Assembly: GCF_019913785.1 (NCBI RefSeq)
Contig: NZ_JAIOHK010000021.1
Coordinates: 1 to 64,000 of the forward strand
Direction of reading: 5' to 3'
Length of the DNA stretch: 64,000 bases
DNA from: Altibacter sp.
Lineage (GTDB): Bacteria; Bacteroidota; Bacteroidia; Flavobacteriales; Flavobacteriaceae
Below are positions 1 to 64,000 of this stretch, piece after piece (the first letter of the stretch is position 1; every line of letters starts with the position of its first letter). Below the pieces are notes generated by a model that saw nothing but the letters and a program-made list of their open reading frames with translations, searched no databases and was not told where the DNA came from. Both the position numbers and the translations under genes were made by a program.

Positions 1-1
1 A

Positions 2-127
2 GTAGCAGACCAAACTATTGAAGCTACAAATTCTCAAGTAAATATTTCTCATCTTGCTACAGGAACTTACGTAATGAAAGTTGCTGTTAACGGTCAAGTT
101 GGAACGTATAAACTTGTGAAAGAGTAA
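2..127 (+). CDS. C-terminal fragment of a T9SS type A sorting domain protein (5' end outside window)
   Basis: Frame from nt 2 reads VADQTIEATNSQVNISHLATGTYVMKVAVNGQVGTYKLVKE*, a typical Por secretion tail (GTYxxKV...KLVKE). Confidence 0.8.
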   Translation, partial: VADQTIEATNSQVNISHLATGTYVMKVAVNGQVGTYKLVKE

Positions 128-149
128 TTTTTTTCAATCTAATTTTAAA

Positions 150-180
150 GCCATCCGTCGTTGACGGGTGGCTTTTTTTT
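150..180 (+). terminator. Rho-independent terminator
   Basis: gccatccgtc-gtt-gacgggtggc stem followed by a T tract. Confidence 0.85.
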
Positions 181-198
181 TGATTAACTTTGCCCTTT

Positions 199-1200
199 AT
201 GAAGCTATACTTTTCTTTTATTATACCGGTCTATGACCGTCCCGAAGAAGTAAAGGAACTACTTGATAGTTTCAGTGCCTTAAATTTTAAACAGCAATTT
301 GAAATCGTTATTGTTGAAGACGGCTCTAACATATCCTCCGCCGATGTTGTTCAAACTTTTGCCAATGAGCTCGAAATTTCATACTATGTGAAAGAGAATA
401 CGGGGCCCGGTGATTCCAGAAACTATGGAATGTCCAAGGCGAAGGGAAACTATTTTATTATTCTGGATTCGGACTGTATACTGCCATCGCATTATCTTAC
501 AACGGTTCACGATTTTTTAGAGCAGCAGTACTACCATTGCTTTGGTGGGGCAGATGCGGCTCACGAAAGTTTTACAAACCTTCAAAAGGCGATTAACTAT
601 GTAATGACTTCTTTTTTGACCACAGGAGGTATACGTGGCAGCGAAAAAAGCATCAGTCGTTTTGAGCCCAGAAGTTTTAATATGGGGATTTCAAAGGAAG
701 CTTTTTTAAAGACTGGTGGTTTTGCTAAAATACATCCTGGAGAAGACCCCGATCTCTCGCAGAGAATGTTAAAGGCAGGGTTTAAAACAACGTTTTTGCC
801 AAATGCATTTGTATATCACAAACGCCGAATTTCTTGGAAGAAGTTCTATACTCAGGTGAGAAAATTTGGTCTTGTGCGACCCATTTTAAATTCTTGGCAC
901 CCGGAAGCTTCAAAAATTACTTTTTGGCTGCCCTCGATTTTTGTATGTTTTATTGGTTTCACGATCATTGCTAGCTCTTTATGGCATCCTTTGGCCTTAC
1001 TTCCTTTATCAATATATCTGCTTCTCATATTTTGTGATGCGAGTGTAAAAAATAAAAGTTTGATAATTGGAGGACTTTCAGTATTTGCAGTATTCGTTCA
1101 ATTCTTCGGCTATGGCTTGGCTTTTCTTCAATCAAATTTTTACATTAATTTCTTAAAAAGAGACCCCAAAAAGCAATTTCCTAAATTGTTTTTTAAGTAA
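199..1200 (+). CDS. Family 2 glycosyltransferase with C-terminal membrane segments
   Basis: FSFIIPVYDRPEEVKELLDS, VIVEDGSN, NYFIILDSDC motifs; ATG at 199 preferred over the TTG at 190. Confidence 0.85.
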   Translation: MKLYFSFIIPVYDRPEEVKELLDSFSALNFKQQFEIVIVEDGSNISSADVVQTFANELEISYYVKENTGPGDSRNYGMSKAKGNYFIILDSDCILPSHYLTTVHDFLEQQYYHCFGGADAAHESFTNLQKAINYVMTSFLTTGGIRGSEKSISRFEPRSFNMGISKEAFLKTGGFAKIHPGEDPDLSQRMLKAGFKTTFLPNAFVYHKRRISWKKFYTQVRKFGLVRPILNSWHPEASKITFWLPSIFVCFIGFTIIASSLWHPLALLPLSIYLLLIFCDASVKNKSLIIGGLSVFAVFVQFFGYGLAFLQSNFYINFLKRDPKKQFPKLFFK

Positions 1201-1221
1201 TTTTAACGATATACTCTCTAC

Positions 1222-2166
1222 ATGAAAAATAAAAGAAGCAATAAAAACTCCAAGATTAAATCGTTTCTTTTCTTTTTGTTGTTGGCTATCGTTTTTTGGG
1301 GACTTACAAAGTTGTCCAGACAATACACTTCAGCAGCAATGGCCAAAATTGAATACGTTCACATTCCTGATGGAATCGAGGTAGATGATAATAATCCTAA
1401 GGTAATTTCTTTTGAAATGACGGCCAATGGTTTTGCGTTTTTGATGTATAAACTTACAGAACCTAGCTTGAAAATAGATATTGGTTCTTTTTATACTGAA
1501 GGAGATGAAAAAATAACTATTAGAGAGGAACAACTCATATTACTACTTACTGCTGGAATGAAGAAGAATCTTTCAATATCTGCACTTTCGAAAAATGAAC
1601 TATCCATAACACTTAGTAAAATTGTTTCGAGAACGGTTCCTATAATCGGAAATACAAATTTTACCTTTAAAGAAGGATACGGAACTCGAGATAGTTTGAA
1701 ACTTCAACCCGATTCGATTCGAGTTTTCGGCCCCTCGTCAATAGTGAATAAAATTAATGCCATCAATACCAAGCTAATCTCGAAGGCAGATATCGAAGAT
1801 GATATATCTATAACAGTTCCATTGGTACTTCCCGATAACAAAAAAATTTCCCTTGAAGCGAATGAGGTGTTGCTAGAACTGAAGGTAACTGAATTTACAC
1901 AAATGCAGTTGGCAGTTCCTATAGAGGTCGTGAATGTGCCAAGCGATCTTACTGTTAAGATTATTCCTGAAGTTACCCAGATTTCGTTTATAATTTCAGT
2001 CGATGACTTCAATACAATTTCTGCAACCGATTTTAAGCTTATCTGCGACTATAGCGAAAGAGATACTTCGAACAATTCGATGCGCCCCAAACTAATAAGA
2101 CAACCAAAATACATAAGTAAGGTTGAATTCCTTGATAGAAGTATTGATTTTCTTATCTTTAAGTAA
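1222..2166 (+). CDS. YbbR/CdaR-like domain protein
   Basis: One N-terminal TM segment followed by repeated YbbR-like beta domains; directly upstream of coaE. Confidence 0.6.
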   Translation: MKNKRSNKNSKIKSFLFFLLLAIVFWGLTKLSRQYTSAAMAKIEYVHIPDGIEVDDNNPKVISFEMTANGFAFLMYKLTEPSLKIDIGSFYTEGDEKITIREEQLILLLTAGMKKNLSISALSKNELSITLSKIVSRTVPIIGNTNFTFKEGYGTRDSLKLQPDSIRVFGPSSIVNKINAINTKLISKADIEDDISITVPLVLPDNKKISLEANEVLLELKVTEFTQMQLAVPIEVVNVPSDLTVKIIPEVTQISFIISVDDFNTISATDFKLICDYSERDTSNNSMRPKLIRQPKYISKVEFLDRSIDFLIFK

Positions 2167-2192
2167 TTCTGAACAGATAAAATCGTGATTTT

Positions 2193-2780
2193 TTGAAAAT
2201 TGTAGGTCTTACCGGTGGTATTGGAAGTGGAAAAACCACAGTGGCCGGCCTTTTTAAAGAATTGGGAGCCCCGGTCTATATCGCCGATGTAGAAGCAAAA
2301 AAGCTGTCAAATTCATCTAAAATCATACGTCGGAAGCTCATTCAACTCCTGGGAGAAAAGGCCTATACGCACGGGGGCCTTAATAGGAAATTTGTGGCAG
2401 ATAAAATATTCAAGGATCCAATTTTACTCAAAAGTGTAAACGAGATTATTCATCCGAAGGTGGCCCAGCACTTTAAAAGATGGGTTAAAAGACAAAATGC
2501 TTCGTATTGTATTAAAGAGGCAGCGATCCTTTTTGAAAATGGCGAGTATATTAATTGTGATCTCAACATATTAGTGGTTGCTCCAAAGGCAGAACGCATT
2601 AGAAGAGTAATACAGCGGGATGCGACTACGAAAGAGGCTGTTCTCGAAAGAATGTCGCATCAATGGTCTGATGCAAAAAAACAAAAACTGGCAGATTTTG
2701 TTATTAAAAATCAAAACTTGGAATCTACACAAAAACAAGTTCAAAAAATCCACAATACCTTGATAAGAAAAGGAATTTGA
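2193..2780 (+). CDS. coaE: Dephospho-CoA kinase
   Basis: MKIVGLTGGIGSGKTTVAGLFKELGAPVYIADVEAKKL; TTG start. Confidence 0.93.
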   Translation: MKIVGLTGGIGSGKTTVAGLFKELGAPVYIADVEAKKLSNSSKIIRRKLIQLLGEKAYTHGGLNRKFVADKIFKDPILLKSVNEIIHPKVAQHFKRWVKRQNASYCIKEAAILFENGEYINCDLNILVVAPKAERIRRVIQRDATTKEAVLERMSHQWSDAKKQKLADFVIKNQNLESTQKQVQKIHNTLIRKGI

Positions 2781-2853
2781 ACTGCTTGCTTCATTTTGTT
2801 AACATTTGGTTAAATGGAAAGCCGCCTAAATGTTAAAATCTTATTTTTGAGGT

Positions 2854-4419
2854 ATGAACAAAAAGCTATTTGCAATTCTAATAGCCTTAATGACGCTATC
2901 ATTATTGGGTATCATCTTTGTTCAAGGATATTGGATTACCAATGCGTATCAAACTAAGGAAGATCAATTCACTTTTAACGTACGACAATCACTTATTTCT
3001 GTTTCAAGCAAGATTCAGATGCGAGAATTGGAAGACTATTATACGGTATATAGTGGCTATGTTGACAGTATCAACGCGCCGGATAATGTAAATTTTAGTG
3101 AACTTATCTATACAACCAGTGACAATATAAATAACGAAACCTATATTTTCTCTGATGGAATCTTGGAAGAGGATTATAAACTCTCTTCAAATTTTTTAGA
3201 TACTGAAGTGGATAGTATACAATTTAAAAAAATCACTAATAAAAAGAGTAAGACTAGATTGGTGCTAGGTATCGACGGTAGCGGAGCACCCGCTAAGAAT
3301 ACGGTCGAATCGTTTAGCAGGCTAAAAGATTATGAGCGGAATCAATTCGATGAAATGTTTAAGAATATTTCAGCTAAAACGCCTATACATAAACGTGTTA
3401 CCGGTAAAGAACTCGAAGATGAACTAAAAAAGGATCTTGCAGAGCGCGGGGTAACTTCAAAATTTGAATATGCAGTGTATAGTAACAATCTCTCGACGAA
3501 GATCAAATCGAGAAATTTTGAATTAAATCCCGATAATACCTATGAAACCCCTTTGTTCGAAAATGAAGAAATGCAAACGAACTATATGTTGCATGTAAAC
3601 TTTTCGGGAAAGAAGAAGGAAGTACTCAGTTCTATTCTAGGAATGGCAGTCTTGTCATTAGTATTTACCGGGGTAATTATTTTGGCCTATTCAAGTGCAT
3701 TGTCGCAATTATTTAAACAACGTCAAATTTCACAGATAAAATCCGATTTCATTAATAATATGACTCACGAGTTCAAAACCCCAATTGCCACTATAAACCT
3801 AGCGTTGGATGCCCTGAAGAACCCAAAGGTTAAAGACAACCAAGAGTTTTTGACAAGATACTTAGGAATGATACGCGATGAAAATAGAAGAATGCATGCA
3901 CAGGTAGAGAATGTGTTGCGAATTTCAAAATTAGAGAAGAACGAATTGGATCTGCCTAAGGAACGACTTAAACTGCATGATATTCTCGAAAAATCCATTT
4001 CACATGTTAGCCTTATGGTGGAAGATAGAGGAGGGTATATCGCCACCCATTTTGGCGCTCTGAAAACATCGGTTTTAGGAAATGAATCGCACCTTACTAA
4101 TGTATTGGTAAATATTTTTGACAATGCAATCAAGTACTCAGAAGATAGCCCGAAGATTGACGTGTATACTGAAAATGTAAAGAACAGTGTCATCCTCAAA
4201 ATACGGGACCAAGGGATGGGTATGAGCAAGGCGGTGCAAAAAAGAATATTTGAAAAATTTTACCGGGAAGCTACCGGAGATATACATAACGTTAAGGGAC
4301 ATGGTCTTGGTTTAGCGTATGTAAAACGAATCCTTGACGATCACGATGCAGAAATATTTGTAGAGAGTGAGAAAGAAAAGGGAAGTACATTTATAATAAA
4401 ACTACACTTAATATCTTAA
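2854..4419 (+). CDS. Sensor histidine kinase, RprX-like
   Basis: FINNMTHEFKTPIATI H-box, NVLVNIFDNAIKYS N-box, GHGLGLAYVKRI G-box; TM segments; followed by an OmpR-type regulator. Confidence 0.9.
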   Translation: MNKKLFAILIALMTLSLLGIIFVQGYWITNAYQTKEDQFTFNVRQSLISVSSKIQMRELEDYYTVYSGYVDSINAPDNVNFSELIYTTSDNINNETYIFSDGILEEDYKLSSNFLDTEVDSIQFKKITNKKSKTRLVLGIDGSGAPAKNTVESFSRLKDYERNQFDEMFKNISAKTPIHKRVTGKELEDELKKDLAERGVTSKFEYAVYSNNLSTKIKSRNFELNPDNTYETPLFENEEMQTNYMLHVNFSGKKKEVLSSILGMAVLSLVFTGVIILAYSSALSQLFKQRQISQIKSDFINNMTHEFKTPIATINLALDALKNPKVKDNQEFLTRYLGMIRDENRRMHAQVENVLRISKLEKNELDLPKERLKLHDILEKSISHVSLMVEDRGGYIATHFGALKTSVLGNESHLTNVLVNIFDNAIKYSEDSPKIDVYTENVKNSVILKIRDQGMGMSKAVQKRIFEKFYREATGDIHNVKGHGLGLAYVKRILDDHDAEIFVESEKEKGSTFIIKLHLIS

Positions 4420-4422
4420 ATT

Positions 4423-5139
4423 ATGGAAACAGAAAACAAAAAAATTCTTCTCGTAGAAGACGATCCAAATTTTGGCACGGTACTTAAAGATTACCTTGCT
4501 ATGAATGATTACCAGGTTACCCATGCGAAAAATGGAATGGAGGGCTTTGAAAAATTTAAGAAAGATGATTACGACCTTTGTATTCTTGATGTTATGATGC
4601 CGTATAAGGATGGCTTTACTCTTGCTAAGGAAATTAGAGAGAAGAATGAAGACGTCCCAATCATTTTTTTGACGGCGAAAGCCATGAAGGAAGATGTATT
4701 AAAAGGTTATAAAGTGGGAGCAGATGATTACCTGAACAAGCCGTTCGACAGTGAGGTGCTGCTTATGAAGATTAAGGCTATTATTCAACGTAAGGCGACC
4801 GATTCGATTGCCGACAGTAAACAATTTGAGTTTAACGTTGGAAATTTTCACCTGAATTCGAAACTGCGTTTCCTAACTTTTAAAAAGGAGACCCCTATTA
4901 AGCTGTCACCTAAAGAAAATGAGTTACTGCGCCTATTGGCATTGCATAAGAACGATTTGATGCCTCGAGAGTTGGCACTTACCAAAATATGGAGAGATGA
5001 TAATTATTTTACTTCTCGAAGTATGGATGTGTACATCGCAAAATTGCGTAAGTATTTAGGTAAAGATGACGGAGTAGAGATTGTTAATATCCATGGAGAA
5101 GGTTTCCGTTTGGTTGTTAAGGATGAGGTTGACCAATAA
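4423..5139 (+). CDS. OmpR-family response regulator, RprY-like
   Basis: KILLVEDDPNFG, DLCILDVMMPYKDG, IIFLTAK receiver motifs and C-terminal winged helix. Confidence 0.92.
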   Translation: METENKKILLVEDDPNFGTVLKDYLAMNDYQVTHAKNGMEGFEKFKKDDYDLCILDVMMPYKDGFTLAKEIREKNEDVPIIFLTAKAMKEDVLKGYKVGADDYLNKPFDSEVLLMKIKAIIQRKATDSIADSKQFEFNVGNFHLNSKLRFLTFKKETPIKLSPKENELLRLLALHKNDLMPRELALTKIWRDDNYFTSRSMDVYIAKLRKYLGKDDGVEIVNIHGEGFRLVVKDEVDQ

Positions 5140-5159
5140 TTTAAGTGTTGTATAAGTGT

Positions 5160-5189
5160 AAAAAAAGTCCTATTTATAGGACTTTTTTT
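5160..5189. terminator. Bidirectional terminator overlapping the 3' end of miaA
   Basis: aaaaaaagtcctatttataggacttttttt: near-perfect hairpin with A tract and T tract on either side. Confidence 0.8.
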
Positions 5190-6084
5190 CTTTTATGAAG
5201 GAAATAATTTCGTTTTCGGTTTCTTGATAATCAAACCAGTGAATCATTTCATTTTTACGAAGCCAGGTAAGTTGTCGTTTTGCAAATCGGCGGGTGTTTT
5301 TCTTAATTTCTTCTATAGCCTGCTCCAGTTTTAGCCTCCCTTCAAAAAACTGAAACAATTCCTGATAACCCACAGTTTGCAGAGCGTTTAATGCCTTGTT
5401 GGGGTATAAATCCTCAGCCTCTTGAACAAGGCCGTTCGCTATCATTTCATCAACGCGCTTGTTGATGCGTTTATAGATGGTAGCTCTTTCCGCAGTTAAA
5501 CCAATATACAGTACTTCGAAATTGCGTTGGGTGTTGTTTTTTTTCAGAAAGGAAGAATACGGTTTTCCCGAACTTCGATATACTTCTAAAGCCCTAATTA
5601 ATCTGTGGGCATTGTGAATATCCACCTTGTCAAAATAGGAGGGATCCACTTGTTCCAATTCCTTTTGTAATGGTTCGATGCCGTGAATTTCGTATTCAGC
5701 ATTTAATTGTGTCCGTATTTCTGAAGCAATATCAGGAAAGCTGTCCAGACCGTTCACAACAGCGTCGACATACAATCCGGAACCTCCTGCTATTACCACC
5801 ACTTCATGCTGTTGGAACAATTCTTCAAGTTTTTGTATAGCCTCCCGTTCGAACTCACCAACACTATAGGGTTCGAATATGCTTTTATTCTGAATAAAAT
5901 GGTGGGGAACCGCAGCGAGCTCTTCAGCAGTAGGCACCGCAGTGCCTATAGTCATCTCCGCAAAGAACTGCCGTGAATCGGCCGAAATAATCTCGGTTGT
6001 AAAGGCTTTGGCAATTGCTATTGCTAGCGATGTCTTTCCAATGGCAGTAGGGCCTACCACACAAATAAGTAAGGGTTTTTTCAA
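5170..6084 (-). CDS. miaA: tRNA dimethylallyltransferase
   Basis: VVGPTAIGKTSLAIAIAKAF, EIISADSRQFF, GGSGLYVDAVVNG, KRQLTWLRK. Confidence 0.95.
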   Translation of the reverse strand: MKKPLLICVVGPTAIGKTSLAIAIAKAFTTEIISADSRQFFAEMTIGTAVPTAEELAAVPHHFIQNKSIFEPYSVGEFEREAIQKLEELFQQHEVVVIAGGSGLYVDAVVNGLDSFPDIASEIRTQLNAEYEIHGIEPLQKELEQVDPSYFDKVDIHNAHRLIRALEVYRSSGKPYSSFLKKNNTQRNFEVLYIGLTAERATIYKRINKRVDEMIANGLVQEAEDLYPNKALNALQTVGYQELFQFFEGRLKLEQAIEEIKKNTRRFAKRQLTWLRKNEMIHWFDYQETENEIISFIKEKKSYK

Positions 6085-6089
6085 ATCGG

Positions 6090-7007
6090 TTAAAATTCAT
6101 CTTCTGGATCCAACATTTCGCCGCAACGGTGACAGTAATCTGCATCGTCACGATGCTTAAGCGCACCACAACTCCAACACGCATGCGTATTTACATGAAC
6201 GTAGCTGGGGTCGTCCTGATTCTTCTTTTCCATGGACTTCGCGTATTCGGCACTCACAATTCCTGTTGGCACGGCAATAATGCCGTATCCCATAATCATA
6301 ATGATAGCAGCTATAAACTGGCCCATTGGTGTCACAGGGGCAATATCACCAAATCCAACGGTGGTAAGTGTGACGATACACCAATAAACACTTGCCGGAA
6401 TACTCTTAAAACCGCTGGCTTCTCCTTCAATGAGATACATTAAAGTCCCAGCTATGATCGAGATAATGAGCACTGCAAAAAGGAAAATAAAAATCTTTGG
6501 TCGACTATCGCGTAGTGCTTTTACTAGCTTATTAGACTCTCCCACATAACGTGTTACCTTTAAAATACGAAATACCCTGAGTAATCGTAACGCCCTAACC
6601 GTTAATAAATAATTACTTCCTACAAGAATAAAGGACAAATACAGCGGAATGGTTGATAAAAAATCGATAATGCCGTAAAAACTAAAAATATATTTAGAAG
6701 GCTTCTTTATCGTAATAATCCGGGCAATATACTCGAAAGTAAAAAATATAGTAATTACCCATTCACCAATATATAACACCTGATGAAAACGTTCGTCTAT
6801 GGTCCTAACGCTTTCCAACATGACAAACAATACACTCAATAGAATTAGAATGAGAAGTATCACATCGAATAATTTTCCCAAAGGCGTATCTGCCTCATAG
6901 ATTATTCGATGCAACTTTCTTTTCCAGTCTCCTTGAAAAAAATGCTTGACTTTTTCCTTAAAAGATTCTTGTTGCTGGTCGTTGGTTTCCAAGTTGTGTT
7001 TTTTCAA
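6090..7007 (-). CDS. Voltage-gated-type potassium channel / ion transporter with C-terminal zinc ribbon
   Basis: S4-like VRALRLLRVFRILKVTRYV, selectivity filter TLTTVGFGDIAP, C-terminal CWSCG..CHRCG. Confidence 0.9.
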   Translation of the reverse strand: MKKHNLETNDQQQESFKEKVKHFFQGDWKRKLHRIIYEADTPLGKLFDVILLILILLSVLFVMLESVRTIDERFHQVLYIGEWVITIFFTFEYIARIITIKKPSKYIFSFYGIIDFLSTIPLYLSFILVGSNYLLTVRALRLLRVFRILKVTRYVGESNKLVKALRDSRPKIFIFLFAVLIISIIAGTLMYLIEGEASGFKSIPASVYWCIVTLTTVGFGDIAPVTPMGQFIAAIIMIMGYGIIAVPTGIVSAEYAKSMEKKNQDDPSYVHVNTHACWSCGALKHRDDADYCHRCGEMLDPEDEF

Positions 7008-7031
7008 TCTTTTAAAAATAAGGAACTTTCC

Positions 7032-8411
7032 TTACATAGTTGCCTCTTGGGGCAAGTTTACAATCTTCAACACCTTATTCTTTCTCAAGTAACTCTGAAT
7101 AATGTGTTGCGCATCTCGGTTATTTGCCATCGGACTTATAATCGATCTTAGTATATCGGGATTATTGATTTGATAGTTCAAGTTAAAAAAACCAAACCCT
7201 CTATAAATCCCATTTTCAATTAATATAACCGAACGTTCATCCACTTCTCGTCCTTTGTCTATAATGAGCATATGATTGTTTTCGTAGCTGTTCTTTTCTA
7301 AGAACCGCAATACCCTTCCATTGTATTCTTCAATCGCTTCCTTGCCAATACATGCTCCATAGCATTCTTTAACTCCAAAGGCAAAACAACTTTGCTGTGT
7401 TTGATGTAGACCCGTAAGTTTCTGGCATAGCTGAAATTCTTCAGTGATCTTGTACACGGCAGATTTAGCTTGCTGATAGTTGGTAAAGGTGGTAATTGCA
7501 TTTTTTCGGCCATCTGCCTTTTCAATACGAAGATTCAGATACCCTATCTCATCGGTAAAGGAAGAAAGTTGATAGCTAAACAAAGTTTTGCGCAACGCTC
7601 GGTTGAATACTGGTTTATTCTGCTTTATTTCTTCACTTTCCTTCAGCTGAGCAATTAGATCATTACCGGTTTCTTCGTAGGTGACCGCCGCTACCTCTAA
7701 CTGAATTTTTTTCGATTTTCGATTATCATTTGTAAAATGCTGTACCAGTCGCTTTTTTATATTTTTACTCTTCCCAATATAAATCACCGTACCATCCTTT
7801 TTATGCATATAATAGACTCCGGTAGTGGGTGGCGCAGTTTCAATAATATCCAATAACTTGGGTTCCAATTGACGTTTTGGATCTTTCCGAACCGAAGTTT
7901 GAATAATTTCTTTTGAAGTGTCTTTCGCCAATAGCATTTTAAACAACGAAACGGTGGCCTTAGCATCTCCCTGTGCTCGGTGGCGGTCGCTTATGGGAAT
8001 TCCAAGTGAGCGCACCAATTTCCCTAAACTATAGGAGGGTAAATCGGGCAATAATTTCTTAGATAGCTCGACCGTACAAAGGGTATCCAATTCGAAGGGA
8101 TAGCCTAAGCGATCAAATTCGGTAGTGAGAATTCGATTGTCAAATTGTGCATTGTGTGCTACTAGGATACAGTCTTGCGTTATTTCTATAATTCGCTTGG
8201 CCACTTCGTAGAATTTAGGAGCGTTCCGAAGCATTTCGGTGGAAATACCTGTTAGGTTAACGACAAACGGTTGGATCTTTCTTTCGGGATTGACTAAACT
8301 GCAAAACTGATCTACAATTTTATGTCCGTCAAATCGGTAAATGGCAATCTCTGTAATTCCTTCTTCATTATATTTCCCTCCGGTAGTTTCTATGTCTAAG
8401 ATTGCGTACAT
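7032..8411 (-). CDS. DnaQ-type 3'-5' exonuclease fused to a GIY-YIG (UvrC-like) nuclease region
   Basis: MYAILDIETTGG...HNAQFDNRIL...HRAQGDAKAT exonuclease motifs, then TGVYYMHKKDGTVIYIGKSKNIKKRLVQHF; Met at 8411 preferred over 8459. Confidence 0.88.
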   Translation of the reverse strand: MYAILDIETTGGKYNEEGITEIAIYRFDGHKIVDQFCSLVNPERKIQPFVVNLTGISTEMLRNAPKFYEVAKRIIEITQDCILVAHNAQFDNRILTTEFDRLGYPFELDTLCTVELSKKLLPDLPSYSLGKLVRSLGIPISDRHRAQGDAKATVSLFKMLLAKDTSKEIIQTSVRKDPKRQLEPKLLDIIETAPPTTGVYYMHKKDGTVIYIGKSKNIKKRLVQHFTNDNRKSKKIQLEVAAVTYEETGNDLIAQLKESEEIKQNKPVFNRALRKTLFSYQLSSFTDEIGYLNLRIEKADGRKNAITTFTNYQQAKSAVYKITEEFQLCQKLTGLHQTQQSCFAFGVKECYGACIGKEAIEEYNGRVLRFLEKNSYENNHMLIIDKGREVDERSVILIENGIYRGFGFFNLNYQINNPDILRSIISPMANNRDAQHIIQSYLRKNKVLKIVNLPQEATM

Positions 8412-8502
8412 TAATTTTTTTAGTATTCTTAATCGATTTTTGTAAGATATGGGTGTCAACGCTCGATTTCAATTCGAACTATGCAAAAGCAGTTGGTCTA
8501 AC

Positions 8503-9156
8503 CTAATAATTTCGCTCCCCAAAAATAGCACTTCCCACTCGGATCATGGTACTGCCATTTGCAATGGCCAACATATAATCACCACTCATTCCCATGGACA
8601 AGGTAGTAAATTGATAGGTATTTTTATGAGCGTCAAAAAACTTTTTTAGTTTCTGAAATTCATGGGTAAGTTGTTTGGTGTCTTCGGTAAAGGTCGCCAT
8701 TCCCATAAGCCCGGTAATTTTGACATGATGAAGTTCTTCCACTTCTGAAGCATTCAATAATGTCAAGGCTTCAGCTTCGGACATTCCAAACTTGCTGTCC
8801 TCTTCGGCAATTTTAACCTGAAGCAAACAATTTATCACTCGAGTGTTTTTTTCAGCTTCCTTGTTTATCTCTTTCAGCAGCTTTAAGGAATCCACTGCGT
8901 GAATTAAAGAGACAAATGGTGCCATGTATTTCACTTTGTTTCGTTGGACATGACCAATCATATGCCATTCAACATCTTCGGGCATTTCCTGCCACTTGGA
9001 TTCCATTTCCTGAATTTTATTCTCGCCAAATATACGCTGTCCCGCGTGATACGCCTCCATCAAAGCAGGTATGGGTTTTGTTTTAGAAACGGCTACCAAG
9101 GTAACATCCTTCGGTATCGTGTTTAGTAAGCTTTTTAAATTTTCTGAAATGCTCAT
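8503..9156 (-). CDS. YggS/PROSC-family pyridoxal phosphate-binding protein
   Basis: TLVAVSKTKP, FGENKIQE, WHMIGHVQRNKVKY, LSMGMSGDYMLAI; Met at 9156 preferred. Confidence 0.93.
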   Translation of the reverse strand: MSISENLKSLLNTIPKDVTLVAVSKTKPIPALMEAYHAGQRIFGENKIQEMESKWQEMPEDVEWHMIGHVQRNKVKYMAPFVSLIHAVDSLKLLKEINKEAEKNTRVINCLLQVKIAEEDSKFGMSEAEALTLLNASEVEELHHVKITGLMGMATFTEDTKQLTHEFQKLKKFFDAHKNTYQFTTLSMGMSGDYMLAIANGSTMIRVGSAIFGERNY

Positions 9157-9157
9157 A

Positions 9158-10396
9158 CTAGAATTCGTAGATTGTGACTCCGCTTCGGAGTTTGGGTTCA
9201 ATATACGTACTTTTGGGAGGCATTTTTAAGCCCTCATTGGCAATTTGCTTCAACTCGTCAATATGCGTTGGAACCAATCCGAATCCCACCTTAAATTCGC
9301 CTTTATCCACAAGGGTCTTCACGTGTACTAGGTCGTTTTTCCCATGTGAATATTCAATACGGTAGTCATTTCGAAGGTCTTCAATACCCAGAATGGGTTT
9401 CAGAACCGTTTCAAATAAAATTTGCGTGTCTAAAGCATCCAGGGCATTGTTAATTTGATAATTGTTTTTCCGAAGGTATAAGGAGTAGAACTGTCCATCC
9501 AGATACATGCTAAAATGATGCTTTTTGGAGGGTTTGTAATATTCTTCCCCACGGTTCTCAATACGAAAGATGGCATCGAGGGCAATCAAAAACTCTTCCT
9601 TCGAAAGGCCATTGAGATCTTTTATAATTCGGTTGAATTCATAGATCTTTAGATCACTTTCCGGTATGAGAAAACTCATAAAATAGTTATAGGCCTCTTT
9701 TCCTGTATGGTTTTTGTTTTCAGATGTAAGCACTTCCGATAGCAGATAAGAAGAGGAGGACCTATGATGACCATCTGCAATGTAGAGGGTATCCATTTCA
9801 GCAAAAATATCAGCGACTTGCCGGACCATAGTAGGATCGTCTATATTCCACAAATAGTGGGTATCGCGATATGTAGTAGTGAATTCATATTCGGCTCTAT
9901 CCTTCATGACTGTTTCAATAATGGTGGCGAGCGCATCATGATCGGGATAGGTAATAAGTACCGGTTCGGCATTAAACCCAACTGTTTTTAAATAATTTAC
10001 AAAAATGGTTTCTTTGAATTCTAAAGTGTTTTCGTGTTTTTTAATGACATCGGTCTTATAATCTTCAGTACTGGCAGCGGCAACAATTCCGTTGAACACG
10101 AGCCCTTCACGATTTACGATCTTGTAAATGTAAAAGGAAGGCTTTTCGTCTTGTATAAAAATGCCTTCTTCTTTAAATTCCTGATAACGGTTTTTAACTA
10201 GGTTATAACGTTCTTCTCCAGCGATCTCTTTTTGGTATTTATATCCCGGATTGATAATGTGTAAAAACGAAAACGGATTATCCCTAAGACGTGATTCCAC
10301 CTGCGCTGGCGAATAGCTGTCATAGGAGCGTGCGGCTAGTAAACTAACTTTATCTCTTGTTGGACGAACAGCTCTAAACGGAATTATTTTTGCCAT
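9158..10396 (-). CDS. DUF1015 family protein
   Basis: IIPFRAVRPTRDKVSLLAARSYD N-terminus and LYIADGHHRSSSSYLL motif. Confidence 0.88.
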   Translation of the reverse strand: MAKIIPFRAVRPTRDKVSLLAARSYDSYSPAQVESRLRDNPFSFLHIINPGYKYQKEIAGEERYNLVKNRYQEFKEEGIFIQDEKPSFYIYKIVNREGLVFNGIVAAASTEDYKTDVIKKHENTLEFKETIFVNYLKTVGFNAEPVLITYPDHDALATIIETVMKDRAEYEFTTTYRDTHYLWNIDDPTMVRQVADIFAEMDTLYIADGHHRSSSSYLLSEVLTSENKNHTGKEAYNYFMSFLIPESDLKIYEFNRIIKDLNGLSKEEFLIALDAIFRIENRGEEYYKPSKKHHFSMYLDGQFYSLYLRKNNYQINNALDALDTQILFETVLKPILGIEDLRNDYRIEYSHGKNDLVHVKTLVDKGEFKVGFGLVPTHIDELKQIANEGLKMPPKSTYIEPKLRSGVTIYEF

Positions 10397-10420
10397 GGGG
10401 ATTTCGTGTTCACAGATTAC

Positions 10421-11308
10421 TTATTTAAACATATCTGCAACTTTTTCGGCACGTCTACTCTCAGAATAATCATAAAAGCCTTCACCGCTCTTAATTCCAA
10501 ATTTTCCGGCCATTACCATGTTTACCAACAACGGACAAGGAGCATATTTTGGGTTTTTAAAACCGTCGTACATCACTTTTAAAATAGAAAGGCATACATC
10601 CAAACCAATAAAATCGGCCAGTTGCAAAGGCCCCATGGGATGTGCCATTCCTAATTTCATCACGGTATCGATTTCCTGTACGCCGGCGACCCCATTATAT
10701 AAGGTTTCAATCGCCTCGTTGATCATGGGCATTAAGATACGGTTGGCCACAAAGCCGGGATAATCGTTTACTTCTACAGGCACTTTGTTAAGTTTTTCCG
10801 AAAGGCTTTTTACCGTATTATAGGTTTCGGCACTCGTACTGTACCCCTTGATGATTTCTACCAGTTTCATGATCGGCACCGGATTCATAAAATGCATCCC
10901 AATCACCATTTGTGGTCTTGAAGTAGCCGCTCCAATTTGTGTAATGGAAATAGACGAGGTATTACTCGCCAAAATCGTATCATCCGGACAGAATTTATCA
11001 AGATCCTTGAATATTTTCAGTTTTAGATCTAGGTTTTCTGTAGCCGCTTCAACAACCAAACTGGCATATTCCACACCTTCCTCAAGATTGGTATAGGTAG
11101 AGATATTTTTTAGCGTACGTTGTTTATCGGCCTCCGTGATGGATTCCTTGGCGACCATACGGTCTAGGTTTTTGGTAATGGTGGCCAACCCTTTGTCTAA
11201 TGAGGCTTGGGAGACGTCAATCAATTGTACTTTATAGTCAAACTGAGCAAACGTGTGGGCAATTCCGTTTCCCATGGTCCCTGCTCCAATAACAGCTACA
11301 TTCTTCAT
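10421..11308 (-). CDS. 3-hydroxybutyryl-CoA dehydrogenase family protein
   Basis: VAVIGAGTMGNGIAHTFAQ, ASNTSSISITQIGAATSRPQMVIGMHFMNPVPIMKLVEII. Confidence 0.93.
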   Translation of the reverse strand: MKNVAVIGAGTMGNGIAHTFAQFDYKVQLIDVSQASLDKGLATITKNLDRMVAKESITEADKQRTLKNISTYTNLEEGVEYASLVVEAATENLDLKLKIFKDLDKFCPDDTILASNTSSISITQIGAATSRPQMVIGMHFMNPVPIMKLVEIIKGYSTSAETYNTVKSLSEKLNKVPVEVNDYPGFVANRILMPMINEAIETLYNGVAGVQEIDTVMKLGMAHPMGPLQLADFIGLDVCLSILKVMYDGFKNPKYAPCPLLVNMVMAGKFGIKSGEGFYDYSESRRAEKVADMFK

Positions 11309-11330
11309 GTTTTAGTTCTGATTTATAAAA

Positions 11331-12299
11331 TTATATCTTTTTAAAATTTTCGATAATCTGCATGGCTACGCGCAAGGCTTCCGTTCCTTGTGTTAACGAT
11401 ACAATGGGGGTAGTATTATTATTTATGGCATCGGCGAATGCTTCCAACTCGTCTAAAATTGCATTGTTCGATTCAACCTCAGGATTGTCGAAATAAATCT
11501 GTTTTTTCACGCCCTCGGCATTGGTGAGTATCATGGCAAAATCGTCCGGTTGTTCGGGAGCGTCCTTCATTTTCACCACTTCACATTTTTTCTCTAAAAA
11601 GTCAACTGAAATGTATGCGTCTCGTTGAAAGAAACGTGCTTTTCGCATCTTTTTCAGCGAAATACGACTTGCGGTTAGATTGGCCACACAGCCGTTTTCA
11701 AATTCGATACGGGCGTTGGCGATATCCGGCGTTTCACTAATGACTGAAACACCACTTGCATTAATATGCTTCACTTTGCTATTCACGACACTCAAAATAG
11801 CGTCGATGTCATGTATCATCAAATCTAGAACCACCGAAACATCGGTTCCACGGGGATTGAATTCGGCTAGGCGATGAGCCTCGATAAACATTGGGTTATC
11901 GATCATGTGGTTTACGGCCATAAAGGCCGGATTAAAGCGCTCTACATGGCCTACTTGCCCCCGTACCCCTTTGGTTTTGGCCAGATCGCGAATAATATTG
12001 GCTTCTGCTACCGTATGGGTAATGGGTTTTTCGATAAATAAATGCTTACCGGCTTTAATCACTTTTTCCGCACATTCGAAATGATGGATGGTAGGAGTGA
12101 CCACATCGACCATATCACAGGCAGCGATAAGCGCATCCATAGACGGAAAGCTTTTATAACCGAGTTCGGCTTCAATTTTTGCAGCAGCTTCCGCATCAGC
12201 GTCGAAAAAACCGACCAATTCGTATTTTGAGGATTGATGTAGTAACTTGAGATGTATTTTTCCGAGGTGACCGGCCCCCAGAACTCCTGCTTTTAGCAT
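11331..12299 (-). CDS. Gfo/Idh/MocA family oxidoreductase
   Basis: LKAGVLGAGHLGKIHLKLL, GKHLFIEKPITHT; Met at 12299 preferred over 12449. Confidence 0.9.
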   Translation of the reverse strand: MLKAGVLGAGHLGKIHLKLLHQSSKYELVGFFDADAEAAAKIEAELGYKSFPSMDALIAACDMVDVVTPTIHHFECAEKVIKAGKHLFIEKPITHTVAEANIIRDLAKTKGVRGQVGHVERFNPAFMAVNHMIDNPMFIEAHRLAEFNPRGTDVSVVLDLMIHDIDAILSVVNSKVKHINASGVSVISETPDIANARIEFENGCVANLTASRISLKKMRKARFFQRDAYISVDFLEKKCEVVKMKDAPEQPDDFAMILTNAEGVKKQIYFDNPEVESNNAILDELEAFADAINNNTTPIVSLTQGTEALRVAMQIIENFKKI

Positions 12300-12428
12300 G
12301 GGCGTTAGTTTTCCACAAATGTAAGGGATTCCGCAGAAATTAGGAAGCTTAGGAACCGATTTACATTTTTCGGAATTTTTAAAATTTTGGCGTTTGATTA
12401 TTGCTACATTCTTTCCATCTTTGTGACT

Positions 12429-13070
12429 ATGAATGATACCTTTACCCATAAGGGCATGCGGAAGCGATTGGTGGACACTCTTAAGAAGAAGGGTATTGCC
12501 GATAAAGCAGTGTTACAGGCCATAAATACAATTCCAAGACACCTGTTTATGGACTCAGGCTTTGTGGATCACGCCTATGTAGATAAGGCATTTCCCATCG
12601 CTGCCGATCAGACCATTTCACAACCCTATACCGTCGCGCGCCAAACCGAGCTACTAGAAGTGGAAAAGGGCGATAAAATTTTGGAAATAGGAACAGGTAG
12701 TGGGTATCAAACTGCTGTTTTACTGGAGCTGGGCGCGATTGTGTATTCAATTGAACGTCAAAATGAATTGTTTAAAAAAACGAAGTTGTTTCTCCCAAAA
12801 TTAGGTTACAGAGCTAAAAAGCTCATTTTTGGTGATGGTTATATTGGTTTTGAAGCTGCCGCACCCTATGATGGTATTCTCGTTACAGCAGGGGCTCCCT
12901 TTGTTCCGAAACCCTTGTTGTCGCAATTAAAAATAGGTGGGCGATTGGTTATTCCTGTTGGAGATGATGTTCAGATTATGACAGTGTTTACTAGAACCTC
13001 CGAAACAGAATTTGAAAAGGAGGAGTATGGAGAATACCGATTTGTACCACTTTTAGGTGATAAGGAATAA
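12429..13070 (+). CDS. pcm: Protein-L-isoaspartate O-methyltransferase
   Basis: IPRHLFMDSGFVDHAYVDKAFPIAADQTISQPYTVARQTELL, LEIGTGSGYQTAVL; ATG at 12429 preferred. Confidence 0.93.
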   Translation: MNDTFTHKGMRKRLVDTLKKKGIADKAVLQAINTIPRHLFMDSGFVDHAYVDKAFPIAADQTISQPYTVARQTELLEVEKGDKILEIGTGSGYQTAVLLELGAIVYSIERQNELFKKTKLFLPKLGYRAKKLIFGDGYIGFEAAAPYDGILVTAGAPFVPKPLLSQLKIGGRLVIPVGDDVQIMTVFTRTSETEFEKEEYGEYRFVPLLGDKE

Positions 13071-13340
13071 CTATTTATTTTTCCAGCGTTCTAATCTTGG
13101 AATACCTGTAGCAAAAATCCTGGCCAAGAATCCGGGGAATCCTTGTTCTTTCATTTTTTCAATACAGAAAGCTTTCATCTCGGTAGCCGAAAAATCAGGT
13201 TGTGTAAATGCTCCATTCACATAGCAATAACTACAGTACAACGAACTTTTTGTACCATCTTTATTTGTACCTCCCTTTTCAGGATCCTTGCTAAATGGCA
13301 TCCCACAACTTTGACAATTTTTGTAGGTCTTCATATACAT
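13071..13340 (-). CDS. Small zinc-ribbon protein
   Basis: CQSCGMPF...YCSYCYVNGAF; start may be the internal Met at 13334. Confidence 0.75.
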   Translation of the reverse strand: MYMKTYKNCQSCGMPFSKDPEKGGTNKDGTKSSLYCSYCYVNGAFTQPDFSATEMKAFCIEKMKEQGFPGFLARIFATGIPRLERWKNK

Positions 13341-13446
13341 TTCAATTTTAGTACACTAAATAAAATTACAGTTTTCTGTCTGAAAAAGATATGATCAATG
13401 TCAGCACTTTTCAAATAGGTCCGTTTTAGAGCGAATTTATAAAAGA

Positions 13447-13956
13447 TTACCAAATCCCGGCATAGTCTAAGGCTTCCTCGGTCTGCGCATCAAGGTATTC
13501 GTATTTGAGTCGGATAATTTGTCGCAGATGCAAATAATCATGCGCTACCCAATTAGCTAGCAAGCGGATCGCCGGGACAGCGCCAACTTTAGGATGTAAA
13601 TAGGGAGTGTCCCAATTTGATTTCTTTAACTTATCCAACCACCTAATAGAAGCTTCTCGCTCTGCTAAAAACTTTATAAGCATAGAATTATAATCTTGCT
13701 TTATATATGCACGTTCCGCTACCCATGCAGGTGGGTCGATCTTAGGCCACTCTTTAGAGGCGTCTTCAAGGGTACTTTGGATTCTCGCTCGAAAATCTTC
13801 ACGCTCTTCGTCGTATAAATGACAAACAACTTCAAGTAAGCACCATTTTTCATGGGTAGGTTTCCACAAGTACTCTTTTTCAGGAATGCCCTGTAACAGT
13901 GATTCGAAAACCGTTTTGTTTCTTTTCAATTCTTGTATATGTGGTGATATCTTCAT
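13447..13956 (-). CDS. DinB-family protein
   Basis: WCLLEVVCHLYDEEREDFRARI...NWVAHDYLHLRQI His-containing four-helix pattern. Confidence 0.8.
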   Translation of the reverse strand: MKISPHIQELKRNKTVFESLLQGIPEKEYLWKPTHEKWCLLEVVCHLYDEEREDFRARIQSTLEDASKEWPKIDPPAWVAERAYIKQDYNSMLIKFLAEREASIRWLDKLKKSNWDTPYLHPKVGAVPAIRLLANWVAHDYLHLRQIIRLKYEYLDAQTEEALDYAGIW

Positions 13957-14648
13957 TCAGATTTTAATTTTAACAAAACGAAACCCAATACAACCAACCA
14001 GATCATACTGGAAGGAGCAGCAAGCGATAGTATTTTTAGGAAAGGCAGAAAAACACCAAAGAAACACAAGAACAACAAACAACCATTTAAAATTGCCCAA
14101 TAATACAGCCATTTTGGAATTAGATTTTCGTGCTTCAACACAAAGGCCATAAAGGAATGTCCCACTATAATTACGAAAAAGGGACCTATAAAATTATTAA
14201 TCACTTCCCACTGATAAACACTTAAGGCACTATAGAGTTCCAAGGTATTTTCTGCAGCCGAATTAGACGTCAGGATAATGTGATTCATAAGACTTAGGTG
14301 GTGTACTATTGCTGCCACCACAACAGGAACGCCTATTAAATATCCAGCCAAGGATATATTCTTTTGCCAACAAGATGGTGTGCTAAGGCGATTCAGCGAA
14401 ATACCCACAAGCAACATAGAGGAGAATCCTAAAATAGGCAATATGGCAATACAACGCGACAATTCTGGACTCGCCCGAACATTTTCCATCCAGGATAGAA
14501 TGGAGCCCCCATTGAGTGCATCGTGAATAAAAAGAATTCCTTTAAGTTCAGAGGTAATAGCAAAAGTAAGAATGCAAAGTCCTGCAAAAATTGCAGCGAA
14601 ACCACTCATTCGAATAGTCCCCTTGCGAGACGGATATACGCTTTCCAT
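13953..14648 (-). CDS. Multi-pass membrane protein of unknown function
   Basis: Several hydrophobic segments; 4-nt overlap with the downstream DinB gene. Confidence 0.65.
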   Translation of the reverse strand: MESVYPSRKGTIRMSGFAAIFAGLCILTFAITSELKGILFIHDALNGGSILSWMENVRASPELSRCIAILPILGFSSMLLVGISLNRLSTPSCWQKNISLAGYLIGVPVVVAAIVHHLSLMNHIILTSNSAAENTLELYSALSVYQWEVINNFIGPFFVIIVGHSFMAFVLKHENLIPKWLYYWAILNGCLLFLCFFGVFLPFLKILSLAAPSSMIWLVVLGFVLLKLKSE

Positions 14649-14747
14649 AATTCAAAAGTAATAGTTAGTAAATACTAACTTAAAGATAATGAATTAGTTG
14701 AAAATATTTGTTGAATTTTTAAAAAGTGAAATTTTAAAATAAACGGG

Positions 14748-15431
14748 TTATTCTTTGAGCATTTTCGACATTGAATCGAGACATGGACTCACATCGAAGT
14801 AGAAGCCTTCAATCCCGTATTCATTTTCTCCTAAGGTCAAATAATCATAGTGCTCTATCAAACTTTGTGAACCACCAAATTCGAAGCCCAAAATATTGAG
14901 CAGATCATATTCGTGAGCTGTAAAGATCACATAAAAGGAAGTCTCCTTGGTCATTCCATCACCCGAACTCATTAAGGCATCAATCACCGAGGTCATCTGG
15001 ATGACCTTCGCTTCGAACAAGGCCTGTTCTCCATTTTTTTCAAGGGCATATAGCTGATAATTCAAAGTTCGAATGTCAAACGGATTTTCGGCTAAAACGG
15101 CATCGCCAAAGGCGATGATTTTATCGAGTTCGGCTTTGCTGTGCGCTTTAAGCTGAAGTACATCCCGTATACTATCTGAATAGCTGGAGTGACTGTACGG
15201 AGAATACTCGGATTGGAAGGAATAGCCGTAGTATAAACTTCTTTTTTCTTCTAAAGTCAAAGTAGAATCTGCATTTTTAAATCGATTCATAAGTGATTCA
15301 TAAAAAAGATTTGATTTTTTATCTTTGATTTTCTTTTCAATTTTTTTGTAATCCGGTTTCTCAAATTCCCAGGACTGAGCAGATACAACGACACTAAAAA
15401 ACAACAAAAAGAAAACAATGCTAAGTCTCAT
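14748..15431 (-). CDS. Secreted protein, DUF4919-like
   Basis: Signal peptide; PDYKKIEKKIKDKKSNLFYESLMNRFKNADSTLTLEEKRSLYYGYSFQ. Confidence 0.65.
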   Translation of the reverse strand: MRLSIVFFLLFFSVVVSAQSWEFEKPDYKKIEKKIKDKKSNLFYESLMNRFKNADSTLTLEEKRSLYYGYSFQSEYSPYSHSSYSDSIRDVLQLKAHSKAELDKIIAFGDAVLAENPFDIRTLNYQLYALEKNGEQALFEAKVIQMTSVIDALMSSGDGMTKETSFYVIFTAHEYDLLNILGFEFGGSQSLIEHYDYLTLGENEYGIEGFYFDVSPCLDSMSKMLKE

Positions 15432-15500
15432 AACCTATAATTTATTCTTTAGAAAAAGGATATTTCATAAAGTGTAACGCTATTCGTGCTTTAATATTCT

Positions 15501-16076
15501 TTAGAAGGAATAATTAAAATACGCAATATCCTTGGCGCATTTCTCAGCAACTAACGCCTTGCTCTTTTCGGTATAATAGTCTTGATAATTTTTTTTGGCG
15601 GTGTTATTAAGCACCGGAATTTCAAACAAAGGCAATTGCAATTCATCAAAAAGGGTTTTTACCGAAGCCTCAAAATCCTCGAAAGGATAAAGCAAGAGTT
15701 CCTCTTGCGAGCGATAGGGTGAGGTAAGATACTCTAACTGATTATAATGAAAGCTACCTTCCGCAAGGGCAATGGCCTCGTCAGTTTCTACAAACTGCTC
15801 TAGTTTTTTACGTTCAGTTTCCAAATCCTGTGGATTCCATTTATGGAAGAGTGCATACCATGAAAGCAATCTGTCCCAAGGGTTGCGCACAATAGATATT
15901 ACACGGTAGTCAGGGTATTTTTGCAGTAATTCAACTTCCTCTGAAAGCACATTGCCATGTTGGGATACACAGTGAAGTTTGTTGCCAATCTCGTGCCGCA
16001 ACAAATTAACAAGTGTTGTACCACCGGTTCTATGAATATGGATAAAAATAAATTTTTGGTGGTGCGAATAGAACAT
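15501..16076 (-). CDS. Sulfotransferase-family protein
   Basis: KFIFIHIHRTGGTTLVNLLRHE (P-loop-like PAPS-binding) and VISIVRNPWDRLLSWYALF. Confidence 0.85.
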   Translation of the reverse strand: MFYSHHQKFIFIHIHRTGGTTLVNLLRHEIGNKLHCVSQHGNVLSEEVELLQKYPDYRVISIVRNPWDRLLSWYALFHKWNPQDLETERKKLEQFVETDEAIALAEGSFHYNQLEYLTSPYRSQEELLLYPFEDFEASVKTLFDELQLPLFEIPVLNNTAKKNYQDYYTEKSKALVAEKCAKDIAYFNYSF

Positions 16077-16148
16077 GCAGGCTTTTAATTCAAAAGTTTA
16101 AATGTAATAAGATTTTTCAATACGCAGGTTACACTATGCTGCCAACCA

Positions 16149-18626
16149 TCAATCAAATAACCCCAAGAACTTCAGTCCGAAGATAAACGCGCCATCACTG
16201 CCACCATTATAATACGAACGCACATAATCCAAACGCAACAAACGGTATTTTCCAAAACCAAGATTGTCTATACCCACAGAAAACTCGGTATAGGGTTTAT
16301 TGTTTTCAATACTTAGCAAATGTGCTCCGGCGACCAAATTAAAATTAAGTTGGTTGATTCCCGGAATTTTCCCCAAGATCCAACCTCTAAAATCGTGTTC
16401 TAGATGTCCTTCAAAATATGACTTATTTGTACTTAAGGCATAATAGGGCAAAAGATTAAAGACGCTGGTGTAGTTGGGCGATGTACCAATTCGTGTCTGA
16501 TTTCCATTGAAATGCTTATAATCCACAAATGAAATACCATCTCCGTTAAGAAAGGTACCCCCATTGAAACGATAGGTTAAATCCCCCTTATTACCCACTT
16601 TAACGGTTTGGAACAAACTACCGCTTAACTGACTGTAATCGTATCCTGCTTCGGAAGCACCCATGCCATTTTCAAATGAAATGGAAAGCGCCGGATATTT
16701 ATTATTTCCCAGATTGAATTTACCGTCGGGGTAGGTCATGTATTTTTGTCCGAAGGTAATATGCGCCGTCAGTTGGGATTTTACGAGTTCGTGTTTTATG
16801 ATTCCCGCATTGTTAAAATTGGTTGGATCTACAGGATTGTTGGATGTATACCTTGTCTTTTCTGAAGGAAGCGTCACATAATCGGTGGTATTGAAAAGTG
16901 GTTTACGCTGTTCGTAACCTACAGTAGCCGTTACCCGGAGACCGTTAAACAGCTCCTGACCATAGCCGAAGCGACCGTAATTAAGTTCATAGACCTTCAT
17001 ATAATTTCGCTCAAAGAAAAGTGATGCCACACTATTGATAAGAGGCAGAATAGGTTCGGAACTATTGAATTGAACCACTTCGCTTCCTCCTGAGAGGGCT
17101 ATGCGCAACCGACTTGTTCTATTGAAATTCTTTACAATACCTCCATGAAATCGCAGTCGGTCTTCCGAAATGCCGTATCTGGCCTTCGCAAAGATATTGA
17201 GCCATCGAGTGCGATTTTCATCGTAGCTCTTTGAAAAATTAAGGCCTATGCCGCCATTCCATCCTTGTACCGTATTGAAATTAATACCCGGAAAAATTCC
17301 TTCATACGTGAGGTCCCATTTTTTATAACTGTTTTCGAAGGAATAACCGGTGATAGGATCTAATATCCTGAATTTGTTGTTCTTTCGATCTATGGAATCT
17401 AAATAGGTTTTCGACTTTCGAAGTGTTTGAATACTGTCTTTTTTGATGTAATCATTCAATTCTTCATCGGTGAGTGGCACAGGGCGCGTACCTTTCCAAA
17501 ACAGGCTGTCTTTTTTATTGGCTTCGGGTTCAAATTTTAACACCTCGTTCGTAAAGGATTTTTTATCGAAATCGGGATTGAAATCGTAATTGCTATAGAC
17601 CGCTATAAACCGGCCGTCGCCATTAAATCCAAAAAAGCCGAAACCGAAATCAATGGTTTGAGAGATCTTGACCCAAAAGGTATTTGTGGTATCGAATTTA
17701 AAATTCTGTTTGAAGATCAATTCAGAAATAAAAGGTACTTGAATGGCTTGGCCTGTTGTAGTAAGGTCCACTCCGTATAGCTGCCAATCATCTTCCACTA
17801 TATAAATGGTTCCTTTCCACACCCTGTCATTTGGGCGTTTTGGGGTGACGATGATTTTGTTGATGAGCTTACTGCCCTCATAAAATACACCGTCCAATTT
17901 GTATTTATAATAACTGAAGGCATTGTTGGCAATAGGAGAAACAAGCGATGCATTCAAGCTAATGGTGTTTTCGTAAAATGAAAAATTAGCATCTTGGGCG
18001 CTGTTAAAACTGAAGCCATTGTCATTGCCGCTTACTTTGCTGGCGATGATCTTTTCCTTGAAATCGTCCGGTTTTTGGTAGGCAATTTCACTAATGGTTT
18101 CGCTTAAATAGATAATACCCGTGCGTGTAGAATCCAACTGTCCGTCAAAATCACCCACTTCCTGACCCATAAACTTTTCCGGGATGCTATCGACGCGCCA
18201 AATGCCACGGGAGTAGAAGTCGGCTTTGAATTCAGAAATCTTTTCGAGGTTGATCTTTCGTCTGTCTATTGTTTCGCGAATGATTCGGTAGGCGGGATCT
18301 TCTTTGGAAGAGATAACCACTTCGGATAAACTGGTGGATTCTTCCCGCATAGTAACATTCAGCAGTAAGGGTTTTCCGGAAGCAATTTTAATTTCTTTAA
18401 CAATAGTAGTAAAACCTAAAAACTGAAAGATGACTTTATAGTTACCTGTTGTAACATCGAGTTTATAATTTCCATCATCGTTGGTTGTTGTTCCGGAGTA
18501 GCTATTTTCAAGGTAGATATTTACGAAAGGAAGGGGTTCTCCTTGGGTGTTGGTTACCTTACCAATGAGTTGCGATTTACCAAGAAAGGGGAATATTAGT
18601 AAAAGAAAAAATAAATAATACTTCAT
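16149..18626 (-). CDS. DUF5686 / carboxypeptidase-like regulatory domain protein (outer membrane)
   Basis: N-terminal LIGKVTNTQGEPLPFVNIYLENSYSGTTTNDDGNYKL domain and a long beta-rich C-terminus; Met at 18626 preferred. Confidence 0.8.
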   Translation of the reverse strand: MKYYLFFLLLIFPFLGKSQLIGKVTNTQGEPLPFVNIYLENSYSGTTTNDDGNYKLDVTTGNYKVIFQFLGFTTIVKEIKIASGKPLLLNVTMREESTSLSEVVISSKEDPAYRIIRETIDRRKINLEKISEFKADFYSRGIWRVDSIPEKFMGQEVGDFDGQLDSTRTGIIYLSETISEIAYQKPDDFKEKIIASKVSGNDNGFSFNSAQDANFSFYENTISLNASLVSPIANNAFSYYKYKLDGVFYEGSKLINKIIVTPKRPNDRVWKGTIYIVEDDWQLYGVDLTTTGQAIQVPFISELIFKQNFKFDTTNTFWVKISQTIDFGFGFFGFNGDGRFIAVYSNYDFNPDFDKKSFTNEVLKFEPEANKKDSLFWKGTRPVPLTDEELNDYIKKDSIQTLRKSKTYLDSIDRKNNKFRILDPITGYSFENSYKKWDLTYEGIFPGINFNTVQGWNGGIGLNFSKSYDENRTRWLNIFAKARYGISEDRLRFHGGIVKNFNRTSRLRIALSGGSEVVQFNSSEPILPLINSVASLFFERNYMKVYELNYGRFGYGQELFNGLRVTATVGYEQRKPLFNTTDYVTLPSEKTRYTSNNPVDPTNFNNAGIIKHELVKSQLTAHITFGQKYMTYPDGKFNLGNNKYPALSISFENGMGASEAGYDYSQLSGSLFQTVKVGNKGDLTYRFNGGTFLNGDGISFVDYKHFNGNQTRIGTSPNYTSVFNLLPYYALSTNKSYFEGHLEHDFRGWILGKIPGINQLNFNLVAGAHLLSIENNKPYTEFSVGIDNLGFGKYRLLRLDYVRSYYNGGSDGAFIFGLKFLGLFD

Positions 18627-18721
18627 ACAACGGTTGTGTCTATTCAAAAAGACGAAGATATTTTTAAAAAGGTTGTCTGTTTAATATAAATTTAGGAAAA
18701 AAGGGAAAATAGAGTAGATAC

Positions 18722-19189
18722 TTAATTATTAAACGCCTTCTTGATTCTACTTAGATCTCTTTTGGTATCCCGCTCTTTCATGGTTTCTCGTTTGTCGTAT
18801 TGTTTTTTACCTCTGGCCAGTGCAATTCGAAGTTTGGCTAAGCCCTTTTCATTTGTAAACAATAATAAGGGGACGATAGTTAAACCCGAGTTCTTTACTT
18901 CTTTTTCCAGCTTTTTTAATTCGTTTCGGTTAAGCAGCAATTTTCGGGCTTTTTTTGGATCGTGATTAAAATGCGTCGCATGGGAATATTCCTGTACCGT
19001 CATATTAATGACAAACAACTCACCTTTGCTATTAAATTCGCAAAAACTTTCAGCAATAGAGGCTTTACCTTCTCGAATGGCTTTGATCTCGGTTCCAGCC
19101 AATACAATGCCCGCCGTATAAGTATCGAGCAACTCGTATTCGAATTTGGCTTTTTTATTCTTTATTTTGACGTCTTTTTGAAGTGCCAT
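18722..19189 (-). CDS. smpB: SsrA-binding protein
   Basis: KKAKFEYELLDTYTAGIVLAGTEIKAIREGKASIAESF, ARGKKQYDKRETMKERD. Confidence 0.96.
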   Translation of the reverse strand: MALQKDVKIKNKKAKFEYELLDTYTAGIVLAGTEIKAIREGKASIAESFCEFNSKGELFVINMTVQEYSHATHFNHDPKKARKLLLNRNELKKLEKEVKNSGLTIVPLLLFTNEKGLAKLRIALARGKKQYDKRETMKERDTKRDLSRIKKAFNN

Positions 19190-19211
19190 AGGAGCGCAAA
19201 AATAGTAATAA

Positions 19212-20177
19212 TTATTCTTGGGGCGGTGCGATCCTGTCTAAACGTACAGGAGAATAATCGGTTTGTAGTTCTCCCTTTACCAAAACCGCTTCAAAATAAC
19301 ATTTTACTCCCACCGAAGTCATATGATTGGGGCCATCCTGAATATGTATGTGCAAGTGTGGTTCGGTCGAATTACCCGAATTGCCACAATTACCAAGATA
19401 CTGTCCCTTTTTTACCAATTGCCCTTCTTTCACTTTGAGGGTCTCTTTTTCAAAATGGGCGTAGACAATGTATTCGTCATTAGCGGTTTTTAACGTAATA
19501 CTGTTTCCAAGTGCCTGAGCAGGATTCATTTCTCCGGGCTTGTTGTCTTCTACCCCCGTTATTACCTGGACCACTTCCGCATCACATACAGCGTATAAAG
19601 GTTGTCCAAAGGCGTAGTAGTCTTCATTTCGAGTGCCACTGCGATCATAGGAGCGACCATTTTTTCCGATAATTAAGAAGTCGAAGGCATTTTTTTGTGT
19701 CTTAGAGATTACATGATAATTCTGTGCTTTGGAGTCGCCACCCCAAACGGTAAACCACTCTCCTTTGAATGGAAGTCCCAAGGCCGTACTATTTCGATCA
19801 AGTTTTGCTACTATATTTTCTTCTTCAGCAGGTAAAAATCGCAGGCCATTCAACCTTAGGTTTTCGTCAAGGGATAGTGATATGTTCTGTTTTCCATTTT
19901 CAAACTGTGCCTCATAGACTTCAGTAGCACCTTCTGTTTTGAGATATTTGTAGGATAAAATACTACCTAAATTTGAATGAAATGTTTTTACGATTGCCGA
20001 CACATTTTCAAATCCCAATTTGGTTTGCATATTGTCGTCCATCATTTCAAATACCGCCTGCTCATCTTGTGCGTTGAAGTAGGTTTTAAAATCTTCGAGC
20101 GCTTGTTGATAGGTTGCTAACTGCGAGTAACACGTGATTGTAAAAAGAAAGATCGCGATGGTTTGAATGGTTCTCAT
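19212..20177 (-). CDS. M23-family metallopeptidase
   Basis: YYAFGQPLYAVCDAEVVQV...LGNCGNSGNSTEPHLHIHIQD; signal peptide. Confidence 0.9.
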   Translation of the reverse strand: MRTIQTIAIFLFTITCYSQLATYQQALEDFKTYFNAQDEQAVFEMMDDNMQTKLGFENVSAIVKTFHSNLGSILSYKYLKTEGATEVYEAQFENGKQNISLSLDENLRLNGLRFLPAEEENIVAKLDRNSTALGLPFKGEWFTVWGGDSKAQNYHVISKTQKNAFDFLIIGKNGRSYDRSGTRNEDYYAFGQPLYAVCDAEVVQVITGVEDNKPGEMNPAQALGNSITLKTANDEYIVYAHFEKETLKVKEGQLVKKGQYLGNCGNSGNSTEPHLHIHIQDGPNHMTSVGVKCYFEAVLVKGELQTDYSPVRLDRIAPPQE

Positions 20178-20287
20178 ATAGGTGTGTAAATTGAATACAA
20201 CAAATTAGTTATCGCATTGTGCATTTTGTTACTAACGAAAACTTGAAACTTAAATTGAGTCGAACCTGAAAGCGATGCTAAAATTCG

Positions 20288-20821
20288 TTAATCAAGAGTT
20301 AAGATTTGGGACTTTTTAATTCCCTCAGTGAGTGTAACCACATAGACACTGCTGTTGTCGTTATCATCCATATCGGTATATTTTTCTTCTCCAATAATGG
20401 CATTGACGAATTGTGGAGTAGTATTGCTATGTCCCGCGACCAAGACTGTTTTTCCTTCGGTTAATTGTTGAAATTCTTCCGAATACATTTCACTTGGATC
20501 ATAGGTTTGAACTTCAAGATTTTTATCTGTCGCTACGAATTGAACAGTTTGTCGAGTTCGGTTATAGTTGGTGGAGAAGATCAGATCCAAATCCACATTT
20601 TTAAAAAAAGTCGCGTAGTTTTTAGCTCTTTCTAAGCCTATTTCAGTAAGTTTAGGATCACTGTTGTTAGGATCGCTGCGATCTTTTTCGGCATGACGAA
20701 TCAAATAATAGGTCGTGATGGATGTTTCGACGGCTGTCATCTCGGCACGCTGTTTTTTATCCACTGAATCACAAGAGCTGGAAAAAAAAGAAATGGTCAA
20801 TAAAATGAAAAGGTATCGCAC
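20288..20821 (-). CDS. Histidine phosphatase family lipoprotein
   Basis: Lipobox-like FFSSSC; YYLIRHAEKDRSDPNNSDPKLTEIG; VLVAGHSNTTP. Confidence 0.85.
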   Translation of the reverse strand: MRYLFILLTISFFSSSCDSVDKKQRAEMTAVETSITTYYLIRHAEKDRSDPNNSDPKLTEIGLERAKNYATFFKNVDLDLIFSTNYNRTRQTVQFVATDKNLEVQTYDPSEMYSEEFQQLTEGKTVLVAGHSNTTPQFVNAIIGEEKYTDMDDNDNSSVYVVTLTEGIKKSQILTLD

Positions 20822-20951
20822 AGTATTTGATTTTGAAAATTAAATATACAAAATCCAAAACCAATGCATGTTCGTTTTCGTATATCTGTATAATGAACGT
20901 TTTTTGAACGTGAGGTTTAAGAAGCTTATAGCAAGTATGCTGTGAAAAGGA

Positions 20952-20994
20952 AGAATCCCTCTCTACCAATCTTTATAGGGACAGGAGGGATTCT
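20952..20994 (-). terminator. Putative terminator hairpin downstream of the small ORF 20997..21107
   Basis: Perfect 10-bp arms agaatccctc / gagggattct, followed on the - strand by TTCCTTTTC. Confidence 0.45.
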
Positions 20995-20996
20995 GA

Positions 20997-21107
20997 TTAT
21001 AGGTTTTGAAGAATAGTCGTTACCGAATAGGATACAGCGACTATGGTGATACATGCAATGTAAATTCCCAATACCCGGTTGTATCTTTTTTGAGTTTGTG
21101 TTTTCAT
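20997..21107 (-). CDS. Small membrane protein, 36 aa (putative)
   Basis: MKTQTQKRYNRVLGIYIACITIVAVSYSVTTILQNL*; one TM segment, adjacent hairpin; below the length cut-off of the supplied ORF track. Confidence 0.45.
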   Translation of the reverse strand: MKTQTQKRYNRVLGIYIACITIVAVSYSVTTILQNL

Positions 21108-21199
21108 GATATTTGTTTATTGGTGTACATAAAGAAGACGAGTGAAGTCACTTTTTTGTTACACCTAGAACAAAAAATAATTTTGTAACGCCTTAAAAA

Positions 21200-22936
21200 C
21201 TAATCGTCTAAGGTGTAGTTGAAGAATCCTATAAGCATCTCATCGGTACTCTGAATCCCAAATCTTACTTCTTTTTCAGGATCGGGGTTGAAGGGATTTT
21301 GATAGGTATTGTCATAAATGCCTTCGACAATAATCTTCGAACCTTTTGGTATGGATTTAGGTACTTTTAATTGATACAATCGCTGCCAGTTGAAACTGAA
21401 ATCGGGTACCGAAACAATAGTTTCTTTGGTGCCATCGGGATATTGCACCGAAAATGTGATGCTCTTTCCGCGATAGTGCATGTGTGGCACGACATAGTGA
21501 AGTTTTATATCGCGCTGTATAGAATCTACCACGCTAAGTCTTATGTTTTTTCCGAAAGGGGGAATTGCGAATTCGGTATTGGAAGGTGCTAATGAATAGA
21601 ATTCTTTTTCGGGGGGTGTTTCGTGATAATACAATCCAATTTTTGTTTGGTCACTCTCTTCCTTACCAGTCGTGGTATAGTGAATTTGCAAGGTGAGCTC
21701 TGTATTCTTCGGAATAAAAACCCCGGAGCCTTCCGGAAAAAAGGTTGCCTGAACTCCGCCACCACCTAAGGCTATGAAATTATCGGTCCATTTCCGAATC
21801 TCCCGTCCGGTAATGGGACTAATTTGATTCCTTTCCGTATTCGTAACTACAATGTGATGCACCACTTTGCTATTTCCGGGTTGAATTTCTATACCGCGTA
21901 ACCATTTATCTTCTGTATTGTTCAACCTCGCTTTTTGATAGCGATATGATATCACGCCCGTAGCCGGTAGTTTTTCTTCGCTTAGGGTAACTATTTCATC
22001 CGGTGGTCCTTTTTGCCAGACTTTTGTCAAAGGTGTAATGGCGGTAAGGATATCTTCCCCAGTCCCTCGTTTTAAGCCATTATCGATCCATGCTACAATC
22101 TTTCGCGCATTGGAATCTTCCAAAGCCAATGAATGCTCGAATTCTCCTATATACGGATCGGCTTTCCATGGCGGCATTCGTTTGCTGAGCAATACTTGTT
22201 TCATCATGGAGGACCAACCCACAATCTTGTCGTAGTCGGTCATTGCCCAAGGAGCTATTCCTCCCACGATATGACATTTTACACATTTTTGATGAAGGAT
22301 AGGGGCGATGTCTTGTGTATAGCTTAGGCTGTCTTCCGAATTGATTTTCGACAAGCGCGTAACGGTACAGCCTCGAGTCATTTGTTGCTGGTGTTTTAGC
22401 GGCTTTTTGTCTAAAATAGCCTCCAACGCATCTTTCAAATAGGTTGCGGTCGCAACATTTTTTTGGGCCTCATAATCCATTCGATTGTCGATTGGACCCC
22501 TAAATAAAATTTCACGAGTGGTAGGGTGGAGGACAATCGCTTCAGCCGTCATAGTTATATTCAAAGCATCTGCCATTAATTGAGCCGAATCGTCCAACAC
22601 CGGAACTTGAAATTTATAGTTGAACGCTTCTTGCTGAATACTATCCCGATGATCTTGAATATTGCTGTTCAGCATAAAGAAAGCGAATCCTTTTGAGGTA
22701 TATTCCGAAACGATTTTGTTAAAATCGGGCAGCGCACTTCTAACAATCGGGCAACCATTCCCTTGGACCCATAGCACTATAGCTTTGCTATCATTATAAT
22801 AAGAGAGTCGGTGAAAGCCCCCGGTTTCATCGTACAAGGCATAATCATTGGTTCGGCTATCCGCCATAGGCTTAGGTTTGTTGGTACAACCAATCCATGT
22901 CAAAAAAACCGCACCAAAGAAAACGACTCTGAACAC
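21200..22936 (-). CDS. Redoxin - cytochrome c - PHM-like copper monooxygenase fusion lipoprotein
   Basis: Lipobox LTWIGC; redoxin VLWVQGNGCPIVRSALPDF; heme motif CVKCH; VVHHIVV, LQIHYTT, PHMHYRGK, STDEM resemble PHM copper ligands. Confidence 0.85.
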   Translation of the reverse strand: MFRVVFFGAVFLTWIGCTNKPKPMADSRTNDYALYDETGGFHRLSYYNDSKAIVLWVQGNGCPIVRSALPDFNKIVSEYTSKGFAFFMLNSNIQDHRDSIQQEAFNYKFQVPVLDDSAQLMADALNITMTAEAIVLHPTTREILFRGPIDNRMDYEAQKNVATATYLKDALEAILDKKPLKHQQQMTRGCTVTRLSKINSEDSLSYTQDIAPILHQKCVKCHIVGGIAPWAMTDYDKIVGWSSMMKQVLLSKRMPPWKADPYIGEFEHSLALEDSNARKIVAWIDNGLKRGTGEDILTAITPLTKVWQKGPPDEIVTLSEEKLPATGVISYRYQKARLNNTEDKWLRGIEIQPGNSKVVHHIVVTNTERNQISPITGREIRKWTDNFIALGGGGVQATFFPEGSGVFIPKNTELTLQIHYTTTGKEESDQTKIGLYYHETPPEKEFYSLAPSNTEFAIPPFGKNIRLSVVDSIQRDIKLHYVVPHMHYRGKSITFSVQYPDGTKETIVSVPDFSFNWQRLYQLKVPKSIPKGSKIIVEGIYDNTYQNPFNPDPEKEVRFGIQSTDEMLIGFFNYTLDD

Positions 22937-23045
22937 AATGAAACTTTTTACAAAAAAAACTAAAAACTACAGTATATGAGTAGATTATATCAAAAAATTG
23001 CAAAGTATTTAATAACTTAGAAGTATTAATATTAAATAGATAGCT

Positions 23046-24344
23046 ATGAAAATAAATTACGTTACTTCAATAAAGCAAGGGTTCTTTATTTGTTTCCTTT
23101 TTTTGGGAACACTGGCAGTTGCCCAATCTAATCAGGAAAACGCTGGATGTGTAGACCCTGTTATCACAGACACATCGGGTCCCGGCACAATTTGCGAAGG
23201 TGAAACAGCCTCGCTAACCGCTACCCATAATGGTGATAATGTAAACTGGTTTGATGCTGCCAGTGGTGGTAATCTAGTTGGGACAGGATCGCCATTTGTC
23301 ACAGATCCGTTAAGTTCTACTACATCCTTTTGGGCTGAAGCCTTCGTTGGAGCTTCCGGAACACCACAAACAGGGGGAGCACGTGTGGCCCCAACCAATA
23401 CAACGGCGTCGGCCGTGGTAAATGTTACCAGTCCATGGGGATTGGCATTTGACGCCACAGAAGATTTTACGATCAACTCGGTAGATGTTTACTTGGCTTC
23501 GTCCAGCCCCGGAGATATTGTAATGCAGTTAAAAGACAACGGACTTAACATCATGGAACAGCTTACTGTTTCGGCTCCTGCCGGGAACTCGACCACTCCC
23601 GTTCAGTTTACGGTAAATTTAGATTTCTTCGTTCCTGCGGGAACCGATTATAATCTGGTGGCGGAAAGCAGCCCGGTAATGGTGAGAGAATTTTCCAGTG
23701 GACATCCCGGATTTCCATATCCAATAGGAACATCGGGTAGTGTATTTGGAGGTACCATAAATGATAATGATACCAATGCCACGGTATATTACTTTTTTTA
23801 TAACTGGACCTTCACACCCGGTGTGGTTTGTACATCAGATAGAGTAGAAGAAGTAGTAACCGTTACACCGGCACCCGCAATGCCCACAGGGGATAGTGCT
23901 CAGAACTTTACAGCTGGTCAAACGCTGGCCGACTTGGATGTAACGGGGCAGAATCTAACTTGGTATTCAGATGCCGGTGGTACGAATGTCATTCCAGATT
24001 CCACACCGTTGGTCGATGGGACTACCTATTATGTTAGTCAGACCGTGGGTGGTTGTGAGAGTGAATTGTTAGCAATTACTGTTACTGAAATTTTAGGAGT
24101 TGAAGATGAATCTCTAGAAGGTCTTCGGTATTATCCGAATCCGGTGGGTGACGTATTGACCCTGTCGAATAATCAAAATCTGAAGCGTATATCTATTATG
24201 AATATGTTAGGTCAAGAAGTGCTTTCGAAAATAGTTGATGATTCATCTATTGCAATTGACCTTTCCAATTTTACCAGTGGTTCCTATTTCTTGCAAGTAG
24301 AAACCGAATTTGGATCAAAAGTCATTAAGCTGGTGAAAGAATAA
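23046..24344 (+). CDS. T9SS type A sorting domain protein with Ig-like domains
   Basis: Signal peptide, Ig-like WFDAASGGNLVGTGSPF and TWYSDAGGTNVIPDSTPL, C-terminal YYPNPVGDVLTL...GSYFLQVETEFGSKVIKLVKE. Confidence 0.88.
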   Translation: MKINYVTSIKQGFFICFLFLGTLAVAQSNQENAGCVDPVITDTSGPGTICEGETASLTATHNGDNVNWFDAASGGNLVGTGSPFVTDPLSSTTSFWAEAFVGASGTPQTGGARVAPTNTTASAVVNVTSPWGLAFDATEDFTINSVDVYLASSSPGDIVMQLKDNGLNIMEQLTVSAPAGNSTTPVQFTVNLDFFVPAGTDYNLVAESSPVMVREFSSGHPGFPYPIGTSGSVFGGTINDNDTNATVYYFFYNWTFTPGVVCTSDRVEEVVTVTPAPAMPTGDSAQNFTAGQTLADLDVTGQNLTWYSDAGGTNVIPDSTPLVDGTTYYVSQTVGGCESELLAITVTEILGVEDESLEGLRYYPNPVGDVLTLSNNQNLKRISIMNMLGQEVLSKIVDDSSIAIDLSNFTSGSYFLQVETEFGSKVIKLVKE

Positions 24345-24358
24345 AAGTTTCAAATAAA

Positions 24359-24392
24359 AAAACCACCTGTTGCACATGCAACAGGTGGTTTT
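24359..24392. terminator. Bidirectional terminator
   Basis: aaaaccacctgttgca-ca-tgcaacaggtggtttt, 16-bp perfect arms between convergent genes. Confidence 0.9.
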
Positions 24393-24439
24393 CAACTAAC
24401 CAACCAATCATGAATGCGTTTTTAAAAGGAACGCTAACC

Positions 24440-27043
24440 TTATTTTTTCACCAAATCTCCTTGGTTTCGGAAAACAAGGGTGTCGTTAAAACTATCCAAT
24501 AGAATGATACTATCTGTTGTAACATTTCCCGAAAGTATTTCCTTCGATAAGGCGTTCAATACTTCTTTCTGGATCACTCGTTTTACCGGGCGGGCACCGT
24601 ATTGTGGATCGAATCCTCTTTCTGAAAGATAGGCAATGGCCTCATCGGTAGCATCCAAGGTGATTTGTTGTTTCTGTAACATCTTTGTTACACCTTTTAG
24701 TTGTAGACCAACGATGTCTTTGATATTCGACTTTGTTAATGGTGTAAACATTATGATATCATCAATTCGATTAAGGAACTCGGGACGCACTGTTTGTCGC
24801 AATAATGCAAGCACCTCTATTTTGGCAGCTTCCATCGCTGTATCAATGTCCTTCACGGCTTCAAATCGTTCCTGAATTATATCACTCCCCATATTGCTGG
24901 TCATAATGATGATGGTATTCTTAAAATCGGCTACCCGCCCTTTATTGTCGGTCAAACGACCTTCATCCAATACCTGTAGTAAAATATTGAACGTATCGGG
25001 ATGTGCCTTTTCAATTTCATCAAGCAATACCACAGAATACGGCTTTCTACGTACGGCTTCAGTAAGTTGTCCACCTTCATCATAGCCCACATATCCCGGA
25101 GGAGCGCCTATCAACCTACTTACACTGTGGCGTTCCTGATATTCGCTCATATCGATCCGAGTCATGGCATTTTCATCATCAAACAAGTATTCGGCCAGCG
25201 CTTTGGCCAATTCGGTTTTACCAACTCCGGTAGTTCCTAAGAAGAGGAAGGAGCCAATAGGACGCTTGTCATCTTGTAGACCGGCTCTACTTCGGCGAAT
25301 AGCATCACTCACGGCTACAATCGCTTCTTCCTGTCCTACCACTCTTTTGTGCAATTGTGTTTCTAGTTTCAGCAATTTCTCCCGATCACTCTGGAGCATT
25401 TTCATCACCGGAATTCCGGTCCATTTTGCAACTACCTCTGCAATATCTTCGTTGGTAACTTCTTCCTTAATCAGAGAACTACCACTTTGATTTTCTGCTA
25501 ACTGGGTTTCCAATTTCGAAAGCTTTTCCTGCGCATCTTTTATTTTTCCATATCGAAGTTCTGCCACCTTTCCGAAGTCACCTTCGCGCTCGGCACGTTC
25601 TGCCTCCAGCCTGTAGTTTTCAATTTCAGTTTTTAACTGTTGAATGGAATCCACGACTACTTTTTCACTTTTCCACTTTGCATTCAGCTCATTGCGCTCT
25701 TCTTTTAAATTGGCAAGGTCTGATCGAAGTGTTTTTAGTTTTGTTTCGTCCTTTTCTCGCTTAATAGCTTCAATTTCAATCTCTAGCTGCATGATCTTTC
25801 TGTCAAGAACATCCAACTCCTCAGGTTTGCTATTGATCTCCATACGCAGTTTTGAAGCAGCCTCATCCATTAAATCGATTGCCTTATCGGGTAAAAACCG
25901 ATTGGTAATATAGCGTTGAGAAAGCTCGACTGCGGCGATAATAGCTTCATCTTTGATACGTACTTTGTGATGTGTTTCGTATTTTTCTTTAATCCCACGT
26001 AAGATGGAGATAGCACTTTCGGTATCGGGTTCATCTACCATTACCTTTTGAAAACGACGCTCTAAGGCCTTGTCTTTTTCAAAGTATTTTTGATATTCAT
26101 CCAGGGTAGTTGCTCCAATGGCACGAAGTTCACCTCTTGCCAAGGCAGGTTTTAGAATATTGGCGGCATCCATGGCCCCTTGACCACCACCTGCGCCAAC
26201 CAATGTATGGATTTCGTCTATAAACAAGACAATATCACCCTCACTTGAGGTAACTTCCTTGATAACCGCTTTAAGCCGCTCTTCAAACTCACCCTTGTAT
26301 TTGGCACCTGCAATTAAGGCACCCATATCCAGCGAGTATACTTCCTTCGATTTTAGATTTTCAGGTATATCACCATCCACAATACGATGGGCTAACCCTT
26401 CGGCAATAGCGGTTTTCCCTGTTCCGGGTTCTCCCACCAGCATGGGGTTGTTTTTCGTACGACGGGTAAGAATCTGTAAAATTCGCCGAATTTCTTCATC
26501 TCGACCAATTACGGGATCCAATTTTCCATCTCTGGCCAATTGGTTGAGGTTACGGGCATATTTATTCAATGCGTTGTAGGTTTCTTCGGCACTTTGTGAA
26601 GTAACCGAATCGCCTTTGCGCAATTCGGCAATGGCACTTTTTAGACCTTTTTCAGTGACCCCTTGATCTTTCAAGGTTTGTGCAATGCTACTTTTTGAAT
26701 TAAATATCGCTAACAACAAATGCTCGATAGAAACATATTCATCGTTCATTTTTTTGGCAATGATACTTGCCTCGTTTACCGTTTTTCCGACATCACGAGA
26801 AAGTACGATATCTCCTCCCGTAACTTTTGGGAAGCTCTCCAATTGCTTATCCAGAATTTGCTGAACCAGTCCTAAGTTTACGTTCAGTTTTTTTAGAATA
26901 AAAGGAACCACATTTTCATCAACTTCAAAAATGGCTTTTAATAGGTGTTCATTTTCAATTTGTTGATGTCCAAAACTTTGCGCAAGCAGCTGTGCTTGCT
27001 GAATGGCTTCTTGTGATTTTATAGTAAAATTATTAAAATTCAT
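24440..27043 (-). CDS. clpB: ATP-dependent chaperone ClpB
   Basis: Two AAA+ modules (GEPGTGKTAIAEGLA, GTTGVGKTELAKALAEYLF), Clp N-domain, middle coiled coil. Confidence 0.97.
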   Translation of the reverse strand: MNFNNFTIKSQEAIQQAQLLAQSFGHQQIENEHLLKAIFEVDENVVPFILKKLNVNLGLVQQILDKQLESFPKVTGGDIVLSRDVGKTVNEASIIAKKMNDEYVSIEHLLLAIFNSKSSIAQTLKDQGVTEKGLKSAIAELRKGDSVTSQSAEETYNALNKYARNLNQLARDGKLDPVIGRDEEIRRILQILTRRTKNNPMLVGEPGTGKTAIAEGLAHRIVDGDIPENLKSKEVYSLDMGALIAGAKYKGEFEERLKAVIKEVTSSEGDIVLFIDEIHTLVGAGGGQGAMDAANILKPALARGELRAIGATTLDEYQKYFEKDKALERRFQKVMVDEPDTESAISILRGIKEKYETHHKVRIKDEAIIAAVELSQRYITNRFLPDKAIDLMDEAASKLRMEINSKPEELDVLDRKIMQLEIEIEAIKREKDETKLKTLRSDLANLKEERNELNAKWKSEKVVVDSIQQLKTEIENYRLEAERAEREGDFGKVAELRYGKIKDAQEKLSKLETQLAENQSGSSLIKEEVTNEDIAEVVAKWTGIPVMKMLQSDREKLLKLETQLHKRVVGQEEAIVAVSDAIRRSRAGLQDDKRPIGSFLFLGTTGVGKTELAKALAEYLFDDENAMTRIDMSEYQERHSVSRLIGAPPGYVGYDEGGQLTEAVRRKPYSVVLLDEIEKAHPDTFNILLQVLDEGRLTDNKGRVADFKNTIIIMTSNMGSDIIQERFEAVKDIDTAMEAAKIEVLALLRQTVRPEFLNRIDDIIMFTPLTKSNIKDIVGLQLKGVTKMLQKQQITLDATDEAIAYLSERGFDPQYGARPVKRVIQKEVLNALSKEILSGNVTTDSIILLDSFNDTLVFRNQGDLVKK

Positions 27044-27141
27044 AGCTGTTTACTTTTGAAAGGGTTATTTCAAAATGTACGCCATGATTAGATTAGGACA
27101 AATTGACGGCTTTAAAACGTTTAATTCGGACAAAAAGGCAG

Positions 27142-29700
27142 TTATGAAAGCAATTCCGAGGGAGCAATTCCAAAGCGTTCCTTAAACTTTTTATTGAAAT
27201 AGGGAGAAGAAAGAATACCCACATCGTAGCGAACTTCGCTAAGCGTAAAGAATGTTCTTTGTTGCAATAATTGATAGGCTTTTTGAAGTCGAATTTCCAG
27301 TATAAACTGTACCGGTGTCATTCCTGTATACTGTTTTAAAATACGTGTGAGTTGACGCTGGCTATAATTTACACCTGCAGCGAGACTGTCTATTTTAAAA
27401 TCTTCATTGCTTAGGTTTTCAATCACAATAGCTTCTATGGTTTTTAGCAGTTTTTGATCGGAACTTTCATTGTCGTTTACCAAGTCTTTATTTTGTAATT
27501 CCCAAGCCTCCCTAGCTCTTTTGTTATTTAGTAAATTTTCAATGCGCGCGGAAAGTTCATTTTTGTTGAAGGGTTTGATGATGTAATCGTCAATTCCTAG
27601 TTTAAAGCCTCGGATTTTATCTTCTTCCAGAGTTTTTGCTGAAATAAGAATAAAAGGTATGTTTTTATACTTGGCATCTTCGTTTAATTTTTTTCGCAAT
27701 TCGAAACCGTCCACTTTGGGCATCATTATATCTGAAGTAATTAAATCGAAGGATTCCTGTTTTATTTTTTGTATGGCCTCTTCGCCGTCAAAAGCAAGGG
27801 TGCAATGGTGTTTTTCGGATAGGATTTCCTTTAAATAAGAAGCCATCTGTGGATTGTCTTCTACAATTAATATATTTGATTTTATTACAGATTTTGCTAC
27901 TTTTTTAGGTGCTTCCGAAGGAGTGATTCCTTTTGGAGGTAATACCTTTTGTGGAATAGCTTCCGAAGCTATTTGAGGAGCAGGAAGGGTAAATATGAAT
28001 GTACTTCCTTTTCCATAATCGCTTGTAACTGTAAGAGTGCCGTCCATTATTTGCGCAAGTTCTCTTGAAAGTGAAAGTCCAATACCCACTCCGCCCACCG
28101 CTTCGGCATTTTGTGATTGGTAAAAGCGTTCAAATATTTTTTCGGTTTCATCATAATGAATTCCCTCTCCTTGATCGGTTACTTGTAAAATAAGGATTTC
28201 ATTTTCAAGCTCACAGTGTACTTTTATTTCTTTTTTTGAAGGGGAGTATTTAATCGCATTGGAAATAAGGTTATTGATGATTTTCTCGTTTTTTTCTAAA
28301 TCTATTGACGTATAATAATTTTTGGGAATTTCAGAATGATATACCAGTGAAATCTCCTTCATCTGGGCTAATGAGCCAAATGAAAGTGCAATACGTTTTA
28401 AAGTTTCATCTAGAAGAACTATTGTTTTGTTAAGGGTAATTTTGTTTTTCTCAAACTTGAGAAGTTCCAGTATTTCATTGGCATCGCTCGTGACCTTTTT
28501 GCTGTTTTCTAATGCAATGGAAATGTTCATTTTTGCTTTTTCCGTATGATCAAAATTTTCCAACGCAAGGTTTAAATTACCCGAAATTAGCGTTAATGGG
28601 GTGCGAATTTCGTGTGCGATATTACCTAAGAATTTACTTCGTAAATCGTTGATTTCTTGCTCTTTTTGGAGTTCAGTTTCAACCAAAAGTTTTTTTCTTT
28701 TCTGCTTGTTAGTTAACCACATAAAGATCCCTAAAGCCAGTAATAATAATGCAATAGCAGAAAAAATATAGAGGTTACGCGTGTTGTTTTGTTTGGCAAT
28801 AATGAGTTGCTGCTCAGCGATGGCTCTGTCTTTTTGTTCGGTTTTATATTTGGCCTCAGCTTCGGTAAAACCCGAAAGTAATTTCTTCTCTAAATAGGCC
28901 TTTGTACTATCTCCATACTGTCGGTAATATATTGAAGCCTCTTCAAAATTTTTAACAAGCTCATTTTTTTCTGCAAGGTTTCTGGATGAAACTAAAAACT
29001 GTGCCTGATCTTTTAGTTTAATCGCTAAAAGATGTGATTTTTTATAATATGCTAAGGCCTTGTCAATTTGCCCTCCTTTTACGAACACATTGGCTATATT
29101 ATTAAAAACAGAAGAAAGGTATTGCTCATCGGTGGTTTCATTAAAAATATTTTCGGCTAACTTACAGTAATTAAAGGCTTTTTCAGGTAAATTGAGTTCT
29201 ACTAATGCATTGCATTTATGCATATAACTTTCAGCTAAATCTTCTTGATCTTTTGTAAGTAATGAATAATGGATACATTGATCCGCTAAAGAATCAAGTG
29301 TTTTTTCTTTCCCTTTAACATCATATAAACAATAATATTTAAGAGAATACCCTCTGAAAATTAATTTGTTATCTCCTGTCCTTAAAGCAGATGAAATAGT
29401 AGAGTCTGCATATTTTAAACTTAATAAATCTTCTTCAAATAGATACATTCTAGATAAGCTATAGTAATTCTTGGTATACCAAATGTCTATAGTATCTTTT
29501 ACGAACTCCTTTTTTTGTTCTAGAAAATTGAGTAATGCATAATGAAGCGTAGCGGCCTTTTTATATTCTCCGAGGTTAATATGGTTTTGTGCTTCTTTAA
29601 ATTTATTTACATAATTGGTAAATGTGATATCCTGCCCAATGCAATTATGAGAAAGTAATACCAAAAAAAAGGGCAAAAGCCATTTGATGAAATACTTCAT
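27142..29700 (-). CDS. Hybrid two-component regulator: TPR sensor, histidine kinase, receiver, AraC-type DNA-binding domain
   Basis: TPR-like N-terminus, LGNIAHEIRTPLTLISGNL H-box, NILIVEDNPQMASYL receiver, C-terminal SQRQLTRILKQYTGMTPVQFI...SPYFNKKFKERFGIAPSELL. Confidence 0.93.
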   Translation of the reverse strand: MKYFIKWLLPFFLVLLSHNCIGQDITFTNYVNKFKEAQNHINLGEYKKAATLHYALLNFLEQKKEFVKDTIDIWYTKNYYSLSRMYLFEEDLLSLKYADSTISSALRTGDNKLIFRGYSLKYYCLYDVKGKEKTLDSLADQCIHYSLLTKDQEDLAESYMHKCNALVELNLPEKAFNYCKLAENIFNETTDEQYLSSVFNNIANVFVKGGQIDKALAYYKKSHLLAIKLKDQAQFLVSSRNLAEKNELVKNFEEASIYYRQYGDSTKAYLEKKLLSGFTEAEAKYKTEQKDRAIAEQQLIIAKQNNTRNLYIFSAIALLLLALGIFMWLTNKQKRKKLLVETELQKEQEINDLRSKFLGNIAHEIRTPLTLISGNLNLALENFDHTEKAKMNISIALENSKKVTSDANEILELLKFEKNKITLNKTIVLLDETLKRIALSFGSLAQMKEISLVYHSEIPKNYYTSIDLEKNEKIINNLISNAIKYSPSKKEIKVHCELENEILILQVTDQGEGIHYDETEKIFERFYQSQNAEAVGGVGIGLSLSRELAQIMDGTLTVTSDYGKGSTFIFTLPAPQIASEAIPQKVLPPKGITPSEAPKKVAKSVIKSNILIVEDNPQMASYLKEILSEKHHCTLAFDGEEAIQKIKQESFDLITSDIMMPKVDGFELRKKLNEDAKYKNIPFILISAKTLEEDKIRGFKLGIDDYIIKPFNKNELSARIENLLNNKRAREAWELQNKDLVNDNESSDQKLLKTIEAIVIENLSNEDFKIDSLAAGVNYSQRQLTRILKQYTGMTPVQFILEIRLQKAYQLLQQRTFFTLSEVRYDVGILSSPYFNKKFKERFGIAPSELLS

Positions 29701-29750
29701 TTTATATGAGTCTTATCAAATTTACTAAAAAAAAGACCTCAATATGTGGT

Positions 29751-29785
29751 TTGGCAAATTTGAGCCAGCGATTGGCAAATTTGAG
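29751..29785. promoter_or_regulatory. Direct repeat, candidate operator
   Basis: TTGGCAAATTTGAG at 29751-29764 and again at 29772-29785, 21-bp spacing, in the divergent intergenic region. Confidence 0.5.
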
Positions 29786-29809
29786 AAAGGGTTTGATTAT
29801 TAGGCACTT

Positions 29810-29817
29810 TAATTTTG
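29810..29817 (+). promoter_or_regulatory. Putative Bacteroidota -7 element
   Basis: TAATTTTG matches TAnnTTTG, 25 bp before the ATG at 29843; no well-spaced -33 box seen. Confidence 0.45.
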
Positions 29818-29842
29818 GTATAATCATTTTAAAGGGCACATT

Positions 29843-31897
29843 ATGAAAACTTTACAGTATGTTATACTTGCATTAATTTTATGCGGAATAACACATGCAC
29901 AGGTAGGAATAGGGACAGTTACTCCCAACGCACAACTTGATATTGTTTCCACCAATCAAGCAACACCGGCAAACACCGATGGTATTTTAATCCCTAAAAT
30001 AGATGAGTTCCCCTCAACGGCACCTAATGCAGCACAAGATGGTATGATGGTCTTTGTAACGGGTTTGGGTTCACCTTCAAAAGGGTTTTATTATTGGAAC
30101 AATTCTACGTCTAGTTGGGTTTCCTTAACTGACATCGGAGTTCAAAAAATTAATGATTTAAGCGACGGAAAGTCGGATAATGATGGTAGTAATGACGGAT
30201 CTTCTATTTTTTTGGGTGTAAATTCAGGAACAAATGACGATGAGACAGATAACAGAAATGTAGGGGTTGGATACCAATCTCTTTATTCAAATGTGGGTGG
30301 AGGGTATAATCTTGCTATGGGATATAGAGCTATGCGAACGAATGTTTCAGGGAGTTGGAACACTGCTGTGGGATATGAAACATTACACTTAAACCAAATA
30401 GGAACCGATAATACTGCTTTAGGCTATCAAGCCCTTTATAATAATATCGATGGCAATTATAACACAGCATTGGGAGAATGGGCGCTTTATTTTAATTCTA
30501 GTGGAAGCAATAATACAGCCGTTGGTTATGGTGGATTGCGCAATAATACTATTGGTAATGGTAATACTGCATTTGGTTATGCCTCTTCTTGGAACAATAC
30601 ATCGGGTAATGCTAATGTCTCTTTTGGTTTTTATTCATTATTTGCAAATACGATCGGGTCTTGGAACACTGCCATTGGGAGTGAAACTTTACGAAGCAAT
30701 ACTATTGGAGGGAATAATTGTGCCATAGGGTATCGAGCCATGTATAGTAACACATCGGGTAATGGTAATGTAGTCTATGGTAATTTAGCGATGTATTCTA
30801 ATATAGGGGGTGTAGATAATACTGCCATGGGATTTAACGCTATGTATACTAATGCGGCGGGTTCGCAAAACACTGCAATTGGTAAAGATGCATTATATAA
30901 AAATAATGGTTCATTTAATACGGCTATTGGATATACGGCATTAAACAATAACACAACAGGTTTCCGAAATACCGCGATAGGCGCTACAGCTATGTATCAA
31001 AATGTATCGGGAATTTATAATACGGCAATAGGCAGTAGGTCATTAACTGGTAATACCGATGGAGACTTTAATACTGCTATTGGGGCTGAAGCAATGGTAG
31101 TCAATACTACAGGGAATTACAATACCGCCGGAGGATACCATTCGCTCTACCTTAATCTTACAGGAGAGCGTAATTCTGCTTTTGGGTTTAGATCGCTTCG
31201 TGATAATACAAATGGTATTAGAAATACTGGAATTGGCTACGAAGCGCTTAGGAGTAATACCACAGGTATTAACAACACGGCTATTGGAGATAACGCTATG
31301 GCGAATATTGTTTCTGGTAATCACAATACTGCCATGGGTTATTTTGCATTTTCTACAGTATCAAATATTGCTAATTCTATGGCATTAGGTTATAATGCAC
31401 AAGTTAATTCAAGTAATACCATTGTATTAGGAGATAACAATATTTCATCTATTGGAGGATTTGCCAATTGGACAAATATATCAGATGGCAGGTTCAAAAC
31501 TAATATTAGACAAAATGTAAAAGGAATTGATTTTATCATGAAATTAAGACCGGTAACCTATCAATTAGATGTTGATGCCATTGCAGCTTTTTACAGAACT
31601 CCAGACAGTGTAAGGCTAAAGGATACCGAACAGTCAAAGGTATCTGAAATTCAAATAGGATTCATTGCACAAGAGGTTGCCAAAGCAGCTTCTGATCTTC
31701 AGTTTGATTTTCATGGTATAGATTTTCCTGAAAACGAAAATGATCATTACGGCTTGCGATACGCAGAGTTTGTACCTGTATTGGTGAAAGCACTACAAGA
31801 ACAACAAAAAGAAATTGACAACTTAAAAAAAGAGGTTTCAGAATTAAAAAATCTGGAAGCACGAATTCAAATACTAGAATCAAAATTAAATAGGTAA
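29843..31897 (+). CDS. Secreted repeat protein with C-terminal tail-fiber/S74 intramolecular chaperone domain
   Basis: Signal peptide; 21 tandem ~17-aa repeats; SDGRFKTNIRQNVKGIDFIMKLRPVTYQL and terminal coiled coil. Confidence 0.9.
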   Translation: MKTLQYVILALILCGITHAQVGIGTVTPNAQLDIVSTNQATPANTDGILIPKIDEFPSTAPNAAQDGMMVFVTGLGSPSKGFYYWNNSTSSWVSLTDIGVQKINDLSDGKSDNDGSNDGSSIFLGVNSGTNDDETDNRNVGVGYQSLYSNVGGGYNLAMGYRAMRTNVSGSWNTAVGYETLHLNQIGTDNTALGYQALYNNIDGNYNTALGEWALYFNSSGSNNTAVGYGGLRNNTIGNGNTAFGYASSWNNTSGNANVSFGFYSLFANTIGSWNTAIGSETLRSNTIGGNNCAIGYRAMYSNTSGNGNVVYGNLAMYSNIGGVDNTAMGFNAMYTNAAGSQNTAIGKDALYKNNGSFNTAIGYTALNNNTTGFRNTAIGATAMYQNVSGIYNTAIGSRSLTGNTDGDFNTAIGAEAMVVNTTGNYNTAGGYHSLYLNLTGERNSAFGFRSLRDNTNGIRNTGIGYEALRSNTTGINNTAIGDNAMANIVSGNHNTAMGYFAFSTVSNIANSMALGYNAQVNSSNTIVLGDNNISSIGGFANWTNISDGRFKTNIRQNVKGIDFIMKLRPVTYQLDVDAIAAFYRTPDSVRLKDTEQSKVSEIQIGFIAQEVAKAASDLQFDFHGIDFPENENDHYGLRYAEFVPVLVKALQEQQKEIDNLKKEVSELKNLEARIQILESKLNR
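30257..31324 (+). repeat. 21 tandem 51-nt coding repeats (17 aa, one 16-aa unit)
   Basis: Units such as NTAIGYTALNNNTTGFR / NTAIGATAMYQNVSGIY; unit 13 (NTAIGKDALYKNNGSF) is one residue short. Confidence 0.9.
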
Positions 31898-31917
31898 TTT
31901 TTTCGAGGAGTGCCCTT

Positions 31918-31954
31918 AAACCTGTCCGATTTTGGGGAATCGGGCAGGTTTTTA
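31918..31954 (+). terminator. Rho-independent terminator
   Basis: aaacctgtccgat...atcgggcaggttttta. Confidence 0.8.
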
Positions 31955-32007
31955 TCATTTCTTTCAGAAAACTACAGTAAGAAAAATGTACTTTTGAAAA
32001 AAAAAGC

Positions 32008-32400
32008 ATGGGATTTTTCGACAAATTTAAATCGCAACACAATACGACCAAGGAAGATGTAAAAAAAGTGCCCTGGCATCGATTGACTTCCTTAGATCAA
32101 CTTGCAACAATTACTGAAGAATCTAAATCAAAACCGATAGCTATTTTCAAACATTCTACCCGTTGTGGTATCAGCCGTATGGTGTTGCGGCAATTTGAAG
32201 GTAGTTATTCTCTTGAAGATGAAAAGATAAAATTGTATTTTTTGGATTTACTGAATCATAGGGATGTTTCCGATGAAGTAGGCTATAAATTTCAGGTGAT
32301 ACATCAAAGTCCGCAGTTACTGATTATAAAAGACGGGAATACGGTGCATCATGCTTCGCATCATAGTATAGATGCTTCTGTTTTAGAAAAATTTGTATAA
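32008..32400 (+). CDS. YtxJ-like (DUF2847) thioredoxin-fold protein
   Basis: PIAIFKHSTRCGISRMVLRQFE...YFLDLLNHRDVSDEVGYKFQVIHQSPQLLII. Confidence 0.85.
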   Translation: MGFFDKFKSQHNTTKEDVKKVPWHRLTSLDQLATITEESKSKPIAIFKHSTRCGISRMVLRQFEGSYSLEDEKIKLYFLDLLNHRDVSDEVGYKFQVIHQSPQLLIIKDGNTVHHASHHSIDASVLEKFV

Positions 32401-32424
32401 AAAAAGCTCCCAATGGGGAGCTTT
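32396..32424 (-). terminator. Terminator for the - strand gene ending at 32429
   Basis: aaagctccc-aat-ggggagcttt with T tract on the - strand. Confidence 0.75.
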
Positions 32425-32428
32425 CAAT

Positions 32429-33613
32429 TTAGCGTATTGCGTTATTTTTTAATATATCCTTCAACCTAAGCTTTATATCCTCTCCGGCATCGAACACCAT
32501 TTGCTCAGCACTTGGAAAATGAACGTAATGATTGTTTATTAGATTCCAGTCATCCGTATCAAGAGCTCGCTTATCACCGCGATACGTGGCAAACACATTT
32601 TCGAAGATAAACTCGGTAGCCAATGGATAGCTATTGAGGTCACGTCTGGCAATGAGATCCCTATATACAACGTCTCCACCCACCAGAGCCGATTTGGTCT
32701 GTTCGGTCATGAACAGGCGAGCAGAGATTGTTACAAATTTGTCGATCTTGATAGCATTTCCAAGACTGTCCTTGACAATGTCCCCGTTTCGGTCACGTTT
32801 GTATTCCCAGCCGTCTTTGATTGTTTTTTTTCTAAGCTCTTCTTTTTCAAAGATGCGTTCAGGGGAAATGGCAATTTCCCTAAAATTTAAGGCAATCCCG
32901 AAATTGTAATCAATATTTTGTTGTCGTTCGTTATGGTATTCGGTCCAAAAATCATCTAAACCGTAGGTATTAAAATCTAACAGATCCCGCTCCAAACGAT
33001 GTGGAATGATCTGTCCGCTTCGGTTATTGAGCGACACAAAAACAAAATCGGTTCCATAAAAGTGGGCGTCGTCTTTTAGTTGCCTTACATCTTTATAATT
33101 AGGTTGTAATTCATCTATTTCACAATATACATGATAGGCTGTGCGGTAATCGGCGATGGTATTTCTATTCATATAGCGACCTGCTTCGGCATACAAATAC
33201 TCTGTAAATGCTTTTTTAGAAGCGATAATGTCTTTTGAATAATCTACCAATTTGAATTTGGCATTTCTACCTAAGGCATTGCTATACAGAGGAAGCAACG
33301 GACGTAATAATTTTTGTCTATGTTCAAGATCTGTATACAAATGGTAGATCTCGCGGGTAGTGGCAGGATTCTTTTCCTTTTTCAGAAAAGAAATACGACG
33401 ATTATCCTCATCGGCTGCCTTACTAAATGCCTCTTCCAATAGGACAATGTGCGCATCATTTTTTTCTGAATTTTTATCCTTCTGAAGTTTTTTTATGGCC
33501 AATTCGATCGACCGATCGTAATCTCCCTTAGCCAACAACTTTTGGTTTCTTTTTACACTATTACACGCTACGAGCAATAGTGCCAGACTGAATATGGTAA
33601 TAGTATGTCTCAT
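32429..33613 (-). CDS. Lipoprotein of unknown function
   Basis: Lipobox LALLLVAC; TPR-like helical N-terminal half; no recognised catalytic motif. Confidence 0.7.
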   Translation of the reverse strand: MRHTITIFSLALLLVACNSVKRNQKLLAKGDYDRSIELAIKKLQKDKNSEKNDAHIVLLEEAFSKAADEDNRRISFLKKEKNPATTREIYHLYTDLEHRQKLLRPLLPLYSNALGRNAKFKLVDYSKDIIASKKAFTEYLYAEAGRYMNRNTIADYRTAYHVYCEIDELQPNYKDVRQLKDDAHFYGTDFVFVSLNNRSGQIIPHRLERDLLDFNTYGLDDFWTEYHNERQQNIDYNFGIALNFREIAISPERIFEKEELRKKTIKDGWEYKRDRNGDIVKDSLGNAIKIDKFVTISARLFMTEQTKSALVGGDVVYRDLIARRDLNSYPLATEFIFENVFATYRGDKRALDTDDWNLINNHYVHFPSAEQMVFDAGEDIKLRLKDILKNNAIR

Positions 33614-33663
33614 AACAAATCTATTTTGGTTATGATAGGAGAATTACAATTGTGATGCCAAAC

Positions 33664-34944
33664 TTAAAAAGGGTGCGCCGGAAGTACTTTCCCGCTGCAT
33701 TCACCAAAGCCAATTCGCACCTTCTCATTTTGGCAATAGCCACGAAGAATGACCGTATCATTATCGTTGATGAATTTACGCTCAGAGCCGTCATTTAGTT
33801 TGATTGGGTTTTTGCCTTTCCAGGTCAATTCCAACATCGATCCATACGAATCTTTGGTAGGCCCCGAAATAGTGCCACTACCCATCATATCCCCGCTACG
33901 AACATTACAACCGTTCACGGTATGATGCGTCAATTGCTGCGCCATCGACCAATACATATATTTAAAATTCGATTTGGATACCATGGTTTCTTCACCACCT
34001 TCGGGCATGATGGACGCTTCCAATTTGATATCGTAGTTCTTCTTCTTACCGTGTTTTAAGTAGGGTAGTGGTTCTGGATTTTGAACAGGCCCCTCTACCT
34101 TGAAGGCTTCCAATGCATCTAAGGTTACAATCCAAGGAGAAATTGTTGAAGCAAAGCTTTTCCCAAGAAAAGGTCCCAATGGAACATACTCCCATGCCTG
34201 AATATCTCGGGCACTCCAATCGTTAAATAAGACCAATCCGAAAATATAGCTTTCGGCTTCGGCTATGGGCACACGTTTCCCTAAATCGTTTGAATCGGTG
34301 GTGATAAAGGCCATTTCCAATTCAAAATCCAATAACTTGGTTGGACCAAATCCGGGAATTGCATAGTCGCCTGGTTTGGTTTGCCCGATTGGTCTGCGTA
34401 TTGGTGTACCTGATGGAATAATAGAAGAACTTCTTCCATGGTATCCAATAGGTATATGCAACCAATTGGGAAGTAAGGCGTTTTCTGGATCGCGAAATAA
34501 GGAACCTACATTGAATGCATGTTCCTTACTGGCATAGAAGTCGGTATAGTCACCCACATCCACAGGTAATTGCATTTCAACCTCGTTCATAGTGAATAAG
34601 ACCTTTTGACGATGTTCCATATTATTTTTAAGGGTCTCATTGCTTTCTAAAAACAAATCGGAAATACGATTTCGGACCAACCGCCAGGTTTTTCTTCCAT
34701 CGGCAATAAAATCATTTAAACTGTCTTGTAAAAAAATATCGTCGGTGAGATCAATTCCCTTAAAGTATCCCAACTGATGTAAGGCACCCAAATCAATAGC
34801 GTAATCGCCAATACGGGTACCAATGGTAATGATATCGTCTCGTGTTAAAAATACGCCGAATGGAATATTTTGAATGGGGAAGTCGGTGTTCGAAGGCGTA
34901 TCCAGCCACGTTTTTCTCGATGGGTCGTTGGCAGTTAATGGCAT
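33664..34944 (-). CDS. fahA: Fumarylacetoacetase
   Basis: DYTDFYASKEHAFNVGSLFR, PIGYHGRSSSIIPSGTPIRRP, LVLFNDWSARDIQAWEYVPLGPFLGKSF. Confidence 0.94.
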   Translation of the reverse strand: MPLTANDPSRKTWLDTPSNTDFPIQNIPFGVFLTRDDIITIGTRIGDYAIDLGALHQLGYFKGIDLTDDIFLQDSLNDFIADGRKTWRLVRNRISDLFLESNETLKNNMEHRQKVLFTMNEVEMQLPVDVGDYTDFYASKEHAFNVGSLFRDPENALLPNWLHIPIGYHGRSSSIIPSGTPIRRPIGQTKPGDYAIPGFGPTKLLDFELEMAFITTDSNDLGKRVPIAEAESYIFGLVLFNDWSARDIQAWEYVPLGPFLGKSFASTISPWIVTLDALEAFKVEGPVQNPEPLPYLKHGKKKNYDIKLEASIMPEGGEETMVSKSNFKYMYWSMAQQLTHHTVNGCNVRSGDMMGSGTISGPTKDSYGSMLELTWKGKNPIKLNDGSERKFINDNDTVILRGYCQNEKVRIGFGECSGKVLPAHPF

Positions 34945-35051
34945 AGCAGAATTTTTGTTGTTTGTAAAATGTTAATCAAATATATAATTTCTGAGGAACT
35001 AACCACAAGCTTTTACTATTTTTGATTTTTATTAACTTTTTCTGAAAAAAT

Positions 35052-36326
35052 ATGCAACGCGACGAACAGATATTTGAATTGATAGAAGCCGAAAAACAAC
35101 GCCAATTTAACGGATTGGAACTTATCGCTTCCGAAAATTTTGTGAGCGATCAGGTGATGGAAGCAGCCGGATCTGTATTGACCAATAAATACGCCGAAGG
35201 CTATCCCGGAAAGCGTTATTACGGCGGTTGTGAGGTGGTAGATGAAGTAGAACAAATAGCCATCGATAGGGCCAAGACACTTTTCGGTGCCGAGTATGCC
35301 AACGTGCAACCACATAGCGGTTCGCAGGCAAATACCGCAGTTTTTGCCGCCTGTTTACAACCGGGAGATACCTTTTTGGGATTCGACCTGTCTCATGGAG
35401 GTCATTTAACACACGGTTCTCCGGTGAATTTTTCGGGAAAATTATACAATCCCATATTTTATGGAGTTGAAGAAGCCACAGGAATGTTGAATTACGATAA
35501 GATTGAAGAAATTGCTGTTCGTGAAAAACCAAAAATGATCTTGGCGGGTGCTTCGGCCTATTCCAGAGAGATCGATTACAAACGCTTCCGCGAGATTGCA
35601 GACAAAATAGGCGCCATCCTATTTGCAGATATAGCGCATCCTGCAGGATTGATAGCCAAAGGCATTATTAGTGATCCTATTCCGCATTGTCACGTGGTCA
35701 CTACCACAACCCATAAAACCTTGCGCGGACCACGCGGGGGAATGATCCTTATGGGAAAAGATTTTGATAATCCTTTCGGAATTACGCTAAAGAATGGTAG
35801 TCTTCGAAAGATGTCTTCTCTACTTGACAGTGCAATTTTCCCGGGAAACCAAGGCGGACCTTTAATGCATATCATTGCGGCCAAAGCCATTGCCTTTGGT
35901 GAAGCCCTTTCCGATGACTTTTTGCATTATATGATCCAGGTGAAGAAAAATGCGGCGGTCATGGCAAAAGCGTTCATGGACAAAGGCTATAAGGTGATCT
36001 CCGGAGGCACCGATAATCATATGATGCTAATCGATCTTCGCAACAAGAATCTAAGTGGTAAAGATGCCGAAGAAGCCTTAGGGAAAGCAGATATTACGGT
36101 AAATAAGAATATGGTGCCCTTTGATGATAAATCTCCCTTTGTGACTAGTGGCATTAGGGTAGGGACCGCCGCTGTCACGACTCGGGGATTAGGTGAAAAG
36201 GAAATGTTGCAAATTGTGGAAATGATAGATGAGGTGCTGACCAATTATCAGGATGAAGACAAATTAGAAACCATTTCTAAAAAAGTCCACCAAATGATGG
36301 CAGATCGGCCTTTGTTTAAAAGGTAG
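35052..36326 (+). CDS. glyA: Serine hydroxymethyltransferase
   Basis: [57 protein letters not shown]. Confidence 0.97.
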
Positions 36327-36329
36327 GAG

Positions 36330-36839
36330 ATGAAATCCCTTACAACAGAACGTCTTAGGCTTCGGGCATATACTCTGGAAGACGCTCCTTTCATTCATAA
36401 ACTTATGAACAGCGAGGGGTGGTTAAAATACATAGGGGATAGAGATATTCACTCTGTCGCCGATGCCGAAGCCTATATTGAAAAACACTATTTGAGTAGC
36501 TATGTAACCCATGGATTTGGTGCGTTTATAGTAGAATTAAAAGCGACCGGACAGTCCATTGGATCTTCTGGATTGTATAAACGTGAACAATTTGAACACC
36601 CGGATATTGGTTTTGCCTTCCTTCCCGATTACTTTAATATGGGATATGCATACGAGGCAGTTTCGGCTACCATGGACTTCGCACGAAATGACTTAGACTT
36701 TGATACCATCTTAGGAATCACCTTACCCAAAAATCACAGCTCGATCAAATTACTTAACAAACTGGGTTTGAAGGAAGTCGATAGGGTGAAAATTAAGGAG
36801 GATGACGAAGAATTGTTGCTTTTCTCCACCAAATCCTAA
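36330..36839 (+). CDS. GNAT-family N-acetyltransferase
   Basis: TERLRLRAYTLEDAPFIHKLMNSEGWLKYIGDR...PKNHSSIKLLNKLGLKEV. Confidence 0.88.
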   Translation: MKSLTTERLRLRAYTLEDAPFIHKLMNSEGWLKYIGDRDIHSVADAEAYIEKHYLSSYVTHGFGAFIVELKATGQSIGSSGLYKREQFEHPDIGFAFLPDYFNMGYAYEAVSATMDFARNDLDFDTILGITLPKNHSSIKLLNKLGLKEVDRVKIKEDDEELLLFSTKS

Positions 36840-36898
36840 TTTTTTCATACATTTATAAGTAGTTGTTTTAAGACAATTTTCCATGTAATTTCTGAAGC

Positions 36899-38629
36899 AT
36901 GAAGCAATATTACTTGTTTGTTTTCTTGATCTTCAATAGCTCATCCTCGCTATGGACACAGATTCAGTTTAGTGAACAATCCGCACTTTTGGGCTGTGAA
37001 AATTCTTCGTATGGTGTGGGTACTTTGGGAGGAGGTATCTCCTTTTTCGATTTTAATGCAGATGGTTGGGACGATATAACGGTGTCTTCTGAATTTGGAG
37101 AACCCATTCGCTTCTTTCAAAATAATCAGGGGTCCTTTGCACAGATCAACCTTAATTTTTCCGATCAATTAGCCGAAACCAAGACGGTACAATGGGTCGA
37201 TTTCGATAATGATGGCGACTACGACCTGTTTTCGGTGAGTAATACCCATGCCTACCGATTGTATGAGAACGATGGGAATATGCAGTTTTCCGATATTAGC
37301 CCTGCTGCCGGCCTTGCTGTGCCCGATTACGATGCCTGGGGTGGTTCTTGGGGTGATTACAATAATGACGGTTGGTTGGATCTTTTTATCAGCTCTCGTG
37401 ACCTGAATAACAGTGCTATTCACAACCGACTCTATCGCAACAATGGGGATCAAACCTTTACAGATGTCACCGTGAGCGTAGGCATCTCAACCAATGATTA
37501 TACGACCTTCTGTTCGGTGTTTTTCGATTATAATAATGACGGGTTACAAGATATTTATATGGCAAACGATCGTCCGTGGAATTTGAATATTTTATATGAA
37601 AACAATGGGGATGGCACTTTTACCGATGTGAGTGCTGCTTCAGGAGCCAATGTTGGTGTTTCGGCCATGTCCAACACTATAGGTGATTATAATCGAGACG
37701 GTTGGTTGGATATCTATATTACCAATACGCCCGAAGGAAATGTTTTTCTGAAAAATAATGGCGATGGCACATTTACCGATGTAGCCCAAACCAACGGAAC
37801 CTTCATGGAATCGTATGCCTGGGGTGCCGTTTTTATCGATGCCGAAAATGACGCCGATCTAGATTTGTATGTAAGTAGTTTGTTTACCGATGCACAGTCG
37901 CAGTATTTGACATCCGCTTTTTATGAAAACAACGGCTCGGGTATGTATACAATTCCAACCAATGCCGGATTCGAGAATGATGTGGGGCGAAGTTATGCCA
38001 ATGCTATGGGCGATATAACCAATGACGGATATCCCGATATGTGTGTATTGAACTTTCAGCCGGATGATATTTACCTTTGGCACAATCTCAGCCCGCAAAC
38101 CAATAATTGGATTAAGATCAAATTACAAGGAGATGTGAGTAATCGGCAGGGGATTGGTTCTTGGTTAGAAATTTCGGTCAATGGACAGAAACAGTACAAC
38201 TATACCTTATGTGGTGAGGGGTATATTGCACAGAATTCGGGTTATGAGTTTTTCGGAATTGGTTCGGCAACTACCATAGATTATATTAAAGTTACTTGGT
38301 TAAGCGGCATTGTAGACATTATTAATAACCCGCCCATCAATATTCACGGCACGCTAGTAGAGGGCAGCAATGTCTTGGCTGTTGGTGAGGAGGTTGCTTC
38401 GGAAGGGACTGTTATTGTATTTCCGAATCCTACGCAGGGCATCCTTCAGGTACAAATTCCGAGAGAATTACTCCCAACTTCAGTACGAATGACAGATGCA
38501 CAGGGACGGATTCTTTTTTCAGAAAAATTGGAATCACTTTCAGAAGTATTAGATATTTCGGCCTATTCCAAAGGAGTATATTACCTCATTTTTGAAAATT
38601 ACGGAGTGAAAAAGGTACTAATTCATTAA
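36899..38629 (+). CDS. FG-GAP/VCBS (CRTAC1-like) protein with T9SS type A sorting tail
   Basis: Repeated FNNDGWLDLFIS / DYNRDGWLDIYITNT; C-terminal VFPNPTQGILQVQI...GVYYLIFENYGVKKVLIH. Confidence 0.9.
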   Translation: MKQYYLFVFLIFNSSSSLWTQIQFSEQSALLGCENSSYGVGTLGGGISFFDFNADGWDDITVSSEFGEPIRFFQNNQGSFAQINLNFSDQLAETKTVQWVDFDNDGDYDLFSVSNTHAYRLYENDGNMQFSDISPAAGLAVPDYDAWGGSWGDYNNDGWLDLFISSRDLNNSAIHNRLYRNNGDQTFTDVTVSVGISTNDYTTFCSVFFDYNNDGLQDIYMANDRPWNLNILYENNGDGTFTDVSAASGANVGVSAMSNTIGDYNRDGWLDIYITNTPEGNVFLKNNGDGTFTDVAQTNGTFMESYAWGAVFIDAENDADLDLYVSSLFTDAQSQYLTSAFYENNGSGMYTIPTNAGFENDVGRSYANAMGDITNDGYPDMCVLNFQPDDIYLWHNLSPQTNNWIKIKLQGDVSNRQGIGSWLEISVNGQKQYNYTLCGEGYIAQNSGYEFFGIGSATTIDYIKVTWLSGIVDIINNPPINIHGTLVEGSNVLAVGEEVASEGTVIVFPNPTQGILQVQIPRELLPTSVRMTDAQGRILFSEKLESLSEVLDISAYSKGVYYLIFENYGVKKVLIH

Positions 38630-38630
38630 A

Positions 38631-39197
38631 ATGAATTTTAAACAGAAAAACAAATTATCTATGGTATATATTCAAAATCTTATAAAACCGAAACTACTAT
38701 TATTTTGCTGCTGCATTTTGGTGGCATGCAATACGACAACTTCGGAAGAAACCCAGCCGGAGGCGGATCCATTGAGTACTGCCGAAGCTCTCCAAGCCAA
38801 TAAAGAAGCCTTCACAGCGGTGATGCAAACGCATTTGGATGCGGTATCAAACAGAGACCTTGTACGATTGCAAGAAACAATGTCTCCCAATGGAAATATG
38901 CTACTTATATTACCCGGTTCCGAAATAATTGATTCGGTAGATGGTTTTATGGACTATCATAGAGAGTGGTTTGCGATGCCGGACTGGACTTTTGAAACTA
39001 AGATTTTAAATACCGAGGTAGGAAAAGACCTGGGTATGGCAATCACAGAAATCGTTTATCGTGAACCCAAACGAGACGGAGTACCATATTTTAACAGAAT
39101 GATCGTGAGTTATGTACTTCAAAAAATAGACGGGAAGTGGTATGTAATAAAGGATCACGCCAGTTCCGTAGAAAAATCGACCGATAAAAAATCATAA
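38631..39197 (+). CDS. NTF2-like (SnoaL/DUF4440-type) lipoprotein
   Basis: LLFCCCILVACNTTTSEE lipobox; LDAVSNRDLVRLQETMSPNGNMLLILPGSEIIDSVDGFMDYHREWF; start could be Met at 38661. Confidence 0.75.
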   Translation: MNFKQKNKLSMVYIQNLIKPKLLLFCCCILVACNTTTSEETQPEADPLSTAEALQANKEAFTAVMQTHLDAVSNRDLVRLQETMSPNGNMLLILPGSEIIDSVDGFMDYHREWFAMPDWTFETKILNTEVGKDLGMAITEIVYREPKRDGVPYFNRMIVSYVLQKIDGKWYVIKDHASSVEKSTDKKS

Positions 39198-39258
39198 ATT
39201 CGTGTGTTAATCAATTTATAATACTACCTTCGCAGCTTAATTATTTAATTTTATTATA

Positions 39259-39450
39259 ATGCAAACAGGCACAGTAAAGTTCTTCAACGATTCCAAAGGA
39301 TTTGGTTTTATCACTGAAGACGACACAAACAAAGAACATTTTGTACACATTTCAGGTTTGATCGATGAGATCCGTGAAGATGACAAAGTAGAATTTGAAC
39401 TTAAAGAAGGTAAAAAAGGATTAAACGCAGTAAACGTAAGAGTACTATAA
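39259..39450 (+). CDS. cspA: Cold shock protein
   Basis: MQTGTVKFFNDSKGFGFITEDDTNKEHFVHISGL. Confidence 0.96.
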   Translation: MQTGTVKFFNDSKGFGFITEDDTNKEHFVHISGLIDEIREDDKVEFELKEGKKGLNAVNVRVL

Positions 39451-39472
39451 TATTTCTTTCACTTTTTGAAGT

Positions 39473-39502
39473 AAAGAGCCCATCGTTAGATGGGCTTTTT
39501 TA
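39473..39502. terminator. Terminator copy 1
   Basis: aaagagcccatcgttagatgggctttttta. Confidence 0.85.
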
Positions 39503-39522
39503 TTGGTTACAAACAAGAAGGA

Positions 39523-40074
39523 TTATGGTTTTACCTGAATGTTTCCTCCTTCTATCTGATAGAGTTCAATTCCATAGTCGATGGTACAATCCAATGGATC
39601 CGGATTATTGCCTAATCTGGTAATTTCATCAGGATCAGCATTGTTACCTTCGCCATTATCAATTACTTTAAACCAAATACCCCAACCAACTCCGTCGGGA
39701 TTATCACTCCAGGAGGTAATAATTCCTGATAATTGAGCGGTATTTCCCATAACTTGAAGGCAGTCAATATCAAATTTAATTTTTAATAAACCACCACCAT
39801 AAGTCAATACACCATTTCCTTGGATACTTCCATTATTTTTCTCTCTGGCGTGAAAAGAAAAATGTCTTATGGATCCATCGGGATTCGTTAATGTTCCCTG
39901 CCCATTTGCCGAGGGGCCACTTCCTCGATTGGATGTTCCGTCGATTTCTATTACCAAATTTTCAGATTCATTGGTTAGTTGCTCTTTTTCGCAACTTGAA
40001 AGTATTATCATACATCCACTTGCGATTGCTACAGCCCACAGCCTTAGCCGTGAAATTCTAATTACAGTGCTCAT
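39523..40074 (-). CDS. Small lipoprotein of unknown function
   Basis: Lipobox IILSSCEKEQ; GQGTLTNPDGSIRHFSFHAREKNNGSIQGNGVLTYGGG. Confidence 0.65.
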   Translation of the reverse strand: MSTVIRISRLRLWAVAIASGCMIILSSCEKEQLTNESENLVIEIDGTSNRGSGPSANGQGTLTNPDGSIRHFSFHAREKNNGSIQGNGVLTYGGGLLKIKFDIDCLQVMGNTAQLSGIITSWSDNPDGVGWGIWFKVIDNGEGNNADPDEITRLGNNPDPLDCTIDYGIELYQIEGGNIQVKP

Positions 40075-40256
40075 AATATAAAATATTGGTTAATACTCTA
40101 ATCTAAACCGCAACTATAAAATAGCTACAATGATAAAATGGGGATAAGTCAATAATTAAATGAAAAGGGTTTAATAAAAGAGGAGTTGTAATCTACAATT
40201 AAATATACAAATTATTTTCTAATGCACTGATCTTTAGTAGTATAAATTTATAGAAT

Positions 40257-40287
40257 AAAAGAGCCCATCGTTAGATGGGCTTTTTAT
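40257..40287. terminator. Terminator copy 2
   Basis: aaaagagcccatcgttagatgggctttttatt, same 28-nt core as copy 1. Confidence 0.85.
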
Positions 40288-40307
40288 TATTATATAGCTT
40301 GTAAAAC

Positions 40308-41846
40308 CTAATCCTCGACCGGAAAAACAATACTTTCGTAGGCGCCTGCATCCGAAGGGTTTGCTCTGGTAGTTCCATTGAGATCAATGGCGACAGGAGG
40401 TGTGGTAGGTGTAATTCCCAGATTTTCGGCACCTGAGGTTCCCATCTCTATATTGAAATTGTTTAAGTTTTTGTTCTGAAATACCGGATCTACATTCCGA
40501 AGTATGTTTTCATATAAATTGGTATCGCTGAATAGATAATTGGGGTCATCTTCAAAATCGCCATTTGGATCTTCAAATCGAATCAAGCTATTCGTAAACC
40601 TAAAATCGAAATCGGCTCCCGGGATATTGAAAAGACCAAGCTCTCTTTGTTCACTTCCGTAAATAATACAATTGTTGAAACGGGCAAACATATCTACCCC
40701 ATTGTTCTCATCCAGTACATTGTCCAGCTGAACCGTTGGGAAACTTCTGAAGCTGCCGGTCCAATAATTTGCAAAGGTACAATGATTGAAGGTATAGGTA
40801 CCACCAATAGAACAGGCCAATGCCGACTGCCCCGCATTGTTAATAACCATATTCTCACCGTAGACGTTTCCACTTCTTGCCAATAATCCTACATTGGCTG
40901 TATTATAGATTTGCACATTTTTAAGGGTTAAGGTGCGATCTCCGTCGTTGCTGTCCATTAAGATTCCCACCACATTATTTTTAATAGTGGTGTATTCAAA
41001 TTCGTTGTTGGTGCTCCCTGCTGTAAGCCAAATGGTGCCCCATTGCCCCGGAATATCGGCAAATCCCGGTTCCAGGCGATCTCCTTCAAAAATGATCTCA
41101 TTTTCCATGAGTTCAGGATCGTTGCTGGGTAAACCAATCGATTTGATCGATCCGGTATTCGCTACTAAAATACCGCTATTGGCATGGAAGTGCACACGGG
41201 CTCCAGGTTGCACGGTGAGTGTTTTACCAACATCCACAGCGGCATAGCCGTAAATAACATAAGGTTTTTCATTGGTAAAGGTCAATTCGGAATCATCCAG
41301 AAAGAATCCTTCAATCAAAATATCGTTACCATCGTCGTCCATCCCCAAGTTTAAGGTTTCAAAAATACCATCGCCCAAGTCTGCGGGGAAAAGGAAAACC
41401 GCATCCTGAACCAAGGTCACCAATTCAACTTTTTGTTCGTTGGCACCACTGTCAAAAAGAATCTGGTCTGTATATATGAATGCATTATCGGGATTCGGAA
41501 AATTAGCTATATCAATGGTTGTTTCAACAAAAATGAAGATACTGTCCTTTGCCAATACCTGTACATTTTCAAACACTTTCCCCGGTACGCCGTCGACGTT
41601 CAGTCGATAGTAGGAAGCCTCTCCTTCGCCCAAGCGCAGTGTGGGTATATTGATATCTTCGTCGCTTCGGTTGTAGACTTTTAAATTGTAAGTGCTAGAG
41701 CCAATATTTGAAAAAATGGTGTCTAGGTATACCGTATCACTTGAAAACTCAAGGTTTCCTGTACTGGGAACACTTTCAAAATCATTACGGCAAGAACTCC
41801 ATAAAACGAGGCACGAGAGTAGTGCCAATCCGTATAAATACTTCAT
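40308..41846 (-). CDS. Lipoprotein, right-handed parallel beta-helix type
   Basis: Lipobox-like LVLWSSC; NNVVGILMDSNDGDRTLTLKNVQIYNTANVGLLARSGNVYGENMVINNAGQSALAC. Confidence 0.75.
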   Translation of the reverse strand: MKYLYGLALLSCLVLWSSCRNDFESVPSTGNLEFSSDTVYLDTIFSNIGSSTYNLKVYNRSDEDINIPTLRLGEGEASYYRLNVDGVPGKVFENVQVLAKDSIFIFVETTIDIANFPNPDNAFIYTDQILFDSGANEQKVELVTLVQDAVFLFPADLGDGIFETLNLGMDDDGNDILIEGFFLDDSELTFTNEKPYVIYGYAAVDVGKTLTVQPGARVHFHANSGILVANTGSIKSIGLPSNDPELMENEIIFEGDRLEPGFADIPGQWGTIWLTAGSTNNEFEYTTIKNNVVGILMDSNDGDRTLTLKNVQIYNTANVGLLARSGNVYGENMVINNAGQSALACSIGGTYTFNHCTFANYWTGSFRSFPTVQLDNVLDENNGVDMFARFNNCIIYGSEQRELGLFNIPGADFDFRFTNSLIRFEDPNGDFEDDPNYLFSDTNLYENILRNVDPVFQNKNLNNFNIEMGTSGAENLGITPTTPPVAIDLNGTTRANPSDAGAYESIVFPVED

Positions 41847-41983
41847 TAAAAATAATTTTCAGTAAAAATATAACTTTTTATAAAGCTTATTATTGTTAAC
41901 CTAAGAAGTTTTCAATAAGAAACAATGGCAGATCGTCCATTACTACCCCAAAACGAGGTTCGATACTACTTCAAAATGGCGCG

Positions 41984-43051
41984 TTACTTTTCCTTTATTT
42001 CTATTTTAAACAGTTTGTCCCAGTTTTTTCCGGTCACATAGATAATGTTGGGTTCTCCCTTATAAGCAATGCCGTTTAGCACATCCAATTTATCGTGTTG
42101 TGCCACTTTTTTCTGAAGTCCTTTCATGTCGATTACGCCTTCTACAGCTCCCGAAGCAGGGTTGACAATGGCAATGGCATCCCGCTGATAGACATTGGCA
42201 TAAATTTTTCCATCCACCCATTCCAGTTCGTTCACATTAGGGATCTTGCTGGTATTTGTATAAATTTCAATAAATCCTTCTTCCGTTAGGGTCTCCGCAT
42301 TCAACGTCCAAATCTTTTCGGTGCCATCACTTTTATAAATTGCCTTCCCGTCGTTACACAGTCCCCATCCTTCCTTGCTTTTCCCATAGGCAAAGGTACC
42401 CGTCTTTTTAAACGAATTGAGGTCGTATATAAATCCTGTGTTTTCACGCCAAGTAAGTTGGAAGATCTTATTGTTTAAAACAGTTAAGCCCTCCCCGAAA
42501 AATTGATCTTCTAAGGCAATTTTTTCAAAAACGGCTCCTGTTTTATAATTGGTTTTGCGCAACGAAGAGGAGCGATACTGTCCGGTACTTTCATAAAGGG
42601 TGTCGTTCACAAATTCAAGACCCTGGGTATAGGCTTCGATATCGTGTGGATAGGTTTCCAGAATGCTGTAGGTGTATAATTTTGGTGTTTCTGCCGCTAC
42701 TATGGTTATATTTTTTGTGATGGAATAGGAGGTTCCCTCTGAAGTGATTGCGGCCGTGAGCGAGCGAACACCTAATTTTTGATCTTCCAACTGAACAATG
42801 GTTTCCTTATTTCCCGAATTGGAAGCAATTTCGGTGCCATCCAACAAATAGGTAACCGATTCAATTTCCGTATTTTTTTTACTTTTTACAGAAACTACAA
42901 AATTTTCGGTGGGGTTGAATGATTTCTTTCCGCTCTTTATTTGGATGGAAAAAAGATCAGCATCACTTTCCGAACCACTTCCGCAGCCGGCAATTAACAG
43001 TACTAAAAGCGTCAGGGTGACAAGGTTATAAACTTTCATGGGCCTCTTCAA
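41984..43051 (-). CDS. Glutaminyl-peptide cyclotransferase-like lipoprotein
   Basis: Lipobox LLIAGC; ETYPHDIEAYTQGLEFVNDTLYESTGQYRSSSLRK; WVDGKIYANVYQRDAIAIVNP. Confidence 0.88.
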   Translation of the reverse strand: MKRPMKVYNLVTLTLLVLLIAGCGSGSESDADLFSIQIKSGKKSFNPTENFVVSVKSKKNTEIESVTYLLDGTEIASNSGNKETIVQLEDQKLGVRSLTAAITSEGTSYSITKNITIVAAETPKLYTYSILETYPHDIEAYTQGLEFVNDTLYESTGQYRSSSLRKTNYKTGAVFEKIALEDQFFGEGLTVLNNKIFQLTWRENTGFIYDLNSFKKTGTFAYGKSKEGWGLCNDGKAIYKSDGTEKIWTLNAETLTEEGFIEIYTNTSKIPNVNELEWVDGKIYANVYQRDAIAIVNPASGAVEGVIDMKGLQKKVAQHDKLDVLNGIAYKGEPNIIYVTGKNWDKLFKIEIKEK

Positions 43052-43116
43052 TTTTTTGGCAAGTTATTTATTAAAATCTAGAACTAAAAATTCTTGTATC
43101 AACTTACAAATTGCCG

Positions 43117-43124
43117 TATATTTG
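43117..43124 (+). promoter_or_regulatory. -7 element of SRP RNA promoter
   Basis: TATATTTG matches TAnnTTTG, with TTG at 43094-43096. Confidence 0.6.
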
Positions 43125-43128
43125 CACC

Positions 43129-43222
43129 GGCAAGTCCTACACAACCAGCTCCTGTTGAATCCCCCAGGGCGGGAACGCAGCAAGGGTATACGGTCGTAGC
43201 GGTGTGATGTAGGTAGCTTGCC
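43129..43222 (+). ncRNA. ffs: Signal recognition particle RNA (4.5S-like)
   Basis: ggcaag...cttgcc terminal pairing; apical agggcgggaacgcagcaagggta with the GGAA tetraloop region. Confidence 0.9.
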
Positions 43223-43321
43223 ATTTTTTGTGCGCTATATTCTCGTGCGCAACCGATTTTTGTACTGCAATTTGGAAAAGTAGTACCGTAACCGCATCTT
43301 TGTCTCTCGCAAGCAAATACT

Positions 43322-44131
43322 ATGGCTAAAGTTGTTCTAATTACAGGTGGTTCTTCAGGAATTGGAAAGGCAATCGCCGAATTCCTTTCTGAAAAAGGGC
43401 TTAGCGTGTATGGCACAAGTCGATCTCCCGAAAAATATACGGCTGTTTGCAATTTTCCGTTGTTAAAAATGGACGTTTTAGACCCTGCATCGATTTCCGA
43501 AGCCATTGCTGAAATTATTCAAAAGGAGGGCAGAATAGACGTGGTTATCAATAATGCTGGGGTCGGTATTACGGGCCCTATTGAGGAAACGCCCATGGCC
43601 GAAATTAAAAAGGCATTCGATACCAATCTGTACGGCCCGCTCTATGTGATGAAAATGGTGTTGCCACAAATGCGCAAGCAACAAGGCGGACAGATATTGA
43701 ACATTACCTCGATTGCAGGATATATGGGATTGCCGTATCGCGGGATCTACAGCGCTACCAAGGCGGCGCTCGAAATTACCACCGAAGCATATAGAATGGA
43801 AGTGATGCAATTCGGAATTCGAATGACCAATATCGCGCCAGGCGATTTTGCTACCAATATTGCTTCGGGGCGGTATCACGCACCCTTGCTCGATGATTCC
43901 CCCTATAAAAAGGCGTATTCAAATACATTGGATATGATGAATGCGCATGTGGAACAGGGCGAGGACCCGAAAGAAATGGCCCGTGCTATCTACAAAATAA
44001 TTCAGGCAGAGAATCCGCGGATTCATTATAAGGTGGGTGCTTTTCTTCAGAAATTTTCCATTGTCTTAAAAAGAATCCTACCCGACAAGCTCTACGAGCG
44101 CATGTTGATGAACCATTATAAGCTGAAATAA
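43322..44131 (+). CDS. SDR-family oxidoreductase
   Basis: VLITGGSSGIGKAIAEFL, VINNAGVG, YSATKAALE. Confidence 0.92.
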   Translation: MAKVVLITGGSSGIGKAIAEFLSEKGLSVYGTSRSPEKYTAVCNFPLLKMDVLDPASISEAIAEIIQKEGRIDVVINNAGVGITGPIEETPMAEIKKAFDTNLYGPLYVMKMVLPQMRKQQGGQILNITSIAGYMGLPYRGIYSATKAALEITTEAYRMEVMQFGIRMTNIAPGDFATNIASGRYHAPLLDDSPYKKAYSNTLDMMNAHVEQGEDPKEMARAIYKIIQAENPRIHYKVGAFLQKFSIVLKRILPDKLYERMLMNHYKLK

Positions 44132-44250
44132 AATTCAAGCTTTTACTCGAAAAAATATTTTTAACAGAAAGGTTTCAAAGCCCTTTAATCTTGTGTACTT
44201 TTGCAACAACTTATACCGCTAATCCATTACATAACAAACAGTAGATACAG

Positions 44251-44904
44251 ATGAAATTTTTTATTGATACGGCAAATTTAGATCAAATACGCGAAGCCCA
44301 GGACCTAGGAGTTTTGGATGGGGTAACTACCAATCCATCGTTGATGGCCAAGGAAGGAATTACTGGACGAAACAACATTCTAAAGCATTATGTGGCTATT
44401 TGTAATATAGTGGATGGAGATGTCTCTGCGGAAGTGATTGCAACCGATTTTGAAGGTATGGTAAGAGAGGGCGAAGAGCTGGCCGAATTGCATGAGCAGA
44501 TCGTAGTTAAAGTGCCTATGATTAAGGAGGGTGTGAAGGCCATTAAATATTTTTCAGATCGCGGAATAAGAACGAATTGCACATTAGTATTCTCTCCGGG
44601 GCAGGCATTATTGGCTGCAAAAGCCGGGGCAACCTATGTTTCTCCTTTTATTGGCCGATTGGATGATATTTCGACCGACGGTTTGAACCTAATTGCCGAA
44701 ATACGATTAATCTACGATAATTATGGATACGACACCCAAATACTTGCGGCTTCGGTACGTCATACCATGCATGTGATAGAATGTGCTAAATTGGGAGCCG
44801 ATGTAATGACAGGACCATTATCTTCTATTGAAGGCTTATTGAATCACCCACTTACCGATATTGGATTGGCTAAGTTTTTGGCCGATTACAAAAAAGGAAA
44901 TTAA
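44251..44904 (+). CDS. Transaldolase / fructose-6-phosphate aldolase family
   Basis: [49 protein letters not shown]. Confidence 0.93.
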
Positions 44905-44924
44905 AGAAAATAAAGTGAATAGTC

Positions 44925-44951
44925 TAAGCCTTCCGAATGGAGGGCTTTTTT
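44925..44951 (+). terminator. Rho-independent terminator
   Basis: aagccttccgaatggagggctttttt. Confidence 0.75.
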
Positions 44952-46383
44952 AGTTTAAATAACCAAGTAGTAGCGCTTCCATATTACTTCCAAACAAATT
45001 GGTATTCCCCTCTAGGATAATACCGTTTTTATCCAGTATCATAGACTTGTTCATAAAGCTTAGCACAAGCTTATGTTCTGCCTCCTCTATGTTTTCCAGC
45101 TGAAACTCGGTGCTGGGGTTGTAGCCCGATTTTCGAACAATATCGCGCCATTTTTTAAAATGCGTATCGGTGTTGATCCCTATAAAATCGTATTCGGGAT
45201 ATTTTTCCTTTAATTCGGCCGCCTTTGCGTGAATATCTCTATAATGTTTAATGGATTGCGACGACCAAAAATAAAGTACAGTAGGCCTCTTGATGGTGCT
45301 TTGTAAGTCCTTAACGGTGTTGTCTGTCGATACTAATAAAACGTTCGGTATAAGGTTGCCCGGAGTTAGTTTGATCGTAGCCTCTGCGAGTTTGTTAATT
45401 TCTTTATGATGTGACTTATTGGTATTCATTTTCAGAAAAAGCTGCACCATTTGCTGTTCATTTTGTGCATCTTTCCCGTTGATTAGGTAATGACGAATAC
45501 ACGAGCGCAATAAATTATTCTTTAAGGAGTCATTTGTAACCAGGCTGTCGATAATGTTAAATTTTCGCTCACAATGCTGAAAAGAATACTTATTCATATA
45601 CATACGCTCCTCGTCCTTATATCCCTGATACGCTAAATTATCGAAATACCTGTTCAAGAAACGGTAATACGGATAATAGGAACGAAGGTCTTCACTACCA
45701 AAGTCTATTTTATTTCGGTAGTCATAAAAATCATGTGGAAAATTTGCAGGATCACTTCGTTCGCTGTTTGCAGCATTGGCCGAGGTGTACATTTCTTTTT
45801 TGGAAAAATAATCGTAGTCGATACAGGCTCTGGCAACTTGCTTGAAACCTTTACTTGGATCGTATTTCGAAACAAACTCTGTATAAAACCTCTCTCGAAT
45901 ATCCTTCAAAGAATCTAATTTACTTTGAAAGACCTCCGGTGGTAGGGCATACCACTTAGGAACCTGCATGGTTTCGCTTTCATTTAGTAGAAACAATTCC
46001 ATCAAAAAGTTATTCTTATCGGCGCCAATGCCGGTATAGGTGAGCGATTCGTCAAAATCGACTGTATTGACGCGTAACATAAGACTATCGCCGGGTTCTA
46101 CATAAAACAATTGAAATTCATTGTGCTGAAAAGCGTACAAACCTTCGTGCAGGTCTTGGGTTTCGTACAGGAAGAAGTTACGGCTGTTTAATTTTACGGT
46201 ATCTATGATGCAGTTATCCTTGTAGAGTACAATGAAATCGGTCTTAGGATTAATCACCTCGCCGCCAATCCATACGGTACCCGTGTCATTAGATTTTCCA
46301 TTGTTACAGGAAATAATAATGAGCGTTCCAAAAAGAAAAAGCAACTTTCTATACAAGGGACCTAGAATTTTCAACCAACACAA
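44950..46383 (-). CDS. TlpA/thioredoxin-fold lipoprotein lacking the CxxC motif
   Basis: IIISCNNGKSND lipobox; RPTVLYFWSSQSIKHYRDIHAKAAELKEKYPEYDFIGINTD. Confidence 0.75.
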   Translation of the reverse strand: MCWLKILGPLYRKLLFLFGTLIIISCNNGKSNDTGTVWIGGEVINPKTDFIVLYKDNCIIDTVKLNSRNFFLYETQDLHEGLYAFQHNEFQLFYVEPGDSLMLRVNTVDFDESLTYTGIGADKNNFLMELFLLNESETMQVPKWYALPPEVFQSKLDSLKDIRERFYTEFVSKYDPSKGFKQVARACIDYDYFSKKEMYTSANAANSERSDPANFPHDFYDYRNKIDFGSEDLRSYYPYYRFLNRYFDNLAYQGYKDEERMYMNKYSFQHCERKFNIIDSLVTNDSLKNNLLRSCIRHYLINGKDAQNEQQMVQLFLKMNTNKSHHKEINKLAEATIKLTPGNLIPNVLLVSTDNTVKDLQSTIKRPTVLYFWSSQSIKHYRDIHAKAAELKEKYPEYDFIGINTDTHFKKWRDIVRKSGYNPSTEFQLENIEEAEHKLVLSFMNKSMILDKNGIILEGNTNLFGSNMEALLLGYLN

Positions 46384-46471
46384 AAATAACCACTGTTTTA
46401 GCGCAATTTGTTAATTCCTCGTTAAAAGGAATTTTAAAACGTTAATGTTTCTTCAATACCAGTTTATTAGC

Positions 46472-46479
46472 TACTTTTG
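46472..46479 (+). promoter_or_regulatory. Putative -7 element upstream of the ABC-F gene
   Basis: TACTTTTG matches TAnnTTTG. Confidence 0.45.
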
Positions 46480-46505
46480 CGCCAAATTTAAAAACGTAAT
46501 ATTAG

Positions 46506-48134
<1,629 letters not shown>

Positions 48135-48860
48135 TTAACCGTTGTAATACCGACTATCCCAAATAGCCCCATTAAAGTTTTTTCCTTTGGCAAACCCATA
48201 AAAAAGGACAATTCCCCCTACTGCCTTGAACATAAAAAGAAAGAGCAATACATATTCCTGAGTTGCAGGGGTATGGGTAAATAATTTCATCGGTGCGAGT
48301 ATTGTGAGAACCAAACTTATAAGAAATACTGTAAACACTAAGTTTTCGAAACTCTTATACGGCCACATCAGGATTTTCCTAAACGGATGTAGATCGTTCC
48401 CCCATTTATGAATCAGATAAAAATAATCATTTCCCAATGGAGCAAATAAGACCGGATCGTCTGCATTCTCCAGTTTGAGTAGTTTGGCAGGTGCCATTAT
48501 TTTAAAACCCTGCAAGGTAGTGTTGTGCTGCTTTTGGAGGTGTCGAATTTTTGAAATAGCTTCGGAAGGGAATTCACCTTTAAAAAAATGAGCATCCAAA
48601 AACCGCAAGCGGTATTCGACACATAATTTTTTGATGTCCTGAAGGTGGAAGATGCTTTCAGTTGAAAGCAAATTGAGGTTCATGGTATTCGCATCTTCTT
48701 CGTTTGAAGGCGGCGTTCCCTGGAGCGTTTGTTTAATTTGTAGTCGTTCGACCTTATTTTTTTCAAGGACCTGTTCCAACTCCTGAAGCAATATTGCGTC
48801 CGATACACGTCGCTTACGCACTTTTACAAGTTGCGACTCGATATTTGTTTTAGAAATCAT
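48135..48860 (-). CDS. Membrane protein of unknown function
   Basis: Coiled-coil N-terminus, two C-terminal TM segments; stop codons of the convergent genes abut. Confidence 0.65.
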   Translation of the reverse strand: MISKTNIESQLVKVRKRRVSDAILLQELEQVLEKNKVERLQIKQTLQGTPPSNEEDANTMNLNLLSTESIFHLQDIKKLCVEYRLRFLDAHFFKGEFPSEAISKIRHLQKQHNTTLQGFKIMAPAKLLKLENADDPVLFAPLGNDYFYLIHKWGNDLHPFRKILMWPYKSFENLVFTVFLISLVLTILAPMKLFTHTPATQEYVLLFLFMFKAVGGIVLFYGFAKGKNFNGAIWDSRYYNG

Positions 48861-49003
48861 AGCGTAGATTGTAAACTAAAAGTACATACTAGTTTTCTCC
48901 AAAACAAGATTTTAACTTTTTTTTGAATCCTATTTTAAATAATTGGGGACTATATGCGTTGTGGTAGTGTAATTGTTTATTTTTATCGCTAAAGATTTAT
49001 AGT

Positions 49004-49573
49004 ATGAGATATGCTGCTACATTCAGCTTGATTTTTGTTCTCTTTTTTAGTACTACATTATTGAGTCAGAAATATTTGAATTCAGACAATGTGCTGGTAG
49101 AAACCGAATGGAATGGAGTGATGTTTGGATCGGACAAGACACTTATGGAAAATTTAGCACAGGCCTCTACCTTCACTGAAACCGGCGTTATTTTAAAGAT
49201 GTATTCAGAAAAACTCTTTAAGGAAGGCGAAATGTATACCGTTTTTGTCGCGGAGGATACTTCCTATAAATCGCTTCCGGAAGAGACGTATAAATCGCTA
49301 TTTGAAACCGGCCATCGATTGGAACGCTTCTTTACCTTCTATGTAGTTCCGGGGCGTTTGGATAGTTATTCTTTAAAAAAGGCCATCGAAAAGAATGGAG
49401 GTGCTATTCGTGTAAAAACACTAAACGGAGAGGATTTGGGCGTAAAGGAAATTGATGGAGCGTTGGTGCTATTCGATTCAGATCAAAATATAGCCACCAT
49501 TACAGCCGCCAACTTTTATCACAACCAAGGCTTTTTCCACATAGTAGACGGCCTTGTTTTTCCTTCGGAATAA
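49004..49573 (+). CDS. Secreted fasciclin (FAS1)-like protein
   Basis: Signal peptide; MYTVFVAEDTSYKSLPEET...VKTLNGEDLGVKEIDGALVLFDSDQNIATITAANFYHNQGFFHIVDGLVFP. Confidence 0.6.
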   Translation: MRYAATFSLIFVLFFSTTLLSQKYLNSDNVLVETEWNGVMFGSDKTLMENLAQASTFTETGVILKMYSEKLFKEGEMYTVFVAEDTSYKSLPEETYKSLFETGHRLERFFTFYVVPGRLDSYSLKKAIEKNGGAIRVKTLNGEDLGVKEIDGALVLFDSDQNIATITAANFYHNQGFFHIVDGLVFPSE

Positions 49574-49588
49574 GTGTAGTGTCTAAGA

Positions 49589-52015
49589 TTACCGCAGACT
49601 GGCTCCGAAATCTTTTTCAAAACGATCTTGCAACTTCTTCATGATCTTGTCAACCTGCTTGTCGGTTAGCGTTTTCTTTTCGTCCTGAATAGTAAAGCTA
49701 AGCGCATAGGATTTTTTGCCTTTTGGCAAGTTTTTCCCCATATATACATCGAAGAGTGTAACCTCTTTTAATAAATCCTTTTCGGTTTTCATCGCGGCTT
49801 CTTTCAGTCCCTCGAAACTTACTGAATCATCCAATAGCAGGGCAAAATCCCTTGTTACATATGGAAATTTAGGTATGGAAGCCATCACAAGATTTCCTCT
49901 TGGGATTTCTTCTAAAACAGCGTCCCAGTTAAAATCGGCATACAGTGTTTCTCCGTCTACTCCAAAGTGCTTGCCGATCTTTTTCTTAACAACACCAAAT
50001 GCAACCAAAGTCTTATTGTTCTTCTCCAGCTGTAGTCCTTCCGAAAAGATATCGTTATTAAGCCCTTTCTCAAAAAACCCCGAAATTCCCAACCGGTCTA
50101 AGATCGCCGTGACAACTCCTTTTGTATAAAAGAAATCACTTTTTTGCGTATTTCCGGCCCAACTGTCATCTTCCTTATTCCCCGAAATGATCACGGTCAA
50201 ATGCTTGTTTTCTGTATAACCACTACCATAGGCGTGATAGGTTTTTCCAAATTCGAACAATTTAACATTGTGTGTCCTTCTATTGTTATTATACGCCAAG
50301 GCTTCTAGGCCACCAAACAACATAGATTGCCGTAGCACGGAAAGTTCCTGACTCAATGGGTTTAACATGGTCACATTGTGTGCTTCGTTTAAATGTTCAC
50401 TGAGGGAAATGTATTTGGGAGATGTTAACGAATTATTCAACATTTCATGAAATCCGAGAGACATTAATTGTCCGGCAGTCTTATTCTGAATTTTATGATC
50501 TTCCACCTTTTCAGTGGTAGCTATAGATGCGTGAAGTTTTTCGGTAAAGTTTATTTTATTGTAACCGTACACCCGAAGGATTTCTTCAATGACATCTGCT
50601 TCGCGCGTCACATCGTTTCGGTAGGCAGGAATGGTCATTCCAATGCCGCTTTCGGTGACGTTATTCACCTTGATATCTAAAGAGGTAAGGATGCTTTTTA
50701 TGGTTTCCTTCGGAATTTCTTCACCGATAAGATTGGTGGCATTTTCAAACGAAAGCACCACCTGATGATCCATTATTTTCTTCGGATAAATATCGGTAAT
50801 GTCACTAGTGATCTCACCGCCGGCAATTTCAGTGATCAAAATCGCTGCACGCATTAAGGCGTATTCGGTTATATTTGGATCAATTCCACGTTCAAAGCGA
50901 AATGAAGCATCGGTATTCAGGCCATGACGCTTTGCCGTTTTCCGAATACTAATAGGGTTAAAATAGGCACTCTCCAGAAAGATAGACGTAGTAGCTTCGG
51001 TCACACCGCTATTTATTCCGCCAAACACTCCGGCGATACAGATAGGCCCTTCAGCATCACAGATCATTAGATCTTCTGCATGCAATTCCCTTTCAACTTC
51101 ATCCAACGAAGTGAATTTAGTTCCGGAAGCTAAGGTTTTCACCTGAATTTCATTTCCTGAAATTTTTGCCGCATCAAAGGCGTGCAGGGGTTGCCCTAAT
51201 TCGTGCAACACATAATTGGTTGTATCTACTACATTATTGATTGGAGAAAGTCCAATAGCCTTTAATCTATTCTGAAGCCAGGTAGGGGATTCGGTCACAA
51301 TTAGCCCGCTAATTGTCAAGCCGCAATATCTGGGAGCCAGTTCACTATCCACCTTTTTAATGTCAATTTTCAAAGTGCGGTTATCCACATGAAAACTACT
51401 GGTGGAAGGCGTAATGAGTTCTATTGCCACATCCTGTTGCAGCAGCCCTGCGCGAAGATCTCTGGCGACACCCCAATGACTCATTGCGTCTGCTCGGTTT
51501 GGAGTAAGACCAATTTCGAAAACATAGTCGTTCTCCACTTCAAAAATTTCGTGGGCGGGTGTACCGGGTTTCAGCTTTTTGTCCAATACCATAATTCCCT
51601 CATGACTTTGTCCTAGTCCCAGTTCATCTTCTGCACAGATCATTCCTTCGCTTACTTGTCCGCGAATTTTACCCTTTTTAATTTGCCACGGCTTACCTTC
51701 GGCATCGTATAGTGTGGTCCCGATAGTCGCAACGGGTACCTTCTGACCTTTGGCCACATTGGGGGCTCCACAGACAATTTGAACCGGTTCACCATCGCCA
51801 AGATCCACCTTTGTTACTTTCAACCGATCTGCATTTGGATGTTGGTCGCATGCCACCACATGTCCAACTACAATCCCTTCTAAGCCTCCGGGTACGGAAC
51901 AAAATTTTTCAATGCCTTCAATTTCCAATCCAAGATCGGTCAACAGTTCACCGGTCTTTTCCGCATCCCAGTCAATTTTTACAAATTGTTTCAGCCAGTT
52001 GTATGAAATCTTCAT
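49589..52015 (-). CDS. pheT: Phenylalanine-tRNA ligase beta subunit
   Basis: MKISYNWLKQFVKIDWDAEKTGELLTDLGLEIEG, tRNA-binding domain, B3/B4 and B5 regions, FDX-ACB C-terminus. Confidence 0.97.
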   Translation of the reverse strand: MKISYNWLKQFVKIDWDAEKTGELLTDLGLEIEGIEKFCSVPGGLEGIVVGHVVACDQHPNADRLKVTKVDLGDGEPVQIVCGAPNVAKGQKVPVATIGTTLYDAEGKPWQIKKGKIRGQVSEGMICAEDELGLGQSHEGIMVLDKKLKPGTPAHEIFEVENDYVFEIGLTPNRADAMSHWGVARDLRAGLLQQDVAIELITPSTSSFHVDNRTLKIDIKKVDSELAPRYCGLTISGLIVTESPTWLQNRLKAIGLSPINNVVDTTNYVLHELGQPLHAFDAAKISGNEIQVKTLASGTKFTSLDEVERELHAEDLMICDAEGPICIAGVFGGINSGVTEATTSIFLESAYFNPISIRKTAKRHGLNTDASFRFERGIDPNITEYALMRAAILITEIAGGEITSDITDIYPKKIMDHQVVLSFENATNLIGEEIPKETIKSILTSLDIKVNNVTESGIGMTIPAYRNDVTREADVIEEILRVYGYNKINFTEKLHASIATTEKVEDHKIQNKTAGQLMSLGFHEMLNNSLTSPKYISLSEHLNEAHNVTMLNPLSQELSVLRQSMLFGGLEALAYNNNRRTHNVKLFEFGKTYHAYGSGYTENKHLTVIISGNKEDDSWAGNTQKSDFFYTKGVVTAILDRLGISGFFEKGLNNDIFSEGLQLEKNNKTLVAFGVVKKKIGKHFGVDGETLYADFNWDAVLEEIPRGNLVMASIPKFPYVTRDFALLLDDSVSFEGLKEAAMKTEKDLLKEVTLFDVYMGKNLPKGKKSYALSFTIQDEKKTLTDKQVDKIMKKLQDRFEKDFGASLR

Positions 52016-52230
52016 TCGGGTTGTAATTTAAGGCACAAAGATAAAATAATGCGCCTAGCATTCAAACAATGCTGTATAATTCGTTCCGAATTAGGCGCTC
52101 TTTTATAAGGCAATTCAAGGGAAGAACGAATTTTTGATTCTGAGTGATAAATTACACATCCAAAATAATGATGGTTTCTGGAAGTACCATCCTTTTTTCT
52201 TATATTTTTAGCAATCCTAAAGTCGAAAAC

Positions 52231-53454
52231 ATGAGTCATTTTAAGCGAGCATTTTTTGTTTTATCTATTATAAGCATCCTCCTAACTTCCTGCAGTGAGT
52301 CCGCAAAAGCTCCTAGAATAGGGGAATGGCATGTAATTCTTGATTTGGGAGCCGGGAAAGAACTTCCATTTACAATGGAGTATAGGGCGAATGACCAAAT
52401 TGTGTTTTTTAACGCAGATGAAGCGATCGAAATGTCGGATGTAGTGCGGACCGGAGATTCCATTTTAATTTTGCATCCGGTTTTTGAAGGGGTGTTTAAA
52501 GGAATTTATACCGAAGAAACCATCACAGGCGATTTTATAAAGCCAAGCTTGGACCGAATAGTTCCGTTTCGAATGAATTTTGGCACTGCTGAACGTTTCG
52601 AAACCAATGCATCACCGGCGCAGGATGTTTCCGGAAATTGGGAGACTGTCTTTAGTCCCAATACTGTGGAAGACCGTTATATCGCAAAAGGAATATTTAA
52701 ACAAAAAGAATCGAGGGTTACCGGCACCTTTCGTACGACCACCGGAGACTATCGCTATTTAGATGGGGTAGTAGACGGAGATTCTTTAAAACTCTCTACC
52801 TTCGATGGAGCACATGCCTTTTTATTTGAAGCTAGGGTTTCGGATAGTACTATGACAGGTGTTTTTTACAGTGGCAATCATTGGAAAGAGCCATTTGAAG
52901 CCAAACGAAATGAACACTATGAATTACCGAAAGCCGATTCGCTCACCTTTTTAAAGGAAGGGTATGAAAGGATCGCATTTAGCTTCCCCGACACCGATGG
53001 GAATATGGTTTCGCTAACTGATAATGTATTTAAGGATAAGGTCGTAATCGTACAGATTATGGGGACCTGGTGTCCCAATTGTCTGGATGAGAGTAAATAT
53101 TACACCGCATTCTACAACGCCAATATGGAAAAAGATATAGCGATCGTCGCATTGGCCTTTGAATATGCCAAGACCGAAGAAAAAGCGATCGAAGCAATAA
53201 ATAAGTTAAGAAAAGCACTAGATATTCCCTATCCAATCTTGTTGGCACAAATAGGAGGGGGCAGCAAAGTCAAGGCCAATGAGAAACTACCTATGCTCAA
53301 TCATGTACTCTCATACCCAACTACGATATTTATTGACAAAAAGGGGAAGGTGCGAAAGATTCATACCGGATTTAACGGGCCAGCCACAGGAGAAAAATAC
53401 ACCGAATTTGTTAATGAGTTTGAAAGCTTTGTCACTGAATTGGAAGCTGAATAA
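52231..53454 (+). CDS. TlpA-family thioredoxin-like lipoprotein
   Basis: Lipobox LLTSC; VVIVQIMGTWCPNCLDESKYY; ATG at 52231 preferred over 52144. Confidence 0.88.
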   Translation: MSHFKRAFFVLSIISILLTSCSESAKAPRIGEWHVILDLGAGKELPFTMEYRANDQIVFFNADEAIEMSDVVRTGDSILILHPVFEGVFKGIYTEETITGDFIKPSLDRIVPFRMNFGTAERFETNASPAQDVSGNWETVFSPNTVEDRYIAKGIFKQKESRVTGTFRTTTGDYRYLDGVVDGDSLKLSTFDGAHAFLFEARVSDSTMTGVFYSGNHWKEPFEAKRNEHYELPKADSLTFLKEGYERIAFSFPDTDGNMVSLTDNVFKDKVVIVQIMGTWCPNCLDESKYYTAFYNANMEKDIAIVALAFEYAKTEEKAIEAINKLRKALDIPYPILLAQIGGGSKVKANEKLPMLNHVLSYPTTIFIDKKGKVRKIHTGFNGPATGEKYTEFVNEFESFVTELEAE

Positions 53455-53463
53455 AGGAGCGCA

Positions 53464-54123
53464 TTATTGATAATTAGGAATGTTTTTCCCTAAAATTATA
53501 TCCCGTTGGGCGGTGAGGATATTGTTTTCCACTTTCAATTTTACCAAGCCCGAGCCACATCTGTCCCTAAGGCTGTTTCGTTTATCAGCTGTGAGTAAGG
53601 GGTCATCATCGAACACTATGTCCGAGATGTAGTATTCGTTCCTTGTGGGTTCTTTTACGGTCATATGGATGTGTTCCGGTTCATCTCTATTGGGGTAAGA
53701 GGCAGGTCTAAAGGTATAAAAGGTATATTTTCCATCAAGGTCTGTTTTAATCCAACCACGGATAAACCCATGGCGTGTACCCCAGCCAGTTTCATTGCCC
53801 TTTTGCTCATAGATCCCTTCCCGGTTAGTGTGATAAATATACACTATGACATCTTTGGCCGGTGTTTTTCCGTCGCGCTCGAAAATTGTTCCGGTAATTT
53901 TTAATTTTGGCTCATTTTCTGAAAAAGCAGGGAGCGTGTCAATCGTTGATAATACTTTATCACCATACTCAAAAATAGCTTCACAACCTTCGCAGGGTCC
54001 GCCAACACCAGTTTTAATATTAGTTTGCTTATCCGATTGTGAATTACAGGCGGCAAAAACCAGTAAAATTGTTGTGGCGCTAACAAGTTGCTTTATGCGT
54101 ATGGAATCAATTAACATTTTCAT
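53464..54123 (-). CDS. Intradiol ring-cleavage dioxygenase-like lipoprotein
   Basis: Lipobox LLVFAAC; VIVYIYHTNREGIYEQ, FRPASYPNRDEPEHIHMTVKEP; Met at 54123 or 54117. Confidence 0.85.
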   Translation of the reverse strand: MKMLIDSIRIKQLVSATTILLVFAACNSQSDKQTNIKTGVGGPCEGCEAIFEYGDKVLSTIDTLPAFSENEPKLKITGTIFERDGKTPAKDVIVYIYHTNREGIYEQKGNETGWGTRHGFIRGWIKTDLDGKYTFYTFRPASYPNRDEPEHIHMTVKEPTRNEYYISDIVFDDDPLLTADKRNSLRDRCGSGLVKLKVENNILTAQRDIILGKNIPNYQ

Positions 54124-54580
54124 GGGTTTGTTTAAGTTTCTTTTCAAAGCATAAACTGTTTTCAACGCCTTTATATTGCCCGTAATTTGAAATGAGTTTA
54201 AAACCGCTCTTGGTGTATAAGGCAATTGCTTCCGGTTGTTTTTTCCCGGTTTCAAGGATACAACGATCATATAATAACTCGGTAGCCCAATGTTCTAATT
54301 CGTTTAAAATCATAGTTGCAATACCTTTACCTCTGCTGACGGGCAGCGTATACATGCGCTTTACTTCCATGGAGTATGGGTCAAACTCCTTGATGGCGCC
54401 ACATCCCAGAGGTGTTTCATTTTCATAGGCAATTATAACGTGTTTGATAGCATCGATCTTATTGAATTGATGATAGAAGTCATGTTCTTCCCCATCGCGA
54501 ATTGCCAGATCGGCATCCAGCAAAGCGACCAGTTTTATAAAATCTGGATTTTCAGAGCTGGTGCGAACTGTTTTAATCAT
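54107..54580 (-). CDS. GNAT-family N-acetyltransferase
   Basis: VKRMYTLPVSRGKGIATMILNELEHWA...LETGKKQPEAIALYTKSGFKLI. Confidence 0.9.
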   Translation of the reverse strand: MIKTVRTSSENPDFIKLVALLDADLAIRDGEEHDFYHQFNKIDAIKHVIIAYENETPLGCGAIKEFDPYSMEVKRMYTLPVSRGKGIATMILNELEHWATELLYDRCILETGKKQPEAIALYTKSGFKLISNYGQYKGVENSLCFEKKLKQTHENVN

Positions 54581-54740
54581 TTGCTTCGGCCTTCCTTTTG
54601 AAAGTAAATTATATTGTTGTCAAAGTTTATCACCTCTAGTGTCAGGGTACCATAAAGTTACAGAAATTTTGATCAATGTAGGTTCGTTAACTAGGGTTCA
54701 ATATATACTATTGAGCACGAAATTAGGAGTTGAGGGGCAG

Positions 54741-55319
54741 CTAAAACTGCAAGTTGACACTCAGTAAATAGACATTGTCAGCCGAAACGAAACTTATTTG
54801 AACACCTTTCTTTTGGTACTTGGTGGTATACAAATAACTACTTCCAATACCAATAACAGCACCGCCTACAACGTCCCAAAAATCGTGATAGCCATCGGGG
54901 CCTTCCATTCTGCTTACACCCACAATACTGGCTAAAGTATAGGCAATCCATCCGTATTTCCATCCGTATCGCTTCTGGATGAAGGCCGCACCCGAAAATG
55001 CCGAAGAGGTGTGTCCGCTTGGAAAGGAGTCATATCTGTTTCGCCCCTCGGGTCTTTTACTTTTTATAAGATGCTTCAAAGTGTAAGTAATTGCCATAGT
55101 TGTGCCGTACGAAAGCGCAAGCTGCTTGGTGCCTTCATAATCCTTTTCCAAAATTGAAACAATACCCGCCGTAATAGGAATTCCAATTTGAAGGACATCC
55201 CCGGTGCCTTCCAGGGCATATTCCCATTCTTCGTGGGTTCCATCAAGACTAACTTGTGCATTGATTGTAGGGGTGAGAAAGAGAACTAGCAGAAATAAGC
55301 GAATTAAATGGTTCTTCAT
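54741..55319 (-). CDS. PAP2-family phosphatase
   Basis: KSKRPEGRNRYDSFPSGHTSSAFSGAAF and SRMEGPDGYHDFWDVVGGAVIG; Met at 55319 preferred. Confidence 0.88.
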   Translation of the reverse strand: MKNHLIRLFLLVLFLTPTINAQVSLDGTHEEWEYALEGTGDVLQIGIPITAGIVSILEKDYEGTKQLALSYGTTMAITYTLKHLIKSKRPEGRNRYDSFPSGHTSSAFSGAAFIQKRYGWKYGWIAYTLASIVGVSRMEGPDGYHDFWDVVGGAVIGIGSSYLYTTKYQKKGVQISFVSADNVYLLSVNLQF

Positions 55320-55419
55320 ACGATGGTTAGTTGTCACCTTATTCGAGGTGAATTACTCCTTGCGTCATCTTCCACTGTGTTAAATAGAACGGAAAAAAAT
55401 AGAAATCCGTATGGATTTC

Positions 55420-57525
55420 TTACGATATGTAATTCCATATATTCTTGTATTTGGCAAGTTGTACAAAGGTTTTTTTAATCGGAAGGTTTTCAGGTAGCGA
55501 CAAAGAAGGATCGCCTTTTAATACCTGAAAGGCATAACTTCGCGCTATCTTTAAAATTTCCGAATCCTTAACAATGTCTGCAATCCGTAGATTTAGTACA
55601 CCACTTTGCTGCGTTCCCATTAGATCTCCCGGACCTCGTAGCCTGAGGTCTACTTCAGCTATCTCAAAGCCATCTCCCGTACGAACCATGGTTTCCAGGC
55701 GTGTTTTGGCATCGGCTGAAAGTTTGTGGCTTGTCATTAAGATGCAATAGCTTTGCTCAGCTCCTCTCCCTACGCGGCCCCTTAGCTGATGTAATTGAGA
55801 CAATCCGAAACGTTCCGCACTTTCAATCACCATCACACTGGCGTTGGGCACATCAACACCTACTTCAATAACGGTAGTAGCTACCATGATTTGTGTTTGG
55901 CCTTTGACAAAACGTTCCATTTCAATTTCCTTGTCGGCCGGTTTCATTTTTCCATGCACGATGGAGACCTGATACTTCGGAAGTGGAAATTCACGAACAA
56001 TGCTTTCATAGCCATCCATGAGATCTTTATAATCCAGGGCTTCACTTTCCTGAATTAATGGGTATACCATATAGACCTGTCTACCCTTCGAAATTTCATC
56101 TCGTACAAACCGAAAAACCTTCAGCCTATTCGCGTCAAAACGATGCACTGTTTTTATGTCTTTCCGGCCGGGTGGAAGTTCGTCAATAACACTAATATCG
56201 AGATCGCCATATACACTCATGGCAAGGGTGCGGGGGATAGGGGTGGCGGTCATCACCAAGACGTGCGGAGGGTATTCATTTTTATGCCATAATTTACTGC
56301 GTTGTGCCACGCCAAAACGATGCTGTTCATCGATAATAGCAAGCCCTAAATTTTTAAATTTAACCTTGTCTTCCAGTAGGGCGTGGGTGCCAATGAGCAT
56401 GTCTAATGCACCATTTTCAAGTTTTTCGTGAATTTCCTTTCTTTTTGAAGTTTTAGTTGAACCAGTGAGTATTTCTATACTGGTATTCAAATTGTTACAT
56501 AATTCAAGTAAACCATTGTAGTGCTGGACTGACAAAATTTCAGTCGGCGCCATTAAGCAGGCTTGAAAACCGTTGTCAAGTGCTATTAACATTGACATTA
56601 ACGCCACTATGGTCTTCCCCGAACCTACATCTCCTTGTAAGAGTCGGTTCATCTGGGCATTGCTCCCCAGGTCGTTCCTAATTTCTTTGATGACACGCTT
56701 CTGAGCATCGGTTAATTCGAAGGGTAAATGTTCGTTGTAAAAGGTGTTGAAAAGCGGTCCGACTTTTTCAAAAGGATATCCTTTAATTTTCGCTTTATGA
56801 AGTAAATTTTTTCGAATTAATTGCAGTTGGATATAGAACAATTCTTCAAATTTTAATCGGTATTGAGCGCGTGCTAAAAGCGATTGACTTTTCGGAAAAT
56901 GTATGTTGAAAAGCGCCTCGTTTTTTGGGAGCAATTTGAGCTGTTCCAAAAGGGGTTTTGAGAGACTTTCGGCAAAGCCATTTTTTGCTTCCAAAAACAG
57001 CTGTTGCATGAGTCCGTTGACCACTCGATTTGTAATGCCACTGTTTGATAATTTTTCGGTGGAAGGATACACCGGCTGCATGGCAGATCGTATACTTTTT
57101 TCATGCGCTTCCAGCAATTCCATTTCGGGGTGAGGCATCGAAAAAGCGCCATTGAACCAGTTACATTTTCCGAAGATAACATAAGGTACATTAATCTTCA
57201 GGTTTTCCTTGATCCACTTATGTCCACGGAACCATACCAACTCCATTGTACCTGTTTCATCTACAAATGTTGCCACCAGTCGTTTGCCACGCTGTTGCTG
57301 CACAGTTTTTATATGCGTAATCTTACCAATGATCTGTACTTCGGCATTTGTCTGCTGTAGTTGAGCAATTTTATAATACTGCGTCCGGTCCAGATACCGA
57401 TTCGGGAAAAGATTCAATAAATCCTGAAATGTATGAATACCCAGCTCCATTTTGAGCAGATTGGCGCGATTGGGGCCAACACCCTTTAAATATTCAATTG
57501 GCGTTTGCAGGAAATTGGTATTCAT
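55420..57525 (-). CDS. recG: ATP-dependent DNA helicase RecG
   Basis: LQGDVGSGKTIVALMSMLIAL, IIDEQHRFGVAQR, MTATPIPRTLAMSVYGDLD, QLRGRVGRGAEQSYC. Confidence 0.97.
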   Translation of the reverse strand: MNTNFLQTPIEYLKGVGPNRANLLKMELGIHTFQDLLNLFPNRYLDRTQYYKIAQLQQTNAEVQIIGKITHIKTVQQQRGKRLVATFVDETGTMELVWFRGHKWIKENLKINVPYVIFGKCNWFNGAFSMPHPEMELLEAHEKSIRSAMQPVYPSTEKLSNSGITNRVVNGLMQQLFLEAKNGFAESLSKPLLEQLKLLPKNEALFNIHFPKSQSLLARAQYRLKFEELFYIQLQLIRKNLLHKAKIKGYPFEKVGPLFNTFYNEHLPFELTDAQKRVIKEIRNDLGSNAQMNRLLQGDVGSGKTIVALMSMLIALDNGFQACLMAPTEILSVQHYNGLLELCNNLNTSIEILTGSTKTSKRKEIHEKLENGALDMLIGTHALLEDKVKFKNLGLAIIDEQHRFGVAQRSKLWHKNEYPPHVLVMTATPIPRTLAMSVYGDLDISVIDELPPGRKDIKTVHRFDANRLKVFRFVRDEISKGRQVYMVYPLIQESEALDYKDLMDGYESIVREFPLPKYQVSIVHGKMKPADKEIEMERFVKGQTQIMVATTVIEVGVDVPNASVMVIESAERFGLSQLHQLRGRVGRGAEQSYCILMTSHKLSADAKTRLETMVRTGDGFEIAEVDLRLRGPGDLMGTQQSGVLNLRIADIVKDSEILKIARSYAFQVLKGDPSLSLPENLPIKKTFVQLAKYKNIWNYIS

Positions 57526-57656
57526 AAAACGAATTTAACAAATCCCTCTAACCTGAAGAATGTATCTTTATATAATTCCTTGTATTGATACATAATTAGC
57601 ATGAAAATGTGGGTATTTTTTGGTATTTTCGACCACTCAAATAAACTCAATTTACA

Positions 57657-59045
57657 ATGAAGGTAATTTTCAATACAAAGGCATTCGCTTTTTTTCTTTT
57701 AATTTCTTCTTCTTTACTATTTATCAACTGTAGTAATGATGAAACCGGTACCACATTGGACCTAAGCCCACAATTTACGGTAGATGTAACGGCGCTGGAT
57801 TTTGGTGAGGAAGTACTTAATGAGGTGTCAGAAAGGCAATCGTTCGTAATCGACGCAAGCAATTTGACGAATGAATTGATCGTTACCTCTTCCGAAGCAC
57901 AATTTGAAATTTCAAGAGACGGGAATGTCTATACCAATACGATTTCATATACTGTCGCCAATGCAAATATCGATGATAAAATGGTCTATGTGCGCTTTGC
58001 TCCAAAGAATCAGATTCTAGGAGACATCACAGGAACCATCACGATTTCGAGCGAAGAAGCCGGTACCGAAACCATTTCATTGACCGGAACCAGTGTTTTA
58101 GCTGTAGAAGAGACCACGACCATTACCACCTTTCAACAAGTACACCACGCCTTTGGAGAAAATCTGTCACAGAGCCATACCAATGTATTCCAGTTTCCTG
58201 AGGACATGACACAGATTTCCAATATTACCATGTTTGTGAAATTGGAATGCCCCGACGGTGGCTGCAATGCCTGGGATGTGTATGCAAACATTGCAGTTAA
58301 GAATACAGCAACCTCCACTTGGATGGAAATAGGAAGATATATCACACCCTATGGGGTGGACAACCACCAATTGGAAAGAGGTTTCGAAATTGACGTAACC
58401 GATTTTAAATCTCTGCTTACAGGCAGTGTTGAACTGAAATCGTTTGTAGAAGTTTGGGGATCGGATGGATGGAATGTTTCCGTCGAGTTTGATGTGACCA
58501 CAGGAGGAGAGATCGAATATCCGTATTCTGCTATTTCGGAAGTACTACAATACAACAGACATTCCTTAGATGGTATCCCATACGGGGTTCCTAACGAATT
58601 TGATGTCGATAAGACCATTTCTATTCCGCAGAATGCCGAAGCGACTTTTCTGCGAACCATTATTACGGGTTGGGGACATGCAACACCAAACGACCCGGGA
58701 GGAAGACCTTGTGCCGAATGGTGTTTTAGAAGACATCACATACTTATTAACGGAGCAGAGACGTTTGAGCATTATATGGGCCCCATTGGTTGTAGTTCAA
58801 ATCCGGTGGCACCCCAAGGTGGAAATTGGGCGCCCGATAGAGCCGGTTGGTGCCCCGGGATGTCGGTTCCTAATAGAATAGATATGTTCGATCCTGCCAT
58901 GGCAGGTCAGACTTTTACATTTGAATATGATCTAGAGGACTGGACAAGTGATAGCGGAGGAACTAACAACGCTTACTATGCAATTTCTACCTTTGTGGTC
59001 GTTAAAAGTAATTCTCCTATTGAAACTCCAATGGTCACAGAATAA
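57657..59045 (+). CDS. PNGase F-like peptide-N-glycosidase lipoprotein with N-terminal beta-sandwich domain
   Basis: N-terminal CSNDE after signal peptide; C-terminal region with ECPDGGCNAWDVYANIAV, ITGWGHATPNDPGGRPCAEWCFRRHHILIN, NWAPDRAGWCPGMSVPNRID. Confidence 0.9.
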   Translation: MKVIFNTKAFAFFLLISSSLLFINCSNDETGTTLDLSPQFTVDVTALDFGEEVLNEVSERQSFVIDASNLTNELIVTSSEAQFEISRDGNVYTNTISYTVANANIDDKMVYVRFAPKNQILGDITGTITISSEEAGTETISLTGTSVLAVEETTTITTFQQVHHAFGENLSQSHTNVFQFPEDMTQISNITMFVKLECPDGGCNAWDVYANIAVKNTATSTWMEIGRYITPYGVDNHQLERGFEIDVTDFKSLLTGSVELKSFVEVWGSDGWNVSVEFDVTTGGEIEYPYSAISEVLQYNRHSLDGIPYGVPNEFDVDKTISIPQNAEATFLRTIITGWGHATPNDPGGRPCAEWCFRRHHILINGAETFEHYMGPIGCSSNPVAPQGGNWAPDRAGWCPGMSVPNRIDMFDPAMAGQTFTFEYDLEDWTSDSGGTNNAYYAISTFVVVKSNSPIETPMVTE

Positions 59046-59067
59046 ACAACATTTAACTATTCAAAAG

Positions 59068-59097
59068 CAGGTATTGTAAGAAATACCTGCTTTTTTT
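59068..59097 (+). terminator. Rho-independent terminator
   Basis: gcaggtatt-gtaag-aatacctgc followed by T tract. Confidence 0.85.
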
Positions 59098-59145
59098 ATG
59101 AATAATCTATACCTTTAGTATACCGGACTGTAGCCTGTTATTTCT

Positions 59146-61203
59146 ATGAAAGTTGTATCTCTTTTTCTGCTATTTCTATATGGGCACATCTTTGCCCAAC
59201 AAGTACAAGATGTAGATTTTCTAAAAGCAGAAGCGACTATCCAGCCAATTTTTTCTGAAAAAAAGGTAAAAGGCACTGTAAAATACACATTTAAGGTGCT
59301 TCAGAAGACCGATTCGGTGTATCTGGATGCCATTAATATGCAAATAACCAAGGTCGCATTGGAGGGGGTTCAGGCGAAGGCTGAAGCCAATAAAATCTGG
59401 TTGATTGGCCCTTTTGTTAAGGATCGCGAATATGTGGCATTTTTTAATTACGAAGCCAATCCGAAGCAAACGATGTACTTTATCGAAGATCAAGTTTGGA
59501 CCCAGGGACAAGGAAAATATACCTCACATTGGTTGCCGAGTATCGACGATATGAACGATAAGATCGAATTCGATCTAACCATTGCAGCACCTATGGGTAC
59601 TACGGTCATGGCAAACGGAAGTCTCAAGTCGGCTACCGAAAGAAATGGACTCACGTATTGGGATTGGGATATGCAGCAGCCTATGTCCAGTTATCTGGTG
59701 GCGTTTGCCATTGGAAATTTTAAGAAGAAATCGCTTACCTCCACCAGTGGTATTCCTATCGACTTGTATTACCACCCCAAAGATAGCGCGAAGGTAGAAC
59801 CTACCTATCGGTACACCAAGGTGCTATTCGATTTTTTTGAAACCGAAATTGGCCTGCCCTATCCCTGGCAAAATTATAAGCAGGTACCGGTGCGGGATTT
59901 TTTGTACGCCGGCATGGAAAACACCACAGCGACCATTTTTTCGGAAGCGTTTGTAGTAGATTCTATTGGTTTTAACGATCGAAGCTATGTAAATGTCAAT
60001 GCACATGAGTTGGCACATCAGTGGTTTGGTAATTTGGTTACCGAAACCGAGGGCACCCATCATTGGTTGCATGAAGGGTTTGCTACCTACTATGCACTTT
60101 TAGCCGAAAAAAATATCTATGGGGAGGATTATTACTATTGGAAGCTGTATAATTCGGCCGAGCAGCTAATCGAATTGAGTGAACAAGGAAAAGGCGAGTC
60201 CTTATTAAATCCGAAAGCCAGCTCCTTGACTTTTTACGAAAAGGGAGCCTGGGCTTTGCATATTTTGAATGAGTTGGTTGGGGAAGAGGCTTTCTCTGAA
60301 GCCATTCAGAACTATTTGCACCGCCATCAATTTAAGAATGTAACTACTCAGGATTTTTTGAATGAAGTGAAGGCAGTTTCAAACAAAGATATTGCACGAT
60401 GGGAAGCCGATTGGTTGCAACAGAGTGCTTTTAAGGCAGAGCAGGCGTACACTTCATTGATCGAATCGGATTTTATAAGAGATTACTTCGAAGCGACAGC
60501 ATTGCGACGAATACCCCTGTCCGAGAAAATAATTCAGCTAAAGACAGCCCTTACATTTCCTAACGATTTTATAGGGCAGGAAGCGATCTATCAATTGGAC
60601 GGCGAGCCAATTTCAGCAACCATAGCACTTTACAAGAAGGGATTTGAAAGTAATAATTTATATGTGAGACAGGCGATTGCCATGTCCTTAGAAATAATTC
60701 CTAAACAACTTAGGGTGGAATATGAGTCACTGCTTGATGATGCCTCCTATGTGACTCAAGAAGCCGCTTTGTATTTGCTGTGCAGTCAGTTTCCGGAAAA
60801 CCGAACGCTATATTTGGACAAGTTGAAACAGGTAGAGGGGTTTCAGAATAAAAACATTCGACAGCTTTGGTTGTATATTGCTATTAATTCGGATGGATTT
60901 AGCGAGTCTGAAAAAAAGCAGTTTTTTCAAGAACTGGAAGCATATACCACCTCGAAATACAGCTTTGAAGTGAGGGAGCTTGCCTTTGCCTATATGCTTC
61001 AATTTAAGCCCTATTCTGAAGTATTTCTCCGAAGTTTGGTAAATGGATCGGTACATCATTATTGGCGTTTTAGAGATGTTGCGAGGAATATGCTAGCTGA
61101 AGTCATGACCGAAGCAGCCGCTTACGCAACCGTAGTGAGCCTACTGGAGAGCTTTTCAGAAAAAGAACAAAACTATTTAAAGTCTAAATTTGAATTGAAA
61201 TGA
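59146..61203 (+). CDS. M1-family metallopeptidase (aminopeptidase)
   Basis: YAGMENTTATIFSE (GAMEN-like) and HELAHQWFGNLVTETEGTHHWLHEGFATYYALL. Confidence 0.93.
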   Translation: MKVVSLFLLFLYGHIFAQQVQDVDFLKAEATIQPIFSEKKVKGTVKYTFKVLQKTDSVYLDAINMQITKVALEGVQAKAEANKIWLIGPFVKDREYVAFFNYEANPKQTMYFIEDQVWTQGQGKYTSHWLPSIDDMNDKIEFDLTIAAPMGTTVMANGSLKSATERNGLTYWDWDMQQPMSSYLVAFAIGNFKKKSLTSTSGIPIDLYYHPKDSAKVEPTYRYTKVLFDFFETEIGLPYPWQNYKQVPVRDFLYAGMENTTATIFSEAFVVDSIGFNDRSYVNVNAHELAHQWFGNLVTETEGTHHWLHEGFATYYALLAEKNIYGEDYYYWKLYNSAEQLIELSEQGKGESLLNPKASSLTFYEKGAWALHILNELVGEEAFSEAIQNYLHRHQFKNVTTQDFLNEVKAVSNKDIARWEADWLQQSAFKAEQAYTSLIESDFIRDYFEATALRRIPLSEKIIQLKTALTFPNDFIGQEAIYQLDGEPISATIALYKKGFESNNLYVRQAIAMSLEIIPKQLRVEYESLLDDASYVTQEAALYLLCSQFPENRTLYLDKLKQVEGFQNKNIRQLWLYIAINSDGFSESEKKQFFQELEAYTTSKYSFEVRELAFAYMLQFKPYSEVFLRSLVNGSVHHYWRFRDVARNMLAEVMTEAAAYATVVSLLESFSEKEQNYLKSKFELK

Positions 61204-62114
61204 GAGCGTTGGTAATTTCGGGAGGAGGAAGTAAAGGGGCTTTTGCAGGCGGAGTCGCGCAATACCTTATTGAGGAAAAATTTCGCAAGTACGATATATT
61301 AGTGGGCACCTCTACCGGTAGCCTCATGATCTCACATTTGGCGCTGAACAAGATCGAAAAGATCAAAGAGGTATATACGTCTGTGAGTCAGAATAGTATC
61401 TTCAGCATTCGCCCTTTCGTTATAAAAAAGACAAAGTATGGAGGAAAAGAGATTGCCATTGATCATTTTGGGGTGTTACGAAACTTTTTACGCGGCAGTA
61501 AGACCTTTGGTGAGAGTTATAACCTACGGAAATTGATAGAAAACACCTTAACGCAAACCGAATTCAATGAATTAAAATCTAGCCTGAAAGACGTAGTAGT
61601 CACTGTTTCTAATCTTTCATTGAATCAGGTAGAATACAAATCGATCAAAGATTTTGAATACCAAGATTTCTTAGACTGGATCTGGATCTCCTGTAATTAT
61701 ATTCCGTTTATGAGTTTGGTGAAAAAGGAAGGCTGTGAATATGCCGACGGTGGATTTGGTAGTATGGTGCCAATCGAAGAGGCTATTAACAGAGGTGCGA
61801 CCACTGTAGATGTGATCATTCTTGAAACCGAAGTAACCTACTACAACCGATTGCCCTCAAAAAATGTTTTTTCTTTGCTAACCAATATGCATGCGTATAT
61901 GCTTGACCGTGTAGAAAAGCAAAATATTAGAATAGGTAAATTTGTTGCGGGAAATCACGATGCCATTATCAATTTTTATTATACGCCTACCGTGCTAACG
62001 ACAAACTCTTTGATTTTCGACAAAACAATGATGGCAAAATGGTGGGAAAGTGGCTATCAATACGCAAAACAGAAGAACACGGATCTCAACGAGATAAAAG
62101 CCCAGGAAACTTAA
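61200..62114 (+). CDS. Patatin-like phospholipase
   Basis: RALVISGGGSKGAFAGGVAQYL, VGTSTGSLMISHLAL (GxSxG), YADGGFGSMVP (DGG). Confidence 0.92.
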   Translation: MRALVISGGGSKGAFAGGVAQYLIEEKFRKYDILVGTSTGSLMISHLALNKIEKIKEVYTSVSQNSIFSIRPFVIKKTKYGGKEIAIDHFGVLRNFLRGSKTFGESYNLRKLIENTLTQTEFNELKSSLKDVVVTVSNLSLNQVEYKSIKDFEYQDFLDWIWISCNYIPFMSLVKKEGCEYADGGFGSMVPIEEAINRGATTVDVIILETEVTYYNRLPSKNVFSLLTNMHAYMLDRVEKQNIRIGKFVAGNHDAIINFYYTPTVLTTNSLIFDKTMMAKWWESGYQYAKQKNTDLNEIKAQET

Positions 62115-62635
62115 TACAGTTCGCTCACTTCTTTCTTGACGTAGAGCAGTGCTTTTTGGGAGGGAGTCACTTCTTCCATAAAATTACGCAGTAACCATTC
62201 CCGTAAATGATCGGCCGTTTTATTTTTTTCATGCATAGCCGCTTGTCGAATTACATGGATGGTGGCATTTTTAGCGGCGTTTACCAAATTCCAGCACTCC
62301 GGCGTTAGATAGATCTGTTGCGTAAGATTATGTTCAAATTCCTGTTCAATATTTTTAATAAGTAAGGCTTCATACTTTTCCACTTCATCGGCAAATGGTT
62401 TTACCCGGATCAATAATTTATTGGGATCCATACGCTCTAAGAACAGCGTTATTCTTTCGTAGGCCTGTAATCGCAAGGGGAGTATTTTATTCTGTGCTTC
62501 CTTTTGAATTAGGTAGCGACGCCGTCCTTCTTCGTTGGCGGTATGTCCCTTAAAAAAATAGTAGGCAATTACGGCTACTACAATCGCGGGTAAAAGATAG
62601 GCTACATAGCTGAGGATTTGTGTTGCTTCTTCCAT
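62111..62635 (-). CDS. Single-pass membrane protein of unknown function
   Basis: N-terminal TM YLLPAIVVAVIAYYFF followed by a helical soluble region. Confidence 0.65.
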   Translation of the reverse strand: MEEATQILSYVAYLLPAIVVAVIAYYFFKGHTANEEGRRRYLIQKEAQNKILPLRLQAYERITLFLERMDPNKLLIRVKPFADEVEKYEALLIKNIEQEFEHNLTQQIYLTPECWNLVNAAKNATIHVIRQAAMHEKNKTADHLREWLLRNFMEEVTPSQKALLYVKKEVSELY

Positions 62636-62677
62636 AAGTTTTAGTAACGAATTTCTAAAATAAGTATTGCTTATTAA

Positions 62678-64000
62678 TTACGATAATTCTTTTTCTATTG
62701 TACGGTTACCGCCCAAATAGGGACAATCATGCAATGACTGCATCCCATCAAAGGGTACAACGGCCTTATTGTAAAGATACGTTCTATCCAGTTCTTTGGA
62801 CAAATGGTGATCATCTACGTTCATGTCCACATCGTTCATTCTAAACTGGCAGGGATGTTCGTAACCTGCCGCATGGGTGATTTCTATGAGTTCTTTTCGG
62901 AAGGTTCTAAAATATTGAGCCAGGCGTTCCGATTTTAATGGTACGTTAATACCATTTTGCAACCATTTATTTTGTGTAGCCACCCCACTGGGGCACCGAT
63001 TGGTATGACAAATCTGAGCTTGTATACAACCAATACTCATCATAGCCTCTCTCGCTACGTTGATACAGTCTGCGCCCATGGCAAAGGCCATAACAGCTTT
63101 GGCCGGAAAGCCTAATTTTCCACTGCCAATAAAGACAATTCGCTGAGTTAGCCCTTTTTTCTGAAACAATTTATACAAGTCACTAAACCCATATACCCAA
63201 GGTAGCGAAACGTGATCGGCGAAACTCGGCGGGGCTGCGCCTGTACCACCTTCTCCGCCGTCTACCGTGATAAAATCGGGGCCTTTACCTGTTGCCACCA
63301 TGATGTCTGCGAGCTCTTCCCATTCATCGAGTTTTCCAATAGCAGCTTTTACGCCTACAGGTAACCCGGTCATATCGGCAATGGCTTCAATAAAATCCAT
63401 TAGCTCAGGAACATTAGAAAAAGCAGTGTGATTGGGAGGTGAAAGCACATCTTTTCCAACGGCTACACCTCGAATTTTCGCAATTTCTTTAGAGATTTTT
63501 GCCCCGGGTAATACGCCTCCTTTTCCGGGTTTTGCCCCCTGAGAAAGTTTTACCTCAATCGCTTTTATGTAGGGATGGTCATTTACTAATTCGACCAACT
63601 TATCCATTGAGAAATTTCCGTCCTCGTCCCGCACACCGAAATAACCCGTTCCAAAATGAAAGACCACATCGCCACCGTTACAATGATAAGGAGAAAGGCC
63701 TCCTTCGCCCGTATTGTGATAAGCTCCGGCCAATTTCACTCCTTTGTTAAGTGATTCTATTGCTTTTGCTGAAAGCGAACCAAAACTCATCGCGGAAACA
63801 TTGATCACCGAAGCCGGCCGATACGGCTTCCTCCGTTTGTTGAATTCTCCCATGACCTTTGCGCAAGGAAGAAAATATTTATCTAAGGCGTTAGGGTGGT
63901 CTTTGGCCACCTTATATGGCATCATGGCATTGTTGATAAAGATATGATGGTGCGCGTAAATATCTCTGTCGGTACCAAAACCCTCGTAATTGTTTTCTTT
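62678..64000 (-). CDS. FMN-binding glutamate synthase-like protein (5' end outside window)
   Basis: VINVSAMSFGSLSAKAIESLNKG, GDVVFHFGTGYFG, ITVDGGEGGTGAAPPSF, CHTNRCPSGVATQ; frame open to the window edge (KENNYEGFGTDRDIYAHHHIFINNA upstream of Met 63925). Confidence 0.92.
   Translation of the reverse strand, partial: KENNYEGFGTDRDIYAHHHIFINNAMMPYKVAKDHPNALDKYFLPCAKVMGEFNKRRKPYRPASVINVSAMSFGSLSAKAIESLNKGVKLAGAYHNTGEGGLSPYHCNGGDVVFHFGTGYFGVRDEDGNFSMDKLVELVNDHPYIKAIEVKLSQGAKPGKGGVLPGAKISKEIAKIRGVAVGKDVLSPPNHTAFSNVPELMDFIEAIADMTGLPVGVKAAIGKLDEWEELADIMVATGKGPDFITVDGGEGGTGAAPPSFADHVSLPWVYGFSDLYKLFQKKGLTQRIVFIGSGKLGFPAKAVMAFAMGADCINVAREAMMSIGCIQAQICHTNRCPSGVATQNKWLQNGINVPLKSERLAQYFRTFRKELIEITHAAGYEHPCQFRMNDVDMNVDDHHLSKELDRTYLYNKAVVPFDGMQSLHDCPYLGGNRTIEKELS

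What the first reader, a model, noticed from the sequence alone, without database searches (positions are those of the whole stretch)
57657..59045. Candidate lipoprotein PNGase F with intact catalytic context and an extra N-terminal domain
From about residue 154 onward the protein aligns by eye to Flavobacterium (Elizabethkingia) meningosepticum PNGase F. Matching stretches include the Asp context (CNAWDVYANI vs CDEWDRYANV), RPCAEWCFRRHHILIN vs RGCAEWCFRTHTIAIN, and NWAPDRAGWCPGMSVPNRID vs NWAPDRAGWCPGMAVPTRID. The expected catalytic residues fall at D207, E265 and E354; spacings 58 and 89 compare with 58 and 88 for D60/E118/E206 of PNGase F. Unlike the classical secreted enzyme, this one starts with a likely lipoprotein signal (LLFINCSNDE) whose acidic residues after Cys resemble a surface-export signal. 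It also carries a ~110-aa beta-sandwich (ASH/choice-of-anchor-like) domain. A surface-tethered deglycosylase could act on marine N-glycoproteins.
Basis: partly seen in the sequence, partly recalled or inferred. Interest (0 to 1): 0.8.

Follow-up and report, generated by a model that had tools for sequence, protein, structure and literature searches.

The report
Lipid-anchored PNGase F on a stalk
This gene almost certainly encodes a membrane-anchored version of PNGase F, the well-known bacterial enzyme that strips N-linked sugars from proteins; it is one ordinary member of a family widespread in flavobacteria, and its relatives suggest that the textbook enzyme is the odd one out for lacking the extra stalk domain.

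Summary
ORF 57657-59045 (+) encodes 462 aa. Residues 151-461 match PNGase F over its full length (phmmer E 3.7e-115; 54% identity) and the AlphaFold2 model superposes on 1PGS (TM 0.95 by target, 1.7 Å). D207/E265/E354 align with D60/E118/E206 and are invariant in 36 homologues, as are all six disulfide cysteines. Glu at position 118, not Gly, predicts type I specificity (no core alpha1,3-fucose). One correction: Arg61 of PNGase F, which helps hold the chitobiose, is Val208 here (Val in 28 of 36). Another: the ~110-aa ASH-like domain and lipobox Cys are not special to this protein. The Cys is in all 36, relatives carry 0-3 tandem copies of the domain, and PNGase F itself falls inside a group whose other members mostly have it. 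The gene stands alone (terminator behind it) at a conserved recG-PNGase-M1 aminopeptidase site, cleanly absent from two congeners. The genome also encodes exported GH92, GH2 beta-mannosidase, GH20 and glycosylasparaginase, but the two tested across 400 genomes do not co-occur with PNGase. New member of a known kind; modest interest.

The parts
57657..57728 (+). Lipoprotein signal peptide, residues 1-24, lipobox F-I-N-C
   Evidence: Sequence; helix 2-22 in the model; the lipobox Cys is invariant in 36 of 36 aligned homologues.
57729..57761 (+). Lipidated Cys25 and short linker (CSNDETGTTLD); acidic residues at +4/+5, a possible lipoprotein export signal
   Evidence: 27 of 36 homologues have at least two acidic residues at +2 to +6; compare SDDFE of F. 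johnsoniae and QKDDE of C. canimorsus (PMC5080379). Model pLDDT below 50 at 26-32.
57762..58106 (+). ASH / choice-of-anchor-D type Ig-like beta-sandwich, about residues 36-150, probable stalk
   Evidence: Strands at pLDDT mostly above 90; PF22073 Cep192_D4 in 18 and NF012200 choice_anch_D in 17 of 36 homologues; home-made HMM finds 1, 2 or 3 tandem copies in relatives. The window protein itself gives no library hit to it.
58107..59042 (+). PNGase F catalytic domain, residues 151-462 (two jelly-roll halves)
   Evidence: phmmer 1PNF E 3.7e-115; PF09112 and PF09113 above cut-off; Foldseek 1PGS TMt 0.95, rmsd 1.7, 52%.
58275..58277 (+). Catalytic Asp207 (= D60 of PNGase F)
   Evidence: Alignment mapping, invariant 36/36.
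58278..58280 (+). Val208 in place of the chitobiose-holding Arg61
   Evidence: V in 28, R in 7, M in 1 of 36.
58449..58451 (+). Glu265 (= E118), the residue that excludes core alpha1,3-fucose in type I enzymes
   Evidence: Invariant 36/36; role from PMC9522356.
58716..58718 (+). Catalytic Glu354 (= E206)
   Evidence: Invariant 36/36.
59063..59097 (+). Probable intrinsic terminator: hairpin with a T run, between the PNGase gene and the M1 aminopeptidase gene
   Evidence: Fold of 59046-59115: -19.7 kcal/mol against -5.7 mean of shuffles, z -6.6. The pattern scan missed it, presumably because the T run pairs with the A run before the stem.

Best explanation
A type I peptide:N-glycosidase of the PNGase F family. 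It is exported by Sec, lipidated on Cys25 and held at the outer membrane, most likely on the outside; the ASH-like domain is a stalk that lifts the catalytic domain off the membrane. [quoted passage not shown] Glu265 should exclude glycans with core alpha1,3-fucose, so high-mannose and alpha1,6-fucosylated or unfucosylated glycans are the expected substrates. The gain to the cell is nutrition: proteins opened to proteases, and glycans that the genome's exported GH92, GH2 beta-mannosidase and GH20 could take apart. Shown: sequence and fold membership, catalytic residues, lipobox, modular stalk domain. Inferred: activity, specificity, surface exposure, role.
For: Full-length match to PNGase F; D207/E265/E354, W206, W267, W339, R395 and the six disulfide cysteines invariant in 36 homologues. 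Type I marker Glu rather than Gly at position 118 (PMC9522356). Lipobox Cys in 36/36, at least two acidic residues behind it in 27/36. Domain copy number 0-3 between anchor and enzyme, and weak conservation of that domain (31% mean pairwise identity against 57% for the catalytic domain), as expected of a spacer. Own genome: GH92 + glycosylasparaginase + MFS permease in a row, and GH2 beta-mannosidase + GH20 in a row. Intact, single-copy, kept at one place in several genera.
Against: Arg61, a chitobiose contact in PNGase F, is Val208. The N-glycan pathway link is not borne out by co-occurrence: glycosylasparaginase in 19 of 31 genomes with a type I PNGase against 251 of 369 without (P 0.43), beta-mannosidase in 6 of 31 against 62 of 369 (P 0.80). 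No SusC/D pair or glycosidase next to the gene. Export to the outer face is inferred from a short motif only.
Confidence: 0.83

Rival explanations
1. The same enzyme, but facing the periplasm, acting on imported glycopeptides after proteolysis.
For: Gut Bacteroides PNGases have been proposed to be periplasmic and to prefer glycopeptides (PMC9522356). The motif behind Cys25 (SNDET) is only a loose fit to known export signals, and 9 of 36 homologues have fewer than two acidic residues there.
Against: 27 of 36 do have the acidic cluster; a variable stalk of 1-3 domains makes more sense outside.
Confidence: 0.25
2. The ASH-like domain is a carbohydrate- or protein-binding module that directs the enzyme to its substrate rather than a passive stalk.
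For: Similar beta-sandwich modules in other PNGases have been suggested to bind substrate (PMC12381499); Foldseek also lists CBM-bearing sialidases, weakly.
Against: Best profile and fold relatives are MSP/ASH domains, not CBM families; low conservation, Y111 in a YVRFxP strand being the only aromatic other than Phe among the best-kept positions; copy number varies freely.
Confidence: 0.15
3. Val208 has changed the substrate: the enzyme accepts core-modified or shortened N-glycans poorly handled by PNGase F, or works at another pH.
For: Arg61 is replaced in a conserved way (V in 28 of 36). In zebrafish Ngly2, changes at the equivalent contacts go with an acidic pH optimum (PMC12753239). The motif described for other PNGases has a positive or aromatic residue there (PMC12381499).
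Against: All other contacts checked are kept; Val is the common state in this group, so it need not mean a special substrate.
Confidence: 0.2
4. A catalytically dead glycan-binding protein derived from PNGase F.
For: Only the replacement of Arg61.
Against: Catalytic residues, tryptophans and disulfide cysteines invariant.
Confidence: 0.04

Closest known systems
PNGase F of Elizabethkingia meningoseptica (1PNF, 1PGS, 3PMS), type I
   Same: Catalytic domain over its full length, 54% identity, TMt 0.95; D60/E118/E206, W59, W120, W191, R248 and three disulfides kept.
   Different: R61 is V208; one-residue insertion between E118 and E206; ASH-like domain between lipid anchor and enzyme.
PNGase F-II (4R4X, 4R4Z) and PNGase of Bacteroides (Phocaeicola) massiliensis (7ZGN), type II
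   Same: Fold of the catalytic domain; an N-terminal accessory domain.
   Different: 11-14% identity; the accessory domain there is the NBL, another fold; Gly where this has Glu265 (PMC9522356).
PNGase BF0811 of Bacteroides fragilis (3KS7) and BVU_2763 (4QHB), group 1
   Same: Fold and family; expected exclusion of core alpha1,3-fucose.
   Different: 15-16% identity by Foldseek; Asp at the E118 position; extra beta twist (PMC9522356).
PNGaseL, PNGaseDo and others of PMC12381499
   Same: Mostly orphan genes, accessory beta modules in bacterial PNGases.
   Different: PNGaseL and PNGaseDo carry T9SS signals; this protein has no T9SS sorting domain and is a lipoprotein.
ASH / MSP domains (Cep192 SPD-2 domain 9FH8; choice-of-anchor D NF012200)
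   Same: Fold and profile of the N-terminal domain.
   Different: Here a bacterial stalk; no evidence of a shared function.

Membership tests
PNGase F family (PF09112 + PF09113) | Both Pfam domains above cut-off | tested here: met
   48.0 over 25 and 23.7 over 22.4 bits.
PNGase F family (PF09112 + PF09113) | Two side-by-side jelly-roll halves | tested here: met
   Model superposes on 1PGS, TMt 0.95, 1.7 A.
PNGase F family (PF09112 + PF09113) | Catalytic Asp60 and Glu206, plus Glu118 | tested here: met
   D207, E354, E265, invariant in 36.
PNGase F family (PF09112 + PF09113) | Chitobiose contacts Trp59, Arg61, Trp191 | tested here: inconclusive
   W206 and W339 kept, R61 is V208. Arg61 is not kept in Ngly2 either (PMC12753239), so it is no strict criterion.
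PNGase F family (PF09112 + PF09113) | Hydrolysis of the GlcNAc-Asn bond | not testable with these tools
   Needs purified protein.
Type I PNGase (no core alpha1,3-fucose) | Glu (or Asp) at position 118 | tested here: met
   E265; rule from PMC9522356.
Type II PNGase | Gly at position 118 and N-terminal bowl-like domain | tested here: not met
   Glu265; N-domain is ASH-like; 11-14% identity to 4R4Z/7ZGN.
ASH / choice-of-anchor D domain | Match to a library profile | tested here: inconclusive
   No hit for the window protein itself, but 17-18 of 36 homologues match and the fold agrees.
Bacteroidota surface lipoprotein (LES) | Lipobox Cys | tested here: met
   C25, 36/36.
Bacteroidota surface lipoprotein (LES) | Acidic export motif at +2 to +6 | tested here: inconclusive
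   SNDET, two acidic residues; consensus of this species unknown, no control set.
T9SS-secreted enzyme | C-terminal sorting domain | tested here: not met
   No such hit in Pfam or NCBIfam; the protein ends with the catalytic domain.

The most novel reading that the evidence does not exclude
Most type I PNGases of flavobacteria form a stalked, lipid-anchored group with Trp-Asp-Val instead of Trp-Asp-Arg in the active site, with a substrate range or pH profile that differs from PNGase F; the textbook enzyme would then be a derived, stalkless, Arg-bearing exception rather than the model for the group.
Probability: 0.25. Interest if true: 0.45.

Novelty: new member of a known kind. Interest (0 to 1): 0.3.

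Why it matters
PNGase F is the standard reagent for releasing N-glycans, yet its natural role and its closest relatives are little studied. This window gives one clean example of what the common form looks like: anchored, on a stalk of 1-3 Ig-like domains, with Val at a position that holds the glycan in the reagent enzyme. That makes a simple mutagenesis question (V208R here, R61V in PNGase F) and a candidate set of new deglycosylation reagents.

Tried and rejected
Pathway link by co-occurrence: tested with glycosylasparaginase and beta-mannosidase over 400 family genomes, no association. Operon with the M1 aminopeptidase: rejected because of a strong hairpin-T terminator between them, and because M1 stays next to recG in congeners without the PNGase. 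Mobile element or plasmid origin: no match in phages, one distant match (29%) in plasmids. Fetching the E. meningoseptica precursor to see whether PNGase F itself has a lipoprotein signal: not found in the genomes drawn; nearest is L061 at 69%, which has one. Rooting the tree with distant PNGases: the outgroup branch is 5 changes per column long, so the root is not trusted; only the grouping of PNGase F is used. Four of the six distant loci fetched as outgroup did not pass my motif filter and were left out. Pattern scan for terminators found none, against the fold. Three paper searches for mutagenesis or a lipoprotein nature of PNGase F gave little beyond PMC12753239.

Full report
What is there. 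The ORF at 57657-59045 (+) is intact and encodes 462 residues. It is single copy in its genome, a 2.98-Mb draft of 85 contigs. Upstream and divergent is recG (55420-57525, -); downstream in the same direction are an M1 aminopeptidase (59146-61203) and a patatin (61200-62114). Between PNGase and M1 lies a strong hairpin with a T run (-19.7 kcal/mol, z -6.6), so the gene is probably transcribed alone.

Membership. phmmer against PDB aligns residues 151-461 with PNGase F over its whole length (E 3.7e-115). Both Pfam halves pass their cut-offs. An AlphaFold2 model from 36 locus sequences has mean pLDDT 87, pTM 0.79, and Foldseek puts 1PGS first (TMt 0.95, 1.7 Å, 52% identity); type II enzymes and the Bacteroides group 1 enzymes follow at 11-16%. 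Identity over the phmmer alignment is 53.7%.

Active site. D60, E118 and E206 correspond to D207, E265 and E354; all three are invariant in 36 homologues, as are W59, W120, W191, W207, R248, W251 and cysteines 51, 56, 204, 208, 231 and 252 in PNGase F numbering (that these six cysteines form the three disulfides is from my own knowledge of the structure). According to PMC9522356, Glu118 blocks core alpha1,3-fucose, and type II enzymes have Gly there; E265 therefore predicts type I specificity. According to PMC12753239, Trp59, Arg61 and Trp191 hold the chitobiose. Arg61 is Val208 here. Val is found in 28 of 36, Arg in 7, Met in 1, and the tree needs three changes at this site. The third place of the motif in other PNGases has been described as positive or aromatic (PMC12381499), so Val is a departure, though a common one in this group. 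No functional consequence is shown.

Anchor and stalk. The lipobox Cys is invariant in the alignment, and 27 of 36 have at least two acidic residues at +2 to +6, which resembles the export signals SDDFE and QKDDE (PMC5080379). I had no set of periplasm-facing lipoproteins as a control, so this is suggestive only. Residues 36-150 form a beta-sandwich. The window protein itself hits no library profile for it, but 18 of 36 homologues hit Cep192_D4 and 17 hit choice-of-anchor D. An HMM made from the single-copy proteins finds two copies in L004, L005, L025, L027 and L028 and three in L024. The domain is much less conserved than the catalytic domain, 31% against 57% mean pairwise identity. A spacer of variable length explains this best.

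Which form is the exception. In two trees of the catalytic domain, PNGase F with L046 and L061 forms a branch (100/100) inside a 16-row group (97/95 and 100/98) whose other 13 rows all have the domain. Unless the root lies within that group, the PNGase F lineage lost the domain rather than the window protein gaining it. Overall the domain came or went several times (ASH-less label: 5-6 changes). L046 and L061 themselves begin with lipoprotein signals. I could not fetch the E. meningoseptica precursor.

Distribution and place. 65 of 400 family genomes have a match at 1e-10 or better; 31 of them are of this class (E up to about 1e-95). In the genus, two of four genomes have it. The order recG-PNGase-M1 is kept in the window, G003, G094/L002, Mangrovimonas (L004) and several unnamed genera; in Kordia the M1 side is kept. 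In G001 and G002 recG and M1 lie 87 bases apart with no PNGase: a clean absence, loss being likelier than repeated gain at one place.

Physiology. The genome encodes a GH92 alpha-mannosidase with a lipobox, a glycosylasparaginase (3LJQ, E 8e-114) and an MFS sugar permease side by side, and elsewhere a GH2 beta-mannosidase (2JE8, E 5e-197) next to a GH20. On paper these can degrade a high-mannose N-glycan and GlcNAc-Asn. But across the family neither glycosylasparaginase (19/31 against 251/369, P 0.43) nor beta-mannosidase (6/31 against 62/369, P 0.80) goes with the PNGase (not corrected for relatedness). The role in nutrition is therefore plausible, not demonstrated; opening glycoproteins to proteolysis is as good a reason as feeding on the glycan. 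Diatom glycoproteins carry mainly high-mannose glycans, mostly Man9, in one study that itself used PNGase F (PMC8678454); a type I enzyme should accept these. Whether this organism meets diatoms is unknown.

Verdict. The finding is a new member of a well-known family. What is worth keeping is the group-level picture: anchored, stalked, with Val for Arg61, and the reagent enzyme as the unusual one.

Noticed in passing
L059:7437-12737 (G000:C32:87436-92736): GH92 alpha-mannosidase lipoprotein, glycosylasparaginase with a twin-arginine-like leader region (MKRRKFIQSAS) and an MFS permease of the fucose/GlcNAc type lie in a row in the window's genome.
   Followed up: partly
L060:6386-11187 (G000:C62:9385-14186): GH20 beta-hexosaminidase and GH2 beta-mannosidase, both with lipoprotein-like leaders, lie end to start.
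   Followed up: partly
window 55420-61203; L055, L056: recG and the M1 aminopeptidase are adjacent (87 bp) in two congeners where the PNGase gene is missing; M1 is only 60-67% identical in and near the genus although its neighbours recG and patatin are 84-90%, so it evolves fast.
   Followed up: partly
L004:9781-11586 (Mangrovimonas): The patatin gene next to M1 is present in two tandem copies.
   Followed up: no
window 29843-31897 (+): 684-aa protein ending in a Peptidase_S74 chaperone-of-endosialidase domain, beside a hybrid sensor kinase with AraC-type output domain (27142-29700, -).
   Followed up: no
window 40308-41846 (-): 512-aa ORF without any Pfam match at 1e-5.
   Followed up: no
L019 (Opitutia MAG, Verrucomicrobiota): A PNGase 60% identical to the window's, with Met after the catalytic Asp, on a short contig of a Verrucomicrobiota MAG; horizontal transfer or mis-binning.
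   Followed up: no
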